The notes beneath the pieces were generated by a model. The model did not search any database. It was not told where the DNA came from and saw nothing but the letters and a program-made list of their open reading frames with translations. Positions 1-64,000 of a stretch of DNA of 64,000 nucleotides are shown one piece after another. The translations under genes and the position numbers were made by a program. The stretch is from Muriicola jejuensis (lineage in GTDB: Bacteria; Bacteroidota; Bacteroidia; Flavobacteriales; Flavobacteriaceae), in contig NZ_JAABOP010000001.1 of NCBI RefSeq assembly GCF_010671595.1, positions 1,488,001 through 1,552,000 on the forward strand, read 5' to 3'. Position 1 is the first letter of the stretch. The number at the start of each line of letters is the position of its first letter.

Positions 1-67
1 CCTGATCGATTTGGGCCCATGAGGCAAATGGGATTAGCAACAGAAATATGTGAGTCAGAACTTTCAT
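1..67 (-). CDS. Secreted protein, N-terminal fragment (runs off the window)
   Basis: Reading the minus strand from the ATG at 67 gives 22 codons open to the window edge. They form a textbook signal peptide: Met-Lys, a hydrophobic core (THIFLLLIPFAS) and a WAQ cleavage site, followed by IDQ. Only the export signal is visible, so the mature function is unknown. It lies 79 nt downstream of the NAD(P)-binding reductase on the same strand and could be co-transcribed with it. Confidence 0.7.
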   Translation of the reverse strand, partial: MKVLTHIFLLLIPFASWAQIDQ

Positions 68-146
68 GTTATTGTCTCGGTTTAACCACTTGGAATATTT
101 CATGGAGTGGTGCAATTTTCGAGCCAAAGTCGGAGATATATTAAAC

Positions 147-779
147 TCAATAAATGATTCCGGGTGTCTGATGGAGATAAGCAGGATCTTCGATCTGTTT
201 GAGCATAAAATGAGCCACATCGGCCCGGGAGATCCACAGGGTCAGGATGTAACTCCCCAGATTTTTCCCGGTTCTGTACTTCCCCTTCCTCCGTCCATTG
301 GTGAGCTGACCCGGGCGTACGATGGTCCAGTCGAGCTCGCTTTCCTGTATCAGGTCTTCCTGTTTTGCCTTGTCCCGGAAGTAGAAGAAAAGGATAAACG
401 GGATTGCGAAGAGGGTGTAGTACAACCCCATCCTGAAGCGGCTGTCACCTATCCCCAGGGAGGTGATACAGATTAAACGCTTTATCCCCTGCTTTTCCAT
501 CTCAACGATCACGTTTCGGGTACCTGCTGAAAGGATGGAGGTGGGCACAATAAATCTCTTGTGGCCAAGGGCTGAGAGCACCGCATCCTGTCCTTGAAAG
601 GCCTTTCCGAAACTCTCGGGCCTGAGGACATCGCCCTGTACCACCCTGAGGTTGGGATGGTCGATCTTAACTTTTTTTGGATTGCGTACCAGGGCCGTGA
701 TCCTGTAACCTGCCTCCAGGCCTTGTTTGATCAGCTCCCTGCCCGTTTTACCGGTGCCGCCTATCACAAGAATTTTCAC
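147..779 (-). CDS. NAD(P)-binding atypical SDR / NmrA-like reductase
   Basis: A protein of about 210 residues of the NAD(P)H-binding atypical short-chain dehydrogenase type (PF13460-like). The N-terminus carries the dinucleotide motif GGTGKTGRELIKQG on the first beta-alpha unit, then ALVRNPKK and a GDVL segment. Near the C-terminus WTIVRPGQLTNG is typical of this family. The frame stays open to an ATG at 881, but family members begin right at the first beta strand, so I prefer the GTG at 779 (V-K-I-L-V-I-G-G). Substrate unknown; the family includes flavin reductases, sugar-nucleotide-like epimerases and stress proteins. Cytoplasmic. Confidence 0.8.
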   Translation of the reverse strand: MKILVIGGTGKTGRELIKQGLEAGYRITALVRNPKKVKIDHPNLRVVQGDVLRPESFGKAFQGQDAVLSALGHKRFIVPTSILSAGTRNVIVEMEKQGIKRLICITSLGIGDSRFRMGLYYTLFAIPFILFFYFRDKAKQEDLIQESELDWTIVRPGQLTNGRRKGKYRTGKNLGSYILTLWISRADVAHFMLKQIEDPAYLHQTPGIIY

Positions 780-928
780 GAGATGGATTTTGAGGTAAAG
801 GTTATGAATTATCCCGTTGATCACCTTATCAGGGATCCTGAACTGTTGGATTACCTTCCCCAATTGAAAGGATGATCCCATAGGATAGGGTCAACTTCTA
901 TTCGTATGATGCTGGGAGGTTTTAGGGT

Positions 929-1288
929 TTATTCTATTGTTCGATAGATCACGATGAGGACCCCAATGGCAAAAATGGAAGTGAAGATGAGCTTATTATG
1001 CCTGGCAAGCCAGTTGGGAAGGAATATATCAAAATTGTCCTTTGTGGAATCCGAGTATTTCCTGGCGATCAGCGTAAGCGGGCAGAACATCTTGAAGATC
1101 AATAAGGTAAGGCCCTCTCCGAGGATAAGGACAATGCCGATCCAGGTGTAGATATTCACGGTATCTGCAATTCCCGTGTACAGAATATAAAAGATAACAA
1201 AGACAAAAAAAGCCCAGATCACGGTGTGGATTAATTTGATGGCCCATAGTTTCTTCCCGGCGTTCGCGATGTGTGGTCTGTTGTTCAT
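929..1288 (-). CDS. Small three-helix membrane protein, unknown function
   Basis: 119 residues with three predicted membrane helices (about residues 17-40, 47-67 and 99-117). Between helices 2 and 3 there is a polar stretch with FCPLTLIARKY and LPNWLARHNK, which looks like a conserved family signature, though I cannot name the family with certainty. The ATG at 1288 is the natural start. It sits just downstream of the SSS symporter on the same strand with a 35-nt gap, so it may be co-transcribed with it. Confidence 0.65.
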   Translation of the reverse strand: MNNRPHIANAGKKLWAIKLIHTVIWAFFVFVIFYILYTGIADTVNIYTWIGIVLILGEGLTLLIFKMFCPLTLIARKYSDSTKDNFDIFLPNWLARHNKLIFTSIFAIGVLIVIYRTIE

Positions 1289-1323
1289 ATGATCTGTCGC
1301 GTAATGAATTCCTGAGGTCCGGG

Positions 1324-2757
1324 CTATTCTGGCCCCGGGGGGTTCCGAGTGAGTTTCACCTGATCGGAAGGCCAGGCCGGATGCTTCTTATCCGGCGATA
1401 CCAGACTTCCTATGACCATGGCCAGGCAACTCAGTACAAAGCCGTAAATAGTGGCGTCTATCCGGGTCTCGTAAAGATAGCAAAAGAACCAGACAAAGCC
1501 CCCTGTGATCACGGCTGCCCATGCCCCTGCCACAGAGGCTTTTTTCCAGAAAAGGCCAAAGGTAAAAGGGGCAAAAAGGCATACGAGGATCAAGGCCAGG
1601 GAAGCAGCCACCAGGCCCACTATGTCGATATCGCTAAAGGCAAAATAACAAGAGAACGCCGCTACGACCACCACACTGAGTCGGGTGTACAGCAGCAATC
1701 TCCGGTCTGAAATTCCCCGGGCATACGTTTTGATGAGGTTTTCGCCGATTACGGTGGCCGGTGCCAGCATGGCCCCGCTGGAAGTACTCAGGATAGCGGA
1801 GATCATGGCCCCGTAAAAAAGGATTTGCACAGGCGTACTGGTGAACATAAGAACCATGGCGGGGATGATCTCCTGCCCGTCCCCTGCATCCATCAATTCG
1901 GGATAGAGTTGGGCGCCCCCCAGACCGATCAACAAAGGGATACTGGGGATGGTTACCATCAGAAAGGCACCGAGGAAAAGCCCATTTCTGGCGGCCTTTT
2001 CATTCCTGGCAGAAAAAACCCGCTGGTAGATCTCCTGTACCGGGATTGGGCCCACGGCGAAGGCAAGGAAAAGGGCGATGAACTCAGACCAGGAATCTAT
2101 TCCCGCGGTAGGAAGTAGGTCGTAGAATTCGGCCCTCCGTTCTTCAAAAAATAGCCCGATACCGCCGGCCTGTTGCAGCACTTCAGTCAAGAGGATGATC
2201 AGCCCCAGCAGGATCATGATGCTCTGGATCATGTCCGTATAGGAAACTGCCCACATACCCCCGATATAGGTATAAATGATGACGATCACGGCTCCGAGAA
2301 AGATGCCATAGTCCAGGGGCACCCCAATGATGGCATTGAACAGGTAGGCCAGGGCAACGAACTGGGCGGCAATCCAATGGGGGTAGGACACCACCATGAG
2401 GATAGAAGAGGTCACCTCCAGGGATTTGTTATACCTCAGTTTAAAAAAATCACCCACCGTCACGATATTCATGCGATAGAGCTTTCGCGCATAGAAAATA
2501 CCCACGACCAGCAGACACAAGCCTGGTGCGAGTACGAGATTAAAAAATGCGGTAAAGCCTTCTGCTACAAAACGGCTGGGGTTGCCCATGATCTGGCTGG
2601 ATCCGAACCAGGTAGCGAAAAGGGTGACCCCTACAAAGGAGGTCGACAGGCTTTTCCCGGCAAGAGTAAAGTCATCAGAGGTCTTGATCCGCCTCGAGGC
2701 CCAGAACCCGACACCCAGGGTCAGGAGAAGGTATAGAATGATAAAACTGGTGATCAA
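1324..2757 (-). CDS. Sodium:solute symporter family transporter
   Basis: 477 residues, almost entirely hydrophobic helices, matching the solute:sodium symporter family (PutP/SglT/PanF superfamily, LeuT fold). Family features visible are the N-terminal RRIKTSDDFTLAGKSL segment after helix 1, the Na+-site region around GSSQIMGNP, and the loop GGMWAVSYTDMIQ. Probably imports an organic solute with Na+ at the inner membrane. The substrate cannot be read from the sequence. A terminator of the upstream cytochrome gene separates the two. Confidence 0.85.
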   Translation of the reverse strand: MITSFIILYLLLTLGVGFWASRRIKTSDDFTLAGKSLSTSFVGVTLFATWFGSSQIMGNPSRFVAEGFTAFFNLVLAPGLCLLVVGIFYARKLYRMNIVTVGDFFKLRYNKSLEVTSSILMVVSYPHWIAAQFVALAYLFNAIIGVPLDYGIFLGAVIVIIYTYIGGMWAVSYTDMIQSIMILLGLIILLTEVLQQAGGIGLFFEERRAEFYDLLPTAGIDSWSEFIALFLAFAVGPIPVQEIYQRVFSARNEKAARNGLFLGAFLMVTIPSIPLLIGLGGAQLYPELMDAGDGQEIIPAMVLMFTSTPVQILFYGAMISAILSTSSGAMLAPATVIGENLIKTYARGISDRRLLLYTRLSVVVVAAFSCYFAFSDIDIVGLVAASLALILVCLFAPFTFGLFWKKASVAGAWAAVITGGFVWFFCYLYETRIDATIYGFVLSCLAMVIGSLVSPDKKHPAWPSDQVKLTRNPPGPE

Positions 2758-2814
2758 TAGACTTTGGTTGGTTTTTGGTTGGTTGCGGTCTGACCTCTTT
2801 CAATAGGTCAGGAA

Positions 2815-2853
2815 CAAAAAAAACCCTTATTTCCTTGGTTTCGGAGATAAGGG
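2815..2853 (-). terminator. Intrinsic terminator downstream of the cytochrome c gene
   Basis: On the minus strand an 11-bp stem (arms 2843-2853 and 2824-2834, one mismatch) with an 8-nt loop is followed by a run of eight to nine T residues (plus-strand A run at 2815-2823). It lies 23 nt beyond the stop of the cytochrome gene. Confidence 0.8.
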
Positions 2854-2875
2854 CTTTCCTTCAGATGATCATATT

Positions 2876-3355
2876 TTAAAGAGTTCTCAGGTATTCGGCC
2901 ACGTCTCTTGCCTCCTCCTGGGTGAGGTTCTGGTTGAGCATAATGGCGTTGTTATATTCCTTCAATAGGGCCATGGCAATGGGATCTTCCCTCAGCATCA
3001 CATCGGGGTTCAGGATCATGTTCATCACCCATTCCGGACTGCGTCTTTCGTAAACACCTGAAAGGGCTGGGCCAATCATCCGCTGATTCGGGAGGTGGCA
3101 GGCCGTACAGATGGCGTTGTATTTTGCCTCTCCCCTGGCAGCCATTTCCTTATCGATCTCATCCGGAAAGGTGAGATCAGTAATAGGGCCTATCCCTTTA
3201 TTGTTCAGGTCTACCGGCACCCCTTCCGATGCGGTCTCTGTGGTTGTGGTGGTTTTGGTCCGACTCATTTCAAAACCCTCCTTCTTCTCTTCTTTCTTTT
3301 CTCCGCAACTCAGGGCAAAAAGACCCAGTACTGCGGCGAGTAGTATTTTTTTCAT
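2876..3355 (-). CDS. Lipoprotein c-type cytochrome
   Basis: 159 residues. The N-terminus is a lipoprotein signal peptide with lipobox LSC17. A charged linker (GEKKEEKKEGFE) and a Thr-rich stretch follow. The haem motif is C83-T-A-C86-H87. The C-terminal part has an LTQEEARDVAEYLRTL helix typical of class I monohaem cytochromes, and Met139 just before it is the likely distal ligand. The protein is probably anchored on the periplasmic side of a membrane and carries electrons to or from a terminal oxidase or periplasmic enzyme. A single-domain stand-alone gene with its own terminator. Confidence 0.88.
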   Translation of the reverse strand: MKKILLAAVLGLFALSCGEKKEEKKEGFEMSRTKTTTTTETASEGVPVDLNNKGIGPITDLTFPDEIDKEMAARGEAKYNAICTACHLPNQRMIGPALSGVYERRSPEWVMNMILNPDVMLREDPIAMALLKEYNNAIMLNQNLTQEEARDVAEYLRTL

Positions 3356-3400
3356 GCTTCCAGATTTATAATCGCACTAAGATATAAAAATCGTATCGGT

Positions 3401-4360
3401 TTAAATTTCCTCAAAGAATTTTAACGCCCTTTTTTCCGTGTAGGCGATATTCTGAGCATCGTAAAAGCCCACATGACCCCCGTACTCAGGCGCTTCCAGG
3501 TAAACAGAGGGGTTGGCTTCTGATTCCCGGAAAGGATAGCATTCAGGCCCCAGGAAGGAGTCGTTTCGGGCGTTGATGATGAGTGTGCGGACGCGAATAT
3601 TGTGGAGGAACTGATTAGAACTGCATTGGGAATAATAGTCCAGGGCATCGGCAAAGCCATGGGCCCTGCTGGTATAGATATCATCGAAATCCTTAAGGGT
3701 TTTTATTTTCTCTATCTCGCTGTCGGACAGGAGTTCGGGGAACATGGGCTGTTTGGCTTTGAGCTTGGCTACCAGGTGTTTCCTGAACCGGATGGCGTAA
3801 GGGGTGTTTTCCCAACTCATCAGAGCCCTTAGGGAACTGTAAAGATCGACCGGGGCCGAGATCGCAGCGATCCCTTTCAATGCCCCCGGGATCTCCCTTC
3901 CTTCCCCTGCGTATTTCAGGACCATATTGCCGCCCAGGCTGAACCCTTTGATATAGATCTCCCCGTATTTTCTCGTATTGAGAATATGTTGTACAACGGC
4001 ATCCAGGTCTTCTGTCGCCCCTGAATGGTAGGAACGGTACAGCCGGTTCGGTTCCCCGCTGCAACCCCTGAAATTCACCGCACAGCAGTCGAACCCCGAA
4101 GCATTGAAATGCCGGGCGCTTCCGGTGATATAGGGTCGTTGCCCATGGCCTTCCAGACCGTGGAGAAGGATGACCACTTTTTCAGTGTTTTTCCCCGTGT
4201 AGCTCCAGTCGAGATCCATAAAGTCCCCGTCAAGGAGTTCGAGTCGCTCCCGTTCCTGTTCGAAGTCGGCGATCTTCCTGAACAGGCCGTAGTAAACGGT
4301 TGAGATATGGCCGTTCCTGAACAGGAGCGGTGGCAGATATGCTGATGGTAAATTGGGCAT
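3401..4360 (-). CDS. YheT-family alpha/beta hydrolase
   Basis: 319 residues, close to E. coli YheT (COG0429) in length and layout. Family marks are the N-terminal YLPPLLFRNGHISTV, the oxyanion region HGLEGHGQRPYI (residues 68-78), the nucleophile elbow GFSLGGNMV with Ser141, and a late His in EYGGHVGF. An esterase or acyl hydrolase of unknown natural substrate, cytoplasmic. Its ATG overlaps the TGA of the upstream bestrophin gene (TGATG at 4358-4362), which predicts translational coupling. Confidence 0.88.
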   Translation of the reverse strand: MPNLPSAYLPPLLFRNGHISTVYYGLFRKIADFEQERERLELLDGDFMDLDWSYTGKNTEKVVILLHGLEGHGQRPYITGSARHFNASGFDCCAVNFRGCSGEPNRLYRSYHSGATEDLDAVVQHILNTRKYGEIYIKGFSLGGNMVLKYAGEGREIPGALKGIAAISAPVDLYSSLRALMSWENTPYAIRFRKHLVAKLKAKQPMFPELLSDSEIEKIKTLKDFDDIYTSRAHGFADALDYYSQCSSNQFLHNIRVRTLIINARNDSFLGPECYPFRESEANPSVYLEAPEYGGHVGFYDAQNIAYTEKRALKFFEEI

Positions 4361-5367
4361 CAGTACAAAATATTATCCTGTGGTTGAACTGGGTCGGGGA
4401 GTTCTTCCTCATCCAGCATGTCGCGTAGATCGATCTCAATGGTCCTGCACAAGGCGGTCATGGGGACGTCGTTGATCCTGCCTTCGAATGGGTCCTCACT
4501 GTTGTCCCCTATACTCTCCATGGAGACAAAAATCCAGGATATCAGTACGGAAAAGGGGATCATAAGGAATTCATACCAGGCTTTGGAACCTCCCATATCC
4601 TCGGACCCAAACACATTTAACAGTCCGAAGGGGATCAGCAGTACAAAGATCCAGGTGAAGATCTTGGAGAAATACCCGTACTGCCTGGGAAAGGGGGTGT
4701 TCTTGATCCTTTCGCACATTCCCTGAAGGTTATAGCATTCTTCAAGAACCGATTGTAATTGGTCTTCCTGGAAACCGTCAATGATCTCCTTCTTTTTGAG
4801 GTCCACCAGCTGTTTCGCCTGATTCTTGATCAGATGGGTGGCCGGATTTACCCGGTTTTTGAGGTCTGCATACTCCTGGGCTGAAACGAACGGACTGGCC
4901 TCATCGCAGGAGGCCTGGCTTTCCCCGTGTCTCTTGTGCAAATTCTCGACCGTCGCATTCATCTTTATAGACCACGATTTAGGCTGACGCAGCTGCACCC
5001 TGAGGGCGTTGATCCACGCCAGGTGGCGATAGATCATCTCGCGTTGTATTTTTTTATTTGCTTCTGCATCCGGGGTTTGAACAAAACTGATGACCTGCAG
5101 GGCCCAGGTCCTGCTGTAATTGACAATACCTCCCCAAATCTTTCGCCCTTCCCAAAAACGGTCGTAACTCTGACTGTTCTTAAAACCTATGTAAAAAGCA
5201 ACCGCGATACCGATCACAGAAAGAGGCTGAAAAGGGATGTCGAGGAAGTCGAGCCACAAAAAGTGATAGGCATAAAAAATGATGCCTGCGTATAGCGTAA
5301 AGAAAATGAGATTTTTCCATGCAAATCGCATGATCAATCCCCAGCCTATATTGCGTTTTACATACAT
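4360..5367 (-). CDS. Bestrophin-like chloride channel family protein
   Basis: 335 residues of the bestrophin/UPF0187 family (PF01062-like). Visible are the N-terminal helices (residues about 10-65), the conserved segment AFYIGFKNSQSYDRFWEGRK, a long charged helical middle region, and two further helices near residues 240-290. Bacterial members form pentameric anion channels in the inner membrane. It starts 9 nt downstream of the nitronate monooxygenase stop and overlaps the YheT start by one base, so these three genes probably form one transcript. Confidence 0.88.
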   Translation of the reverse strand: MYVKRNIGWGLIMRFAWKNLIFFTLYAGIIFYAYHFLWLDFLDIPFQPLSVIGIAVAFYIGFKNSQSYDRFWEGRKIWGGIVNYSRTWALQVISFVQTPDAEANKKIQREMIYRHLAWINALRVQLRQPKSWSIKMNATVENLHKRHGESQASCDEASPFVSAQEYADLKNRVNPATHLIKNQAKQLVDLKKKEIIDGFQEDQLQSVLEECYNLQGMCERIKNTPFPRQYGYFSKIFTWIFVLLIPFGLLNVFGSEDMGGSKAWYEFLMIPFSVLISWIFVSMESIGDNSEDPFEGRINDVPMTALCRTIEIDLRDMLDEEELPDPVQPQDNILY

Positions 5368-5376
5368 AGAAGCTTG

Positions 5377-6351
5377 TTATTTCGGATAGGTATCCAGGAG
5401 AGCGGCCTGGGACTGTACGGCTTCTCTGAATTCCTGCTTAAGCCTGTTCACCAGGTCGCTTACCGGCAGTACGTCCTGTACGGTGGTCACTCCCTGACCG
5501 GCAGACCAGATGGTCTTCCAGGCTTTGGCCTCGGTGTCTAGTTCCTTCCCGAAGTCGATCTTCCGGTCTTTTTTAAGGTCCTCTTCGGAGATTCCCGCCG
5601 CCTTCAAACTGGCGTGTAAAAAATTGGCGTGGACCCCGGAAATGGCAGCGGTATAGACCACGTCACTGGCTCCGGCATTGATGATCATCTCCCGGTAAGC
5701 CTGAGGGGCCTTGCTCTCTTCTGTATTGATGAAGCGGGTGCCCATGTAGGCGAGGTCTGCCCCCATCTGCAGGGCGGAGGCGATGTCCCTCCCGGTGGAG
5801 ATACAGCCTGAAAGGATAATGGTCTTGTGATAGAATTTCTTGACCTCGGCCACCAGTGACATGGGGTTGATGGTACCGGCATGGCCCCCTGCCCCTGCTG
5901 CTACCAGGATAAGGCCGTCTACCCCCGCTTCTGCTGCCTTTTCAGCATGCCTTTTTTTGATGATATCGTGGAATACGAGTCCGCCGTAACTGTGTACCGC
6001 ATCGACCACCTGGGATACGGCCCCCAGGGAGGTGATGATGATGGGCACCTTGTGCTTGATACAGAGTTTGAGGTCTGCCTGCAGCCTGGGATTGGTGGGG
6101 TGTACGATAAGGTTAACCCCGAAAGGGGCTGCTTTTTTCCCGCTTTCCTTTTCGTAATTGGCCAGGGACTCTTTGATCTCTATAAGCCACTCTTCAAAAC
6201 CCTCGCTAGTACGCTGGTTGAGGGCAGGGAATGTCCCCACGATACCGTTTTTGCAGCATTCTATTACCAGTGCCGGGCCGGAGATCAGGAACATGGGCGC
6301 TGCGATAGCGGGGAGGGAGAGGGTCTTGATAAAAGCGGGTTTTGAAGTCAT
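5377..6351 (-). CDS. Nitronate monooxygenase / enoyl-reductase-like FMN TIM barrel
   Basis: 324 residues of the nitronate monooxygenase (2-nitropropane dioxygenase, PF03060) family. The N-terminal PAIAAPMFLISGPALV segment, GVNLIVHPTNPR, the active-site loop AAGAGGHAGT and the phosphate-binding region GCISTGRDIASALQMGADLAYMG are typical. It oxidises nitronates using FMN; some relatives act as trans-2-enoyl-ACP reductases. It is the first gene of the probable NMO-bestrophin-YheT operon. A TATTTTTA element on the minus strand (about 6373-6380) may be its promoter. Confidence 0.85.
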   Translation of the reverse strand: MTSKPAFIKTLSLPAIAAPMFLISGPALVIECCKNGIVGTFPALNQRTSEGFEEWLIEIKESLANYEKESGKKAAPFGVNLIVHPTNPRLQADLKLCIKHKVPIIITSLGAVSQVVDAVHSYGGLVFHDIIKKRHAEKAAEAGVDGLILVAAGAGGHAGTINPMSLVAEVKKFYHKTIILSGCISTGRDIASALQMGADLAYMGTRFINTEESKAPQAYREMIINAGASDVVYTAAISGVHANFLHASLKAAGISEEDLKKDRKIDFGKELDTEAKAWKTIWSAGQGVTTVQDVLPVSDLVNRLKQEFREAVQSQAALLDTYPK

Positions 6352-6423
6352 CGGTTTGTATTAAGGCCTAAAAATAGGGATTAATTTTTTTGCAAACCTC
6401 CCTGTGTTGCGCAAAAACAATGG

Positions 6424-6431
6424 TATTTTTG
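6424..6431 (+). promoter_or_regulatory. -7 promoter element TATTTTTG of the thioesterase gene
   Basis: Matches the Bacteroidota -7 consensus TAnnTTTG, 22 nt upstream of the chosen ATG at 6453, and it excludes the earlier in-frame start at 6390. Confidence 0.6.
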
Positions 6432-6452
6432 CTCCCGGAAAAACGAGGAAAT

Positions 6453-6932
6453 ATGACCTATTTCAAGGAATTCGAAGTGCGGTGGAGCGACCTGGATGCC
6501 AACAGGCATATGGCCAACAGTGCCTATACCAATTTCATGAGCCACACCAGAATGGCCTTTCTTATGGAGAGGGGGTTCGATCACCAGACATTGATAAAAA
6601 ACCAATTGGGCCCCGTGGTCTTTTACGAACATATGTATTATTTTAAGGAAGTCTTTCCAGGCAAGCCATTGAAGGTCTCTGTGGAAGTTACAGGGATGAG
6701 TGAGGATGGGATGTTCTTCGAATTCCATCACAATTTCTATACGGCCGACGGGAAGAACGTGGCCCACTGTGAAATGATGGGAGGCTGGATCGACCTCGAT
6801 ACACGGAAACTCACCGGGTTGAAAGGGGAACTCCTTGAAAACTTTCAAAAGTTTACAAAGGCGGGGAACTTCAGGCAGCTTACCAAAGAGGACACCCGAA
6901 AATTCAGGAAGATACCGAAGGATCTGGACTAG
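6453..6932 (+). CDS. Hotdog-fold acyl-CoA thioesterase (4HBT type)
   Basis: 159 residues from the ATG at 6453. The signature RWSDLDANRHMANSAYTNF holds the catalytic Asp and the Asn/His that bind substrate in the 4-hydroxybenzoyl-CoA thioesterase class. It hydrolyses acyl- or aroyl-CoA thioesters in the cytoplasm; the substrate range is unknown. I chose 6453 over 6390 because a TATTTTTG promoter element lies between them and a purine-rich GAGGAAAT precedes the ATG. Its 3' end overlaps the convergent EamA gene by 29 nt. Confidence 0.87.
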   Translation: MTYFKEFEVRWSDLDANRHMANSAYTNFMSHTRMAFLMERGFDHQTLIKNQLGPVVFYEHMYYFKEVFPGKPLKVSVEVTGMSEDGMFFEFHHNFYTADGKNVAHCEMMGGWIDLDTRKLTGLKGELLENFQKFTKAGNFRQLTKEDTRKFRKIPKDLD

Positions 6933-7809
6933 GTTTTTTGCTTACCAGGTAGACTCCTAGACAGACCAGCAGAGCGGCGGTCACCTTCACGGGACTCAGT
7001 TGGTCCTTCCCGCTCAGTACCGCAAAGACGATACCTACCAGGGGTTGAACGTAGACAAAGGCACTTACTGTAGAGGCTTTGAGCTGGGTGAGGGCAAAGG
7101 CGTTAAACAGGTAGGTACAAAAGGTGGTGCCCAGGACCACAAAGCCGATCTTCCAAACGGCTTCCCATGGGAGGGTACCCCAGGAAATCTCAAGGAATTC
7201 TGGCAATGCCAGAGGAGCGTTCAGGAAGATCCCTATCAGGAACAACCATTTCATCAGCGTAAAAGGGTGGTATTTTTCAACCAGCTTCTTTGCCAGGATA
7301 AGGTAAAGCCCAAAGAACAGCGAATTTACGAGGAACAGCAAATTTCCCAACGGGATATTCGGGGCATCCTGCCGTATCTCCTCTCCGTAAAAGATGAGGC
7401 CCAGGGCTCCTACCAGCCCGATAACGATGCCAAGGCCTTTTACCAGCCGGATCTTTTCCTTGATCAACAGGGCAGAAAGGACCACTACGATGATGGGGGT
7501 GGTGGTAACCAGGACGGAACTGTTGATAGGCGTGGAAAGGTCGAGACCTTTGAAAAAGGCAAGCATATTGATGGCCATCCCGAAGAGGGAACAGAGTACG
7601 AGTCGGCCCCAGTCCTTTTTTTCGATCCTTTCTCTGGGGCCCACAAAGGAAAGCGCCCAGAAAAGAGCGGTGGCTCCCAGTACACGGATCATGATAAATC
7701 CGAAGGGTTTTACATAAAGAGGCATCACGCCTTTGGCAATAGTGTGGTTCAATCCGTAGATCGTCGTAGCGCCAAGGGCGGCGAAAAGAGCGAGCGTCCT
7801 GTTGCTCAA
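6904..7809 (-). CDS. EamA/DMT-family permease
   Basis: 301 residues with ten hydrophobic helices in two repeats, matching the drug/metabolite transporter (EamA) superfamily. The first repeat begins ALFAALGATTIYGLNHTIAKG and the second around residue 150 (NLLFLVNSLFFGLYLILAK). Members export amino acids, metabolites or drugs across the inner membrane; the substrate is not predictable. Its ATG overlaps the stop of the upstream ArsC-like gene by four bases (ATGA at 7806-7809), implying coupled translation. The 3' end overlaps the convergent thioesterase. Confidence 0.85.
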   Translation of the reverse strand: MSNRTLALFAALGATTIYGLNHTIAKGVMPLYVKPFGFIMIRVLGATALFWALSFVGPRERIEKKDWGRLVLCSLFGMAINMLAFFKGLDLSTPINSSVLVTTTPIIVVVLSALLIKEKIRLVKGLGIVIGLVGALGLIFYGEEIRQDAPNIPLGNLLFLVNSLFFGLYLILAKKLVEKYHPFTLMKWLFLIGIFLNAPLALPEFLEISWGTLPWEAVWKIGFVVLGTTFCTYLFNAFALTQLKASTVSAFVYVQPLVGIVFAVLSGKDQLSPVKVTAALLVCLGVYLVSKKPSPDPSVSS

Positions 7810-8162
7810 GGGTGAAGGGATTGCCGGGCCAGGGCCACGGTATTTTTGGCATTCCCGATAAAGATCTGGCCGTTGTGAACGAGGACCGGCCGTTTTAAAA
7901 AGGTGTAGTGTTCCAACAAGAGGTCCCGAAAATCGGATTCAGCCAGGTTCTTCGCCTTCAGGTTTCTCTCCTTGTACAGCCTGGCCCTCTTGCTGAACAG
8001 GGCCTCGAAACTGCCGGCCAGTTTCATGAGTGCTTCGACCTGGTCAGAATTCAAGGGTTCACTTTTGATATCCTGCAACCTGACATCCTCAGGCAGGTCG
8101 AGTTCACCCAGGATCCGTTGGCAGGTATCGCATGTGCTCAGATAAAAAAAAGTGTCCTTCAT
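7806..8162 (-). CDS. ArsC/Spx-family thioredoxin-fold reductase
   Basis: 118 residues of the arsenate reductase (ArsC)/Spx family. The N-terminal motif STCDTCQR holds Cys11 and Cys14. Downstream LVHNGQIFIGNA matches the C-terminal strand region seen in ArsC-like proteins, where RPL/RPI is usual (here KRPVLV). It may be a thiol-dependent reductase or a regulator. The neighbour is a generic EamA permease rather than ArsB/Acr3, so an arsenate role is not supported by context. Translationally coupled to that permease. Confidence 0.8.
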   Translation of the reverse strand: MKDTFFYLSTCDTCQRILGELDLPEDVRLQDIKSEPLNSDQVEALMKLAGSFEALFSKRARLYKERNLKAKNLAESDFRDLLLEHYTFLKRPVLVHNGQIFIGNAKNTVALARQSLHP

Positions 8163-8239
8163 TTTTTTCTCCTGGGGATGGGTTGAATATCCTGTTGCAA
8201 AGAAACCTATTTATCTGCGAATTCTCTACTTTTATCAAA

Positions 8240-8716
8240 ATGAACTCTATGGAAAAGCTCTTCGAGATCACCGAAAAACTGCACGAGATCTACTTAAAAA
8301 CCTTGCTGTCTACACCTATGGACCAGCTTTTTGTGGTACCTAAACCCCATAACAACAATCTTTTCTGGAATATCGCCCATGGGTTGGTCACGGAACAGGC
8401 CCTGGTCTACAAATTGAGCAACCTGCCCCCAAGGCTGGACGGGGAATTGATAAGCAAATACAGCAAAGGAACCTTTCCTGAGGCTGGGGTAGACCGCAGT
8501 GAGGTAGAACAGGTGGCAGAGGCACTGCCCCTTACAACCGGATGGATGAAGGAGGACTATGAGAAAGGGGTCTTCAAGAATTTTAACTCCTATACGACCA
8601 GTGCCCATGTTACCCTGAATACTGTGGAAGATGCCATCGCTTTCAACCTATTCCACCTGGGGCTGCATTACGGAACTATTCGCAGCATGCAGAAATTGCT
8701 CAATACCCCGGCCTGA
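8240..8716 (+). CDS. DinB-like (YfiT/DinB fold) putative metal-dependent protein
   Basis: About 158 residues of the DinB superfamily four-helix bundle. The likely metal-binding histidines are in NIAHGLVTEQALV near residue 48 and in NLFHLGLHYGTI near the C-terminus, the usual three-His arrangement. Family members include bacillithiol- or mycothiol-dependent transferases and many uncharacterised enzymes. I chose the ATG at 8240, as the extension to 8132 runs through the divergent ArsC-like 5' region. The stop is one base from the stop of the convergent DUF3298 gene. Confidence 0.8.
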   Translation: MNSMEKLFEITEKLHEIYLKTLLSTPMDQLFVVPKPHNNNLFWNIAHGLVTEQALVYKLSNLPPRLDGELISKYSKGTFPEAGVDRSEVEQVAEALPLTTGWMKEDYEKGVFKNFNSYTTSAHVTLNTVEDAIAFNLFHLGLHYGTIRSMQKLLNTPA

Positions 8717-8717
8717 A

Positions 8718-9467
8718 TCAGAGCTTCATCCCCGGAGTGATAAATTGCTTGGCCTCCCTGAATGGAATGGTGAGCTGTATCTGCCCATCGGCGTAGGAGG
8801 CTACCTCATATTGGTTGTACAGCAACAGGATCCCGTTGGGGGTTAGTCCGATATTGGCCGGCAGGTAGAAGGAATCGAGTTCAAACATAAACCCTGTGCT
8901 GTTGATAGGAGCATCGGCAGGAATATTCTCCTGTTCCCTGAAGGCCGACTCAGCGTAGGAGCGAAAAGCCAGCAGGTCCCTGAAGAGTTCCTGGGTGTTG
9001 ATCTTTTCCCCTTTCTCTATGTCGAAATTCAGGAAGTTCGTCGAAGTGTATCCGTGGGCTCCCCCGGTAAAGAGATAGGAGTCCAGTCGAACGGAAAGGA
9101 CCCGATGGTTCTCAAAGGAGACCTCAGCCTTGATCCTGGCTTCCCAGGGAACGGTCTCATCCGGATACACGGATTTCAATTCTGAATATCCGAGGGAGAA
9201 GGAGTTGACCGCCTCATTGATGTCGCTGACCTCGAGACTGTCCGAAAAGGTCAGCAAGCCGATGATCTCTTCCTCTATTCCCCTGTTTACGGCCCGTGCG
9301 ATCTTCGTGTCCTCGATCACCCTGGGGTACTCAATGCTTACCTCCGGACAATCATCACAGGGGGCATTGGTATAGACCACGGGTTCCATGACAAGGGTTG
9401 ATTCCTCCTCACAGGAAACGATAAAACACAAGAAGAATAATATAATAAGAGGCTTGGAAAACTTCAT
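8718..9467 (-). CDS. DUF3298/DUF4163-type lipoprotein (RsiV-like)
   Basis: 249 residues from the ATG at 9467. A lipoprotein signal ends in FIVSC19. The body matches the DUF4163 + DUF3298 fold known from RsiV/PdaC: FENHRVLSVRLDSYLFTGGAHGYTS followed by NFDIEKGEKINTQELFRD. RsiV relatives bind lysozyme or peptidoglycan; here the role is unknown. It is probably exposed in the periplasm on a lipid anchor. A TAGTTTTG promoter element at 9490-9497 (minus strand) lies upstream of 9467 but at the alternative ATG 9488, favouring the shorter form. Confidence 0.82.
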   Translation of the reverse strand: MKFSKPLIILFFLCFIVSCEEESTLVMEPVVYTNAPCDDCPEVSIEYPRVIEDTKIARAVNRGIEEEIIGLLTFSDSLEVSDINEAVNSFSLGYSELKSVYPDETVPWEARIKAEVSFENHRVLSVRLDSYLFTGGAHGYTSTNFLNFDIEKGEKINTQELFRDLLAFRSYAESAFREQENIPADAPINSTGFMFELDSFYLPANIGLTPNGILLLYNQYEVASYADGQIQLTIPFREAKQFITPGMKL

Positions 9468-9489
9468 AGGATTCAATCTGATGGACACA

Positions 9490-9497
9490 CAAAACTA
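9490..9497 (-). promoter_or_regulatory. -7 promoter element TAGTTTTG of the DUF3298 lipoprotein
   Basis: TAnnTTTG match on the minus strand, 22 nt before the ATG at 9467. Together with the plus-strand element at 9577 it makes this a divergent promoter region. Confidence 0.5.
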
Positions 9498-9576
9498 CAT
9501 TTTATTCTAAACAGAAGCACGGCCATGACTGCCAATTTCGATCAAAAAAGCATTCGTTAATTCCGGGCCAGAACGA

Positions 9577-9584
9577 TACCTTTG
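9577..9584 (+). promoter_or_regulatory. -7 promoter element TACCTTTG of the Cys/Met PLP enzyme gene
   Basis: TAnnTTTG match 19 nt before the ATG at 9603. Confidence 0.55.
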
Positions 9585-9602
9585 TAGCTTTAGACAAAGT
9601 TC

Positions 9603-10757
9603 ATGAGCAAGAAACCCTTACACTTCAACAGCAAGGCCATCCACGGGGGCCAGGAGCCCGATGCGGCCTACGGTGCGGTTATGCCGCCCATTTATCAAAC
9701 CTCCACCTATGCCCAGTCCACCCCCGGCGGGCACAAGGGATACGAGTATTCCCGAAGCGCCAATCCCACGCGGACTGCGCTGGAAAAGTCCCTGGCGAGC
9801 ATTGAAAACGGGGAATACGGCTTGGCTTTTGCCAGCGGACTCTCTGCAATAGATGCAGTGATCAAATTATTGTCTCCCGGAGATGAGGTGATCTCAACCA
9901 ACGACCTCTACGGCGGGAGTTATCGCCTGTTCAAAAAGGTCTTCGAGAAATACGGGATCACCTTTCATTTCGTAGGCATGACCGATCTATCGAAGATAGC
10001 GGAAAGGATCACCGAGAATACAAAGCTGTTATGGGTGGAAACACCAACGAATCCCATGATGAACGTGATCGATATCCGAGGGGCATCCCGACTGGCCAAG
10101 AAGCACGGTTTGCTGCTGGCGGTAGACAATACTTTTGCAACTCCCTATCTGCAAAGACCCCTGGATCTGGGGGCGGATATCGTCATGCATTCTGCTACCA
10201 AATACCTGGGCGGCCACAGTGATGTAGTCGTGGGTGCACTCGTGGTGCGTGATAAAGAACTGGCAGAGCAGCTCTACTTTATTCAGAATGCCAGCGGGGC
10301 CGTTTGTGGCCCCATGGACAGTTTCCTTGTGCTGAGGGGGATCAAGACCCTTCATGTGCGTATGCAGCGCCATTGTGAGAACGGGGAGGCCATCGCCCGG
10401 TATCTCAGGGAACATCCCGGGATCGAGAAGGTATACTGGCCGGGTTTTGAGGACCATCCCAATCACAGTATCGCGAAAGAACAAATGAGCCATTTCGGAG
10501 GGATGATCTCTTTTATCCCCAAAGGAAGTTCCTTCAGGGATGCCGTCAGGATCGTGGAAAAACTACAGGTTTTTACCCTGGCAGAATCTTTAGGGGGAGT
10601 GGAGAGTCTTGCCGGTCATCCGGCCAGCATGACCCATGCCAGTATCCCAAAAGAGGAACGGGAAAAGAGCGGGGTGGTCGACGCCCTGATCAGGCTCAGC
10701 GTGGGGATAGAGGACGTGCGGGACCTGATAGCGGATCTCGAACAGGCCCTGGAGTGA
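9603..10757 (+). CDS. Cystathionine gamma-synthase/lyase family PLP enzyme
   Basis: 384 residues of the Cys/Met metabolism PLP family (PF01053). [12 protein letters not shown] near residue 50 binds the phosphate of the neighbouring subunit, [10 protein letters not shown] is the cofactor-phosphate loop, Asp175 in AVDNTFATP pairs with the pyridine nitrogen, and Lys200 in [13 protein letters not shown] is the Schiff-base lysine. The enzyme makes or breaks cystathionine in sulfur amino-acid metabolism. Gamma-synthase, gamma-lyase and beta-lyase cannot be safely separated by eye. A single gene with its own promoter. Confidence 0.9.
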
Positions 10758-10807
10758 ACATTTTATCAAATACATAAAAAAAAGGCTAAAAAATTATTTA
10801 AATACTA

Positions 10808-10815
10808 TAATTTTG
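10808..10815 (+). promoter_or_regulatory. -7 promoter element TAATTTTG of gdhA
   Basis: TAnnTTTG match 47 nt upstream of the gdhA start; the leader is AT-rich. Confidence 0.6.
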
Positions 10816-10849
10816 CCGCTATGTTAAGAATCTAACAACAGCCATTTAA

Positions 10850-12205
<1,356 letters not shown>

Positions 12206-12229
12206 CGTTTGAAATTTATAACAGAAACA

Positions 12230-12259
12230 GCCTCTTCGGATTCCCGAGGAGGCTTTTTT
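12230..12259 (+). terminator. Intrinsic terminator of gdhA
   Basis: GCCTCTTCGG and CCGAGGAGGC pair as a 10-bp stem with one wobble pair and a 4-nt loop, followed by TTTTTT. Confidence 0.85.
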
Positions 12260-12260
12260 G

Positions 12261-12268
12261 TACCTTTG
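12261..12268 (+). promoter_or_regulatory. -7 promoter element TACCTTTG of recO
   Basis: TAnnTTTG match directly after the gdhA terminator and 18 nt before the ATG at 12287, which argues against the earlier in-frame ATG at 12209. Confidence 0.6.
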
Positions 12269-12286
12269 AACGCCAATAAATTTCCT

Positions 12287-13006
12287 ATGCGGGTAACCAC
12301 CAGGGCCATTGTTCTCTCCTCCATAAAATACGGGGATACCAGCCTGATCGTCAAAATGTTTACAGCGTCTGACGGACTCAGGACCTACCTCCTCAAAGGG
12401 ATCCTGCAGACCAAAAAGGGGAAGCTAAAGATCGCTTATTTCCAACCCCTCACCCAACTCGAGATCGTCGCGGTGCACAGGAACAAGGGCAGCATGGAAC
12501 GATTGCAGGAGGTCAGGGTGGCCTATCCCTATGAATCACTTCACACGGATGTCGTCAAGAATGCGCTGGCTTTTTTTCTGGCTGAGATGATGAGCAACAG
12601 CATACAGGAAGAGGAGCGCAACGAGGGCCTGTTTCGTTTCCTAGAAGCCGCTTTCCAATGGGTGGATCACAACCGTCAGATCGCAAATTTTCACCTTTAT
12701 TTTTTACTAGAGGTAACCAAGTATCTCGGTTTCTATCCCGATATGTCGCCTCCCCGGTCCGAATACTTCGACCTTCAGGACGGTCAATTCACTTCCCGAC
12801 CTTCACTCAACCCCATGATCACAGGGGAAGAATTAAGGCTGTTCGAAGCCCTCTTAGGCACAAATTTTGATGTTATACACACAATCAGAATGTCCAAAAA
12901 AGAGAGGCAGGCCGTGTTGGATAAAATAGTCCTCTATTTTGAATTACATTTGCACGGTTTTAGAAAACCCAGGTCCCTGGAGGTTTTGAATGAAGTTTTC
13001 AACTGA
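12287..13006 (+). CDS. recO: DNA repair protein RecO
   Basis: 239 residues from the ATG at 12287. The OB-fold N-terminus begins TRAIVLSSIKYGDTSLIVKMFT and continues GLRTYLLKGI, typical of RecO. The helical C-terminal part contains FLAEMMSNSIQEEERNEGLF. RecO helps RecR load RecA onto SSB-coated single-stranded DNA. The zinc-finger cysteines of some RecO proteins are not seen here. Its stop is followed after two bases by the ATG of a TonB receptor, so both are probably on one mRNA. Confidence 0.93.
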   Translation: MRVTTRAIVLSSIKYGDTSLIVKMFTASDGLRTYLLKGILQTKKGKLKIAYFQPLTQLEIVAVHRNKGSMERLQEVRVAYPYESLHTDVVKNALAFFLAEMMSNSIQEEERNEGLFRFLEAAFQWVDHNRQIANFHLYFLLEVTKYLGFYPDMSPPRSEYFDLQDGQFTSRPSLNPMITGEELRLFEALLGTNFDVIHTIRMSKKERQAVLDKIVLYFELHLHGFRKPRSLEVLNEVFN

Positions 13007-13008
13007 GC

Positions 13009-15420
13009 ATGCGCGGACTACTCGGCATCGTATTTTTCTTTTTCACCCTCTGTGTTTTTTCACAGGAGATCAGGGTATTGGACGGTGAGACCAACCAGCC
13101 TCTCGTGAATGCACTTCTCTATAACGAGAGCAAAACAAAGACCGTAATTTCGGATGGCGAAGGGGTTTGCGACCTCTCTGTATTCACTTCTTCTGAACGT
13201 ATCACTATCAGCCATATAGGGTACGAACCCCGGATCACAAGCAAGGCTCAGATCGGAAAAAGGGGCGATCGTGTGTTATTATTTCCAAGGACAGAACAGC
13301 TCGATGCGGTGGTCATGTCTATATCCAAATGGGAGCAACAGAAAAAAGACATCCCTCAAAAGATCGAGTCGATCAGTGCCAGGGACATCGCTTTCACCAA
13401 CCCACAGACCGCTGCCGACCTCCTTCAGAACAGCGGGCAGATCTTCGTGCAGAAGAGTCAGCTTGGCGGAGGCAGTCCTATGATCAGGGGTTTTGCCACA
13501 AACAGGCTGGTACTTTCTGTGGATGGAGTGCGGATGAACAACGCGATCTTCCGTGGGGGCAACCTGCAAAATGTCATCTCCATAGATCCTTTTACCATTA
13601 AGAATACGGAGGTGGTTTTTGGCCCGGGCTCGGTTATATACGGGAGCGATGCCATAGGGGGTGTTATGAATTTCTACACCCTCAAACCCCATTTTCCCCG
13701 CCTTGACACGGTGATTGTGACAGGAAAGGGAAACCTGAGGTTTGCTTCCGCCAACAGCGAATCCACCTTTCACGGAGATGTGTCGGTTTCCTCGAATCGA
13801 TGGGCCTCCATCAGCAGCGTGAGCTACAATCGCTTTGGGGACCTTCGGATGGGGAGTCACGGTCCTGAAAGATATCTCAGGCAGAACTTTGTCTTACGCG
13901 AGAACGGGGCGGATGTGCTGGCAGAGAATGAAAACCCCAGAAAACAGATCCCGACAGGGTACGACCAGATCAACTTCCTCCAAAAAATATCTCACAGACC
14001 TGATACAGACTGGCAATATGACCTCGGGTTGTATTACTCTGAGACCTCAGACTATTCCCGGTACGATCGCCTGATCAGGCCCGGCAGAGATGGGACCGGG
14101 CTTCGTTCGGCAGAATGGTATTACGGGCCCCAGAAATGGTTCATGGGAAATTTTCAGGCCTTCAACAAGGGGAACAACAGGTTCTATGACGGGCTGAGGT
14201 TTACCACGGCCTACCAGTTCTTTGAGGAGAGCAGGAATGACAGAAATTTTCAGGACACCGATCTGAACAGGACGCGGGAACAGGTAGACGCCCTTTCTCT
14301 GAACCTCGATTTCGAGAATAAGCGTATAGGCGCCCTGAGGCTTTACTACGGGGCCGAATACATCTTTAACTATGTAAGCTCGGAAGGAAGCCTGTTGAAT
14401 ATTGAGACCCGTGAAGAGGAGCGTGCACCTTCCCGTTATCCGGATGGTTCTACCTGGCAAACCCTGGCCGGGTATATAAACGCAGAATACAGGGCTATGC
14501 CCAACCTCACCCTGTTGTCCGGAATGAGGTACAGCCATGTCTGGATCAATGCCGATTTTGAGACTGCGTTCTATCCCTTTCCCTTTACCTCTGCCAATCT
14601 CAACAATGGTGCTCTGACCGGCAGCCTGGGCCTGAGCTGGTTCCCCGATCAGACCCTTCAGGTGACCCTCAATGGATCTACCGGTTTCCGGGCACCCAAT
14701 ATTGACGACATAGGGAAGGTCTTCGACTCGGAACCCGGGTCTGTGGTCGTCCCCAACCCCCAGTTGGAGCCGGAGTACGCCTATAATGTGGATCTGGGAA
14801 TTAAAAAGAATTTCAGGGATAGGGCCGTTCTCATGGCCAACGCATTCTACACCTATCTCGTGGATGCGCTGGTCAGACGTGACTTTACCTTCAACGGGGA
14901 ACGTGAGATCGTCTACAATGGGGAGCTGAGTAATGTTCAGGCCATTCAGAATGCAGCCAGGGCCTATGTATACGGGTTTGAATTCGGTGCCCAGGTAAGT
15001 ATGAACCCTGAGATGCAGTTCACCTCAAACCTTACGATCACAAAAGGGACGGAGGAGGATGACAATGGGCAGGATTCGGCTGCCCGGCACGCAGCACCTA
15101 CCTTTGGGGATTTTCATTTCATCTGGACAAAGCCGAGATGGAAAACAGACCTCTTTCTGGTCTTCAATGGGGAGATACGTTATGAAGACCTGGCACTTTC
15201 AGAGAGGAGCAAGGATTATATCTATGATCTGGACAGGAACGGCAATCCCTACTCCCCCTCCTGGTACACCCTGAATATAAGGTCTCAATACAATCTGAGC
15301 GATGCCCTTACGGCCTCCCTTGCGCTGGAGAATTTCACGGACCAGCGATACAGACCGTATTCTTCAGGCATCGCTGCGCCCGGGATCAACCTCATCCTTT
15401 CCCTGGGCTATACTTTTTAA
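13009..15420 (+). CDS. TonB-dependent receptor with carboxypeptidase-regulatory-like domain (haem/siderophore receptor-like)
   Basis: 803 residues. A signal peptide ends at CVFSQ. Residues about 20-95 form a carboxypeptidase-D regulatory-like Ig domain. The plug at about 110-220 includes DLLQNSGQIFVQKSQLGGG, SPMIRGFATNRLVLSVDGVRMN and VVFGPGSVIYGSDAIGGV. A 22-strand-type barrel follows and ends in the aromatic signature LSLGYTF. The plug resembles haem/haemoglobin receptors of the HmuR class, but the ligand is not proven. Outer membrane. It starts 2 nt after recO and is followed by a terminator at 15485. Confidence 0.9.
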   Translation: MRGLLGIVFFFFTLCVFSQEIRVLDGETNQPLVNALLYNESKTKTVISDGEGVCDLSVFTSSERITISHIGYEPRITSKAQIGKRGDRVLLFPRTEQLDAVVMSISKWEQQKKDIPQKIESISARDIAFTNPQTAADLLQNSGQIFVQKSQLGGGSPMIRGFATNRLVLSVDGVRMNNAIFRGGNLQNVISIDPFTIKNTEVVFGPGSVIYGSDAIGGVMNFYTLKPHFPRLDTVIVTGKGNLRFASANSESTFHGDVSVSSNRWASISSVSYNRFGDLRMGSHGPERYLRQNFVLRENGADVLAENENPRKQIPTGYDQINFLQKISHRPDTDWQYDLGLYYSETSDYSRYDRLIRPGRDGTGLRSAEWYYGPQKWFMGNFQAFNKGNNRFYDGLRFTTAYQFFEESRNDRNFQDTDLNRTREQVDALSLNLDFENKRIGALRLYYGAEYIFNYVSSEGSLLNIETREEERAPSRYPDGSTWQTLAGYINAEYRAMPNLTLLSGMRYSHVWINADFETAFYPFPFTSANLNNGALTGSLGLSWFPDQTLQVTLNGSTGFRAPNIDDIGKVFDSEPGSVVVPNPQLEPEYAYNVDLGIKKNFRDRAVLMANAFYTYLVDALVRRDFTFNGEREIVYNGELSNVQAIQNAARAYVYGFEFGAQVSMNPEMQFTSNLTITKGTEEDDNGQDSAARHAAPTFGDFHFIWTKPRWKTDLFLVFNGEIRYEDLALSERSKDYIYDLDRNGNPYSPSWYTLNIRSQYNLSDALTASLALENFTDQRYRPYSSGIAAPGINLILSLGYTF

Positions 15421-15484
15421 TCTTGAACTTTTCGTTTTGGGCAATAAAAGCAACAGACCGTTGCTATCACTTCCTCAAGAAACT

Positions 15485-15509
15485 AAGGCCAGAGAACGGG
15501 CCTTTTTTG
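15485..15509 (+). terminator. Intrinsic terminator after the TonB receptor
   Basis: AAGGCC and GGCCTT arms with an 8-nt spacer, followed by a T-rich tract, 65 nt beyond the stop. Confidence 0.7.
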
Positions 15510-15543
15510 TTTACAGATGGTCTTGATTTTGGTCAAAATTCAC

Positions 15544-15551
15544 TAATTTTG
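15544..15551 (+). promoter_or_regulatory. -7 promoter element TAATTTTG of ileS
   Basis: TAnnTTTG match 32 nt upstream of the ileS ATG at 15583. Confidence 0.6.
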
Positions 15552-15582
15552 CCACCTTTAAATAGGTGAAAGTATAGCGGTT

Positions 15583-18500
15583 ATGAAATTTCAGGAATAC
15601 AAAGGACTGGATTTGCCCCGTATCGGGGAGGAGATCCTCCAGCGCTGGAAGGATAACCGCGTTTTTGAAAAAAGTATTTCCTCACGGGAGGGAAAACCCG
15701 GGTACGTTTTCTACGAAGGACCTCCCTCCGCCAATGGGATGCCCGGAATTCACCATGTGATCTCCAGGACCATCAAGGACATCTTCCCGAGGTATAAGAC
15801 CATGAAGGGATACCAGGTAAAGCGCAAGGCCGGATGGGATACTCACGGCCTACCCATTGAGCTCGGGGTTGAAAAGGAACTCGGGATCACCAAGGAAAAT
15901 ATAGGTGTCAGGATCAGCATAGAGGAATACAATGCGGCCTGCAAAAAGGCAGTGATGCGCTACACCGATGTCTGGAACTCCATGACCGAGAAGATCGGGT
16001 ACTGGGTAGACATGCAGGATCCATACATCACCTACAAGTCGAAGTACATGGAAACCGTCTGGTGGCTCCTCAAACAGATCTACGACAAAGGTCTTTTGTA
16101 CAAGGGATACACCATACAGCCATATTCACCTAAGGCTGGTACCGGTTTGAGCTCTCACGAACTCAACCAGCCGGGCACTTACCAGGATATCACCGATACT
16201 ACCGTTACGGCCCAGTTCAGGGCAAAAAAGGAAAGTCTGCCGGCATTTCTTCAGGAAGTCGAAGGGGACATCTATTTCCTGGCCTGGACCACTACCCCCT
16301 GGACGCTTCCCTCCAACACGGCCCTTACGGTGGGCCCAAAGATCGAATACGTCCTTGTAAAGACCTACAACCAGTACACTTTTGAGCCCATCCATGTGAT
16401 CCTGGCCAAAGCCCTGGTCAGCGAACAGTTCAAAGGCAGATTCTTTGAGGTGACCTCCGATGAAGAGGTGGATCAGTACAAGACAGAGGACAAAAAGATA
16501 CCTTTCAGGGTTTTGAGGACTATGAAGGGGGAGGACCTTATTGAATCGAGATACGAACAGCTCCTGCCCTATGCCCTCCCGTACCAGCATCCTGAAAATG
16601 CCTTCCGCGTGATAGGGGGCGACTTCGTTACCACGGAGGACGGAACAGGGATCGTGCACACGGCACCTACCTTCGGGGCAGATGATGCCCTGGTGGCGAA
16701 ACAGGCCTCACCCGAGGTCCCGCCCATGCTGGTGCTGGATGAAAACAGGAACCCGGTACCCCTGGTAGACCTGCAGGGTAAATTCCGTCCGGAAATGAAG
16801 GAACTGGGAGGGAAATACGTGAAGAACGAATACTACGAAGAAGGCCATGCCCCTGAAAAGTCGGTAGATGTTGAGATCGCCATCCGCCTCAAGGAAGAGA
16901 ACAGGGCCTTTAAGGTAGAAAAATACCTTCACAGCTATCCAAACTGCTGGAGGACGGACAAACCCATCCTGTATTATCCCCTTGATTCATGGTTCATCAA
17001 GGTCACGGAGATCAAGGACAGGATGTACGAGCTTAACCAGACCATCAACTGGAAGCCCAAAGCCACAGGAGACGGGCGATTCGGGAACTGGCTGGCGAAT
17101 GCGAACGACTGGAACCTTTCCCGATCCCGCTACTGGGGAATTCCTTTACCTATATGGCGGACAGAGGACGGAAAGGAAGAGGTTATCATCGGTTCGGTAG
17201 CCCAGTTAAAAGAGGAAATAAGTAAGTCCATAGCCGCCGGCTTTATGAAGGAAGATGTGTTCGCATCCTTCGAACCCGGGAACATGGACGAGTCGAACTA
17301 CGAAAAGATAGACCTGCATAAGAACGTGGTGGATGCCATTATCCTGGCATCCCCAAGCGGGAAACCCATGAAGAGGGAGGCCGATCTGATCGATGTGTGG
17401 TTCGACAGTGGCTCCATGCCCTACGCCCAGTGGCATTATCCCTTTGAAAACAAGGAACTCATAGATAAGGGAAAAACCTTTCCGGCCGATTTTATTGCAG
17501 AAGGTGTAGACCAGACACGAGGCTGGTTCTATACCCTTCACGCGATCGCGACCATGGTCTTTGATTCTGTGGCCTATCGCAATGTGGTCTCCAACGGACT
17601 GGTCCTGGATAAGGACGGGAAGAAAATGTCTAAAAGACTGGGGAATGCCGTAGATCCCTTTGAGGTGGTGGGCGAACACGGTCCGGACGCAACCCGCTGG
17701 TACCTGATCTCCAATGCCAATCCCTGGGATAACCTGAAATTCGACATGGAAGGCATCCTGGAGGTGAAACGCAAGTTCTTCGGGACCCTGTACAATACGT
17801 ACTCCTTCTTCGCTTTGTACGCGAATATCGATGGTTTTAAGTATGGCGAGGATGAAATTCCATTGAAAGACCGGCCGGAGATCGACCAGTGGATCCTTTC
17901 TGAACTCCATTCCCTGATACGGGTCGTAGATGAGGCCTATGCCGACTATGAGCCTACTAAAGCGGCCAGGGCCATATCGGACTACGTCCAGGAAAACCTG
18001 AGCAACTGGTATGTGCGTTTGTGCAGGAGGCGGTTCTGGAAAGGGGACTACCAGGAAGACAAGATTTCGGCCTACCAGACCCTGCATACCTGCCTGAGAA
18101 CCGTGGCCCAGTTGTCTGCACCCATCGCCCCATTTTTTATGGAGCAATTGTATTCGGACCTGATGAAAGGTACCGGTCTTCCGGCGGAAGAGAGCGTACA
18201 CCTTTCGGATTTCCCGGCCTTCGACCGGAATATGGTCAACCCGGCGCTGGAGAGCAAGATGGAAAAAGCTCAGACGATTTCCTCCCTGGTCCTGTCCATT
18301 CGGCAGAAAGAGAAGATTAAGGTGAGGCAACCCCTGCAGAAGGTAATGATCCCGGTACTCGATCAAAAGGAGAGAACAGAGATCGAAGCCGTCGCCAGCC
18401 TGATCAAATCCGAGGTCAACGTGAAAGAAGTGGAGTTGCTTGACGACGCTTCCGGAATCCTCGTGAAAAAGATCAAACCCAATTTCAAGGTCCTGGGCCC

Positions 18501-18984
18501 CAGGTTTGGCAAGGATATGAAAAGGATAGCGCAGCAGGTCGCAAATTTCACCCAGGAAGACATCCAGAAAATCGAACGGGAAGGCGAAATATCCCTTGAG
18601 ATAGAAAATAAAAGTATTATCTTACAGTTAGAGGAGGTAGAGATCTCTTCAGAGGATATCGCTGGTTGGCTGGTAGCAAGTGCAGGGGGTCTGACCGTTG
18701 CGCTAGACGTGACCATAGATGAAGAATTGAGAAAAGAAGGGATCGCGAGAGAGCTTGTGAATCGAATCCAGAACCTGAGAAAGGAATCCGGGTTCGAGGT
18801 AACCGACAAGATAGATATTAAAGTACTCAAAGACGGTTTTGTAGAAAAAGCGATCGAAAGTAACATGCAATACATCAAAACGGAGACGCTTACAGCTGAT
18901 CTTGCACTAGAGGAGAAATTGGAGACAGGTACGGAGATCGTGTTTGACGAGGTAAATACAAAATTGTTGATTCAAAAACATTGA
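15583..18984 (+). CDS. ileS: Isoleucyl-tRNA synthetase (long, eukaryote-like type)
   Basis: 1133 residues, longer than the about 940 of E. coli IleRS and typical of the IleS2/eukaryote-like class with an extended C-terminus (DUF5915-like). The class I signatures are GPPSANGMPGIHH near residue 47 and KMSKR at 681-685. The editing (CP1) domain lies between, with TTPWTLPSNTAL. WDTHGLPIE and GWFYTLHAI are further IleRS marks. The IleS2 class often shows natural mupirocin tolerance; that is family knowledge, not seen here. The dksA-like gene starts 4 nt after the stop. Confidence 0.96.
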   Translation: MKFQEYKGLDLPRIGEEILQRWKDNRVFEKSISSREGKPGYVFYEGPPSANGMPGIHHVISRTIKDIFPRYKTMKGYQVKRKAGWDTHGLPIELGVEKELGITKENIGVRISIEEYNAACKKAVMRYTDVWNSMTEKIGYWVDMQDPYITYKSKYMETVWWLLKQIYDKGLLYKGYTIQPYSPKAGTGLSSHELNQPGTYQDITDTTVTAQFRAKKESLPAFLQEVEGDIYFLAWTTTPWTLPSNTALTVGPKIEYVLVKTYNQYTFEPIHVILAKALVSEQFKGRFFEVTSDEEVDQYKTEDKKIPFRVLRTMKGEDLIESRYEQLLPYALPYQHPENAFRVIGGDFVTTEDGTGIVHTAPTFGADDALVAKQASPEVPPMLVLDENRNPVPLVDLQGKFRPEMKELGGKYVKNEYYEEGHAPEKSVDVEIAIRLKEENRAFKVEKYLHSYPNCWRTDKPILYYPLDSWFIKVTEIKDRMYELNQTINWKPKATGDGRFGNWLANANDWNLSRSRYWGIPLPIWRTEDGKEEVIIGSVAQLKEEISKSIAAGFMKEDVFASFEPGNMDESNYEKIDLHKNVVDAIILASPSGKPMKREADLIDVWFDSGSMPYAQWHYPFENKELIDKGKTFPADFIAEGVDQTRGWFYTLHAIATMVFDSVAYRNVVSNGLVLDKDGKKMSKRLGNAVDPFEVVGEHGPDATRWYLISNANPWDNLKFDMEGILEVKRKFFGTLYNTYSFFALYANIDGFKYGEDEIPLKDRPEIDQWILSELHSLIRVVDEAYADYEPTKAARAISDYVQENLSNWYVRLCRRRFWKGDYQEDKISAYQTLHTCLRTVAQLSAPIAPFFMEQLYSDLMKGTGLPAEESVHLSDFPAFDRNMVNPALESKMEKAQTISSLVLSIRQKEKIKVRQPLQKVMIPVLDQKERTEIEAVASLIKSEVNVKEVELLDDASGILVKKIKPNFKVLGPRFGKDMKRIAQQVANFTQEDIQKIEREGEISLEIENKSIILQLEEVEISSEDIAGWLVASAGGLTVALDVTIDEELRKEGIARELVNRIQNLRKESGFEVTDKIDIKVLKDGFVEKAIESNMQYIKTETLTADLALEEKLETGTEIVFDEVNTKLLIQKH

Positions 18985-18988
18985 GAAT

Positions 18989-19372
18989 ATGGGACAAGAC
19001 TTAAAGGTTAGGTATTCAGATAAGGAATTGGAAGAATTTCGGGTTCTGATAGAGGAAAAGATTGAAAAGGCAAAAAGCCATCTGGAATTGCTTCGCAGCT
19101 CCTATATGAATGACGGGAATAATGGTACGGATGATACCTCCCCCACTTTTAAGGCATTTGAAGAAGGCTCGGAGACCATGAGCAAAGAGGCGAATACCCA
19201 ATTGGCCATACGCCAGGAAAAATTCATTCGCGACTTAAAGAATGCCTTACTGCGCATTGAGAACAAGACTTATGGCATCTGCCGGGTAACCGGGAAACTG
19301 ATTAACAAGGAACGGTTGAAACTGGTCCCTCATGCCACACTGAGCATAGAGGCCAAGAATATGCAAAAGTAA
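18989..19372 (+). CDS. TraR/DksA family protein with degenerate zinc site
   Basis: 127 residues. A long helical hairpin (about residues 8-85) precedes the DksA-type C-terminal segment YGICRVTGKLINKERL with ATLSIEAK. Canonical DksA has four zinc cysteines in C-x2-C and C-x2-C pairs. Here only the first Cys is present and the others read T, S and A. The family acts with ppGpp in the secondary channel of RNA polymerase. It begins 4 nt after ileS and shares its transcript, which ends at a strong terminator. Function as a transcription modulator is inferred. Confidence 0.85.
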   Translation: MGQDLKVRYSDKELEEFRVLIEEKIEKAKSHLELLRSSYMNDGNNGTDDTSPTFKAFEEGSETMSKEANTQLAIRQEKFIRDLKNALLRIENKTYGICRVTGKLINKERLKLVPHATLSIEAKNMQK

Positions 19373-19376
19373 AACA

Positions 19377-19400
19377 GCGCCCCCAATCAGGGGCGTTTTT
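19377..19400 (+). terminator. Intrinsic terminator of the ileS-dksA-like operon
   Basis: CGCCCC (19378-19383) pairs with GGGGCG (19390-19395) around a 6-nt loop and is followed by TTTTT. It ends only 11 nt before the next predicted start codon. Confidence 0.85.
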
Positions 19401-19411
19401 ATATCCATTCT

Positions 19412-20035
19412 TTGAAGATCCCCTTATCCCTTTCGCTTCTGTTCCTTGTGGCCCATCTGGCGCAGAGCCAGAAGACGGTGGTAAAAGAGATGCTCCTGCC
19501 GCACATTACAAACATTCAGGTTGATGTCGAATCATTTTCGGAGGTGAGGCTGGAAACTACGGTGGGAGTTGAACTCCGCTTGGAGGCGATAATGGAAGGG
19601 GAGTATCAGAAAGACATAGCGGTAGAGATAACAGAAAGCGGGAATACCTTGCTAATTGCCGGGTCATTCCAGCCTTACTTCGAATCTCCCAACGACAAAC
19701 TGAGCGCACACAAGGTAGTGGCCGTTACCCTGTTGCTTCAGGTTCCGGAAGACAGGTTCATAGGACTTTACGGGACAAGTGGCAGAATACTGGTAAAAGG
19801 CGCATACAGAGAATTGGTGATCGTCCTGAACGACGGTTCCTGCACCCTGGATAACCCGGAAGGAGAGATCCGTGTGGCCACCCAAAGCGGGGATATGTAT
19901 CTCACCGTAGAAAGCGGGATACTGAAGGCCAGCAGCAGATACGGGAAGGTTGAAATACAGAAGATCCCTCCGGGAGAAAACCGGTATACCCTGGAATCCG
20001 TGAGTGGTGACATTTATGTAAGCAGGGGAGATTAA
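19412..20035 (+). CDS. Secreted DUF4097-like (adhesin-type beta-repeat) protein
   Basis: 207 residues beginning at a TTG (19412). The first 20 residues are a clear signal peptide ending HLAQSQ. The rest is rich in short beta repeats with alternating Gly/Ser (GTSGRILVKGAY, DGSCTLDNPEGEIRV, SGDMYLTVESGIL, VSGDIYVSRGD), typical of DUF4097/DUF4098-like putative adhesins with a beta-helix fold. Likely exported to the periplasm or cell surface; function unknown. No ATG or GTG start exists that keeps the whole signal peptide. It sits between the ileS-operon terminator and the lspA promoter. Confidence 0.72.
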   Translation: MKIPLSLSLLFLVAHLAQSQKTVVKEMLLPHITNIQVDVESFSEVRLETTVGVELRLEAIMEGEYQKDIAVEITESGNTLLIAGSFQPYFESPNDKLSAHKVVAVTLLLQVPEDRFIGLYGTSGRILVKGAYRELVIVLNDGSCTLDNPEGEIRVATQSGDMYLTVESGILKASSRYGKVEIQKIPPGENRYTLESVSGDIYVSRGD

Positions 20036-20091
20036 CACAAAAAGAGAATGATGCTAAATGGGTCAGCGGGAATAATTGTGTGAAATATCCC

Positions 20092-20099
20092 TATTTTTG
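20092..20099 (+). promoter_or_regulatory. -7 promoter element TATTTTTG of lspA
   Basis: TAnnTTTG match 19 nt before the ATG at 20118; it lies downstream of the alternative ATG at 20076. Confidence 0.6.
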
Positions 20100-20117
20100 C
20101 CCCTGCACAAGAGAACT

Positions 20118-20774
20118 ATGAATATTAAGAAATCCCTCGCCCTTGTCCTGCTCATCCTGCTGGTAGACCAGATCAGCAAGGTTTACATCAAGACCCACTT
20201 TATCCTGGGAGAATCAGTCGACGTCTTCAGTTGGTTCAAGATCCTGTTCATTGAGAATGAAGGGGCTGCCTGGGGAACCAAACTCAGTGACCTGCTCCCG
20301 ATCTCGGACAGTGCAGGGAAACTGGTCCTGACCATTTTTCGCCTGTTCGCCATCACGGGGATAGGGTACTGGCTCTGGGACAGCATCCGAAAAAAGGCCT
20401 CCAGGACCCTGATCATTGCGGTCTCCCTCATCTTTGCCGGTGCTATTGGCAATATCATAGATTCCCTTTTTTATGGCTTGATCTTCAATGACAGCTACAA
20501 TACCGTGGCCACATTCTTTTCTGATGACCCTTATGGTAAACTGTTTTATGGGAAGGTAGTGGACATGTTGTACTTTCCTTTGATAGATACCGTATGGCCG
20601 GATTGGGTTCCGATGGTTGGGGGCCAGAACTTCAGGTTTTTCGAACCGGTGTTCAATATTGCGGATACCGCTATCAGCACGGGAGTGGGCATCCTGGTAG
20701 TCTTTAACAAAAAGGCATTCGGGAAAAAGGATGAGGCGGTAACCGAGGCTATGGATACCGATCAAAAGGAATAG
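20118..20774 (+). CDS. lspA: Lipoprotein signal peptidase (signal peptidase II)
   Basis: 218 residues from the ATG at 20118, longer than the about 165 of E. coli LspA; the extra length is a loop between helices 3 and 4, common in Bacteroidota. The catalytic aspartates are Asp115 in GNIIDSLFYG and Asp183 in FNIADTAIS. The N-terminal helix contains LLVDQISK, a known LspA mark. It removes signal peptides from prolipoproteins in the inner membrane, so it serves the many lipoproteins in this window. Its 3' end overlaps the convergent folate ligase by 13 nt. Confidence 0.94.
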   Translation: MNIKKSLALVLLILLVDQISKVYIKTHFILGESVDVFSWFKILFIENEGAAWGTKLSDLLPISDSAGKLVLTIFRLFAITGIGYWLWDSIRKKASRTLIIAVSLIFAGAIGNIIDSLFYGLIFNDSYNTVATFFSDDPYGKLFYGKVVDMLYFPLIDTVWPDWVPMVGGQNFRFFEPVFNIADTAISTGVGILVVFNKKAFGKKDEAVTEAMDTDQKE

Positions 20775-21322
20775 ATCCTCTCCGGGGTCAGGCAGTAATT
20801 CATAGGGATATCCTGCTTCCCGGTATCTGAAATCTCCTCTACCGCCTCAAAAAGGCTAAGGCCTACCTTGAGGCAATCCTTTCTGCATTCGGAGAGAAAC
20901 CGGTCGTAATACCCTTTCCCATATCCCACTCTATGTCCCTTGCGGTCAAAAGCCAGCAAAGGAACAAATACCACATCTATCTTTAAGGGAGGCACAGGGA
21001 TACCATTTACTGGTTCGGGGATCCCCCACGGATTGTTTTCCAGTACCGTATCTTTTAATAAATGAAAGTGCTGGAGATGAAAGTCTGCACTTATTTTTGG
21101 GACGACGATCTCCTTGTTTTCTTCTCGGAGCAGGTCAATGATAGCAGTGGTGTCTATCTCATTTTTTTTGACGCTCTGAAGGAAGATATGGTAAACGGAA
21201 AGGTCCCAGATGGGAAGGTTTTTGGCGTGTTGCGATAGTTGAAACCCGACTTGTTGAAGAGCTGATTGAGGGGCGCTCTTTCTCTTTTCCAGGAAGTGGA
21301 TCCGGAGGTCTTTTTTGAGCAT
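20762..21322 (-). CDS. 5-formyltetrahydrofolate cyclo-ligase
   Basis: 186 residues. It converts 5-formyl-THF to 5,10-methenyl-THF with ATP. The family motif is VGYGKGYYDRFL near residue 132. Upstream, NPWGIPEP and VFVPLLAFDRKGHR match the substrate region, and the N-terminal KKDLRIHFLEKRKS resembles the phosphate-binding helix. Cytoplasmic, one-carbon metabolism. The start at 21322 is the only good ATG. The 3' end overlaps lspA. Confidence 0.92.
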   Translation of the reverse strand: MLKKDLRIHFLEKRKSAPQSALQQVGFQLSQHAKNLPIWDLSVYHIFLQSVKKNEIDTTAIIDLLREENKEIVVPKISADFHLQHFHLLKDTVLENNPWGIPEPVNGIPVPPLKIDVVFVPLLAFDRKGHRVGYGKGYYDRFLSECRKDCLKVGLSLFEAVEEISDTGKQDIPMNYCLTPERIYSF

Positions 21323-21361
21323 CAGGGCAAGAAGTTCTTAGCAGTGGGGCGCAATGGAACT

Positions 21362-21448
21362 TTAGTCTTTTGCTGAAACGGTAAAATAAATCTTAAAGAA
21401 AAGCATCAAAATGAGATACATTCCTAAGGTGATCAAGTAATTATCCAT
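21362..21448 (-). CDS. Candidate 28-residue single-span membrane micro-protein
   Basis: An ATG at 21448 opens a 28-codon frame ending in TAA at 21362: MDNYLITLG, a strongly hydrophobic run YLILMLFFKIYF, and the tail TVSAKD. It looks like one membrane helix with a charged C-terminus. A purine-rich AACAAGAGACA stands just upstream and AT-rich sequence further up could hold a promoter. It occupies most of an otherwise empty interval between the folate ligase and uvrC. I do not recognise it. It may be chance, but the clean topology in a gene-free gap makes it worth recording. Confidence 0.4.
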   Translation of the reverse strand: MDNYLITLGMYLILMLFFKIYFTVSAKD

Positions 21449-21681
21449 TGTCTCTTGTTACGCTTTAAAAATAAATAAAAAATGTAAAACGAATCTACAA
21501 GTGGTTCAATTTACTCGATGAAATGCATTGTTTTTAGTAAAGATTTAACAGGGAGGGGGAAAATTTCAACAAAAGAGGGTCTGTTTCGAATGATTTTTAC
21601 CGAAAGGTGAGGTGCATTGTACTCAGCCCATACGAGGAAATAAATACTTAAGCCGTAAGGAATCAATAGATTTTGCTACAT
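21449..21681. other. AT-rich intergenic region upstream of uvrC
   Basis: About 230 nt with no ORF I can support. AT-rich for this genome (A/T tracts at 21465-21485). It would hold the promoter of the micro-ORF on minus and the upstream promoter region of uvrC on plus. No clear stem-loop seen. Confidence 0.4.
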
Positions 21682-21689
21682 TATCTTTG
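21682..21689 (+). promoter_or_regulatory. -7 promoter element TATCTTTG of uvrC
   Basis: TAnnTTTG match 25 nt upstream of the ATG at 21715 and downstream of the earlier in-frame ATG at 21673, so it decides the start. Confidence 0.6.
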
Positions 21690-21714
21690 TGGAAAGCGCT
21701 CCCAAAGCATCCCC

Positions 21715-23502
21715 ATGTCAGAGTTATCCGTAGAACTTCAGCTCAACACCCTTCCGGAATCCCCCGGGGTCTACCAGTTCTATGACAAGGATGGTAAAAT
21801 GCTCTATGTCGGGAAGGCCAAAAACCTCAAAAAGCGGGTCACCTCTTACTTCACCAAGACTCATGAGAACGGTAAGACACGGGTCATGGTCAAAAAGATC
21901 CGCCATATCAAACACATTGTGGTCCCCACAGAATCGGATGCCCTCCTGCTGGAGAACAATCTCATCAAGAAATACCAGCCCAGATATAATGTGCTGCTTA
22001 AGGACGATAAGTCCTATCCCTGGATCTGTATCAAGAAAGAACGCTTCCCGAGGATCTTCCCTACCCGAAAACTGATCAGGGACGGGTCTGAGTATTTCGG
22101 GCCTTACACCAGCATGAAAACGGTGAGGACCCTGCTCGACCTGATCCGAAGCGTATATCCGTTGCGGACCTGTAACTACGACCTTTCTGAGGAGAAGATA
22201 GAAGCGGGCAAATACAAGGTCTGCCTGGAATACCATATGGGCAATTGCAAGGGACCCTGTGAGGGCCTCCAGCCTTTAGAGGAATACGAACAGCAGATCG
22301 ACGACATCCGAGAGATCATCAAGGGCAATTTCAAATCCTCCCTTCACTACTTTCGAAAGGAAATGAAGTCGCTCGCGGCCGACATGCAATTTGAGGCTGC
22401 CCAGCAGATCAAGAACAAGATAGAGGTCCTGGAGAACTATCAGGTGAAATCTACCATCGTGAATCCCAGGATCAACAATGTGGATGTGTTTTCCATTATT
22501 TCGGATGAGGCCTATGCCTATATCAATTTCCTCCAGCTTTCCCACGGTTCCATCATCCGCTCTCATACCATGGAGATCAAAAAGAAACTTCAGGAGACTG
22601 ACAAGGAGCTATTACAACTGGCCATTGTCGAGATCCGACAGCGCTTCCAGTCCCAGTCGAAGGAGTTGTACTTACCCTTTGCCCTGGCACTTCCTGAAGA
22701 TCTGAAGATCACCATACCCAAGCTGGGGGATAAGAAAAAGATCATCGACCTCTCGGAACGCAATGCCAGGTTCTTCAGACAGGAAAGGTTCAAACAGGTA
22801 AAGATCACGGACCCGGACAGGCATGTGAACAGGATCATGGCCCAGATGAAAAAAGACCTCAGGCTTTCGCATGAACCCAGGCATATAGAATGTTTTGACA
22901 ATTCCAATATTCAGGGCAGTGATCCCGTTGCTGCCTGCGTGGTCTTTAAGGACGGAAAACCGGCCAAAAAGGAATACCGCCATTTCAATATCAGGACGGT
23001 AGATGGTCCGGACGATTTTGCTTCCATGGAGGAGGTGGTATTCCGAAGGTACCGGAGACTGCTCGAAGAAGGTTCTTCCCTGCCCCACCTCATCGTCATC
23101 GACGGGGGTAAGGGTCAGTTGTCCTCTGCCCTGAAAAGTCTTGAGGCCCTCGGGCTCAGGGGCAAGATCGCGATCATCGGGATCGCTAAAAGACTGGAGG
23201 AGATCTATTTCCCGGGGGATCCTATACCCCTGTATCTCGACAAGAAATCGGAATCCCTCAAGGTCATTCAACAGCTGAGGAATGAGGCACACCGGTTCGG
23301 GATCAGCTTTCACAGGGACAAGCGCAGTAAGAATGCGATCCTTTCGGTCCTGGAGGAAATTCAGGGGATAGGGGATAAGACAGCAGAGCAGGTCCTCAAG
23401 AAATTCAAATCCGTCAAAAGGGTGAAAGAAGCTTCCCTGGAAGACCTCAGTGAGGTGGTGGGATTTGCCAAAGCAAAGAAAATATATGAAAACTTTCACT
23501 AA
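21715..23502 (+). CDS. uvrC: UvrABC excinuclease subunit C
   Basis: 595 residues from the ATG at 21715. The order is: GIY-YIG nuclease domain (PGVYQFYDKDGKMLYVGKA, residues about 15-35) for the 3' incision; a UvrB-interacting UVR segment around residues 200-235; the RNase H-like domain with FDNSNIQGSDPVA and VIDGGKGQL for the 5' incision; and C-terminal helix-hairpin-helix repeats (IQGIGDKTAEQVLKKF). Length is normal for UvrC. Nucleotide-excision repair in the cytoplasm. The next gene starts 17 nt after the stop. Confidence 0.96.
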   Translation: MSELSVELQLNTLPESPGVYQFYDKDGKMLYVGKAKNLKKRVTSYFTKTHENGKTRVMVKKIRHIKHIVVPTESDALLLENNLIKKYQPRYNVLLKDDKSYPWICIKKERFPRIFPTRKLIRDGSEYFGPYTSMKTVRTLLDLIRSVYPLRTCNYDLSEEKIEAGKYKVCLEYHMGNCKGPCEGLQPLEEYEQQIDDIREIIKGNFKSSLHYFRKEMKSLAADMQFEAAQQIKNKIEVLENYQVKSTIVNPRINNVDVFSIISDEAYAYINFLQLSHGSIIRSHTMEIKKKLQETDKELLQLAIVEIRQRFQSQSKELYLPFALALPEDLKITIPKLGDKKKIIDLSERNARFFRQERFKQVKITDPDRHVNRIMAQMKKDLRLSHEPRHIECFDNSNIQGSDPVAACVVFKDGKPAKKEYRHFNIRTVDGPDDFASMEEVVFRRYRRLLEEGSSLPHLIVIDGGKGQLSSALKSLEALGLRGKIAIIGIAKRLEEIYFPGDPIPLYLDKKSESLKVIQQLRNEAHRFGISFHRDKRSKNAILSVLEEIQGIGDKTAEQVLKKFKSVKRVKEASLEDLSEVVGFAKAKKIYENFH

Positions 23503-23519
23503 ACGCCTATCTTCATTCC

Positions 23520-25784
23520 ATGGGTAAGTATCTTCTGATTCTCTTCCTCCTGCTTGGCGGGCACCTGCTGAAAGGACAGCAATCGGACCCCCCAAGCGCC
23601 CCCCCGAAGGTCGGGCTGGTACTTAGCGGGGGAGGAGCCAAAGGCCTGGCCCATATCGGCGCCCTGAAGGTGATAGAGGAAACGGGAGTTCATCTCGATT
23701 ACATTGGAGGCACCAGTATGGGGGCCATTGTAGGAGCCCTGTATGCTTCGGGGTTTTCTGCCAGTCAACTCGATTCCCTCTTCCGCAATACAGACCTTGC
23801 GGATCTTATCCAGGACAATATGCCCAGGGATGCAAAGACCTTCTACGAAAAGGAGGATTCGGAACGATACGCCCTGACACTTCCTTTTAACAACTTCAAA
23901 CTCTCCTTTCCCCAGGGGCTGTCCAGCGGCCAGAATATCTATAACGCCCTGGTACGAATGCTCTACCATGTGAAGGACATACGAGACTTTAATGACCTTC
24001 AGATCCCCTTCTTTTGCATTGCGACGAATGTGGAAACCGGGAAACAGGTCTTGCTCAACCAAGGGTATCTGCCAGAAGCTATCCTGGCAAGCGGTACCTT
24101 TCCCTCCCTCTTCCAGCCGGCAGAGGTGGAAGAAGAGGTGCTGATCGATGGAGGGGTGCTCAATAACTACCCGGTTGAGGAACTGAGGGCACTGGGAGCG
24201 GAAATCGTGATCGGCGTGGATGTGCAGCACGGCCTTCGCGACCGGTCTAACCTGTCTTCCGCCACCGAGATCCTGCTTCAGATCAACAATTTCAGGACCA
24301 TCAAGGACATGTCGCGAAAATCGGCCCTGACCGATATCTATATCAAGCCTGATATGGAAAATTATTCCGTCATAGATTTTGAAAAGAAAGACAGTATCAT
24401 CGACACGGGTGAAAAGGTGGCCCGGGAGCATTTGCCCGAATTGCGTGAACTGGCATCCAAACAAGGAATGCCCGCCCCAAAGAGGCCGGCGATCCTACTT
24501 CCGGATTCTCTGGTTATCAACCGACTTGTGCTGAAAGGTGACACGAATTTTTCCAGGGGATACATCAAGGGTAAGTTGCGAATCAACCTCAATGAAAAGG
24601 TCAGCTTTACCAAATTACAACAAGGGATCAACAACCTGGTCGCCACCGGCAACTTCAGGACCATACGATACGAGCTGGTTGCGAATGGCCTTGAACAGGA
24701 CCTGGTCATGACCCTGACAGAGAGCATGGACAAAACCTTCCTCCGTATCTCGGCCCATTACGACAACCTGTACAATAGCGCGGCCCTGATCAATCTCACA
24801 AAGAAAAACCTGTTCCTCCAGGACGATGTGGCATCCATGGACCTGATCCTGGGAGATAACCTTCGCTATAATTTCCAGTATTACGTAGACAAGGGCTCCT
24901 ACTGGAGTTTCGGGATGAATTCCAGGTTCTACGAGTTCGATAAGCAAGTGGATTACAGGGTGCTCGAATCGAACTACGAAGTCCCGATCAACAGCAACGT
25001 GGGTAATATCAACCTAAAGGTTACAGACCTTACCAATCAGATCTACCTTCAAACGGTTCTGAAGGAGGAGTTCGCTTTCCTGATAGGCGCGGAACACAAA
25101 TTGCTGCGATATAGCACCACTACCCTGAATGAAACGGGCAACGACTCCATTCCTGCTCCGGCCAGTCCAGGAAATGTGACCTTTTTTGAAAAGAGCAACT
25201 ATCTTTCGGCCTATGGGAAGTTGATCCTGGACACCTATGACGACAAGTATTTTCCTTCCAGGGGGCTTTATTTCAACGGGGATTTTCACTTGTATTTCTG
25301 GTCATCCGACTTCAATGACAACTTCAAGGAATTCTCCATAGCCAAAGCGACCATGGGGGCAGCCTTTCCTCTTTCCCCAAAATTGAGTGTAAATATTGAG
25401 ACCGAGGGAGGATTCAAATTAGGTACCTCAAGGGTTACTTCTTTTGATTTCGTGCTCGGCGGTTTTGGCAATTATCCACTCAACAACTTCCAGCCTTTCC
25501 TTGGGTACGACTTCCTGAGTCTTCCCGGGAACAGTTATGTAAAATCCTATATCAGGCTGGATTATGAGATCAGGCCCAAAAACCACTTGTTGTTTGCGGC
25601 CAACATCGCCAACGTGGAAGATGATATCTTCCGGACGGGAGAATGGTTTACGGCACCGGATTACACCGGCTATGGCATAGGCTATGGATGGGAATCCTTC
25701 TTTGGCCCGGTCCAGTTCCTCTATTCCTGGTCTCCGGAGATCAGTAACGGGCAATTCTTTATTTCCCTGGGGTATTGGTTCTGA
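23520..25784 (+). CDS. Patatin-POTRA-barrel protein (type Vd autotransporter-like phospholipase)
   Basis: 754 residues in three parts. After a signal peptide (residues 1-19), the patatin domain shows the oxyanion loop SGGGAKGLAHIG, the nucleophile Ser66 in GGTSMGA and the dyad Asp210 in LIDGGVLNNYP. Residues about 335-400 look like a POTRA domain (NRLVLKGDTNFSRGYIKGKL). The rest is a BamA/Omp85-like barrel with a terminal aromatic strand (FFISLGYWF). This is the architecture of PlpD of Pseudomonas and FplA of Fusobacterium (type Vd secretion). Likely a lipid acyl hydrolase displayed at or released from the outer membrane. Confidence 0.88.
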   Translation: MGKYLLILFLLLGGHLLKGQQSDPPSAPPKVGLVLSGGGAKGLAHIGALKVIEETGVHLDYIGGTSMGAIVGALYASGFSASQLDSLFRNTDLADLIQDNMPRDAKTFYEKEDSERYALTLPFNNFKLSFPQGLSSGQNIYNALVRMLYHVKDIRDFNDLQIPFFCIATNVETGKQVLLNQGYLPEAILASGTFPSLFQPAEVEEEVLIDGGVLNNYPVEELRALGAEIVIGVDVQHGLRDRSNLSSATEILLQINNFRTIKDMSRKSALTDIYIKPDMENYSVIDFEKKDSIIDTGEKVAREHLPELRELASKQGMPAPKRPAILLPDSLVINRLVLKGDTNFSRGYIKGKLRINLNEKVSFTKLQQGINNLVATGNFRTIRYELVANGLEQDLVMTLTESMDKTFLRISAHYDNLYNSAALINLTKKNLFLQDDVASMDLILGDNLRYNFQYYVDKGSYWSFGMNSRFYEFDKQVDYRVLESNYEVPINSNVGNINLKVTDLTNQIYLQTVLKEEFAFLIGAEHKLLRYSTTTLNETGNDSIPAPASPGNVTFFEKSNYLSAYGKLILDTYDDKYFPSRGLYFNGDFHLYFWSSDFNDNFKEFSIAKATMGAAFPLSPKLSVNIETEGGFKLGTSRVTSFDFVLGGFGNYPLNNFQPFLGYDFLSLPGNSYVKSYIRLDYEIRPKNHLLFAANIANVEDDIFRTGEWFTAPDYTGYGIGYGWESFFGPVQFLYSWSPEISNGQFFISLGYWF

Positions 25785-25984
25785 AACGGGAATTCCTTGG
25801 CGGGCCCTCTAATGGGATAAGGTGCACTACTTTCGCTCTTTTTTTACGATCTTTGCAGGGATAAAGTACTTTGATGTTACACAAGGTGGAAGAGATAACG
25901 GCCCACTTGAGGGCAATGTGGTAAAGGGACTCATACAACATGGATCCTTATAAATTCACAAACTTCTAATTTCAAAACAAAATC

Positions 25985-27127
25985 ATGGATACTTTAGACA
26001 ACACTTCCTTACACCTGCCCAAAGAAAATCCCTCTGCAGAGGATTTCCTCCCCCTGCTGGGAACCGATCATGTGGAACTCTACGTGGGTAATGCCAAGCA
26101 GGCAGCCCATTATTATATGTCGGCCTGGGGGTTCCAGCCCCTGGCTTATGCCGGACTGGAAACAGGACTCAAAGACAGGGTCTCCTATGTCTTGCAACAA
26201 GACAAGATCAGGCTGGTACTCACTTCCCCTCTGAAGTCGGGTGGGGATATCAACCGGCACATCGATCTGCACGGGGATGGGGTGAAGGCGATAGCCCTGT
26301 GGGTAGACGACGCTGCCAAGAGTTATGAAGAAACCGTGAAGCGAGGAGCGGAGTCTTATTTTGAGCCCAGGACCTTAAAGGACGAACACGGTGAGGTGGT
26401 TCTTTCCGGGATACACACCTATGGAGAGACCGTACATGTCTTTGTGGAAAGAAGTGCATACAAAGGTGCGTTTATGCCGGGTTACAGACCCTGGAACCCG
26501 CATTACCAGCCCTCGGATGTCGGTTTGAAATACATCGATCATATGGTGGGGAACGTAGGGTGGAACGAAATGAATAAGTGGTGTAAGTTCTACGCCCACG
26601 TCATGGGCTTCGCACAGCTGGTCTCCTTTGATGACAAGGACATCAGCACAGAATACACGGCTCTTATGAGCAAGGTGATGAGCAATGGTAACGGACGGAT
26701 CAAATTCCCGATCAACGAACCCGCGGAGGGCAGGAAGAAATCACAGATAGAGGAATACATAGAATTCTACAACGGGGCCGGAGTACAACACATGGCCCTG
26801 GCTACCGACAACATCATAGAGACGGTCAGCTCACTCAGGGACAGGGGAGTGGAATTCCTCACGGTTCCGGTCACCTATTACGAGGATGTACTGGACCGCG
26901 TGGGAGAGATCGATGAAAAACTCGAACCCCTGAGGGACCTCGGAATCCTCATAGACCGGGATGATGAAGGGTATTTGTTGCAGATTTTCACCAAGCCCAT
27001 TCTCGACAGGCCTACCATGTTCATCGAGATCATACAGAGAAAAGGAGCAAAGTCCTTTGGAAAGGGAAATTTCAAAGCGCTTTTTGAAGCGATAGAACGA
27101 GAGCAGGAATCCAGGGGAACTTTGTAG
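25985..27127 (+). CDS. hppD: 4-Hydroxyphenylpyruvate dioxygenase
   Basis: 380 residues, the usual length. It converts 4-hydroxyphenylpyruvate to homogentisate with O2 in tyrosine breakdown. Two vicinal-oxygen-chelate domains are seen. The Fe(II) ligands are in the C-terminal one: His186 (YIDHMVGNV), His269 (GVQHMALATDN) and Glu348 (MFIEIIQR). The C-terminal tail with FGKGNFKALFEAIE closes the active site. The usual partner homogentisate 1,2-dioxygenase is not adjacent. A structured non-coding interval follows the stop. Confidence 0.96.
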   Translation: MDTLDNTSLHLPKENPSAEDFLPLLGTDHVELYVGNAKQAAHYYMSAWGFQPLAYAGLETGLKDRVSYVLQQDKIRLVLTSPLKSGGDINRHIDLHGDGVKAIALWVDDAAKSYEETVKRGAESYFEPRTLKDEHGEVVLSGIHTYGETVHVFVERSAYKGAFMPGYRPWNPHYQPSDVGLKYIDHMVGNVGWNEMNKWCKFYAHVMGFAQLVSFDDKDISTEYTALMSKVMSNGNGRIKFPINEPAEGRKKSQIEEYIEFYNGAGVQHMALATDNIIETVSSLRDRGVEFLTVPVTYYEDVLDRVGEIDEKLEPLRDLGILIDRDDEGYLLQIFTKPILDRPTMFIEIIQRKGAKSFGKGNFKALFEAIEREQESRGTL

Positions 27128-27136
27128 ATTTCCCAT

Positions 27137-27174
27137 ACTCTTTTTAAGGTCTGACCTTAGAATTTATAAAGAGT
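27137..27174 (+). repeat. Nested inverted repeat just after hppD
   Basis: Outer arms ACTCTTT (27137-27143) and AAAGAGT (27168-27174) enclose the perfect dyad TAAGGTC-T-GACCTTA (27145-27159). Transcribed, it would fold as a two-tier hairpin; there is no U-run after it. The inner dyad also has the shape of a repressor operator (GGTCTGACC). It starts 10 nt after the hppD stop. Confidence 0.6.
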
Positions 27175-27230
27175 TGTTAAGGGACTCGTTAAATAAAGTT
27201 AAAACGAAATGTATTTTCAGTTAGTTATTA

Positions 27231-27238
27231 TACATTTG
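27231..27238 (+). promoter_or_regulatory. -7 promoter-like element TACATTTG in front of the sRNA candidate
   Basis: TAnnTTTG match inside the hppD-DUF3108 gap. No open reading frame of note follows it before the terminator at 27347. No convincing -33 TTG element was seen. Confidence 0.45.
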
Positions 27239-27243
27239 TTGTC

Positions 27244-27347
27244 ATAAGGGGTGGTTCCCTTATAACTTTAAGTATTGGTTTTTCATAATTTAAAGTTTGG
27301 TTGGTTATTTAGGAAAAAGCTCCGACGCCCGTCGGGGCTTTTTTTTG
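27244..27347 (+). ncRNA. Candidate small RNA of about 100 nt
   Basis: If transcription starts just after the TACATTTG element, the transcript would begin with a perfect 7-bp hairpin (ATAAGGG at 27244-27250 with CCCTTAT at 27257-27263), pass through an AT-rich single-stranded middle, and end at a strong terminator hairpin (27317-27347). It has no credible coding frame. Promoter, 5' hairpin and terminator together look like a stand-alone sRNA. The alternative is a long 3' UTR of hppD. Confidence 0.45.
27317..27347 (+). terminator. Intrinsic terminator in the hppD-DUF3108 interval
   Basis: AAGCTCCGAC and GTCGGGGCTT form a 10-bp stem with one wobble pair around a 4-nt loop, followed by a long T run. 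It ends the hppD transcript or the sRNA candidate. Confidence 0.88.
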
Positions 27348-27414
27348 TTTGACCCATTTTGGAATAAATATTGTTTTATTGACGTTATCGAGATGGCGCA
27401 TAGCCTCCTTTTGC

Positions 27415-27422
27415 TAATTTTG
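27415..27422 (+). promoter_or_regulatory. -7 promoter element TAATTTTG of the DUF3108 gene
   Basis: TAnnTTTG match 14 nt before the ATG at 27436; implies a very short leader. Confidence 0.55.
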
Positions 27423-27435
27423 ACCAAATTTTACA

Positions 27436-28215
27436 ATGAAGAAAAACCTATTCATCTGCTTTCTATTCCTCCAGGGGCTGGTGTATGGTCAGAACATACA
27501 TGAGGCGTTCAACCCGGGCGAGTGGCTTAAGTTCAGGATACACTACGGATTCCTGAATGCGAGCTATGCCACCCTGCACGTGAAGACGGACAGCGTCAGG
27601 GGTAGGCCCGTCTACCACGTGGAAGGGAAGGGAAAGACCACGGGTTTTGCCAGTATCTTTTTCAAGGTGGATGATACCTATGAGAGTTATTTTGACATGG
27701 AGGACGGTAGACCCTACCGCTTTATCCGAAAGGTCGATGAGGGAGGGTACACCAAGGATATTGAGATCAACTTCGACTACAAAAGAAAAGAGGCCCTCCT
27801 CGAAGATAAGAAGAACAATAAAAAGTTTAATTTTGGTCTTGAGAATAACTTACAGGACCTCGTGTCTGGATTTTATTACCTCAGAAATAACTACCGGCCC
27901 GAGGACCTGGAGATCGGGAAGTCCATACAGCTCAACATGCTGTATGACGATGACGGCATATTCAAATTCAGGCTGAAATACCTGGGGAAGGAGGTCCTGA
28001 GGACTAAGTTTGGGAAGGTGGAATGCCTGATGTTCAGGCCCTATGTCCAGGCAGGCAGGGTCTTCAAAGAGCAGGAAAGCCTCACCCTGTGGGTGTCGAA
28101 TGACAAGAACCTCATTCCGATACGGATCAAGGCCGATCTGGCCGTTGGATCTCTAAAGGCAGACCTGGATGGGTACAATGGGCTGAAACACCAGTTCAAG
28201 ATCATAATGGACTGA
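27436..28215 (+). CDS. Secreted DUF3108-domain protein
   Basis: 259 residues. A signal peptide ends at LVYGQ. The rest matches the DUF3108 family: GEWLKFRIHYGFLNASYATLHV near the N-terminus, VDDTYESYFD, and a C-terminal LRTKFGKVECLMFRPYVQAGRVF followed by LTLWVSNDKNLIPIRIKADL. The fold is a lipoprotein-carrier-like beta half-barrel, and such proteins lie in the periplasm; the function is unknown. The TDO gene starts 7 nt after the stop, so it probably heads an operon with TDO and the M23 peptidase. Confidence 0.87.
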   Translation: MKKNLFICFLFLQGLVYGQNIHEAFNPGEWLKFRIHYGFLNASYATLHVKTDSVRGRPVYHVEGKGKTTGFASIFFKVDDTYESYFDMEDGRPYRFIRKVDEGGYTKDIEINFDYKRKEALLEDKKNNKKFNFGLENNLQDLVSGFYYLRNNYRPEDLEIGKSIQLNMLYDDDGIFKFRLKYLGKEVLRTKFGKVECLMFRPYVQAGRVFKEQESLTLWVSNDKNLIPIRIKADLAVGSLKADLDGYNGLKHQFKIIMD

Positions 28216-28222
28216 AATACAA

Positions 28223-29188
28223 ATGAAGAACAAGGAGCAGATAGCCGCACAGATCGAAAAGCTGGCTGAAAAATACAAGGATTCCGGCCAGGACCTCAGC
28301 TCTTACCTCGACGGCCTGCTTTACCAGCGTTACCTCACCTACTGGGATTACATCCATCTAGATACCCTTTTGAGCCTCCAGGTACCCCGCACCTATTTTC
28401 CGGACGAGGAGATATTTATCATGTATCACCAGATCACGGAGTTGTATTTTAAACTGATCATACACGAAGAAAAACAGATCGTGGACGACCAGTCGCAGGA
28501 AGTGAACCTTTTCGTGGAAAAGCTCAATCGTATCAATAACTATTACAAGGCGCTCATCTCCTCTTTCAGCATTATGATCACCGGCATGGAGAGGGAACAA
28601 TTCATGCGCTACAGGATGGCGCTGCTGCCATCCAGTGGGTTCCAGTCTGCCCAGTACAGGATGATAGAGATCTATGCCACTCCCCTTGAGAACCTGGTGC
28701 ACGAATCGGACAGGGCTGATTACTCCGCGGAGAACAGTATAGAGGAGCTGTACGAGAACATCTATTGGAAGAAAGGGGCCACCGATGTGAATACCGGGGA
28801 GAAGACACTTACCCTTAAGCAATTTGAATACCGCTATACCCCGAGATTCATCAGGATCGCCAGGGAGGTTGAAGGCAGTACCATCTACCACAAATACCTG
28901 AAAATGCCTGAGAAGAGCAGGAATACTAAAGCCCTCAAAGATGCGTTAAGAAAGATGGACCTGAACGCCAATGTGAATTGGCCTTTGATGCACATGGGAT
29001 CGGCCTATCGCTATCTCAGCAAAGGAGACAAGACCATCGAGGCTACGGGAGGGACCAATTGGAAGGAATATTTACCTCCAAGCTTTCAAAAGGTGGTGTT
29101 TTTTCCGAAATTGCACACCGAAAAAGAATTGGAAAACTGGGGAAAGCAATGGGTAGACCACCTGTTTAATCCCGAAAGAACGACATAA
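28223..29188 (+). CDS. kynA: Tryptophan 2,3-dioxygenase
   Basis: 321 residues of the haem-dependent TDO family. It opens the indole ring of L-tryptophan to N-formylkynurenine. Family segments are YLDGLLYQRYLTYWDYIHLD, EEIFIMYHQITELYFKLIIHE and SSGFQSAQYRMIE. His257 in WPLMHMGSAYRYL is the likely proximal haem ligand, and GTNWKEYLPPSF stands at the conserved substrate loop. No other kynurenine-pathway gene is adjacent. It lies between a DUF3108 gene (7-nt gap) and an M23 peptidase gene (6-nt gap). Confidence 0.93.
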   Translation: MKNKEQIAAQIEKLAEKYKDSGQDLSSYLDGLLYQRYLTYWDYIHLDTLLSLQVPRTYFPDEEIFIMYHQITELYFKLIIHEEKQIVDDQSQEVNLFVEKLNRINNYYKALISSFSIMITGMEREQFMRYRMALLPSSGFQSAQYRMIEIYATPLENLVHESDRADYSAENSIEELYENIYWKKGATDVNTGEKTLTLKQFEYRYTPRFIRIAREVEGSTIYHKYLKMPEKSRNTKALKDALRKMDLNANVNWPLMHMGSAYRYLSKGDKTIEATGGTNWKEYLPPSFQKVVFFPKLHTEKELENWGKQWVDHLFNPERTT

Positions 29189-29194
29189 TTTACA

Positions 29195-30475
29195 ATGCGA
29201 AAATACTGGGGCCTCTTTTTAGCATGCATACTCCTTTCCTCCTGTGGAGAGGATAAACCGGCAACTTCTGAAGCCGATCTTCCTGAAGAACACTCCAAAT
29301 CTGTTTCCACAAAGCCGGCAGTAAAGTACGGTTTTGACCTGTCTAACTTTATCGTGGTGGAGGATACCATCCGCAAAGGGGATATCTTCGGTGAGCTGAT
29401 GACGCGCAACAAGGTGGATTATCCCAAGATCTACGAGCTCACCCAAAAGTTCAAAGATACCTTTGACGTTAGGAGGATACGCGTAGGAAACCCTTATACC
29501 ATCCTGAAATCAAAGGACACATCTGAGGTCGCCCAATTGTTCATTTACGAAAACGACCCTGTCAACTACACCGTAGTGGATTTCAGGGATACGGTCCTGG
29601 CATACAAGGGCAGAAAGAAAGTGAAACTGGTGGAAAGGGAGGCTTCGGGGATCATACCGAGGGGAGGTTCGCTCTCAGATGTGATCGTACAAGAGAACAT
29701 CGATTACCTCATGGTGAACGAACTTTCCGGGATCTATGCCTGGACCATCGATTTCTTCAAGCTGGATGCAGGCGACAAGTTCCGCATCATCTATGACGAG
29801 AAATACATCAATGACAGCATTTATGCAGGAGCGGGATCCATTAAGGCCGCCTATTTTGAGCACAAGGGAGAACCTTTTTACGCCTTTGCATATCACAATG
29901 ATTCCCTGGATATCAAAGAGTACTATGACCACGAGGCCAATAACCTAAGACGCACCTTTCTCAGGGCGCCTTTGAAGTTCGGCAGGCTGTCATCCCGCTA
30001 CAATCTCAAGCGAAGGATCCGTTATTACGGATACAAGGTCAGGCCCCACAAGGGTACAGATTACGCAGCGCCTATCGGAACACCTATCCTGGCCACGGCA
30101 GATGGAGTAGTGACCGAATCGACCCGAAGAGGCGGCAACGGAAAATACGTCAAAATACGCCACAACGGCACGTACAGTACGCAATACCTGCACATGAAGG
30201 CGCAGAACGTCCGACAGGGACAATACGTCCGCCAGGGCGACGTCATTGGCTGGATAGGAATGACGGGAAATACAGGTGGCCCCCATGTTTGTTACCGTTT
30301 CTGGAAGAATGGTCGGCAGGTAGACCCCCTCAGGGAGGAATTGCCGGTGGCAGAACCCCTGGCCGAAATCCTGAGACCGGCGTACTACGAATATATGGAG
30401 CCCGTTAAGACTCAACTAGACTGTATCGAGTACTCAGGGGATCCGTCTGACCAACTCCTAACGCTCAATCCGTAA
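29195..30475 (+). CDS. Lipoprotein M23 (LytM-type) peptidase
   Basis: 426 residues. A lipoprotein signal peptide has its lipobox at LLSSC17. The middle part is a LysM/OapA-like region (residues about 60-230). The C-terminal M23 domain has the zinc motif His285-x3-Asp289 (HKGTD), His333 in QYLHMKA and His364 in GGPHVCYRF. It cleaves peptidoglycan peptide cross-links in the periplasm, or acts as an amidase activator if inactive, but the zinc ligands are intact. It follows TDO by 6 nt, and pgi begins one base after its stop. Confidence 0.92.
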
Positions 30476-30476
30476 G

Positions 30477-32114
30477 ATGCCTTTAGCGAAGATCGATCCG
30501 ACCACTACAGAAGCCTGGAAAAGACTTGCGGATCATTACGGGAAGACAAAAAACTCCCACCTTAAAGACCTCTTCGACCAGGACCCAGAAAGGGCAAAGC
30601 GATTTTCCATTCGATGGTCCGATTTTTTCCTGGACTTCTCCAAAAACAGGATAGACGACACCACCCTTGATCTCCTTCTGGGCCTTGCAGAAGAACTTGA
30701 ATTACAGGCTTCTATAGACCGATATTTTTCCGGGGACATCATCAACGAGACCGAGGGCAGAGCGGTATTGCACACCGCTCTCAGAGCCAGGAAAGCAGAT
30801 AAGGTGCTCGTAGACGGAGAAAACGTGATCCCGGGAGTGTACGAGGTAAGAGACCATATTCGGAGGTTTTCAGAAAGTGTCATCTCGGGGAAAATGAAGG
30901 GATATACCGGGAAAGCCTTTACAGATGTCGTAAATATTGGGATTGGCGGGTCCGACCTGGGCCCGGTAATGGTGACCGAGGCCCTAAAATTCTACAACAA
31001 CCATCTCAGGACGCATTTTGTCAGCAATATAGACGGGGACCATGTACAGGAGGTCCTGAAGCATCTCGATCCTGAGACCACCTTGTTTATCGTCGTATCG
31101 AAGACCTTTACGACACAGGAAACCCTTACCAACGCCCTTACGATCAAGGAATGGTTCCTCAAAAATGCTTCTCCCGCGGATATCGCCCTGCATTTTGCGG
31201 CTGTTTCCACCAATACCGAAAAGATCAGGGAATTCGGAATTTCAGAAGAGAATGTTTTCCCCATGTGGGACTGGGTAGGGGGGCGTTTCTCCCTGTGGAG
31301 TGCGGTGGGCCTCTCCATTGCACTGGCAGTAGGCCCCGACCATTTCGAAGAACTCCTCGAAGGTGCCAGGGAAATGGACACCCATTTCAGAAGCGCACCA
31401 TTCAGGGAGAATATCCCGGTAATAATGGCCTTGCTCAGTATTTGGTACAACAATTTCTACGGGGCGGAGACCGAGGCTATCATCCCTTACACCCAGTATC
31501 TGAGCAGGTTCTCTGCTTATTTCCAGCAGGGGATCATGGAGAGCAATGGCAAGAGCACGGCCAGGGACGGGTCGAGGGTCAACTACCAGACCGGCACCAT
31601 CATCTGGGGAGAACCCGGCACTAACGCCCAGCACGCTTTCTTTCAGTTGATCCACCAGGGGACCAAATTGATCCCGGCCGACTTCATTGGCTATATAAAT
31701 TCCCTCTATGGGAACAAGGATCACCATCAAAAGCTGATGGCCAATTTCTTCGCCCAGACAGAAGCCCTGATGAATGGCAAAACGGCTGCTGAGGTACGAC
31801 AGGAACTCCAGTCGAAAGGACATTCCCCGGAGGAAGTCGAAAAACTGCTTCCCTTTAAACTTTTTGAGGGGAACAAGCCTACCAACACCCTGTTGATCGA
31901 CAAGCTTACCCCACGCAGCCTGGGAGCCCTGATCGCTCTGTACGAACACAAGATCTTCGTTCAGGGTGTGGTCTGGAACATCTTCAGTTATGACCAGTGG
32001 GGGGTGGAACTGGGCAAGCAACTGGCCTCTCAGACCCTGAAGGACATCACCTCTTCCGAAATCTCCAAACACGACCCTTCTACATCGCAATTACTGCAAT
32101 ATTTTAAGAAATAA
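30477..32114 (+). CDS. pgi: Glucose-6-phosphate isomerase
   Basis: 545 residues, the E. coli type length. It interconverts glucose 6-phosphate and fructose 6-phosphate. Sugar-phosphate loops are [11 protein letters not shown] and SKTFTTQET. Catalytic regions are [10 protein letters not shown] (Glu), [10 protein letters not shown] (His) and [10 protein letters not shown] (Lys). The ATG lies one base after the M23 peptidase stop, so it is co-transcribed. A weak hairpin with T-rich tail follows at about 32137-32162. Cytoplasmic. Confidence 0.96.
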
Positions 32115-32136
32115 TCAGGCAGGTTCACATTTCTGG

Positions 32137-32162
32137 AAAAAGGCCTATTTCTTTGGTCTTTT
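32137..32162 (+). terminator. Weak intrinsic terminator after pgi
   Basis: AAAAGGCC pairs with GGTCTTTT (one wobble) across about 9 nt, and the 3' arm itself is T-rich. Less convincing than the others in this window. Confidence 0.45.
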
Positions 32163-32224
32163 AAAGGGATATTTTGCCAATTATATGTTAATTTTGTTTT
32201 CTTAAACTTAACGCTGTCTTAATG

Positions 32225-32232
32225 TAATTTTG
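32225..32232 (+). promoter_or_regulatory. -7 promoter element TAATTTTG of the Oar-like receptor
   Basis: TAnnTTTG match 54 nt upstream of the ATG at 32287. The whole 32180-32286 leader is AT-rich. Confidence 0.5.
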
Positions 32233-32286
32233 ACCGATTTACGTCATTTTTGCGGACAGTTTAATTACTAATCAACTAGAGAACTT

Positions 32287-35200
32287 ATGAAAAAAGTCTA
32301 CTTTTTTTTCGCGGCCCTTTTTGTGTCTGCGATGGCATTTTCGCAGGGTATTACGACTGCGAATATGCAGGGATCGGTTACCGATGAGCAGGGGGAACCC
32401 TTGTTCGGGGCGAACGTGGTAGCTGTTCACACCCCATCAGGGACCACCTATGGGGCAATTGTCAACGAAGAGGGGCGTTTCTACCTGCCTAGTATCAGGG
32501 TAGGGGGTCCTTACACAGTCAATGTTACCTATGTAGGGTATCAAGACCAGCTTTTTGACGGGATCAACCTGGGTCTTGGACAAAGCTACAATCTGAAGGT
32601 CGTCATGATCGAGGGGGTCCAGTTGGCAGAGGTGGTGGTCACATCCATCAGTGGTGGGATCATTGACCCAGACAGGACCGGTCCTGCGGTGAACCTCAGA
32701 AGGGAGACCATAGATGCGTTGCCCACCATCAACAGGAGTATCAACGACTTTACCAGACTCACTCCCCAATCAAGCGGAACCTCGTTTGCAGGAACTTCGA
32801 GCAGGTTTAACAACTATACCATTGACGGTAACATTTACAACAACAACTTTGGTTTGGGAAGTGGCCAATTTGCGGGTTCTAACCCTATTTCCCTTGATGC
32901 CATCGAGGAGGTACAGGTAAACCTGGCCCCATACGATGTAAGGCTCGCCGGCTTTACAGGGGCTGCTGTAAATGCCATCACCAAATCCGGGACCAATGAC
33001 TTTAAAGGATCTGCCTATTATTTCTTCAGAAATGACCAAATGGTGGGGAATAAACTAAGGGACATTGAATTGAACCGTGGGAACTCTCAGAACGATATCA
33101 AGGGGATCTCCCTTGGAGGTCCGATCATCAAGGACAAACTATTCTTTTTCGTGAGCTATGAGGAGGAGGAAGAAGCCGTACCCGGTTTTACACGGATTGC
33201 ATCACGTCCCGGCCTTGCCCCCGACGGTCTTACCGTATCGAGGGTGCCGGCTTCCGAACTGGACTTCATCCGAGAGAGCATGCGTTCCCTCTATGGCTAT
33301 GAGACCGGCCCTTACGAGAATTATCCTTTTGCGTCTACGCAAACCAGATTCAACGCCAGACTGGATTACAACCTGAATCAGAATAACAAATTCTCATTGC
33401 GTTACAATGCCTATGAGGCTGCCAATGATGTTACCATCAATGGCAATTCCAACAGGTATCTTGCAACCCGATATAGGAATACGAGAAGGGATGCCATAGA
33501 GGCCATGACCTTTGCCAATGCCAACTATACCAATGACCGTAATGTAGAGTCCTGGGTAGGTGAATGGATTGCCCGGGTAAAGGACAACATGTCTAACAAG
33601 CTCACCGTAGGCTATACTTCCATTACGGATCCCAAAAGAGGGATCCCCGGAGGCCAGCAGTTCCCATTCATAGAGGTGCTGGAGCCCGATGCAGGTGGAA
33701 ACCTGCTGTATTACACGGCGCTGGGTAACGAGCTTTTTACAGTTGGTAACCTCTTGGAGAACAATGTATTCAATATTACAGACAACTTCTCTATCTTCAA
33801 AGGAAGGCACACTTATACCATTGGGGCCAACTTTGAGTTCATGACCTTTAAAAACGCATTTAACCCTGTGTTCAATGGCTTTTACAGGTTTACCAGCTAC
33901 GACAGTTTTGTAGAAACTGTGATCAACCAGACCCCTGGTGCCTACCCCGATGCTTTCGCTAAGGGATACGCTCTTGACGGCTCTACCACTCCTCCTGTAG
34001 ACGAGACCAAGTTTGGCCAATTCGGGGTATACGTGCAGGATGAATTCCAGGTGAATAATGACCTGAAGGTGACAGGTGGACTTCGAATCGATTTCCCCTT
34101 TTATGCCACCGATATTCCGAGTAACGAACTGCTTGACGCTCTAAATAAGACCTTTACAGATGGCGATGGCAACACCTTTACACCAGATGTAAGCCAGTTC
34201 CCAAAAGTGAGACCTCTGATCTCTCCAAGGGTCGGCGTAAACTGGGATGTCAACGGAGAAGGAAAGACCCAGGTCAGAGGAGGTACGGGAGTATTCTCCG
34301 GCCGTATTCCCTTTGTATGGTTGAGCAACCAGGTCAATGGTTCCGGAGTGGTACGTGGAGGACTTGGATATGAAGGTGCCGATGTTGCTGCCGCATTTGG
34401 TCCTGGTTGGGTTTTCAATCCAGACGTTACCTTCGGAAACCCAGCGAATCCATCACAGACCTTGTCCAATGAGTTGAACCTAACGGACAGGGACTTCAAA
34501 TTGCCTCAGGTCTGGAGGACCAACTTTGGGGTAGATCATGAATTGCCATGGGGAATCACAGGAACAATGGATTTCATCTATTCCAGGGATATCTCTACTC
34601 CTATTGTATTTAACCCTGTGCTCAGGGATCCCGACGGAACTCTGGCGGGTCCTGACCAACGTCCATATTGGGATGGCGGATACTCCAACGATTCAGATTT
34701 CAGGAACGTGTTTTATCTCACCAACGCAGACAGGAAAGCGGATTATATCTCCCTGACCGGTCAGTTACAAAAGCAATGGGACAACGGGTTCTATACCATG
34801 ATCGCCTATACCCTTTCAAGGGCAAGGGACCTGGATGCCTCAGGAGGATCTCAGGCAGGATCCTTGTGGACTGCAGTGGTTCAGGAGAACAGGAACGATC
34901 CGGAGCTCAGTTTTGCATCCTACGACCAGCCTAACCGTTTTATCGCCAACGTAGCTTACAAAACGGAAAACAGCACGATCTCTCTCTTCTGGGAGGGTGG
35001 TGAGAACGGTCGCTTCAGCTATACCTATTCAGGTGATTTCGGGGACAACTCCAACCGGTTGATCTATATCCCCAATGACGCATCTGAACTGAATTTTGAG
35101 GAGTTCACCGTGGGAGGTAATACCATCACCGCCCAGCAGCAGGTTGACCTGTTCAACAATTACATTGACAGGGATGAATACCTGAGTGCCAACAGAGGTA

Positions 35201-35541
35201 CCGTTGCGCAGAGGAATGGCGCGAAGAACCCATGGTTGAATCGATACGATCTCAGGATCACACAGGATATCAAGCTTACCGACGATGATAAGAATAAGAT
35301 CCAATTGTCTCTTGACTTCCTGAACATCGGAAATATGCTTAATTCAGAGTGGGGCGTTCCCCAGTTTGCATTCCAGCGTTCCCCTCTCAGCTACAGGGGA
35401 AGGAATGCATCTGACGAGCCAATTTACCGTTTGAACACTATCCCTGGTACAACTGATTTCCCAACCTCAACTTTCAGGCCATCTACCAGTATAGGAGATA
35501 CCTGGAGATTACAGGTAGGGGTACGTTACCTTTTCAATTAA
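32287..35541 (+). CDS. Oar-like TonB-dependent outer-membrane receptor
   Basis: 1084 residues. A signal peptide ends at AFSQG. Residues about 25-110 are a carboxypeptidase-regulatory-like domain (GSVTDEQGEPLFGANVVAV). The plug has PQSSGTSFAGTSSRFNNY, the DGNIYNNNFGLG loop and AVNAITKSGTNDFKGSAYYFFRN, all characteristic of Oar-like receptors first named in Myxococcus. A long barrel ends LQVGVRYLFN. The ligand is unknown; relatives are linked to adhesion, development and possibly protein or peptide uptake. It has its own promoter and a perfect terminator, so it is monocistronic, and it looks highly expressed. Confidence 0.9.
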   Translation: MKKVYFFFAALFVSAMAFSQGITTANMQGSVTDEQGEPLFGANVVAVHTPSGTTYGAIVNEEGRFYLPSIRVGGPYTVNVTYVGYQDQLFDGINLGLGQSYNLKVVMIEGVQLAEVVVTSISGGIIDPDRTGPAVNLRRETIDALPTINRSINDFTRLTPQSSGTSFAGTSSRFNNYTIDGNIYNNNFGLGSGQFAGSNPISLDAIEEVQVNLAPYDVRLAGFTGAAVNAITKSGTNDFKGSAYYFFRNDQMVGNKLRDIELNRGNSQNDIKGISLGGPIIKDKLFFFVSYEEEEEAVPGFTRIASRPGLAPDGLTVSRVPASELDFIRESMRSLYGYETGPYENYPFASTQTRFNARLDYNLNQNNKFSLRYNAYEAANDVTINGNSNRYLATRYRNTRRDAIEAMTFANANYTNDRNVESWVGEWIARVKDNMSNKLTVGYTSITDPKRGIPGGQQFPFIEVLEPDAGGNLLYYTALGNELFTVGNLLENNVFNITDNFSIFKGRHTYTIGANFEFMTFKNAFNPVFNGFYRFTSYDSFVETVINQTPGAYPDAFAKGYALDGSTTPPVDETKFGQFGVYVQDEFQVNNDLKVTGGLRIDFPFYATDIPSNELLDALNKTFTDGDGNTFTPDVSQFPKVRPLISPRVGVNWDVNGEGKTQVRGGTGVFSGRIPFVWLSNQVNGSGVVRGGLGYEGADVAAAFGPGWVFNPDVTFGNPANPSQTLSNELNLTDRDFKLPQVWRTNFGVDHELPWGITGTMDFIYSRDISTPIVFNPVLRDPDGTLAGPDQRPYWDGGYSNDSDFRNVFYLTNADRKADYISLTGQLQKQWDNGFYTMIAYTLSRARDLDASGGSQAGSLWTAVVQENRNDPELSFASYDQPNRFIANVAYKTENSTISLFWEGGENGRFSYTYSGDFGDNSNRLIYIPNDASELNFEEFTVGGNTITAQQQVDLFNNYIDRDEYLSANRGTVAQRNGAKNPWLNRYDLRITQDIKLTDDDKNKIQLSLDFLNIGNMLNSEWGVPQFAFQRSPLSYRGRNASDEPIYRLNTIPGTTDFPTSTFRPSTSIGDTWRLQVGVRYLFN

Positions 35542-35562
35542 ACAATTACTATATCGTTTATA

Positions 35563-35587
35563 AACCCCGCTTCAAGCGGGGTTTTTT
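35563..35587 (+). terminator. Intrinsic terminator of the Oar-like receptor
   Basis: AACCCCGCTT and AAGCGGGGTT make a perfect stem with a tight loop, followed by TTTT. Confidence 0.92.
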
Positions 35588-35628
35588 AATGGCAAAAATC
35601 CGTACTTTTAAAGTTCAAATACACATTC

Positions 35629-36066
35629 ATGGAACTATTACAAAACGTACATTCTTATTTGGCCTATGTGGTCCTGCTGATCCTCTTTATCGCGGTGGCC
35701 AACGCCATCACGGGCCTGATGGCCAACCGCATGTTCACCCTGGAGAAGGATTATCGCCTCAGCCTCTTTACCCTGATCCTGAGTCATATCCAGCTGGTGC
35801 TGGGATTGGTGGTCTACTATTTTTCAGCCAGCGGGCTCAATGCCCTCATGAACGTGCCAATGGGCAATATGAATTCTGCGGCCCGACTCCTGGCTCTGGA
35901 GCACCCCCTAATCAATATCCTGGCTATTGTGCTGATCACCGTGGGCTGGTCTCGCCACAAAAAGTTTATGGAAGGGAAGAAAAAATTCAAAAGCATCGCC
36001 ATCTTCTACGGCCTCGGCCTGGTCCTTATCCTCAGCCGTATCCCCTGGAACCAATGGTTTAACTAA
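35629..36066 (+). CDS. Four-helix membrane protein, cytochrome b-like
   Basis: 145 residues with four predicted membrane helices (about 8-28, 45-68, 88-108, 120-138). Histidines occur in each half (VHSYLAYVV, ILSHIQLVLG, ALEHPLINI, WSRHKKFM), so it could bind haem between helices. Homologues in this phylum carry loose labels such as 'cytochrome B'; I do not claim haem binding. It begins 42 nt after the Oar terminator. The DUF1080 gene begins 11 nt after its stop, suggesting co-transcription. Confidence 0.7.
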   Translation: MELLQNVHSYLAYVVLLILFIAVANAITGLMANRMFTLEKDYRLSLFTLILSHIQLVLGLVVYYFSASGLNALMNVPMGNMNSAARLLALEHPLINILAIVLITVGWSRHKKFMEGKKKFKSIAIFYGLGLVLILSRIPWNQWFN

Positions 36067-36077
36067 ACAGATCCGAT

Positions 36078-36671
36078 ATGAAAACTATACAGATACTTAT
36101 AGCCCTGATCCTTACGGCAGGGGTATCAGCCCAGGAAAAAGAACTTTTCAATGGGAAAAACCTCGATGGCTGGACCGTCTACGGCACCGAGAAATGGTAC
36201 GTGGAAGACGGCCTCCTGGTCTCCGAAAGCGGACCCGATGCCCAGTATGGGTACCTGGCCACCAATGACCACTACAAGGATTTCGAGCTCAGCCTGGAAT
36301 TCCTTCAGGAAGCCGATGGAAACAGCGGGGTCTTTGTACGCTCTACCATAGATGGGACGAAGGTCAGCGGCTGGCAGGTGGAAGTGGCGCCCAAAGGGAA
36401 ACACACCGGAGGGGTCTATGAATCCTATGGCCGCGGCTGGCTGATCAAACCCGATGCAGAACTCGAAGGTGTCCTGAGGCAAGGTCAATGGAATACCCTG
36501 AAGATACGCATGATGGGAGACCAGCTTACCTCCTGGCTGAACGGGGTGGAAATGGTCCGAATCTCCGATGAGGCTATCGGAAGAGGAGAAGGCTCCATCG
36601 CCCTGCAGATCCACGACGGAGGCGGGATCAGGGTGAAGTGGAGGAATATCCGGTTAATCGTTCCTGAATAA
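36078..36671 (+). CDS. Secreted DUF1080 (3-keto-disaccharide hydrolase-like) protein
   Basis: 197 residues. A signal peptide ends at GVSAQ. The mature part matches DUF1080 (PF06439), a concanavalin-like jelly roll: ELFNGKNLDGWTVYG, WYVEDGLLVSESG, NSGVFVRSTIDG, GWQVEVAPKG and RVKWRNIRL at the end. Some members hydrolyse 3-keto-glycosides; many are uncharacterised carbohydrate-related secreted proteins. Likely periplasmic. Its 3' end overlaps the convergent nuclease gene by 18 nt. Confidence 0.87.
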   Translation: MKTIQILIALILTAGVSAQEKELFNGKNLDGWTVYGTEKWYVEDGLLVSESGPDAQYGYLATNDHYKDFELSLEFLQEADGNSGVFVRSTIDGTKVSGWQVEVAPKGKHTGGVYESYGRGWLIKPDAELEGVLRQGQWNTLKIRMMGDQLTSWLNGVEMVRISDEAIGRGEGSIALQIHDGGGIRVKWRNIRLIVPE

Positions 36672-37718
36672 GGCGTTTACTTCTTTTAAAAAATAGGCGT
36701 ACACGGGGAAGTGATCGCTGTATCCTCCCGTATACCTGCCGGAGACAAAGGTTCTGAAAGGATATCCTTTGTATAAACCCCTTTTCTGAACCAGATTAGG
36801 AGGGGCGTGAATGCCCGCTTTCCAGAATCTCAGCGGCTTCTCCCCAGTGGCCAGGTTCCCACTCATATAGACCTGATCAAAAAGGCTCCAGGAATCCCTG
36901 TAGGCGAGACTGCCCACACCTTCCCTGAACAAAGCAACCATCGGACTGAACAATTCGTTAAGGCCCGTATTGACCACATCCTTTTTGACCTTCATTACCT
37001 TCCTGAAGGAGTAATCCGTGGGATTGTCATTAAAATCCCCCATCGCAATGATCATAGGTTCAGGAGTGATCTTCCGGATGGAGTCGATGATCCTCAGGTT
37101 CAGTTCTGCAGCGGCGATCCTGAAAGGTCGACTCCGCTGTTCCCCGCCCCTGCGTGAAGGCCAGTGATTCACAAGCAGGTAAATGGGCAGGCCATCCATA
37201 TAACCGTGCACTACCAGCTGTTCCCGGGTATACTCCCAGTAGCGTTCCTCATTTCGTATAAGCAAGGTATGCCACTTCATGCTCACGGGTGAAAAAGATC
37301 CCTTCCTGTACAACAGAGCGACATCGATCCCCCTTTCGTCCGGTCCGTCCCTGTGGATGATCCCGTACTCAAAAGGGGTGAGTATCTCGTGATTCGCCAG
37401 ATCCGATAAAACACGGTAATTTTCGGCCTCACATACTCCCAGGATGTCCGGGGGGTGATTTCCGGCCTCTGCCCCTATGCTGAGGATAGCCTCAGCCAAT
37501 CGCTCTATCTTCAACTCGTACCTTTTTCTGTCCCACTGATAGGCACCATTGGGGGTATAGTCATCATCCAGCACCTCGGGATCGTTAATGGTGTCGAACA
37601 GGTTTTCGAGGTTGTAAAAGGCTATGGTCCGCAACAGATAGGTCCTTTCCTGTCCACGACACATCGCGCCGGTATACAGGACCAGGCCGAGGCTCAGGAA
37701 CAGCAGCTTCTGATTCAT
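36654..37718 (-). CDS. Secreted endonuclease/exonuclease/phosphatase (EEP) family protein
   Basis: 354 residues from the ATG at 37718, starting with a signal peptide (about residues 1-22). All EEP catalytic motifs are intact: Asn36 in FYNLENLFD, Glu97 in ILGVCEAEN, His185 in VNHWPSRRGG, Asp228/Asn230 in MGDFNDNP and the late SDHFPVYAY. The NHWPSRRGG form is typical of secreted DNases of the ExeM/NucH type rather than of XthA. Likely a Mg2+-dependent nuclease or phosphodiesterase in the periplasm or at the cell surface. It is divergent from the TonB receptor/DUF5689 pair, with 110 nt between starts. The frame is open to 37817, but the signal peptide decides for 37718. Confidence 0.88.
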   Translation of the reverse strand: MNQKLLFLSLGLVLYTGAMCRGQERTYLLRTIAFYNLENLFDTINDPEVLDDDYTPNGAYQWDRKRYELKIERLAEAILSIGAEAGNHPPDILGVCEAENYRVLSDLANHEILTPFEYGIIHRDGPDERGIDVALLYRKGSFSPVSMKWHTLLIRNEERYWEYTREQLVVHGYMDGLPIYLLVNHWPSRRGGEQRSRPFRIAAAELNLRIIDSIRKITPEPMIIAMGDFNDNPTDYSFRKVMKVKKDVVNTGLNELFSPMVALFREGVGSLAYRDSWSLFDQVYMSGNLATGEKPLRFWKAGIHAPPNLVQKRGLYKGYPFRTFVSGRYTGGYSDHFPVYAYFLKEVNALFRND

Positions 37719-37828
37719 TCTTTGTGTTATATACTGAGTCTGCAAGGTATCCTTCCAAGGTGCAAGGGGATTGCAGCATGCGCTCTTATTTTGGCTTCGT
37801 TCATAGGGGAATTTCAAAAGCTGGAGAT

Positions 37829-40606
37829 ATGAAGGGGATCGGTGGAAGCTGCGGTATAGTACATGTTTTAAATCGAAATTATCTATTGCTAATGATGTGC
37901 ATGATGGCAGTGCTGGGGAATGCCCAGGAGATTGTGATAACAGGTCAGGTTCTGGAATACCGGGATCGAAAAGGACTGCAGGGGGTCTTAGTCAGTCTGG
38001 AAGGAGATGATGGCCAGGTGATGACTGACCGTTTGGGGAACTTTCGCCTGACGACAACTGCAAAAGGCCCTCAAACCCTGCTGATTTCCGCCCCGCAATA
38101 CCAAACCATGACCTTTCCCCTAATGATCGGAAAGGAACCTGTCGCGCTGGGACCGGTTTTTATGAAACGCGACCTCGAAATAGAAAAGACCGACAACCTT
38201 ATAACCCTTACGGAATTTGACCTTATCGATGAAGCCGGCTCTAGTTCCAATTCCGGATTTTTACAGGCAACCAGGGACGTCTTTCTCAACCGTGCAGCTT
38301 TTGATTTCGGACAGGCATTCTTCCGTGTCAGGGGATATGATTCGAGGGAAGGAAAGGTCCTGATCAACGGGGTTCCCATGAATCGGAACTGGGATGACAG
38401 GCCACAGTGGAACAATTGGGGCGGACTCAATGATGCCACCAGGGACCAGGAATTTAGCTTCGGCCTGGAAGCTTCTGATCATGCCTTTGGAGGTCTTTTG
38501 GGTACGACCCTTATAGATACCTCCCCTCTGAAGGCAAGGCCGGGAATCCGTATCTCTGCAGCAGCATCCGACAGGACCTACAGGAACAGGCTGATGACGA
38601 CCTACCATACGGGTCAGGGAAAACGGGGATTTGCGCATTCCCTTTCCCTTTCTCGCCGATGGGCGGAGGAGGGCTATGTGCATGGAACGCCCTATGATGC
38701 CTATTCCATCTTTATCTCTTCCGGCATCGCCCTGAACGAAGAACATTCCATTGCCTTCACGGTCATCAATGCCTATAACAGTCGTGGTCGTTCTGCGGCT
38801 CTGACCGATGAGGTCTCAGAACTGGCAGGGCCGCGCTACAATCCTTACTGGGCGAAGCAGGGAGATACATGGAGGTCTTCCCGAATGCGGACCCTTCAGG
38901 AGCCCTTACTCATGCTGAATTATGAATACGCAAGGAAGGATTTCCGTCTGAGGGTTAATACGGCTTATCAGACAGGAGGGGTGAGTTATACGCGAATCGG
39001 GTATTTTGATGCCCCAAATCCGGACCCTACTTATTACCGCTACCTCCCCAGCTTTTACCGCAACAGTCCGATCGGAGCAAACTATACCGGTGCTAATGAG
39101 GCGAGGGAAGGTTTTCAGTTAAGGTCTCAATGGCCGTGGGCAGACCTCTACGAGGCCAATGCGGCTCCCGCCTTGGAAGGCAGGGCAGCCTACGCTTACT
39201 ACGAGGACAGGAACGAGGAAGACAGTTTTACTACCAATACGGTTATAAACCTGCCCCTGGGTAAGGTAATTAGGGTGGATGCAGGGATGGCCCTTCAGTA
39301 CTCGACAATACAGAGTTTTTCACGGGTCAACGATCTTATGGGTGCGACTTTCCTGCTGGATATGGATACCTTTTCCAATACCCGCAACGACCTTAACGGA
39401 AAGATTGACAAGCAGGAAGGTGAGATCTTTGGGTACCATTACAGGATCGATGCCAGGAGCCTTACAAGTTTTATACAAACCCGTTTCATCCGGAAACAAT
39501 GGGATTTTTATGTCGCTGGAGAATATGCTGAAAAGAGTTTTCGGAGAGACGGGTTTTTTTTGAATGAACGATTTCCAAATCAATCCTTTGGAAAAGGAGA
39601 GAATACGCAGTTCACTTATGGGGGAATAAAGTCAGCCCTTTCCTATGGGATCAGCTCCAGACATTGGATAAAGGCCCACATATACAATGGCAGGAGACCG
39701 CCTCTGTTAAAACATTTGTTCGTGAATCCGAGGGAAAGCAACCAGGTTGTCCCGGGAATTGAGGAAGAAACCGTGTTTAGTGCAGATGTGAACTACCACC
39801 TGCGATTGCCAGGGCTCAAAGGCAGGGCCTCCGCCTATTATTCCAGGTTCCAGCACGGCACTGAGGTCAACTTTTTTTACGTGGATTCAGGATTCGGATC
39901 CGACTTTGTACAGGAGGTGGTTACCGGTCTGGACAGGTTGCACAAGGGAGTGGAAATCGGATTGGAATACCAGGTCTCACCCACCACCAGGACCAGCCTG
40001 GTAGCCTCCGTGGGAAGCTTTACCTATGCAAGCGATCCTGATATATCCATTAATTTTGATACATCAGATGCCGAGGGGGAGATGCGGCAAACGAATGGAA
40101 GCATTGATCTGGGTACCGCCTTGATCAAAGGATACAAATTGCCGCAGGGACCACAGACAGCCCTATCGATCGGGATTGAATACAGGGACCCGGACTACTG
40201 GTGGATAGGTGCAACGGCCAACTACCTTGCAGACAATCACATTGACATCGCCTTTATTAAAAGAACCCCCAGTTTTAAGATTGATCCGCTGACCGGACGG
40301 CAGTTTGAAAGTATTGAGGAGGGCGACCTTCGAACTATGCTGAACCAGGATCCCATCCCTCCCGTTTACCTCCTCAATCTTACAGGTGGCAAGTCCTGGT
40401 TGCACAAAGGAAAATACATAAGTGCGTTCCTGAGTGTGAACAACCTCTTTGATGTGGTGTATAAATCCGGAGGATATGAACAAAGCCGCAACGGGAATTA
40501 CGGTCAGATGTACAGGGACCACCTCAGCGGGTCGCCCTCTTTTGGTCCTAAATACTGGTATGGGTTTGGGCGGACCTTCTTCCTGAACTTAGCAATAAGT
40601 TTTTAG
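37829..40606 (+). CDS. TonB-dependent receptor of the nuclease/DUF5689 locus
   Basis: About 925 residues from the ATG at 37829 (frame open from a GTG at 37724). A long signal sequence ends at VLGNAQ. A carboxypeptidase-regulatory-like domain follows (QVLEYRDRKGLQGVLVSLEG). The plug includes RVRGYDSREGKVLINGVPMN and the barrel ends FFLNLAISF. Tyr/Arg-rich barrel strands suggest an anionic or aromatic ligand, but that is speculation. The DUF5689 lipoprotein gene starts one base after its stop, so the two form an operon, divergent from the secreted EEP nuclease. Confidence 0.87.
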   Translation: MKGIGGSCGIVHVLNRNYLLLMMCMMAVLGNAQEIVITGQVLEYRDRKGLQGVLVSLEGDDGQVMTDRLGNFRLTTTAKGPQTLLISAPQYQTMTFPLMIGKEPVALGPVFMKRDLEIEKTDNLITLTEFDLIDEAGSSSNSGFLQATRDVFLNRAAFDFGQAFFRVRGYDSREGKVLINGVPMNRNWDDRPQWNNWGGLNDATRDQEFSFGLEASDHAFGGLLGTTLIDTSPLKARPGIRISAAASDRTYRNRLMTTYHTGQGKRGFAHSLSLSRRWAEEGYVHGTPYDAYSIFISSGIALNEEHSIAFTVINAYNSRGRSAALTDEVSELAGPRYNPYWAKQGDTWRSSRMRTLQEPLLMLNYEYARKDFRLRVNTAYQTGGVSYTRIGYFDAPNPDPTYYRYLPSFYRNSPIGANYTGANEAREGFQLRSQWPWADLYEANAAPALEGRAAYAYYEDRNEEDSFTTNTVINLPLGKVIRVDAGMALQYSTIQSFSRVNDLMGATFLLDMDTFSNTRNDLNGKIDKQEGEIFGYHYRIDARSLTSFIQTRFIRKQWDFYVAGEYAEKSFRRDGFFLNERFPNQSFGKGENTQFTYGGIKSALSYGISSRHWIKAHIYNGRRPPLLKHLFVNPRESNQVVPGIEEETVFSADVNYHLRLPGLKGRASAYYSRFQHGTEVNFFYVDSGFGSDFVQEVVTGLDRLHKGVEIGLEYQVSPTTRTSLVASVGSFTYASDPDISINFDTSDAEGEMRQTNGSIDLGTALIKGYKLPQGPQTALSIGIEYRDPDYWWIGATANYLADNHIDIAFIKRTPSFKIDPLTGRQFESIEEGDLRTMLNQDPIPPVYLLNLTGGKSWLHKGKYISAFLSVNNLFDVVYKSGGYEQSRNGNYGQMYRDHLSGSPSFGPKYWYGFGRTFFLNLAISF

Positions 40607-40607
40607 C

Positions 40608-41984
40608 ATGGAAATAATAAATAAGAAAGCCCGTTGGATCCCTGTACTTGCTCCTTTGCTGCTTCTGGTTCAGGCATGCCTCATGCAGGAGGACTGGGAA
40701 GTTCCCTCGAGTGAATGCGTATCGGAACTATCCCCGAACATTACCCTGAGGGAGGTGCTGGACTCTTATCAGGGGAGTACTCAGGAGATCCTGGATGATT
40801 GGGTGATGGAGGCCTATGTGATCTCTTCAGATGAGACCGGTAATTTCTTCAATACCCTGCATCTGCAGGATAGAATCGCTGACCCTGAGGGAGGTATACA
40901 GGTCGAATTCGAATTTCGGGACTCTCATCTGTTCTTTCCTCCGGGTCAAAAGGTATTCCTGAAACTGAAAGGGCTTTTTCTCGGCAAGAGCAAGGGGATC
41001 TTCAAACTTGGGAGCTCCTATACATCTTTTGGCAACCTGCAGGTCGGCAGGATCCCTAAACACGCGGTTGGCAACCATGTCCTGAAAGCTTGCGAAGCTC
41101 CTATGGCACTCAGGCCGAAAACAGTCGCCATACCCGATCTGACGTCCCAACCGGCGAACACCCTGGTCCGGCTGGAGAATTTGGAATTCGCTCAGGAATT
41201 ACTAGACTCCACCTATGCCCAGAGTGAAGTACCCACACTGCGCAGGTTACTGGATTGTGAAGATCGGGAGATATCTCTGATGACCAGCGGATATTCTGAT
41301 TTCTACGAGAAAACTTTACCTGCCGGGATGGGACCCATCACGGCTGTCTACTATCCCGAAGGGGGCAAAGCCCTCCTGGTGGTCAGATCAGAGGAAGACC
41401 TGGATCTGACAGCAGAAAGATGTGAGGAATTGATCACAGAATTCACATCCGATTCCCTTATCTTTTCAGAACTCGCGGACCCCGATAACAATAGTGCTGC
41501 CAGGTATGTCGAATTGTTCTATGCAGGAGATCAACCGCTTTCTCTTAATGGATGGCATATAGACCGGTACACGAATGACAATACGGAAAGAGGATCTTCC
41601 ATAGACCTGTCTGATATCACGGTCAACTCGGGTCAATTTCTCCTCATTGCATCCAACGCCGCGGTTTTTCAGGAGATCTATGGTACAGCTCCGGATATCG
41701 AAGGGGGGTTGAACAGTCCTGCGGATTCCAACGGGGACGACAACCTCGTTTTGGTGGATCCCTTCGGAACCATCATCGATATCTTTGGAATCATAGGGGA
41801 AGATGGTTCCGGAACAGCACATGAATTTGAGGACGGCAGGGCATTCCGTAAAGAAGACATTAACAAAGCTAATCCTGTTTTCGACCCCTCGGAATGGGAA
41901 GTGTTCAATGATACAGGTGCATCCGGGACCGTGAACCAGCCCCAAAGGGCCCCTCAGGATTTTACTCCGGGTTCGAGGGGATGA
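40608..41984 (+). CDS. DUF5689 (OB-fold-like) + lamin-tail-domain lipoprotein
   Basis: 458 residues. A lipoprotein signal has its lipobox at LLVQAC24. Residues about 40-260 match DUF5689, an OB-fold-like domain (AYVISSDETGNFFNTLHLQD, FFPPGQKVFLKLKGLFLG). Residues about 285-420 are a lamin-tail domain (IFSELADPDNNSAARYVELF, LNGWHIDRYTND, GQFLLIASNAAVF, NLVLVDPFGTIIDIFG). Lamin-tail plus OB-fold modules are found fused to EEP nucleases in ExeM-like enzymes; here they are on a lipid-anchored protein beside a separate EEP gene. It may bind nucleic acid at the cell surface and feed the receptor. Starts one base after the receptor gene. Confidence 0.85.
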   Translation: MEIINKKARWIPVLAPLLLLVQACLMQEDWEVPSSECVSELSPNITLREVLDSYQGSTQEILDDWVMEAYVISSDETGNFFNTLHLQDRIADPEGGIQVEFEFRDSHLFFPPGQKVFLKLKGLFLGKSKGIFKLGSSYTSFGNLQVGRIPKHAVGNHVLKACEAPMALRPKTVAIPDLTSQPANTLVRLENLEFAQELLDSTYAQSEVPTLRRLLDCEDREISLMTSGYSDFYEKTLPAGMGPITAVYYPEGGKALLVVRSEEDLDLTAERCEELITEFTSDSLIFSELADPDNNSAARYVELFYAGDQPLSLNGWHIDRYTNDNTERGSSIDLSDITVNSGQFLLIASNAAVFQEIYGTAPDIEGGLNSPADSNGDDNLVLVDPFGTIIDIFGIIGEDGSGTAHEFEDGRAFRKEDINKANPVFDPSEWEVFNDTGASGTVNQPQRAPQDFTPGSRG

Positions 41985-42001
41985 GATTCATATAGACAGC
42001 C

Positions 42002-42379
42002 TTAATCAGAAGTTCTGTATGCGTATTTGAGCAGGGTATCCATACTTGTAAAATCCAGGGCCTTTTCGTGTGTGGCTTCCAGGATCACAGGGGGTGCCAC
42101 ACCGGCCTTTTCTGCCTCTATCCATCGGGTTACGCACAAACACCACTGGTCTCCGGGTTTCAGACCGGGGAATTGCCATTGGGGAATGGGAGTGATCAGG
42201 TCGTTACCCCTGCTTTTTGAGAATTCCAAAAATTCCTGGGTCACCCTGGCACAGACCACATGGGTCCCGAGGTCTTCCTGTTTGGTTCTGCAGTAACCAT
42301 CCCTGAAGTATCCCGTTACCGGGTCGGTGCAACAGGATTCCAGGGGAAGTCCGAAGACATTGAGCGCTTGTGGTTCCAT
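42002..42379 (-). CDS. DUF2237 family protein
   Basis: About 125 residues from the ATG at 42379 (frame open to 42412). The family signature is clear: NVFGLPLESCCTDPVTGYFRDG near the start, VCARVTQEFLEFSKSRGNDL, and GDQWCLCVTRWIEAEKAGVAPPV with several conserved cysteines and tryptophans. DUF2237 proteins are small, widespread and of unknown function; the Cys pattern could bind metal. Family members start close to NVFG, which favours 42379. It is convergent with the DUF5689 gene, 17 nt away. Confidence 0.86.
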   Translation of the reverse strand: MEPQALNVFGLPLESCCTDPVTGYFRDGYCRTKQEDLGTHVVCARVTQEFLEFSKSRGNDLITPIPQWQFPGLKPGDQWCLCVTRWIEAEKAGVAPPVILEATHEKALDFTSMDTLLKYAYRTSD

Positions 42380-42516
42380 ACGGCAATATACTCGAATTCC
42401 TCCATATCTCATGGAGGCAAAATTTCGGATCAGGATAGACCGATAGAGGAATTCTATGGTTTCAGGTTCAACCTCCTGAGCAATATTGTACCTTTATAGT
42501 AGCTAAAATCGGATCA

Positions 42517-42993
42517 ATGGAACAGGATTCTTTTTTCAATGCGATTAGGCAGGGGGATCTCCAAACAGTCAAATCCCTGGGCGACAAAAACTCCAAACTT
42601 TTACGCTCCAGGGACGGAAGAGGGTCAACCCCTTTGCTCCTCGCGGCCTACTACAACCGGGAAGACATCGTGGATTACCTGCTCGAAAAAGGAGTAGAAG
42701 TGGATGATAAGGACGGGGCGGGCAATACGGCGCTTATAGGTTGTTGCTTCAAGGGCTATACCGGAGTGGCAAAGAGGCTGATCAGGGCAGGGGCCGATGT
42801 AAACGCCACAAACACTCTGGGTTCCACGGGCCTCATCTATGCCGTGACCTTTAACCAGCTGGAGATCGCGAAATTGCTGTTGGGTCATGGTGCCCAAACA
42901 CAGATCAGGGATGCGAAGGGGTACTCTGCCCTGGATCATGCCAGAATGCAGGGCTTTGCTCAATTGGAATCTTTATTAACACTCACTTCCTGA
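42517..42993 (+). CDS. Ankyrin-repeat protein
   Basis: 158 residues made of about four ankyrin repeats: RDGRGSTPLLLAAYYNREDIVDYLLEKG at about 30-57, KDGAGNTALIGCCFKGYTGVAKRLIRAG, NTLGSTGLIYAVTFNQLEIAKLLLGHG, then a final half repeat DAKGYSALDHARMQGF. No signal peptide, so cytoplasmic. A protein-interaction module; the partner is unknown. The omega-amidase-like gene starts 13 nt after the stop, so a two-gene operon is likely. Confidence 0.85.
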   Translation: MEQDSFFNAIRQGDLQTVKSLGDKNSKLLRSRDGRGSTPLLLAAYYNREDIVDYLLEKGVEVDDKDGAGNTALIGCCFKGYTGVAKRLIRAGADVNATNTLGSTGLIYAVTFNQLEIAKLLLGHGAQTQIRDAKGYSALDHARMQGFAQLESLLTLTS

Positions 42994-43006
42994 TAGGTAT
43001 ACGAAG

Positions 43007-43780
43007 TTGGAAACATCCCTTGATATAGCACTTGTTCAGACCTCTCTCTTCTGGCATGACCCGGAGAAGAACCGAGAGCACTTTACTTCCCTCATCGATG
43101 GAATCAGCAAGAAAGTCGACCTCATCGTATTGCCCGAAACCTTTACCACCGGATTTACCATGACCCCTACGGAAATAGATCCTTCTGAAGGTGAACTCAC
43201 CCTCAGCTGGATGAAGGAAATGGCGCAGAGGCAAGATGCTGCCATTGCAGGGAGCATTCCCTTTTTCGAAAAAGGGCAATATACCAACCGACTCTTCTTT
43301 GTGGAGCCGGACGGGAGCTTTCGCTATTATGACAAGCGGCATACCTTTACCCTTGCCGGGGAACACCTCTCCTACGCCCGTGGCGATAAAAAACTGATCC
43401 TCGACTTTCGTGGCTTTCGCATTTGCCCTATGATCTGTTATGACCTTCGTTTTCCGGTTTGGGCTAGGAATACACAGGATTATGACCTGCTGCTTTTTGT
43501 GGCCAACTGGCCAAAGCCCAGGATCGACGCCTGGGACACCCTGCTCAAGGCGAGGGCCATAGAGAATATGGCATTTTGCATTGGAGTGAACAGGGTGGGG
43601 GTCGATAAGAACGGGTATGAATACCCAGGTCATACGGCCTGTTACGACGGATTGGGAAAACAGATGGCCTTTTCCACTAAAGATGAGGTACTTTTGGTTA
43701 ACCTGAATAAATCAAATCTGAAGAAGGTCAGGGATCAGCTGAGGTTCCTGGATGATCGGGATGCTTTTACTCTTCAATAA
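43007..43780 (+). CDS. Nitrilase-superfamily amidohydrolase (YafV/omega-amidase-like)
   Basis: 257 residues. The catalytic triad of the carbon-nitrogen hydrolase family is present: Glu44 (LPETFTTGF), Lys110 (YDKRHTF) and Cys144 (CPMICYDLRFPVW). The FYDKRHTF and FTTGFTM context matches YafV/Nit2 omega-amidases, which hydrolyse 2-oxoglutaramate or 2-oxosuccinamate from transamination. The only start compatible with the family N-terminus is TTG at 43007; a stop lies upstream at 42977 and no ATG or GTG intervenes. Cytoplasmic. The 3' end overlaps a convergent lipoprotein gene by 14 nt. Confidence 0.88.
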   Translation: METSLDIALVQTSLFWHDPEKNREHFTSLIDGISKKVDLIVLPETFTTGFTMTPTEIDPSEGELTLSWMKEMAQRQDAAIAGSIPFFEKGQYTNRLFFVEPDGSFRYYDKRHTFTLAGEHLSYARGDKKLILDFRGFRICPMICYDLRFPVWARNTQDYDLLLFVANWPKPRIDAWDTLLKARAIENMAFCIGVNRVGVDKNGYEYPGHTACYDGLGKQMAFSTKDEVLLVNLNKSNLKKVRDQLRFLDDRDAFTLQ

Positions 43781-45386
43781 GGAAGAGCTGCTCGAGTTCC
43801 CAATTGGCCCTTACCTCGATCTCGGAAGGGAAGTAGACCACTCTTTCGGGTTGTATCTTCCTGAATAAATCCCCTGTGTCCCAGCGTCCATTATCATTGG
43901 TATCAAAGATCGCCCGGACGAGGTATTTCCCGGGACTGAGCAGATTGAATTCAAAGACCCCATCATCCCTTGCGTCGGTGGACCGGATCATCTTGCCATT
44001 AGGATCGGTCAGCTCCAGGAGTACAGGATATGGGAGGGCGCTTTCAAGGCGGACGCGCAAATTGCCATAGTCGGCATAGCTGCCGGTGGTAAGCCGATAA
44101 TTCAGGGTGTCATTCCCATCTCCGAAAATATCCGAAAGTGCACCGGGGAGAAGCCTGAGGGAATAGGTCTCATTGGGCTCCTTCTTAAAATCGAAGATCA
44201 CCCGGTTTAAAGTAGTATCCAGGAGCATTTCAAGGGATTGAGGCACGGAATCCCTGTTGATCATGGACACTCTCGAAGAATCTTTTGCCCGAAGGGGAAT
44301 GTTGGCCGAGATATACATGGTGTCCAGGAACCCTATGTTGCTTCTGTAACTCGGGGTCAGCTGGAGGGTATCTTTCGTGAGGCTACGGGACTTTACCGTG
44401 AATGTATCCCTTTGCTGCAGCCTTGGGTTGACCACCTCAAAAACGAGAGAATCCGGTTCAAAGGGTGTGAACCAGAAATTGAGGGAGTCCCGGTTGGGTA
44501 CTTTTGAAAGGTAGGTCGATACGGAGTCAGGGATGTTGCTCACCGGGTTGATCTCCAAAGGATCCCCTGGTCCTTTATAGCCGAACAGGATCCGGTTGGA
44601 AGCCTCAAATTTGGGTACAGAAAGGCTGTATTCGGGCACTTCCCGGAACAGGCTTAAAAGGAATATGGAATCCGTGGGCAGGCTGATCGTATCTGCCACA
44701 AAACCGATCTTGTCCACCACGGGATCGTACAGATTGTTCTTGGCCTCATCCTTGACGGCGATCAGCCGGTATTTCCCCGCCTTGAGGTATTGCAGCTTGA
44801 ATATGGTGGTACTGTCCTGAGTATTGGCGAGGTAATTGGGAGGCGATTTTCTGATCACGGTGTCCGTATAGGTCGAATCGATCTCGTAGAGCATCACACT
44901 GATAAAATCGTCTGTTTCTCTGTTGAAAGCATCCTTGACCACACCCAGAAGGGAGAGAGAATCCAGGTAGTCCCCCGTGGAAAAGACGTAGGTCAGATAG
45001 GGATAGGGATTGTTTTCGTTATTATCCACTATGCTTTCCCCAAAATTAAGGGTGTATGTGGTATTTTCTTTAAGGGTATCCTTGATCACTATCTCCACAT
45101 ATTTTCGGGCCCCGCCCTGGGGGCTGATGTCAGGGGGGTACTTGAAAGGAGGGGAGACGATCAGTTTGTTCTGCACATCCTGCAGCTTGATGTATTCATC
45201 GAAGTACAAACGTATTTTATTCCCTTTGAAGTTGGTGCTGAGGTTCTCGGGCTCGGCCCTGAGCAGTACGGGGGGTTCCATGTCTTTTGGACCCCCTGTC
45301 GGACTTCCGCGACGGGCGCACTGATGAAGGGCGAGCGCCAGGCAAAACAGGAAGATCCCTGAAATAAATCGCTTTAAGTGCACCAT
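43767..45386 (-). CDS. Large lipoprotein with SbsA-type Ig-like domain
   Basis: 539 residues. A lipoprotein signal has its lipobox around LALHQC23, followed by ARRGSPTGGPKDMEPPVLLRA, a mark of a common flavobacterial lipoprotein family. The next about 100 residues are a bacterial Ig-like domain of the SbsA type (GNKIRLYFDEYIKLQDVQNKLIVSPP). The rest is beta-rich, with a late segment FEFNLLSPGKYLVRAIFDTNDNGRWD resembling a carboxypeptidase-regulatory/prealbumin-like module. Probably periplasmic or surface exposed; function unknown. Confidence 0.82.
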   Translation of the reverse strand: MVHLKRFISGIFLFCLALALHQCARRGSPTGGPKDMEPPVLLRAEPENLSTNFKGNKIRLYFDEYIKLQDVQNKLIVSPPFKYPPDISPQGGARKYVEIVIKDTLKENTTYTLNFGESIVDNNENNPYPYLTYVFSTGDYLDSLSLLGVVKDAFNRETDDFISVMLYEIDSTYTDTVIRKSPPNYLANTQDSTTIFKLQYLKAGKYRLIAVKDEAKNNLYDPVVDKIGFVADTISLPTDSIFLLSLFREVPEYSLSVPKFEASNRILFGYKGPGDPLEINPVSNIPDSVSTYLSKVPNRDSLNFWFTPFEPDSLVFEVVNPRLQQRDTFTVKSRSLTKDTLQLTPSYRSNIGFLDTMYISANIPLRAKDSSRVSMINRDSVPQSLEMLLDTTLNRVIFDFKKEPNETYSLRLLPGALSDIFGDGNDTLNYRLTTGSYADYGNLRVRLESALPYPVLLELTDPNGKMIRSTDARDDGVFEFNLLSPGKYLVRAIFDTNDNGRWDTGDLFRKIQPERVVYFPSEIEVRANWELEQLFLIEE

Positions 45387-45435
45387 GAAGCCCGATGTTT
45401 GGGCAAAGAAACAACTAATTTGCAGAATTCGAAAA

Positions 45436-46152
45436 TCAGGGGACCATCGCTATGGCGGCAATGTAAACCTCCATATCCTGTGCTTGGGAGAAAGCCTGGA
45501 CACAGGCTTCCAGCGTGGCTCCCGTGGTGATCACATCATCCATGAGGAGTACTTTTTTTCCACTGAGTTCTGTGACGTCCGTAACCCGGAACAAGGGGCG
45601 TTGGTGTTGCCATCTGAACAGCCTCGACTTCCTGGTTTGGGTCTGAGTATGGGTGCTCTTCTCCAGCAGATCTTCCCTATGCAAAGTACATAGCATCCGG
45701 GCCACTTCCATACTGAATCCGGAGACCTGGTTATAGCCTCTTTTTTTGAGCTTTTTGGGATGGAGGGGAACCGGGATGACCAAATCAGGGACCGGAAGTG
45801 CCTTATCCTCCGAGAGAATCTTCCCATACCACTTCCCCAGGAAGGGGCCTATCTGCCTTTGATTCCTGTATTTGAGGTGGTGTATGAGGTTGCGTACAAT
45901 GCCTTTTTCCTGAAAATAGAGGAAACAGGAGGCTTTTTTGATGGGGATTCGTCCGTAAAACACCCGGTCTAAACGATTTTCTGCCGAAAAATTGAACTCG
46001 GTAAGCGGCAATTGGTCTCGACAAGGAACACACAAAGTTTGCTCTCCCCGATATAATCGTGCATTACATCCAAAACAGACTTGAGGGAACAGAACCGTGT
46101 TCAGATCATTTAGTATATTTGGTAGCTTAGTAATATTCAAATCTTTACGCAT
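45436..46152 (-). CDS. comF: ComF-family phosphoribosyltransferase-like protein
   Basis: 238 residues. An N-terminal zinc ribbon has Cys26-x2-Cys29 (CFGC) and Cys41-x2-Cys44 (CVPC). The PRTase-like domain has VIPVPLHPKKLKKRGYNQ and the PRPP-loop type motif LLMDDVITTGAT with Asp205/Asp206. ComF proteins assist DNA uptake in naturally competent bacteria and, in non-competent ones, are implicated in DNA metabolism. The start at 46152 gives normal family length. A divergent gene has its promoter element inside this 5' coding region. Confidence 0.92.
   Translation of the reverse strand: MRKDLNITKLPNILNDLNTVLFPQVCFGCNARLYRGEQTLCVPCRDQLPLTEFNFSAENRLDRVFYGRIPIKKASCFLYFQEKGIVRNLIHHLKYRNQRQIGPFLGKWYGKILSEDKALPVPDLVIPVPLHPKKLKKRGYNQVSGFSMEVARMLCTLHREDLLEKSTHTQTQTRKSRLFRWQHQRPLFRVTDVTELSGKKVLLMDDVITTGATLEACVQAFSQAQDMEVYIAAIAMVP
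46114..46121 (+). promoter_or_regulatory. -7 promoter element TATATTTG inside the comF 5' region
   Basis: TAnnTTTG match on the plus strand, 62 nt before the ATG at 46184 of the coiled-coil protein and about 31-38 nt inside the divergent comF reading frame. Confidence 0.45.
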
Positions 46153-46183
46153 TAAAACCTACTTGCAACGTACCTCCCAGCGA

Positions 46184-47083
46184 ATGGATCTTCAGGAAAA
46201 TACATTCAACTACAAAATCATTCTTGCGGCATTGGTGGCGGTGATTATTGGTATCCTGATCGCCTTTTACTACAGTTATGCACAAAGCCAGAACCAGATC
46301 ACTTACCTCGAAGATGAAAAGACCCTGTTGGTCCGTGACCTGACCCTTATGAAAACGGAGGTCGACCGCCTCTCTGCACTCAACGAGGTCAACGAAATAG
46401 AACTTCAGGATTCCAAGGACAGGGTCCAGCAACTGCTCGACTCCGTAGGGCGCTTGAATTTCACCATCGGCAAATTGAGCGAATTTAAGTCCCAACTCCG
46501 CAAATTGGAAGCACAATACGACAGTATCAAGCTCAACAATAATCTGCTGAGGTACAACAACAGGCTCTTGGCCAACCAGTATGAAGAAACGCGCGAAATG
46601 CTGGAGGAGCTAAGGGGTAAGAGCAATTCCCTGGCGCAAACCGAGGCGCTGCTTCGCAGGAAGAATCAGGAATTAAGCCGGGAACTCAAGATGAAGAGCT
46701 ACCTAAACCTTATCAATGCAGAGGGAAGCGGATTCAGGATGAGAAGCGGCAAGCCTATCAAGACCAACAAGGCATCCACCATAGAGAAGCTGAGGGGATG
46801 CGTAACCATTCAGGAAGACCCGGATATCCTCGCTCCCAAAGAGAAGGTCATTTATCTTCAATTCCTGGGTCCGAATATGGGTATCATTGAAGATAATGCC
46901 AATGTTATCTCCGTAAATGGAAATATCTACAGCAAAAGGGTAACCCTGATCTTCAGAGGGGAGGAAATGAGTGTTTGTGATTTCATCACGGTACCCGAGG
47001 GGTCCCTCCTTGAGGGCACTTATACCCTCAATGTGTTCGAGGACGAGAAATTGCTGGCTACCACCGAATTTCAGTTAAAATAA
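46184..47083 (+). CDS. Single-span membrane protein with long coiled coil
   Basis: 299 residues from the ATG at 46184. One membrane helix at about 11-30 (IILAALVAVIIGILIAFYY) is followed by a heptad-rich coiled coil to about residue 165 (LEDEKTLLVRDLTLMKTEVDRL and on). A C-terminal beta-rich domain follows (about 190-299), ending LLEGTYTLNVFEDEKLLATTEFQ. It probably anchors in the inner membrane with the coil in the periplasm. I do not recognise a named family. The frame is open back to 46097, but that part lies on the comF promoter region and adds nothing domain-like. Confidence 0.75.
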   Translation: MDLQENTFNYKIILAALVAVIIGILIAFYYSYAQSQNQITYLEDEKTLLVRDLTLMKTEVDRLSALNEVNEIELQDSKDRVQQLLDSVGRLNFTIGKLSEFKSQLRKLEAQYDSIKLNNNLLRYNNRLLANQYEETREMLEELRGKSNSLAQTEALLRRKNQELSRELKMKSYLNLINAEGSGFRMRSGKPIKTNKASTIEKLRGCVTIQEDPDILAPKEKVIYLQFLGPNMGIIEDNANVISVNGNIYSKRVTLIFRGEEMSVCDFITVPEGSLLEGTYTLNVFEDEKLLATTEFQLK

Positions 47084-47108
47084 TCCCTGCAGTCTTTCCG
47101 TAAAATTC

Positions 47109-47116
47109 TATTTTTG
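47109..47116 (+). promoter_or_regulatory. -7 promoter element TATTTTTG of glyS
   Basis: Only four bases separate the end of this element from the ATG at 47121, so the mRNA may be leaderless or nearly so. Confidence 0.55.
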
Positions 47117-47120
47117 CCCC

Positions 47121-48665
47121 ATGGCAAATCAAGAGGACATTTTTAAAAAGGTAATATCACATGCCAAGGAATACGGGTATGTGGTGCAGTCGAGTGAGAT
47201 TTACGACGGCCTGAGTGCGGTGTACGACTACCTTCAGAACGGGGCAGAGCTCAAAAAGAATATAAGGGAATACTGGTGGCAGGCGATGGTACAGCTCCAT
47301 GAGAACATCGTGGGTATCGATGCCGCCATCTTTATGCACCCCACAACCTGGAAAGCCTCAGGGCACGTAGACGCATTTAACGACCCCCTCATAGACAATA
47401 AGGATTCCAAGAAACGATACAGGGCCGATGTGCTCGTAGAAGAACACGTGGCTAAGATCGAGGCCAAGATCGAGAAAGAGGTGTCAAAGGCTGCCAAGCG
47501 TTTTGGGGATGCCTTTGACGAGGCCCAGTTCAGAGCCACCAATGCCAGGGTGATGGAATATCAGGAAAAGGCGGATACCATTATCAAAAGGCTAGCCCGG
47601 TCCCTGGAGAAGGAAGATTTGGAGGATGTGAAGAACCTCATCCTGGAACTCGATATCGTATGTCCGGTATCCGGTTCCAAGAACTGGACGGATGTCAAGC
47701 AGTTCAATCTGATGTTCGGCACGAAGCTGGGCGCTACGGCCGAATCTGCCATGGACCTGTACCTCCGTCCGGAAACTGCACAGGGTATCTTCGTGAATTT
47801 TCTGAACGTCCAGAAATCCGGGCGAATGAAGATCCCTTTTGGGATCGCCCAGATCGGAAAGGCATTCAGGAACGAGATCGTGGCCCGTCAGTTCATCTTT
47901 AGGATGCGGGAGTTCGAGCAGATGGAGATGCAGTTCTTTATCAGGCCCGGCACACAGAAGGAATGGTATGAGACCTGGAAACAGACCCGTATGAAATGGC
48001 ACCTTTCCCTCGGTATGGGGGCAGAGAATTACCGCTTCCACGACCATGAGAAACTCGCCCATTACGCAGACGCCGCTGCGGATATAGAATTCCGTTTCCC
48101 CTTTGGATTCAAGGAACTCGAAGGGATCCACTCCCGAACCGATTTCGACCTGGGAAGCCATGAGAAATACTCCGGTAAAAAACTCCAGTATTTTGATCCC
48201 GAGTTGGAAGAGAGCTATGTCCCTTACGTCATAGAGACCTCCATTGGCCTCGATCGTATGTTCCTGGCCATCCTGTCCCATTCTTTGGTGGATGAAGAGC
48301 TGGAGAACGGATCGACCCGCACCGTGCTGAAGATCCCGGCCGTGCTGGCGCCGACCAAAGCCGCGGTACTACCCCTGGTGAAAAAGGACGGACTCCCCGA
48401 GATCGCTCAGGAGATCATGGATGAACTGCGCCTCGATTTCAACGTGTCTTACGATGACAAGGACGCGGTCGGCAGGAGGTACAGGAGACAGGATGCAGCG
48501 GGTACCCCTTTCTGTATCACCGTTGACCACCAGACGCTGGAAGACCGAACGGTCACCCTGCGCCACCGCGATACCATGGAACAAAGACGACTTCCGATTG
48601 AAGAACTGCACGGAGCTATCGACCGAGAGGTGGGGATGAGGCACTGGCTCAAAAAGATCCTGTAG
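47121..48665 (+). CDS. glyS: Glycyl-tRNA synthetase (dimeric, single-chain type)
   Basis: 514 residues of the class II alpha2-type GlyRS (also called glyQS). N-terminal GYVVQSSEIYDGLSAVYDY is the classic start of the catalytic domain; RPETAQGIFVNF is motif-2 region, and RNEIVARQFIFRMREFEQMEMQFF and SIGLDRMFLAIL are further signatures. The C-terminal anticodon-binding domain begins around residue 410 (APTKAAVLPLVKK). It charges tRNA-Gly. The stop is one base from the stop of the convergent TonB receptor. Confidence 0.96.
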   Translation: MANQEDIFKKVISHAKEYGYVVQSSEIYDGLSAVYDYLQNGAELKKNIREYWWQAMVQLHENIVGIDAAIFMHPTTWKASGHVDAFNDPLIDNKDSKKRYRADVLVEEHVAKIEAKIEKEVSKAAKRFGDAFDEAQFRATNARVMEYQEKADTIIKRLARSLEKEDLEDVKNLILELDIVCPVSGSKNWTDVKQFNLMFGTKLGATAESAMDLYLRPETAQGIFVNFLNVQKSGRMKIPFGIAQIGKAFRNEIVARQFIFRMREFEQMEMQFFIRPGTQKEWYETWKQTRMKWHLSLGMGAENYRFHDHEKLAHYADAAADIEFRFPFGFKELEGIHSRTDFDLGSHEKYSGKKLQYFDPELEESYVPYVIETSIGLDRMFLAILSHSLVDEELENGSTRTVLKIPAVLAPTKAAVLPLVKKDGLPEIAQEIMDELRLDFNVSYDDKDAVGRRYRRQDAAGTPFCITVDHQTLEDRTVTLRHRDTMEQRRLPIEELHGAIDREVGMRHWLKKIL

Positions 48666-48666
48666 C

Positions 48667-50748
48667 TTATAGGGAATATCTGAGGCGAATGCTCCCGTAT
48701 ACATTCCGGGCGTTGCCGGGATAATAATACCGGGGTTCTGCCCCGCCGAAGGCATTCGTATTAATCAGCACGGATTGTGCATACCGTACGTTGAAGAGGT
48801 TGTTGATGCCGAAACTGAGTCCCAGGCCGAAGCGGTTACTCAGATTCTTTTCATACCGCCATTTCGTCCCGAAGAGATGGAAGGGATCGCTGAAGAGGGT
48901 ATTGGCGTCGGTGAGTGGGATGCTGCCCACATATTGGTGGGTTGTATTCCAGAAAAAGCGGTTGCCGTACCGGAATTGAACGCCACTGTTGAATCGGTGC
49001 CGGGGTACGCCGGTAAGCGGGTTCCCCGAAAAATCATCGTCTCCGTCCACAAAATCTACAAACTGATGATCGCTGAATGTGTAGTTGACAAACGGCATCA
49101 GTTCCCAATCCGAGCCCAGTACCCATCGGTAGTTCAAGGCGACTTCCAGTCCCCTGTGTCTGGTCTTTCCGGCATTTCTTCCCACAAACTGATCGTCCCC
49201 AACCCGCTCTGCGACCAGCAGATTCTTCACGTCCATCTGGTAAAGAGTGAGAAGAATATGTAATTTGCTGTCTAAAAGGAATAACTGGGAACCAATCTCG
49301 TAATTCACCCCTTTTTCCTGTTCGATATCCGGGTTGATAACCCCCTCCGGCGTCAGGGTCTCCTCTACCGTGGGATTGGAAAACCCCCTGCTGATGTTCG
49401 CATAGAGGGTTTGGTAGTCAGAGAACCGGTAACTCAGGTTGATACTGGGCAGGGCGATGGTCCTGAAATCCCGGGCGGCACTCCGGTTAGCATCACCTGG
49501 GTTAAAGCGGTCGCGGAAATCGTATTGGGTATGGTTGATGTTCAGGCCCAGTTGCAGGTTCAGATGATTGAAGACTTCAGTGTTCAGGGTGCCGAATGCA
49601 TTGATCTGGGCCCTGAATTCCCGGTTGTCTGCAAAAAGATCTCCTTGCAGGCTCCCTTCTCCTGCATTGTCCTGATAATCATTCTCGAATTCCCTCCAGG
49701 TGTATTCGTCCTTGTAGAGTTCCGTGCCAAATGAGTACTCGGTTTTCCGCTCGAAGAGGTTTGTCGACCCCTTGAAATGGGTGCGCAGGCCAAACCCGTT
49801 GGTGTATTCATCCAGGATCCCGAAAGGCCGGGCCTCGTAATGGTCGAGGTAAGAATAAAAGATACTGCTAGTATTCCGGAAGTTCGAAGAAAATCGGTGG
49901 GTGTAATTCAGTCCGACCAGGGTATACCGGTTGTCCTCGAAACCCTTTGAGGCTGCCCATGTAAATGCCGCCTGAGTAGGATCTTCCTCAAAGGCGGTGA
50001 TTCCCAGAGAGCTGGGGATCTGGGCAATGTAGTCGACATAGTTCACCAGGATCCCAATTTCATTCCGGTCATTCAGGGAATAGGATGTGCGCAACAATAA
50101 CCCATCTCTTTCGAAGCGGTTGTTCTCCCTGTACCCGTCCGTCTCCAGATGTTCGTAATTCAGGTTCACCTTCAATCGTTCATCCGTCTGGGAGAAAGCG
50201 AGGTTGTTCTTGAACAGATTGTAGGAGCCGAAGGTAGTATGGTTGCTGAACCTGGTCCCCTGCCCGAGTCCTTCCCGAGTGCTCAGGAGAATAGCGCCAC
50301 CCAGGTTGGTCCCAAACGTAGTTGCCTTTGGGCCTTTTACCACCTCCACCTGGCTGAAATTCTCGAGATCGAACGCTTCTATACTCGAAAACCCGCTTCC
50401 GTTGGTCACCGGGATCTCATCGTAATAGAGCCGGAGTTTGTCCGTGCCAAAGAGGGTGCGGGCGCCTATACCCCGTATAGTGATCCGGTTGGTATTCAGC
50501 GCCCCCGAAAGGATGTATACCCCCGGGATCTGGTTGATGGCCGATACGGCATCTACCGGGCTGAAATTGTCAAAGATCTTCTCCCCGATGATCTGCGATG
50601 GGATGATCCCTTCGGTTTGTTTTACCTTTTTCTCCTCCAGGAGGAGGACCTCAGGTAAAACGGTAACACTATCAGAGGGGATGCTCTTCTGACCGAACAG
50701 GATAAGGGTGTAGAAAAAACAGGGGATTAATAGAAAGATCGACCTCAT
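48667..50748 (-). CDS. TonB-dependent receptor (siderophore/metal-complex type)
   Basis: About 693 residues from the ATG at 50748. A signal peptide ends at LILFGQ. There is no carboxypeptidase-like domain; the plug follows directly: AVSAINQIPGVYILSGALNTNRI, TIRGIGARTLFGTDKLRLYYD and VEVVKGPKATTFGTNLGGAI. The barrel ends GSIRLRYSL. It resembles ferric-siderophore receptors such as FecA, but the ligand is unproven. The frame is open to an ATG at 50778 that overlaps the stop of the upstream gene (TAATG); a TATTTTTG promoter element between the two starts favours 50748. Confidence 0.87.
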   Translation of the reverse strand: MRSIFLLIPCFFYTLILFGQKSIPSDSVTVLPEVLLLEEKKVKQTEGIIPSQIIGEKIFDNFSPVDAVSAINQIPGVYILSGALNTNRITIRGIGARTLFGTDKLRLYYDEIPVTNGSGFSSIEAFDLENFSQVEVVKGPKATTFGTNLGGAILLSTREGLGQGTRFSNHTTFGSYNLFKNNLAFSQTDERLKVNLNYEHLETDGYRENNRFERDGLLLRTSYSLNDRNEIGILVNYVDYIAQIPSSLGITAFEEDPTQAAFTWAASKGFEDNRYTLVGLNYTHRFSSNFRNTSSIFYSYLDHYEARPFGILDEYTNGFGLRTHFKGSTNLFERKTEYSFGTELYKDEYTWREFENDYQDNAGEGSLQGDLFADNREFRAQINAFGTLNTEVFNHLNLQLGLNINHTQYDFRDRFNPGDANRSAARDFRTIALPSINLSYRFSDYQTLYANISRGFSNPTVEETLTPEGVINPDIEQEKGVNYEIGSQLFLLDSKLHILLTLYQMDVKNLLVAERVGDDQFVGRNAGKTRHRGLEVALNYRWVLGSDWELMPFVNYTFSDHQFVDFVDGDDDFSGNPLTGVPRHRFNSGVQFRYGNRFFWNTTHQYVGSIPLTDANTLFSDPFHLFGTKWRYEKNLSNRFGLGLSFGINNLFNVRYAQSVLINTNAFGGAEPRYYYPGNARNVYGSIRLRYSL

Positions 50749-50765
50749 GTGAAAAAACTGAGGCG

Positions 50766-50773
50766 CAAAAATA
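50766..50773 (-). promoter_or_regulatory. -7 promoter element TATTTTTG of the TonB receptor gene
   Basis: TAnnTTTG match on the minus strand, 17 nt before the ATG at 50748 and just downstream of the alternative ATG at 50778. Confidence 0.5.
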
Positions 50774-50777
50774 CGCA

Positions 50778-51353
50778 TTAAAAGCGGAATCCCAGGGAAA
50801 TACCCCCCCGGGGGACGACCTCAGGGGCAAAATCCGAATCGAGAAAATTGCGCCCTATCCCACCGTACACCTCCGCCAAAAATCCTCTTTTGGAAATGAA
50901 TTTAGCGCCTATGCTGACTCCCAGGGCAAAGTCGGTATACTGTTCATCAGAACGGATCAGGTTCCCGGTTTGCTCGTCGAAATAGGTGAATACATCTTCA
51001 TTGCCTGAATTCAACATGGCAAAGCCTTCCACAAAAAATCCACTGGCATAGCTCCTGGAAAAATACTTGCGGTAGAACGGGGTGAATGAAAAACTCCGAT
51101 CGTATCCGATATCCTCATCGTATTCACCGATCCTTAACAAGAGTCCGAAACCGAATGAGGTCTCCTCGTTGATCAGTCGCTCATAGGTGAGATCTGCAAA
51201 TTTAAAGGCGATCAGGTTAAACACATTCAGCTTTAGCTCATTCTGTTGTATTCCGGGATTGGGTTCCTCCACAGGAAGAGTGTCCTGGGCCGAAGAAAGG
51301 TTTGTGGCCATTGTGAATAACAGAGCGGCCATCCAGAGGTATTTCATTCGCAT
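50778..51353 (-). CDS. Small outer-membrane beta-barrel-like protein
   Basis: About 191 residues from the ATG at 51353 (or 51347). A signal peptide ends at NLSSAQ. The mature part alternates short amphipathic strands (LKLNVFNLIAFKFADLTYERL, SFSFTPFYRKYFS, GFFVEGFAML, GFLAEVYGGIGRN) and ends with the barrel-type signature ISLGFRF. It looks like an 8-strand outer-membrane barrel of the DUF3575-like kind; function unknown. It lies directly upstream of the TonB receptor gene on the same strand, with a TAATG stop/start overlap to the longest form of that gene. Confidence 0.75.
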   Translation of the reverse strand: MRMKYLWMAALLFTMATNLSSAQDTLPVEEPNPGIQQNELKLNVFNLIAFKFADLTYERLINEETSFGFGLLLRIGEYDEDIGYDRSFSFTPFYRKYFSRSYASGFFVEGFAMLNSGNEDVFTYFDEQTGNLIRSDEQYTDFALGVSIGAKFISKRGFLAEVYGGIGRNFLDSDFAPEVVPRGGISLGFRF

Positions 51354-51497
51354 AATCTTTTTGGAAAGATAGGTCGAAATGAGGAAAATCCAAGGCTGTT
51401 TTTTATCCAATTTTGGAGACAGCAACCCTGCATTGGGCTAGAACCTCGGTTTTCTCAAATGCCCTGGATTCTTTATTTTCGGACGAAATTTGAATGT

Positions 51498-52265
51498 ATG
51501 AAGATCGTATCCTACAATGTCAATGGCATCCGTGCCGCCCTCAATAAAGGGTTTTTGGAGTGGCTTGAGGGCGTAGATCCCGATGTGGTCTGCCTGCAGG
51601 AGATCAAGGCGATGGAAGAACAGCTCGATGTGGGCCTGTTTGAAAAGGCGGGGTATCCCTACCACTACTGGTTTAGTGCAGAGAAGAAAGGGTATAGCGG
51701 AGTGGCCATCCTTTCCAAAAAGCAACCGGACCACGTGGAATTCGGCACAGGGATCGAATATATGGACAAAGAAGGCAGGAATCTGAGGGCTGATTTTGAC
51801 GGGGTCTCTGTGATGAGCCTCTATATCCCTTCCGGGACCAACATTGAAAGGCTGGATCACAAACTTCAGTACATGGCGGATTTCCAGGATTATGTAGATG
51901 ATCTCAAAAAGGAGAACCCTAACCTTGTGATCCTGGGGGATTACAACATCTGCCATAGGGCCATTGACATACACGACCCTGTACGGAACAAGAATGTCTC
52001 GGGCTTTCTGCCCGTAGAACGGGAATGGATAGGCAACTTTATCGACAGCGGGTTTATCGACAGTTTCCGGTATTTTAATCAGGAGCCCCACCAGTATACC
52101 TGGTGGACCTACAGGGCCAATGCGCGCAATAAGAACAAGGGATGGCGACTGGATTACGGGATGGTCAGCCAATCCCTGGAGGAACGCCTGCGAAGGTCTG
52201 TGATCCTTTCGGCGGCAAAACACAGCGACCATTGTCCCATCCTTGTGGAGCTGGAAACCCCATAG
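51498..52265 (+). CDS. xth: Exodeoxyribonuclease III
   Basis: 255 residues from the ATG at 51498. It is an AP endonuclease and 3' exonuclease in base-excision repair. The EEP motifs are intact: MKIVSYNVNGIRAALNKG at the start, Glu35 in VVCLQEIKA, LGDYNICH, and SDHCPILVEL at the end. KNKGWRLDYGMVS is the XthA/ExoA signature before the last motif. No signal peptide, so cytoplasmic, in contrast to the secreted EEP protein at 36654. The frame is open to 51459, but MKIVSYN is the universal start. Confidence 0.94.
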   Translation: MKIVSYNVNGIRAALNKGFLEWLEGVDPDVVCLQEIKAMEEQLDVGLFEKAGYPYHYWFSAEKKGYSGVAILSKKQPDHVEFGTGIEYMDKEGRNLRADFDGVSVMSLYIPSGTNIERLDHKLQYMADFQDYVDDLKKENPNLVILGDYNICHRAIDIHDPVRNKNVSGFLPVEREWIGNFIDSGFIDSFRYFNQEPHQYTWWTYRANARNKNKGWRLDYGMVSQSLEERLRRSVILSAAKHSDHCPILVELETP

Positions 52266-52288
52266 TTTTACTTTACCCTTCTGATCCC

Positions 52289-52296
52289 TACCTTTG
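52289..52296 (+). promoter_or_regulatory. -7 promoter element TACCTTTG of the aldo/keto reductase gene
   Basis: TAnnTTTG match 25 nt before the ATG at 52321; it overlaps the alternative ATG at 52294, which it rules out. Confidence 0.6.
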
Positions 52297-52320
52297 CGGC
52301 CGAATTCAAACCGGAATACC

Positions 52321-53361
52321 ATGATCTATACCACGTTGCCGCATACCGATATCGAAGTGAGCAAGATCTGCCTGGGGACCATGACCTGGGGGAAACAGAA
52401 TACAGAGGAAGAAGGCCATCAGCAAATGGACTACGCCCTCGACCAGGGGGTTAATTTCTTCGATACGGCAGAGTTATACCCCATCCCGGCCCACCCCGAT
52501 CGATATGCCCTGACGGAGAAGATCATCGGCAACTGGTTTGTGAAAACCGGGAACAGGGACAAGGTAGTACTGGCATCCAAGATAGCCGGTAAGGCCGAAT
52601 TCACCAAGTTCATCAGGACCACCGGTTTCAGAAAGGAATCTTTAATAGAGGCCGTCCATGGCAGCCTTGAGCGGTTGCGCACAGACTATATCGACCTCTA
52701 CCAGCTTCACTGGCCTGAGCGTACAACCAATTACTTCGGCCAAAGGGGGTACAGGCACGACCTGTCTGATTTCTGGCAAGACAATATCCACCAGGTCCTG
52801 GAGACCCTGAGGGATTTGATAAAGGAAGGGAAGATACGCCATGTGGGCCTTTCCAACGAGACCCCATGGGGTACAATGAGGTTCCTGGAAGAGAGCAAGG
52901 TGCACGAAGGCCTGCCTCGTATGATCACTATACAAAACCCCTACAGTCTTCTGAACCGCACCTTTGAGGTAGGACTGTCAGAAATTTCCATACGGGAAAA
53001 AATTGGGTTGCTTGCCTATTCCCCCCTGGGATTCGGGGTGCTCAGCGGGAAATACCTGGGGGGCAAAAAGCCCGAAAATGCAAGGATTACTCTATTCCCG
53101 GCCTATAAAAGGTACAGTAATGAACAGGCCCAGAAGGCCACGCAAAAATACTCTGAGCTGGCTGGGGAGCACGGCCTATCCCTGACTCAGATGGCCTTGT
53201 CCTACGTGAACTCAAGGCCCTTCCTTACGAGCAACATCATTGGGGCAACCTCCATGGAACAGCTGAAGGAAAATATCGGCAGCATCCACGTAAACCTCTC
53301 GGATGAAGTGCTCAAGGGGATAGAAGTGATCCATCAGGAAATTCCGGATCCGGCACCCTGA
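52321..53361 (+). CDS. Aldo/keto reductase (Tas-like)
   Basis: 346 residues from the ATG at 52321. The family motifs are VSKICLGTMTWGKQNTEEE at the start, NFFDTAELYP (catalytic Asp/Tyr region), LERLRTDYIDLYQLHWP, IRHVGLSNETPWG and the C-terminal IIGATSMEQLKENI that binds NADP. The layout with LYPIPAHPDRYALTE matches the E. coli Tas subgroup. It reduces carbonyls with NADPH; the substrate is unknown. The stop is one base from the stop of the convergent hydrolase gene. Confidence 0.92.
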   Translation: MIYTTLPHTDIEVSKICLGTMTWGKQNTEEEGHQQMDYALDQGVNFFDTAELYPIPAHPDRYALTEKIIGNWFVKTGNRDKVVLASKIAGKAEFTKFIRTTGFRKESLIEAVHGSLERLRTDYIDLYQLHWPERTTNYFGQRGYRHDLSDFWQDNIHQVLETLRDLIKEGKIRHVGLSNETPWGTMRFLEESKVHEGLPRMITIQNPYSLLNRTFEVGLSEISIREKIGLLAYSPLGFGVLSGKYLGGKKPENARITLFPAYKRYSNEQAQKATQKYSELAGEHGLSLTQMALSYVNSRPFLTSNIIGATSMEQLKENIGSIHVNLSDEVLKGIEVIHQEIPDPAP

Positions 53362-53362
53362 T

Positions 53363-54415
53363 TTAGAAATTCTTTTGATCCACATCGTTCACGAAGCGGA
53401 TCACTCCATCAAAATAGGTCTTCTGATCATCGTACTGAGACAAATGGCTCCCGTTTGGACAGTAAAGGTACCTGCCGTTCTGTACTTCTTTTGACATCCA
53501 TTCCATATGGGAAGGGTCCATGGTATCATGCTGTGCCCCGATCACCAGGGTAGGCACACGGATCTCTTTCATCCGGTCCTTTACATCCCAGTCCTTCAGC
53601 GTGGCGTCACCGGTAATGCCGAATTCGCTGTACCCCTGCATATGGACATACACCTGGTTGTTTGCGTGCTTCAGGGCACGCATGACCGCTTCCGGCCACT
53701 GGTCCGGAGGCATGCGCAGGACGTGTTCCGTATAGTAGTGTTCGAAGAGCAGTTCGCCATACCTGGGGTTGGCAAAATCTTCCGCATCTTCCATGGCCTT
53801 GATCTCTTTGTAGATCTCCGGGTCCATCTGGGGCCCTAATACGGTTTGCGCATAGGCGTTGTACTCGGGCACGCTGCTCATCATGTTAGAGATAACCAGT
53901 CCCTTGAGGTGCTCCTGGTACTTGAAGGCATACTCCATGGCCAGGATCCCGCCCCAGGACTGCCCGAGGAGATAAAAGTTGGAGGCGTCCAGCCCGAGGG
54001 CTTTACGCACCTGTTCCACTTCCTCCACAAAGCGTTCCGTGGTCCACAGGCTGAGGTCGTCTGGCTGATCGCTGTAATATGAGCCCAACTGATCGTAATA
54101 GATATATTCGATGCCCTCCTGGGGGAAATAGCCATCAAAGCACTCATAAAGCTCATGGGTCATCCCTGGTCCGCCATGGAGCAAAAGAACCTTTATGGTG
54201 GGATTGTTCCCGATGCGTTTGGTCCAGACCCTGAAGGTGCCTTTATCTGTGGTGATGGGGATCATTTTGATCCCCCCTGTGAACTGATCGTCCCGGTTCT
54301 CAAAACTCAGATACTCTTCACAGGCAGTGTTATCTGACTTCCCTTCCTCTTTGGGCGCATCCTGACAGGACCACAGGAAGCATAGAAAAACGAAGATGCT
54401 GGCAAATGCTTTCAT
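53363..54415 (-). CDS. Lipoprotein proline iminopeptidase-like alpha/beta hydrolase
   Basis: 350 residues. A lipoprotein signal has its lipobox FLWSC16. The body matches the proline iminopeptidase/tricorn-interacting-factor class: the oxyanion loop LLHGGPGMTHELYE, DQLGSYYSDQPDD, and the nucleophile elbow LLGQSWGGILAMEYA. The late His is in NGSHLSQYDD. It releases N-terminal Pro or other residues from peptides, probably in the periplasm on a lipid anchor. It is the last gene of the long minus-strand block below panC, 46 nt after radA. Confidence 0.88.
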   Translation of the reverse strand: MKAFASIFVFLCFLWSCQDAPKEEGKSDNTACEEYLSFENRDDQFTGGIKMIPITTDKGTFRVWTKRIGNNPTIKVLLLHGGPGMTHELYECFDGYFPQEGIEYIYYDQLGSYYSDQPDDLSLWTTERFVEEVEQVRKALGLDASNFYLLGQSWGGILAMEYAFKYQEHLKGLVISNMMSSVPEYNAYAQTVLGPQMDPEIYKEIKAMEDAEDFANPRYGELLFEHYYTEHVLRMPPDQWPEAVMRALKHANNQVYVHMQGYSEFGITGDATLKDWDVKDRMKEIRVPTLVIGAQHDTMDPSHMEWMSKEVQNGRYLYCPNGSHLSQYDDQKTYFDGVIRFVNDVDQKNF

Positions 54416-54461
54416 AATCGCGATTTTGGTGAAGTTTAAAGGTAAAAATTATCGGGATATG

Positions 54462-55823
54462 TCAACCGAACAATTCCCGGATGACATCTTCTATTTTAGA
54501 CACCTTGCTGATCAGGATGTTGTGTTTCTTCAAACCTATTTTGTTGTTCTTGGAAACGAAGATCCGTGTGAAACCCAGCTTTTCCGCTTCCAGGATCCGC
54601 TGGTCTATCCTTCTCACCGGCCTGACCTCCCCGGCCAGTCCGATCTCGGCTGCGAAGCAAACCCCTTTTTCCAAGGGGATATCCGAATTGCTTGAAAGTA
54701 CGGCGGCTACCACCCCCAGGTCAATAGCAGGATCATCCACGGAGATACCACCAGTGATATTGAGAAACACATCCTTCGCGCCGAGTTTAAAGCCGGCCCT
54801 TTTTTCGAGTACGGCCAGGAGCATATTCAGTCTTTTGGCGTTGAAACCCGTTGCTGTCCTCTGAGGGGTGCCGTAAACGGCTGTGCTCACCAGGGCCTGT
54901 ATTTCGATAAGGAGGGGGCGCATGCCTTCCAGGGTGGCGACAATGGCTGTGCCGCTCAGAGCCTCGTCGTATTTAGAGATCAGGATCTCCGAAGGATTGC
55001 TGACCTCCCTGAGTCCGTCTCCCTGCATTTCGTAGATCCCGAGTTCTGCGGTGGAGCCGAACCGGTTCTTCAGGGCTCTGAGGATGCGGTACATGTAGTT
55101 CCGGTCTCCTTCGAATTGCAAAACCGTATCCACCATGTGTTCCAGGATCTTGGGGCCTGCAATGGTCCCGTCCTTGGTGATATGTCCGACGAGGATCACG
55201 GGGGTGCCGGTCTCTTTCGCAAAGCGGATCAGCTCTGCGGTGCACTCCCGGATTTGTGATATACTCCCGGCGGAGGATTCGATGTATTCCGAATGCAGGG
55301 TCTGTATGGAATCTATGACCACTATATCCGGGGATACCTCCCTGATCTGCCTGAAGATCAGCTGGGTTTTGGTCTCTGTAAGGATATAGCAATTCTCACT
55401 GTCCGGATGGAGCCGCTGTGCCCTCATTTTGATCTGTTTCAGGCTCTCCTCCCCCGAGACATACAGGGTTTTATAAGGCAGACGAAGGGCTATTTGCAGC
55501 AAGAGGGTGCTTTTTCCAATCCCGGGCTCACCGCCGAGGAGAACCATGGACCCCGGAACCAACCCACCTCCCAGGACCCTGTTGAATTCCTGGTCTTTGA
55601 GGTCGTACCGCACATCGTCATCCGTGTTTATTTCCGAGATGTTTACTGTGGTTGCCGACTTGGGCCCGCCGTTCATGATCGGTTTCCAGTCCGGTTTTTC
55701 CTCCTTCTGAACAACCTCCTCCACGATGGTGTTCCATTCCTTGCAGGCCGTGCACTGTCCGGCCCATTTGGCGAACTGGGTTCCACAATTCTGACAAAAA
55801 AAAGCGGTTTTGGTCTTGGCCAT
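54462..55823 (-). CDS. radA: DNA repair protein RadA/Sms
   Basis: 453 residues. A C4 zinc finger at the N-terminus has Cys10, Cys13, Cys24 and Cys27. Walker A is GGEPGIGKST (residues 97-106) and the RadA-specific motif KNRFGST follows near residue 250. The C-terminal Lon-like domain has ISVDDPAIDLGVVAAVLSS. It is a hexameric helicase that promotes branch migration in recombination. Upstream is the terminator of the esterase-like gene, so it likely has its own promoter. Confidence 0.95.
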   Translation of the reverse strand: MAKTKTAFFCQNCGTQFAKWAGQCTACKEWNTIVEEVVQKEEKPDWKPIMNGGPKSATTVNISEINTDDDVRYDLKDQEFNRVLGGGLVPGSMVLLGGEPGIGKSTLLLQIALRLPYKTLYVSGEESLKQIKMRAQRLHPDSENCYILTETKTQLIFRQIREVSPDIVVIDSIQTLHSEYIESSAGSISQIRECTAELIRFAKETGTPVILVGHITKDGTIAGPKILEHMVDTVLQFEGDRNYMYRILRALKNRFGSTAELGIYEMQGDGLREVSNPSEILISKYDEALSGTAIVATLEGMRPLLIEIQALVSTAVYGTPQRTATGFNAKRLNMLLAVLEKRAGFKLGAKDVFLNITGGISVDDPAIDLGVVAAVLSSNSDIPLEKGVCFAAEIGLAGEVRPVRRIDQRILEAEKLGFTRIFVSKNNKIGLKKHNILISKVSKIEDVIRELFG

Positions 55824-55866
55824 AGTATGGCTAAAGATATTGTGGTTCCCTCTAATAACAAAAGAA

Positions 55867-55890
55867 ACACCCCGCTAAAAAGCGGGGTGT
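55867..55890 (-). terminator. Intrinsic terminator after the esterase-like gene
   Basis: Perfect 10-bp stem (ACACCCCGCT with AGCGGGGTGT) and a 4-nt loop. On the minus strand it is followed by a T-rich tract, and it separates the pan operon from radA. Confidence 0.88.
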
Positions 55891-55915
55891 ATAATTCTGT
55901 CTTTACCCTTGCCCA

Positions 55916-57064
55916 TTAGAATCCAAAATCGGCTTTGATGGCGTCAATCTTCTCCAGGGCGTGGTCTTTGGTAAGGAAGTCGATCTCCTGCATCCCAAAG
56001 GCCTTTTCAAACGTACGCAGGGCCTTTTTGGCCTCTCCCAAATGCTCGTAATACTCCCCCTCGAAGTAAAAACCCATCATGGTATCCGGGAATTCTTTCT
56101 TGCACAGATCGGAGAGGGATTTTAAGGACTCAAAATCCTCTTTTTTCCTTGTGGCCGCGTAGATGGCCATGACATCATTCAGGCTTACATCCTTTTTAAA
56201 ACCGAAGAGTTCTTCAATGGTGCCGTATTTGTCTTCCAGATATTTATAGACGGGTTCATCTGAGGTGAGGATCTCTTCCTTGTATTGCTTGGGGGATATG
56301 GGTTTGAAGATCTCGAACATCTTCTCCCAGGCCTTGCCAAGGCCATAGGTGGCTACGGAAACTTCACCGGCCTCCGGATAGGCATCGAAGGTATAATGAA
56401 AGGTAGGTTTTTGGATGGTCTTCAGATTCTGGTCCAGGATCCCAATGCCGTTTTTTGCATTTTGCTTGGCTCCACCGGTGATCAGGTGATAGAAGATCTG
56501 CTGGTCCATAGCCTGGATTCTTTCTGGGACACGCACTTCCATTTCCGGGGCCAGCCTGGGTGCAATGCTTACAAAAGCATTGAAAAAGGATCGGTCATTG
56601 AAAAGGTAATAGTTGCCGAAATTGGCAGTGATGTCATATCCGATGATCATCCTGAATGGGGCCGTACTGTACTTTGTATCGAGGTAAGGCACGATCTCCA
56701 TTCCTATGAATTCGTAGAACCTCTTACCCTTTTCAGTGGGCAGGCCGGAATCCTCCTCAAAGGCGCAATCTTCTGAACGGAGGTTGTTCTTGCTTTGTTC
56801 TATTCCCACGACGATTACCTGGGGCATGCCTTCGAACCTACTGTAGAACTTGGCATGGGCCACTACCTGGTCGAACAGGTATTCCGCGTCAAGAACGACT
56901 ACCAGGGGATATTTTTTTACCGGGGAATAATCCTCGGGAAAGTAGTAGGAAACATTCCGTCTCTCCTGGAGTTTAAAGGACTCAAAGATTTCGTGGGTCA
57001 CCTGGGCAAAGGTCAGATGGGTGAACAACAAGCCCAGGGCTATAAGTATGGTATTTTTCATCAA
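55916..57064 (-). CDS. Esterase-D-fold secreted protein lacking the nucleophile serine
   Basis: 382 residues. A signal peptide ends at THLTFAQ. Residues about 25-260 follow the putative esterase (PF00756) fold: NVSYYFPEDYSPVKKYPLVVVLDAEYLF and VVVGIEQSKNNLRSEDCAF. The expected elbow G-H-S-x-G reads G142-Y-D144-I-T-A, so the nucleophile Ser is Asp. The C-terminal about 100 residues are helical and TPR-like (FEGEYYEHLGEAKKALRTFEKAF). Probably a non-catalytic or altered enzyme in the periplasm. It is the last gene of the panC-panD-flippase unit, with a 24-nt gap. Confidence 0.82.
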   Translation of the reverse strand: MMKNTILIALGLLFTHLTFAQVTHEIFESFKLQERRNVSYYFPEDYSPVKKYPLVVVLDAEYLFDQVVAHAKFYSRFEGMPQVIVVGIEQSKNNLRSEDCAFEEDSGLPTEKGKRFYEFIGMEIVPYLDTKYSTAPFRMIIGYDITANFGNYYLFNDRSFFNAFVSIAPRLAPEMEVRVPERIQAMDQQIFYHLITGGAKQNAKNGIGILDQNLKTIQKPTFHYTFDAYPEAGEVSVATYGLGKAWEKMFEIFKPISPKQYKEEILTSDEPVYKYLEDKYGTIEELFGFKKDVSLNDVMAIYAATRKKEDFESLKSLSDLCKKEFPDTMMGFYFEGEYYEHLGEAKKALRTFEKAFGMQEIDFLTKDHALEKIDAIKADFGF

Positions 57065-57088
57065 GGTGGTATTTGGTATTGAAAAAAC

Positions 57089-58054
57089 CTACCGGTTTCT
57101 GTTCAATAACGGTAAGAGTAGAAAGGATATTGCACCAAATACTACCACCATAAGGGTTTGGGAGATCCACATGATCCAGCCAAAGGCATCCCCGGAAACG
57201 GTACTTATCCCGTAAATGGAGAGAGCTTTGCTCACGGCTATGGGATACAGGCCTATGCCACCGTTGGTCGTCGACATCGCAAAAGCCCCTGCAATGAATG
57301 CCACGAGGAACTCTGATATGGAAAGCCCCAGGGTTTCAGGCACGGTAAACTTGATCACCCAGAACATCGCTATGTAGGCCCCCCATATAAAGAGGGTATG
57401 GAGCAGGAAGAGCCATTTGTACTTCATCCTGAAGATACTCATCACCCCGTCTAATAGCCCTTTGACCAGGTCCTTTAATTTGATGGCCAGGCGGGAGCTC
57501 GACCTTCTGAGGAATGCGAGGAATACGAAGAGCATTAAAATCCCTCCTGCCACCAGGACAAGGGTTGCTGTGAGGCCAATGCCATTTGCCTTCAGGTAAG
57601 ACAGGATGACCGTCGTCTGGGAGATCAGGGCGATGAAAATAATGAGTAACAACATCAGCAGATCGATCACCCGTTCCGTTACAATGGTCCCGAAACCTTT
57701 CTGAAAGGGCACCTTTTCATAGGTAGCCAAAGCAGTAGCCCTAAGGACCTCTCCAGATCTTGGGATGCCCAAATTGGCGAAATAGGCAATAAGGATAAAA
57801 AGGATGTTGTTGCTGATCCTGGGTTTGTAGCCCAGGGGCTCCAGAAGATAGTTCCATCGGACGGCCCTTGAGATGTGGCTAAGGATCCCAATGCATACTG
57901 AGATCCCAACCCAGAACAGGTCGGCCTCCCTGATATACCTGAAGATCTCTCTTCTGTCTTCAGGGGAAGTGCTGCCGTAGGAATACCAAACCAAAAAGAC
58001 TCCCAGGAGGATAGGGACGACGATCTTGAGAAGTCTTTTGAAACCGGTGTTCAA
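57089..58054 (-). CDS. UPF0104 / LPG-synthase-TM-like flippase domain protein
   Basis: 321 residues with about eight membrane helices, matching the lysylphosphatidylglycerol synthase TM region family (PF03706). Family features are GILSHISRAVRWNYLLEPLGYKP near residue 58, NLGIPRSGEVLRATALATYEKV, and the late GAFAMSTTNGGIGLYPIAVS. Such stand-alone domains probably move lipid-linked substrates across the inner membrane. It starts 3 nt after panD, so it is co-transcribed. Confidence 0.88.
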   Translation of the reverse strand: MNTGFKRLLKIVVPILLGVFLVWYSYGSTSPEDRREIFRYIREADLFWVGISVCIGILSHISRAVRWNYLLEPLGYKPRISNNILFILIAYFANLGIPRSGEVLRATALATYEKVPFQKGFGTIVTERVIDLLMLLLIIFIALISQTTVILSYLKANGIGLTATLVLVAGGILMLFVFLAFLRRSSSRLAIKLKDLVKGLLDGVMSIFRMKYKWLFLLHTLFIWGAYIAMFWVIKFTVPETLGLSISEFLVAFIAGAFAMSTTNGGIGLYPIAVSKALSIYGISTVSGDAFGWIMWISQTLMVVVFGAISFLLLPLLNRNR

Positions 58055-58057
58055 AGG

Positions 58058-58408
58058 TTAGTTTAACAGATTGTTCTCTTCGTTGGGAAAGATCATGGCA
58101 GGCTCGAAGACTTTGGCTTCTTCCAGCTCCATCCATGCGTATGTGATCAGGATGAGAATATCACCCACAGCCACTTTGCGGGCCGCGGCACCGTTCAGGG
58201 TTACTTCACCTGAATTCCTGGGTCCGGGAATGGCATAGGTCTCAAGGCGTTCACCATTGTTGTTGTTGACGATCTGGACCTTTTCACCCCGGATGATATT
58301 CGCGGCGTCCATCAGGTCTTCGTCTATGGTAATACTTCCTATATAATTAAGGTCAGCCCCGGTAACTTTTACCCTGTGTATTTTGGACTTAACTACTTCA
58401 ATTTTCAT
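58058..58408 (-). CDS. panD: Aspartate 1-decarboxylase
   Basis: 116 residues. It makes beta-alanine for pantothenate. The self-processing site Gly24-Ser25 lies in [14 protein letters not shown], where cleavage yields the pyruvoyl group. [20 protein letters not shown] and [22 protein letters not shown] are further family segments. It starts 13 nt after panC, and both supply the last step of pantothenate synthesis. Confidence 0.96.
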
Positions 58409-58421
58409 GGCGCAAAAATAA

Positions 58422-59270
58422 TCAATTCATAGCGATATTGTCAATGAGGCGGATCCCTTCGGCATAAACAGCGATGAAACCCCTGTATTTGCTGTTCTCC
58501 TGCTTCCTTTTGACAGGTGTAAGGGTTGCCTCGTCAGCGATCTGGAAATACTCAAGTTCCATATCACTTTCCCCAGAGAATACCCCGGAGACATATTCAC
58601 CTACCTTAGTCGCATTTTCCGTGCCAAACATACGTCCGGCTTCTTTCAGGGTTTTGTATATGAGTCCGGCCTTCTCTCTCATCTCCTCGGAAAGCAGGCG
58701 ATTCCTGGAGCTCATGGCCAGGCCGTTGGGTTCGCGAACGATCGGACACCCCACAATTTGCAAATCGAATGGCAGGTTATGAGCGAGTTTTCTGACGATC
58801 TGCAATTGCTGGAAATCCTTCTCGCCGAAATACGCCTTGTCTGGCCTGATGAGTTCGAACAATTTTTGCACTATGGTAGCGACACCGCTGAAGTGACCTG
58901 GGCGGAAGGCCCCTTCCATCACCTTGTCCAGTCCGTCAAAGAAATATTTCTTGGAGGTAATACCCTTATTGTACAATTCCTCAACAGCCGGAGCAAATAC
59001 TGTGATCTCCTGACCCACAGAACCTAAAAGGGCCAGATCCTCATCCAGTGTCTTGGGATATTTCTCGAGGTCATCGGGATTGTTGAACTGGGTAGGGTTG
59101 ACAAAGATGGTGACTACCACGGAGTCGTTTTCGGCAAGGGCTTTTTTTACCAGACTCAGATGTCCTTCATGGAGGGCACCCATGGTTGGAACCAGTCCCA
59201 GGCTTTCATGTGCACCCCTAAGGGAACCAAGATGGTTCAGCAGTTCTTTCCTGCCCGAAATCAACTTCAT
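58422..59270 (-). CDS. panC: Pantoate-beta-alanine ligase
   Basis: 282 residues from the ATG at 59270. It joins pantoate and beta-alanine with ATP. The signature [16 protein letters not shown] contains the class I synthetase-like Hx[35 protein letters not shown] and RNRLLS are the other motifs. The frame is open to 59321, but a TAAGTTTG promoter element at 59291-59298 and the family N-terminus favour 59270. First gene of the pan operon. Confidence 0.96.
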
Positions 59271-59290
59271 AGCACAACTTAAAAAGGGTG

Positions 59291-59298
59291 CAAACTTA
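59291..59298 (-). promoter_or_regulatory. -7 promoter element TAAGTTTG of the panC operon
   Basis: TAnnTTTG match on the minus strand, 20 nt upstream of the panC ATG at 59270. Confidence 0.55.
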
Positions 59299-59329
59299 CT
59301 ATAATTACGGCTAATCTGCATAATTTTTG

Positions 59330-59337
59330 TAATTTTG
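59330..59337 (+). promoter_or_regulatory. -7 promoter element TAATTTTG of the GT5-domain gene
   Basis: TAnnTTTG match 36 nt upstream of the ATG at 59374. With the panC element 31 nt away on the other strand it forms a compact divergent promoter. Confidence 0.55.
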
Positions 59338-59373
59338 CGCCTACGTTTCCGCGATAAATTAAAGTCGACCTGT

Positions 59374-60183
59374 ATGAATGGTAAAAAGATATTGTTTGTA
59401 TCTTCAGAATTAGTGCCCTACTTACCAGAGAACGAAGTTTCCTTAATGTCTTACGAAGCACCCAGGATGGTGAACAGCAAAGGCGGCCAGATCCGGATCT
59501 TTATGCCGCGATATGGCAATATCAACGAGCGGAGACACCAATTGCACGAGGTTATCAGGTTGTCGGGAATGAATCTCGTGATCAATGATATGGATATGCC
59601 CCTCATCATTAAGGTGGCTTCCATCCCAAGGGAAAGGATACAGGTCTATTTCATCGATAACGAGGAGTATTTCAAGAGAAAGGCAACTTTTACGGATGAG
59701 AACGGGGAGTTGTTCACAGACAACGATGAACGCGCGATCTTTTTTGCCAAAGGGGTGGTGGAAACGGTAAAGAAACTCAACTGGAATCCCGACATCATCC
59801 ACGTCCACGGATGGATGTCTTCCCTTCTTCCACTATATCTTCGAAAATTCTATTCGGACGAACCCCTTTTCGCAGACAGTAAGATCGTTCTTTCCGTGTA
59901 TGGAAAGAGTTTTGAAGGGGTGCTGGACAAGGAGCTGATGAAAAAAGTGGCCTTTGACGGTATTCCGGAAGAGGCACTCTCCCTCCTGGAAGAACCTACC
60001 TATAATAATTTGTTAAAAATAGGAGTGAGTTATTCTGATGCCGTAATTTTAGCTGCTGAAGGCATTCCTGAAGATCTGCTTTCATACATCAAAGATCAGC
60101 AGAAACCCGTGTTACCGTATGTGCCCATCCAGGAATTTGAAGAGGCCTATGCGCATTTCTATGACACCGAAGTATTAAACTAA
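59374..60183 (+). CDS. Glycogen/starch synthase N-terminal (GT5) domain protein, one-domain form
   Basis: 269 residues from the ATG at 59374. It matches only the N-terminal Rossmann domain of glycogen synthase: [20 protein letters not shown], then [21 protein letters not shown] and [19 protein letters not shown]. The ADP-glucose motif KTGG of true synthases is absent, and there is no C-terminal GT-B domain (full enzymes have about 470-480 residues). Stop and next start (60189) are in order, so this is not a recent frameshift. Probably not a glycogen synthase; function unknown. Divergent from panC; followed after 5 nt by the DUF4270 lipoprotein gene. Confidence 0.85.
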
Positions 60184-60188
60184 GCCCC

Positions 60189-62015
60189 ATGCGATTTTTA
60201 TTCAAAGGCGCGGTTCCGGCCTGTATAGGAACCTTCCTCCTCCTTGTGCTTATTTCATGCGACGAGGACGTTACTACTCTGGGAAACGGAGTGATCGATG
60301 GCAGCCCTTTTGTTTCGGACAAGGAGGTTTATGACGTTTTTGCCTACAACAGAAATGTGGTGGCGGTACAAACCAACAAGTTACCTGTATATCAGATAGG
60401 GGTGTTTGATGACCCTATCTATGGCCGGACGACAGCCAGTATCACCTCCCAGGTTTCCCTCTCAGGAGGCACTGGCAACCCAACCTTCGGGAATTACTCC
60501 CAGATCACGGAAGACAATTCTGCCACAGATGGCGTGGATGCGACCATTGACGAAAATGAAAGGATCAAGGAGGTCATTCTGTATATCCCTTACCTCAGAA
60601 ATGGCAGTGCAGACAGGGACCTGGATGGAGTAATAGACGAATTGGATGCGGATCCTGACGACCCGAACAGCGACAGCGATGGAGACGGACTCACGGACAA
60701 TCAGGAAAGGATAGGGGGTACTGACCCCCTGAATCCTGATACCGATGGGGATGGGATCAACGACAACGAAGATACGAGTACGCTTCCCAACAGATTCCCG
60801 GTGAAGCGAGACCTGGACAGTATCTACGGAAACCGGGACGTGCCTTTTAACTTTAAAGTGGAACGCTCTACGTATTTTCTGAGGGACCTCGACCCCAACA
60901 CTAATTTCCTCGAGGCCCAGGAATACTATTCGAGTCAGGAGTTCGTCCCTTCTTTTGTCTCTGAGGTACTCTTTGACGGCCAGGTCCTGATTGAGGATGA
61001 ACAGACCCTTATTTTTACAGAGGACGATCCGGATACGGAGGAGGACGAATCCCTGCAGGCCCCGCGAGTGATAGAACCCGGGATCCGGGTGGCTTTGGAC
61101 GCCGACTTTTTCCAGCAGAATATCCTCGATAAGGAAGGGTCCTCGGAATTGATCAGCAATTCTAATTTCAAGGAATTCTTCAGGGGGATTCATATGTCCG
61201 TAACTCCTACTGCAGACGACATCATGTTGCTGCTCGACCTGCGGACGGCAAGTATCACCATTTCCTATGAATATGACAGGATCGTGGACGGGGAACTGGA
61301 AACAGCCGAACGGGATTACACCCTGAACCTGATCACTGGGCAGGGCAACGCGCCCATCATCGGTAATGCTGTCAATACTGTTCTTGCCGAACCGTATCCT
61401 GCTCAGGTTGGAGATAACCTGGACACAGGTCAAAATGCCTCCAGGATCTATCTGAAAGGAGGTCCCGGGACCTTTGCCGAGATCGCTCTGTTCGAGGAAA
61501 ATAATGGGGAGACCGTGATCAACGAGATCAAGTCCAGAAACTGGATTATCAATGAAGCCAATCTGGTGTTCTATGTAGACCGGGAAACCCTGGACGCTGC
61601 AGGCGGAATTCAGGAACCCCCGAGGCTTTATATGTACAATACCGATAACAATGCTCCTGTGTACAATCCTGCTAACGAGAATAACGCGGCAGATTCGCGA
61701 TTCGGGATCTACCTCGATTATGATGCCAGGCTGCAGGAGGAAAATGGACAGGGGATCAAATACACGGTGCGGATCACTGATCATATCAATGATCTGATCC
61801 TGAGGGATTCTACCAATGCCACCCTGGGCCTGGCTATCTCTGCTGACATAAGGATTTCAGGGGTTTCCAACGCCGTCCTGGCGGGCAATTCGGAGAAAGA
61901 TCTCCCTGTGGGATCCAATCTGAGTCCACTTGGCACCGTACTTTACGGCAGTGGCGCCAATGTTCCGGAAGCGAACAAGCTAAAGCTGGAGATTTTTTAC
62001 ACCGAGGCTAACTAA
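60189..62015 (+). CDS. DUF4270 lipoprotein with thrombospondin type 3-like Ca repeats
   Basis: 608 residues. A lipoprotein signal has its lipobox LVLISC24. The DUF4270 body includes [22 protein letters not shown] near residue 75 and [20 protein letters not shown] late in the protein. Residues about 142-200 hold Asp-rich loops of the thrombospondin type 3 kind ([41 protein letters not shown]) that bind calcium. Likely a large surface or periplasmic lipoprotein. It starts 5 nt after the GT5 gene, so the two share a transcript. No function is known to me. Confidence 0.86.
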
Positions 62016-62046
62016 ACGGACACGCCTATACGAGTGACGGAGAAAA

Positions 62047-62062
62047 TGCGTTATATAACGCA
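62047..62062. repeat. Perfect 16-bp palindrome upstream of glmS
   Basis: TGCGTTATATAACGCA reads the same on both strands, 66 nt before the glmS start. It has an A-tract after it on plus, so it is not a plus-strand terminator. Candidate operator. Confidence 0.6.
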
Positions 62063-62087
62063 AAAAAAATAGTATTTTCAACCGATC

Positions 62088-62113
62088 CCGTAAATTTACG
62101 GACCAAAATTTGG
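62088..62113. promoter_or_regulatory. Palindromes CCGTAAATTTACGG and CCAAAATTTGG near the glmS promoter
   Basis: A perfect 14-bp palindrome (62088-62101) contains TAAATTTA, close to the TAnnTTTG -7 element, and is followed at 62103-62113 by CCAAAATTTGG, a dyad around a central A. They lie 15-41 nt before the glmS ATG, where a repressor or activator could act. Confidence 0.5.
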
Positions 62114-62128
62114 CTTAATCCTTTAACT

Positions 62129-63976
62129 ATGTGTGGAATAGTAGGTTATATAGGACACCGGGAAGCATATCCCATTATCATGAAAGGGCTGCAAAGGCTC
62201 GAATACAGGGGATATGACAGTGCCGGTATTGCACTTTACGACGGCAACCAGATCAATATGTCCAAAACCAAGGGTAAGGTGGAGGACCTGAAGAACAAAT
62301 CCGAAAAGAACATTGCCGTTAACGGATCCCTGGGAATGGGGCATACCCGCTGGGCTACCCACGGGGTCCCTAACGATGTCAATTCCCATCCTCACTATTC
62401 GAATTCAGGGAATCTGGTGATCATCCACAACGGGATCATCGAGAATTACGAAGCCATCAAGACCGAACTTTCCAAAAGGGGATATGTCTTTGAATCGGAT
62501 ACCGACACCGAAGTTCTGGTGAATCTGATCGAAGAGGTCAAGAAAAAGGAAAAAGTAAAACTCGGGAAAGCCGTACAAATCGCACTGAACCAGGTAGTGG
62601 GCGCCTATGCCATCGCCGTGTTCGACAAGGAAAAACCGGATGAGATCGTCGTTGCCAAACTGGGTAGTCCGCTAGCCATAGGAATAGGAGATCGGGAATT
62701 TTTTATCGCCTCGGATGCCTCCCCCTTTATAGAATACACCAATAATGCGGTCTACCTAGAGGATGAGGAAATGGCGATTATCAGGCCTGGGAAGGAGATA
62801 AAATTGCGCAAGATCAAGGACGATGCAGTGGCTTATCCCATGATACAGGAATTACAACTAAACCTGGAGGAAATCGAGAAGGGAGGGTATGACCACTTCA
62901 TGCTCAAAGAGATCTACGAGCAGCCCAGGGCCATCAAGGACACCTACAGGGGAAGATTGCTGGTAGACCAGGGCATCATCAAGATGTCCGGGATTGACGA
63001 CAACCTGGAGCGTTTTATGAATGCGAACCGCATTATCATTGTGGCTTGCGGGACCTCCTGGCATGCAGGATTGGTCGCGGAGTACATCTTCGAGGATCTC
63101 GCCCGCATACCGGTAGAGGTGGAATACGCCTCTGAATTCAGGTATAGAAACCCGGTGATCACCAGCAAGGACGTCGTGATCGCGATCTCCCAGTCCGGCG
63201 AAACAGCTGATACGCTGGCCGCCATAAAATTAGCAAAAGAAAGAGGTGCATTTGTCTTCGGTGTCTGTAACGTGGTGGGTTCGTCCATCGCCCGGGAGAC
63301 ACACGCAGGGGCTTATACCCACGCCGGACCTGAGATAGGGGTGGCCTCTACGAAGGCGTTTACTACACAAATCACCATTCTGATGATGATGGCCTTAAAG
63401 CTGGCCAAAGAAAAAGGCGAGCTCAATGAATCGAGGTATCACGAGATCCTGTCAGAACTGGAAAACATTCCCAAGAAAGTGGAAAAAGCCCTGGAGGCAA
63501 ACCCCCTGGTAGAGATCATCGCCGATGTTTACAAGGATTCTGAGAACTGCCTGTACCTCGGTCGGGGATACAATTTTCCGGTAGCCCTTGAAGGCGCCCT
63601 AAAACTCAAGGAGATCAGTTATATCCACGCTGAGGGATATCCGGCTGCTGAAATGAAACACGGACCTATTGCCCTGATAGACGAACAGATGCCCGTGATC
63701 GTGATTGCGACCAAGAAAGGGCATTACGAAAAAGTAGTGAGCAATATCCAGGAGATCAAGACCCGGAAAGGGAAGATCATTGCCATCGTCACCGAAGGGG
63801 ACACCCAGGTAAGGGAACTGGCAGATCATGTGATCGAAGTGCCGGAGGTACTCGAAAGTTTGAGCCCCCTGGTTACGACCATCCCCCTGCAACTGCTTTC
63901 CTACCATATCGCTGTGATGAGGGGTTGCAATGTGGACCAGCCCAGAAACCTTGCCAAATCGGTCACGGTGGAATAA
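62129..63976 (+). CDS. glmS: Glutamine-fructose-6-phosphate aminotransferase (isomerizing)
   Basis: 615 residues, the usual length. It makes glucosamine 6-phosphate from fructose 6-phosphate and glutamine, the first step to UDP-GlcNAc. The N-terminal Cys2 (MCGIVGYIG) is the glutaminase nucleophile; GHTRWATHG follows. Two SIS sugar-isomerase domains occupy about 290-610, with ISQSGETADTL and YLGRGYNFPVALEGALKLKE. It ends with the family tail PRNLAKSVTVE. Complete within the window. It lacks a visible GlmS ribozyme upstream; instead three dyads stand at the promoter. Confidence 0.97.
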   Translation: MCGIVGYIGHREAYPIIMKGLQRLEYRGYDSAGIALYDGNQINMSKTKGKVEDLKNKSEKNIAVNGSLGMGHTRWATHGVPNDVNSHPHYSNSGNLVIIHNGIIENYEAIKTELSKRGYVFESDTDTEVLVNLIEEVKKKEKVKLGKAVQIALNQVVGAYAIAVFDKEKPDEIVVAKLGSPLAIGIGDREFFIASDASPFIEYTNNAVYLEDEEMAIIRPGKEIKLRKIKDDAVAYPMIQELQLNLEEIEKGGYDHFMLKEIYEQPRAIKDTYRGRLLVDQGIIKMSGIDDNLERFMNANRIIIVACGTSWHAGLVAEYIFEDLARIPVEVEYASEFRYRNPVITSKDVVIAISQSGETADTLAAIKLAKERGAFVFGVCNVVGSSIARETHAGAYTHAGPEIGVASTKAFTTQITILMMMALKLAKEKGELNESRYHEILSELENIPKKVEKALEANPLVEIIADVYKDSENCLYLGRGYNFPVALEGALKLKEISYIHAEGYPAAEMKHGPIALIDEQMPVIVIATKKGHYEKVVSNIQEIKTRKGKIIAIVTEGDTQVRELADHVIEVPEVLESLSPLVTTIPLQLLSYHIAVMRGCNVDQPRNLAKSVTVE

Positions 63977-64000
63977 AAGATTTTAACCTGATTTCAAATG

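What the first reader, a model, noticed from the sequence alone, without database searches (positions are those of the whole stretch)
36654..41984. Divergent locus of secreted EEP nuclease // TonB receptor + DUF5689-lamin-tail lipoprotein: possible nucleic-acid utilisation system
Seen: a signal-peptide-bearing EEP protein with all catalytic residues (N36, E97, H185, D228, N230, SDHFP) and NHWPSRRGG as in secreted DNases; 110 nt away, divergent, a TonB receptor; one base after it a lipoprotein with an OB-like DUF5689 domain and a lamin-tail domain. Known: ExeM/NucH-type extracellular nucleases carry lamin-tail, OB-fold and EEP domains on one chain. Inference: here the same modules are split, the lipid-anchored protein capturing nucleic acid at the surface, the secreted EEP enzyme cutting it, and the TonB receptor importing fragments for phosphorus or nucleoside use. 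It would parallel a Sus-type pair with DUF5689-LTD in place of SusD.
Basis: partly seen in the sequence, partly recalled or inferred. Interest (0 to 1): 0.72.

Follow-up and report, generated by a model that had tools for sequence, protein, structure and literature searches.

The report
Likely DNA-uptake gate plus nuclease
Two of these three neighbouring genes match a gene pair that a duck bacterium needs to take up DNA and build it into its genome, and the third, a nuclease that usually sits beside them, may be the missing enzyme that prepares that DNA.

Summary
In detail: EEP nuclease 36654-37718(-), receptor 37829-40606(+), DUF5689-lamin-tail lipoprotein 40608-41984(+). The nutritional reading is probably wrong. 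Receptor and lipoprotein are counterparts of RA0C_RS04915 and RA0C_RS04920 of Riemerella anatipestifer; deleting either abolishes natural transformation there (PMC8459023). An EEP is adjacent in 23 of 29 evaluable receptor loci of an evenly drawn order sample and 105 of 117 overall, in seven families, while other neighbours change. These EEPs group apart from other PF19580 proteins (modest support) and keep their catalytic residues (105 of 105). ComEC in these bacteria lacks the nuclease domain it has elsewhere (9 of 9 scanned; E. coli control has it). Best reading: a pilus-free DNA-uptake gate with the EEP as its processing nuclease. The gate rests on published deletions of orthologues; the nuclease role is inference. 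Against: the lipoprotein is acidic, one genome keeps the EEP without the pair, receptor-negative genomes also lack the ComEC domain, and the lipoprotein family's namesake is cited for LPS.

The parts
36654..37718 (-). EEP (Exo_endo_phos_3, PF19580) nuclease, 354 aa, hydrophobic N-terminus, complete active site
   Evidence: Pfam E 4.9e-102; 37% identity, 246 bits, to the EEP of the Riemerella-like locus L061; catalytic residues invariant 105 of 105
37719..37828 (.). 110-nt divergent intergenic region between the two start codons
   Evidence: read from sequence; in other loci about 16-418 nt, median 187, by script-called starts
37829..40606 (+). TonB-dependent-receptor-like outer-membrane protein, 925 aa, N-terminal carboxypeptidase-regulatory domain; counterpart of RA0C_RS04915
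   Evidence: Pfam; 28% identity over 941 aligned positions, 413 bits, to the receptor of L061; the only match of its genome at E<=1e-20, all six candidates scored
40608..41984 (+). lipoprotein, DUF5689 (residues 43-264) plus lamin-tail domain (281-395), C24 followed by an acidic stretch; counterpart of RA0C_RS04920
   Evidence: Pfam; 28% identity over 274 positions in the DUF5689 part to the lipoprotein of L061, E 1e-24; C24 invariant in 56 aligned sequences

Best explanation
The locus encodes the outer-membrane DNA-uptake gate of natural transformation in bacteria that seem to lack type IV pilus motors, together with its own nuclease. The DUF5689 lipoprotein sits on the cell surface and works with the TonB-type receptor, much as SusD works with SusC; TonB energy opens the receptor and double-stranded DNA enters the periplasm. 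The EEP enzyme, exported by Sec, processes that DNA (nicking it or degrading one strand) so that a single strand can pass through ComEC, whose usual nuclease domain is missing in these bacteria. Shown elsewhere: both receptor and lipoprotein are essential for transformation in Riemerella anatipestifer, and deleting either of two TonB genes inhibits it. Shown here by sequence: orthology, conserved three-gene linkage, intact EEP active site, missing ComEC nuclease domain. Inferred: that DNA passes through the receptor, that the EEP is periplasmic, that it acts on incoming DNA, and that the window's own organism can transform.
For: Huang 2021, PMC8459023 (outline, passages and section 20 seen): markerless deletions of RA0C_RS04915 and RA0C_RS04920 fall below detection; the authors leave the step from dsDNA to ssDNA 'a yet unknown mechanism'. 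tonBA or tonBB deletion inhibits transformation (PMC8383284, passages). Three-gene unit: in the evenly drawn order sample the EEP is next to the receptor in 23 of 29 evaluable genomes; over all distinct loci in 105 of 117 evaluable, with DUF5689 next in 117 of 119; other neighbour families reach at most 42 of 120 loci. In family f25 (2 genomes) the EEP is co-directional directly upstream, so linkage is not just a shared promoter. Strong DUF5689 (E<1e-20) in 29 of 30 receptor-bearing genomes and 0 of 89 others. EEP tree: other PF19580 rows on one side of a branch, support 78/71. ComEC lacks Lactamase_B in 9 of 9 scanned, E. coli control E 2e-23; that domain degrades the non-translocating strand elsewhere and S. 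pneumoniae uses EndA instead (PMC12455585, passages). No T2SSE/PilB-type ATPase over cut-off in the window genome or G165.
Against: The lipoprotein is acidic (0 of 112 with pI over 8; net charge -41 in the window), against a direct electrostatic grip on DNA. Genome G109 lacks the receptor orthologue and DUF5689 but keeps the EEP in a similar gene order; G087 and G029 have the receptor with only weaker EEP matches; so the coupling is not strict. PF19580 as a whole is commoner (76 of 119 genomes) than the receptor (30 of 119). The transposon screen (3000 mutants) did not list the EEP gene among its hits. ComEC lacks the domain in receptor-negative genomes too (4 of the 9 scanned), so that absence does not discriminate. 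The same screen hit several other envelope genes, and the lipoprotein's family namesake M949_1556 is cited for LPS and antigenicity, so the phenotype could be indirect. Flavobacterium johnsoniae was not competent under the conditions tried (PMC7965970, passages). Sub-threshold T2SSE matches exist in both genomes (E 1.8e-4 to 5.2e-4). The named-contig scan kept no Riemerella record. No structure or complex could be predicted.
Confidence: 0.6

Rival explanations
1. Nutritional system: the EEP degrades extracellular nucleic acid, the lipoprotein captures pieces and the receptor imports them for phosphorus or nucleosides.
For: SusCD-like layout; EEP with intact active site and hydrophobic, export-signal-like N-terminus; weak similarity of the EEP of L061 to the ExeM/NucH DNase model (22.2 bits, cut-off 300); one clade's lipoprotein carries LTD as ExeM does.
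Against: Orthologous receptor and lipoprotein are essential for transformation; removing phosphate lowered transformation rather than raising it; no other gene family shared by more than 42 of 120 loci; near-universal in one family (95 of 100) rather than patchy; no type IX sorting domain reported on the window's EEP. A literature search for such a locus found none.
Confidence: 0.15
2. The pair is the uptake gate but the EEP limits it: a nuclease that destroys extracellular or excess periplasmic DNA, as the Dns/Xds nucleases of Vibrio do (recalled).
For: Divergent arrangement allows opposite regulation; the EEP was not among the hits of a screen for loss of transformation; the EEP persists in G109 without the pair.
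Against: In family f25 the EEP is co-directional and directly upstream of the receptor; it is linked to the pair across seven families; ComEC has no nuclease domain, so some nuclease is needed (inference).
Confidence: 0.13
3. The three proteins serve the envelope (LPS, antigen or phosphoester metabolism) and loss of transformation is a side effect.
For: NCBIfam puts the lipoprotein of L061 in the M949_1556 family (599 bits, cut-off 475); that gene is cited for LPS and antigenicity in R. anatipestifer (citing passages only); other envelope genes lower transformation in the same screen; the lipoprotein is acidic.
Against: Deletions of receptor and lipoprotein abolish transformation (below detection), whereas envelope hits such as the amidase and the lipoprotein and phospholipid acyltransferases only lower it; the conserved partner is a DNase-like EEP.
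Confidence: 0.12

Closest known systems
RA0C_RS04915/RA0C_RS04920 of Riemerella anatipestifer ATCC 11845 (natural transformation, PMC8459023)
   Same: Same two families, same order and strand; EEP divergent on the other side at the matching locus L061.
   Different: 28% identity; the lipoprotein's C-terminal domain is lamin-tail here, choice-of-anchor J there; the passages seen of that paper do not treat the EEP; transformation of this organism is unknown.
SusC/SusD-type TonB receptor plus surface lipoprotein
   Same: TonB-type receptor with carboxypeptidase-regulatory domain followed by a surface-type lipoprotein.
   Different: The partner is DUF5689, not a SusD family; no conserved glycan genes; the proposed cargo is DNA.
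EndA of Streptococcus pneumoniae (entry nuclease)
   Same: Would do the same job: degrade the non-translocating strand where ComEC cannot (PMC12455585).
   Different: Unrelated fold (EEP versus beta-beta-alpha-metal, recalled); soluble, not membrane-bound; activity untested.
ExeM/NucH extracellular nucleases
   Same: EEP catalytic module; lamin-tail domain in the window's clade.
   Different: Separate chains; EEP of L061 22.2 bits against a cut-off of 300, window lipoprotein 33.5 against 1300; LTD in 4 of 56 lipoproteins.
Type IV pilus / ComEA / ComEC DNA uptake
   Same: ComEC and a tandem helix-hairpin-helix protein are in the genome.
   Different: No PilB/PilT-type ATPase over cut-off; ComEC has no beta-lactamase-like domain.

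Membership tests
Riemerella-type transformation pair (RA0C_RS04915/04920) | Receptor orthologous to RA0C_RS04915, single copy | tested here: met
   413 bits, full length; one match in the window genome at E<=1e-20 and one in G165 at E<=1e-50.
Riemerella-type transformation pair (RA0C_RS04915/04920) | DUF5689 lipoprotein directly downstream | tested here: met
   next to the receptor in 117 of 119 loci
Riemerella-type transformation pair (RA0C_RS04915/04920) | Other transformation genes of that species in the genome | tested here: inconclusive
   ComEC, NamZ/DUF1343, tandem HhH protein and a ComF-like gene in the window are there; DprA and RecA were not searched, and the DUF1343 and HhH families are in 90 of 119 genomes each, so they discriminate little.
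Riemerella-type transformation pair (RA0C_RS04915/04920) | Deletion abolishes transformation | not testable with these tools
   Published for R. anatipestifer
SusC/SusD pair | Lipoprotein of a SusD family | tested here: not met
   56 of 56 lipoproteins match DUF5689; no SusD family among the matches at E<=0.001
SusC/SusD pair | Acidic stretch after the lipid-anchored cysteine (surface export signal) | tested here: met
   Of 140 DUF5689 proteins 129 have a candidate cysteine by a loose pattern, a few of them misplaced; 112 of the 129 have at least two D/E in the next six residues
ExeM/NucH nuclease | Full-length model over its cut-off | tested here: not met
   33.5 bits against 1300 for the lipoprotein; 22.2 against 300 for the EEP of L061
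Entry nuclease (EndA-like role) | Exported, catalytically intact nuclease acting on incoming DNA | tested here: inconclusive
   Hydrophobic N-terminus and catalytic residues 105 of 105; DNA cleavage and location untested
Type IV pilus DNA uptake | PilB/PilT ATPase | tested here: not met
   PF00437 over cut-off in 0 of 2 genomes (sub-threshold matches in both), in 13 of 14 controls

The most novel reading that the evidence does not exclude
Much of the Bacteroidota transforms through a TonB-energised receptor-lipoprotein gate instead of a pilus, and the locus-linked EEP enzyme is the entry nuclease that makes single-stranded DNA, standing in for the nuclease domain that their ComEC lacks.
Probability: 0.35. 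Interest if true: 0.85.

Novelty: new variant of a known kind. Interest (0 to 1): 0.7.

Why it matters
How DNA crosses the outer membrane without a pilus, and which nuclease makes it single-stranded when ComEC has no nuclease domain, are open questions in natural transformation. This locus gives named candidates for both steps, found as a unit in seven families of Bacteroidota here, and each can be tested by a single gene deletion or a simple nuclease assay. It also gives DUF5689, a family of unknown function, a likely biological setting.

Tried and rejected
Lamin-tail plus EEP as a split ExeM: rejected as the general rule, LTD is in 4 of 56 lipoproteins. Linkage to ComEC or ComF as evidence: rejected, within the fetched flanks ComEC appears only in the Riemerella-like locus and ComF only in the window and one close relative. 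DUF1343/NamZ and HhH co-occurrence: too common, 90 of 119 genomes each. Absence of the ComEC nuclease domain as a discriminator: rejected, receptor-negative genomes lack it too. Solved-structure comparison: the EEP profile reaches only an EEP-domain protein at E 0.0025; the receptor's N-terminal domain matches NOMO2 (3.9e-8) and a SusC homologue (5e-7), its barrel OprC (2.9e-4); the lipoprotein profile only 3m1h in its C-terminal part (0.0033) and nothing useful in DUF5689. Direct DNA binding by the lipoprotein: not supported by charge. A published link of the EEP to transformation: none found in the listings; a DNA-nutrition locus of this type: none found (PubMed Central, open licences only). 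A search for uptake sequences in the whole genome was planned and could not be run.

Weak points of my counts. Dropped before the counts: L204 as a duplicate of L154, L205 because it holds only a receptor paralogue, and, for the EEP count, two loci at contig ends. Alignments were thinned: 36 of 105 EEPs, 54 of 64 thinned receptors and 56 of 70 thinned lipoproteins, 40 of 105 adjacent EEPs in the tree. Of 34 non-adjacent EEP stretches fetched, 33 gave a row; that of G087 was lost by my script. Genes were called by a simple script of mine, which mis-picked the ComEC frame of L261 and cut the starts of some others. In one search only three candidates per genome were scored, so 'receptor-negative' there is shallow. 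I counted 23 of 29 and 29 of 30 versus 0 of 89 by hand from the tables.
Full report
What is there. The three genes are as described. On the minus strand 36654-37718 lies a 354-residue EEP protein that is little more than a hydrophobic N-terminus and an Exo_endo_phos_3 domain (PF19580, residues 31-343, E 4.9e-102). 110 nt away, divergent, 37829-40606 encodes a 925-residue receptor with a carboxypeptidase-regulatory domain and a sub-threshold plug match; one base later, 40608-41984 encodes a lipoprotein with DUF5689 (E 2.5e-58) and a lamin-tail domain (E 9.1e-10). The window lies in a 3.3 Mb genome held as G000, which has one DUF5689 match and one PF19580 match.

What it is related to. A full-text search for DUF5689 returned one paper, a transposon screen for natural transformation in Riemerella anatipestifer (PMC8459023; outline, passages and section 20 seen). 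Two adjacent genes, RA0C_RS04915 (carboxypeptidase-regulatory outer-membrane protein) and RA0C_RS04920 (DUF5689 plus DUF5017), are essential: markerless deletions of either drop transformation below detection. The authors proposed that the lipoprotein binds DNA and the barrel passes it, and left the conversion of double-stranded to single-stranded DNA open. No passage that I saw names an EEP gene; RA0C_RS04910 appears once, as an upstream gene in an expression control. A companion paper reports that tonBA or tonBB deletion inhibits transformation, the tonBB effect being attributed to iron (PMC8383284, passages).

Linking the two. Among 100 genomes of the family of G019, 95 match the receptor at E<=1e-50. 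One, G165 (2,164,087 bases, one contig), has at its locus L061: ComEC (minus), a 145-residue gene, a carboxyltransferase, an EEP gene, then divergently the receptor and the DUF5689 lipoprotein. That spacing fits RA0C_RS04895 (ComEC) to RA0C_RS04915/04920, which would make the EEP gene RA0C_RS04910. The window proteins align with those of L061 at 28% (receptor, full length, 413 bits), 28% (lipoprotein, DUF5689 part, E 1e-24) and 37% (EEP, 246 bits).

Is the unit conserved? In 21 loci (window plus 20 hand-picked genomes) three gene clusters recur: receptor 21, DUF5689 19, EEP 15 loci; the next is in 7. With the 80 best named loci and 20 more genome loci, 119 distinct receptor loci remain after dropping one duplicate and one paralogue: an EEP is adjacent in 105 of the 117 not cut by a contig end (103 divergent, 2 co-directional) and a DUF5689 protein follows in 117 of 119. 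In a clustering of 120 loci the next most common neighbour family reaches 42. In the evenly drawn sample of 119 genomes of the order, 30 have the receptor at E<1e-50; 23 of the 29 evaluable have the EEP next to it, one of them (G088) with an in-frame stop in the EEP; strong DUF5689 (E<1e-20) is in 29 of these 30 and in 0 of the other 89 (weaker DUF5689 matches are in many of those). Adjacent EEPs occur in families f1, f3, f5, f10, f18, f19 and f25, none in the one f2 locus. In the phylum sample 54 of 296 genomes match the receptor profile at E<=1e-40, some of them only through paralogues.

Is the EEP a dedicated one? In a tree of 76 EEPs (40 adjacent after thinning, 6 orthologues that have moved, lie on a broken contig or have lost the receptor, 30 others) the 30 others lie on one side of a branch with modest support (78/71; 78% of bootstrap trees); one of them, a neighbouring paralogue of family f25, falls at the open base of the adjacent group. 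Five genomes with the receptor but no adjacent EEP (G360, G396, G222, G141, G239) have a strong orthologue elsewhere (464-498 bits), G087 and G029 only weaker matches (377 and 269); of eight genomes without the receptor, seven have no match at E<=1e-10 and one has two (303 and 294 bits). But PF19580 proteins of other groups are common without the receptor: the family is in 76 of 119 order genomes. All 105 adjacent EEPs keep N36, E38, E97, H185, D228, N230, D231, S334, D335 and H336, and all have a hydrophobic N-terminus, against 21 of 33 non-adjacent ones.

Where do the proteins sit? 112 of 129 DUF5689 proteins with a candidate lipid cysteine have at least two acidic residues in the next six, which resembles the lipoprotein export signal of Bacteroidetes (PMC5080379, seen in a search listing only; motif recalled). 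NCBIfam reports no family for the window's EEP, so no type IX sorting domain; a Sec-exported enzyme without one would by default stay in the periplasm (inference).

Why a nuclease is wanted. [quoted passage not shown] Streptococcus pneumoniae uses EndA, Helicobacter pylori an unknown enzyme (PMC12455585, passages). ComEC of L061 (602 aa) and of the window genome (672 aa) have the competence and DUF4131 domains but no Lactamase_B even at E<=1; in all, 9 of 9 Bacteroidota ComECs scanned lack it (5 from genomes with the receptor, 4 without), while E. coli YcaI has it at 2e-23. A metal-binding motif was absent from 29 of 29 usable ComEC frames (30 loci; L261 mis-picked) and present in E. coli. Since genomes without the receptor lack the domain as well, this shows a need, not a link. 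Pilus motor ATPases (PF00437) are not over cut-off in the window genome or G165 (sub-threshold matches in both), against 13 of 14 controls.

What speaks against. The lipoprotein is acidic (0 of 112 with pI over 8; window net -41), so a simple electrostatic hold on DNA is unlikely. G109 lacks the receptor orthologue and DUF5689 but keeps the EEP in a gene order like the window's. NCBIfam names the lipoprotein family after M949_1556, and the lipoprotein of L061 passes its cut-off; that gene is cited for LPS and for antigenicity and pathogenicity in R. anatipestifer (PMC4976936 and PMC12566107, citing passages only). If it is the same gene as RA0C_RS04920, which I did not show, an indirect envelope effect on transformation must be considered. 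Flavobacterium johnsoniae was not competent under the conditions tried (PMC7965970, passages), so the locus, if present there, does not guarantee competence.

Verdict. Receptor plus lipoprotein: counterparts of the Riemerella transformation pair by sequence, with function inferred from published deletions of orthologues. EEP: a third, tightly linked part that my literature searches did not find connected with transformation; most likely the nuclease that processes incoming DNA. It would work like EndA, but is not a member of that family. The nutritional reading stays possible at about 0.15.

Noticed in passing
window 32287-35541: A second, larger TonB-receptor-like protein (1084 aa, by eye) about 2 kb before the finding. 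In G109 (L205 4706-7444) a 912-aa receptor paralogue sits in a similar gene order, while the transformation-type receptor and lipoprotein are missing.
   Followed up: partly
window 45436-46152 (-): ComF-like phosphoribosyltransferase gene 3.5 kb downstream of the locus; among the loci examined this linkage is shared only by one close relative (L063).
   Followed up: yes
L061 14490-20000: Directly downstream of the Riemerella-like locus lie genes that look by eye like Cas2, Cas1 and Cas9, so a DNA-uptake locus borders a CRISPR system there (not confirmed by a tool).
   Followed up: no
L067, L073, L136 and about twenty loci in all: Many Flavobacterium-type loci carry an extra short protein (about 205 aa) matching my DUF5689 profile between receptor and main lipoprotein.
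   Followed up: no
L066 6428-7396, L070 13462-14292, L199 11932-12900: A second EEP paralogue outside the receptor-adjacent group lies a few kilobases from the locus in several genomes.
   Followed up: partly
G411 C19:401312-404102; G088 EEP (L020): Receptor frame with in-frame stops in one genome and an EEP frame with one stop in another: possible decay of the locus.
   Followed up: no
window 36078-36671 (+): Protein with a 3-keto-disaccharide hydrolase domain (E 1.4e-38), converging on and overlapping the end of the EEP gene by 18 bases.
   Followed up: no
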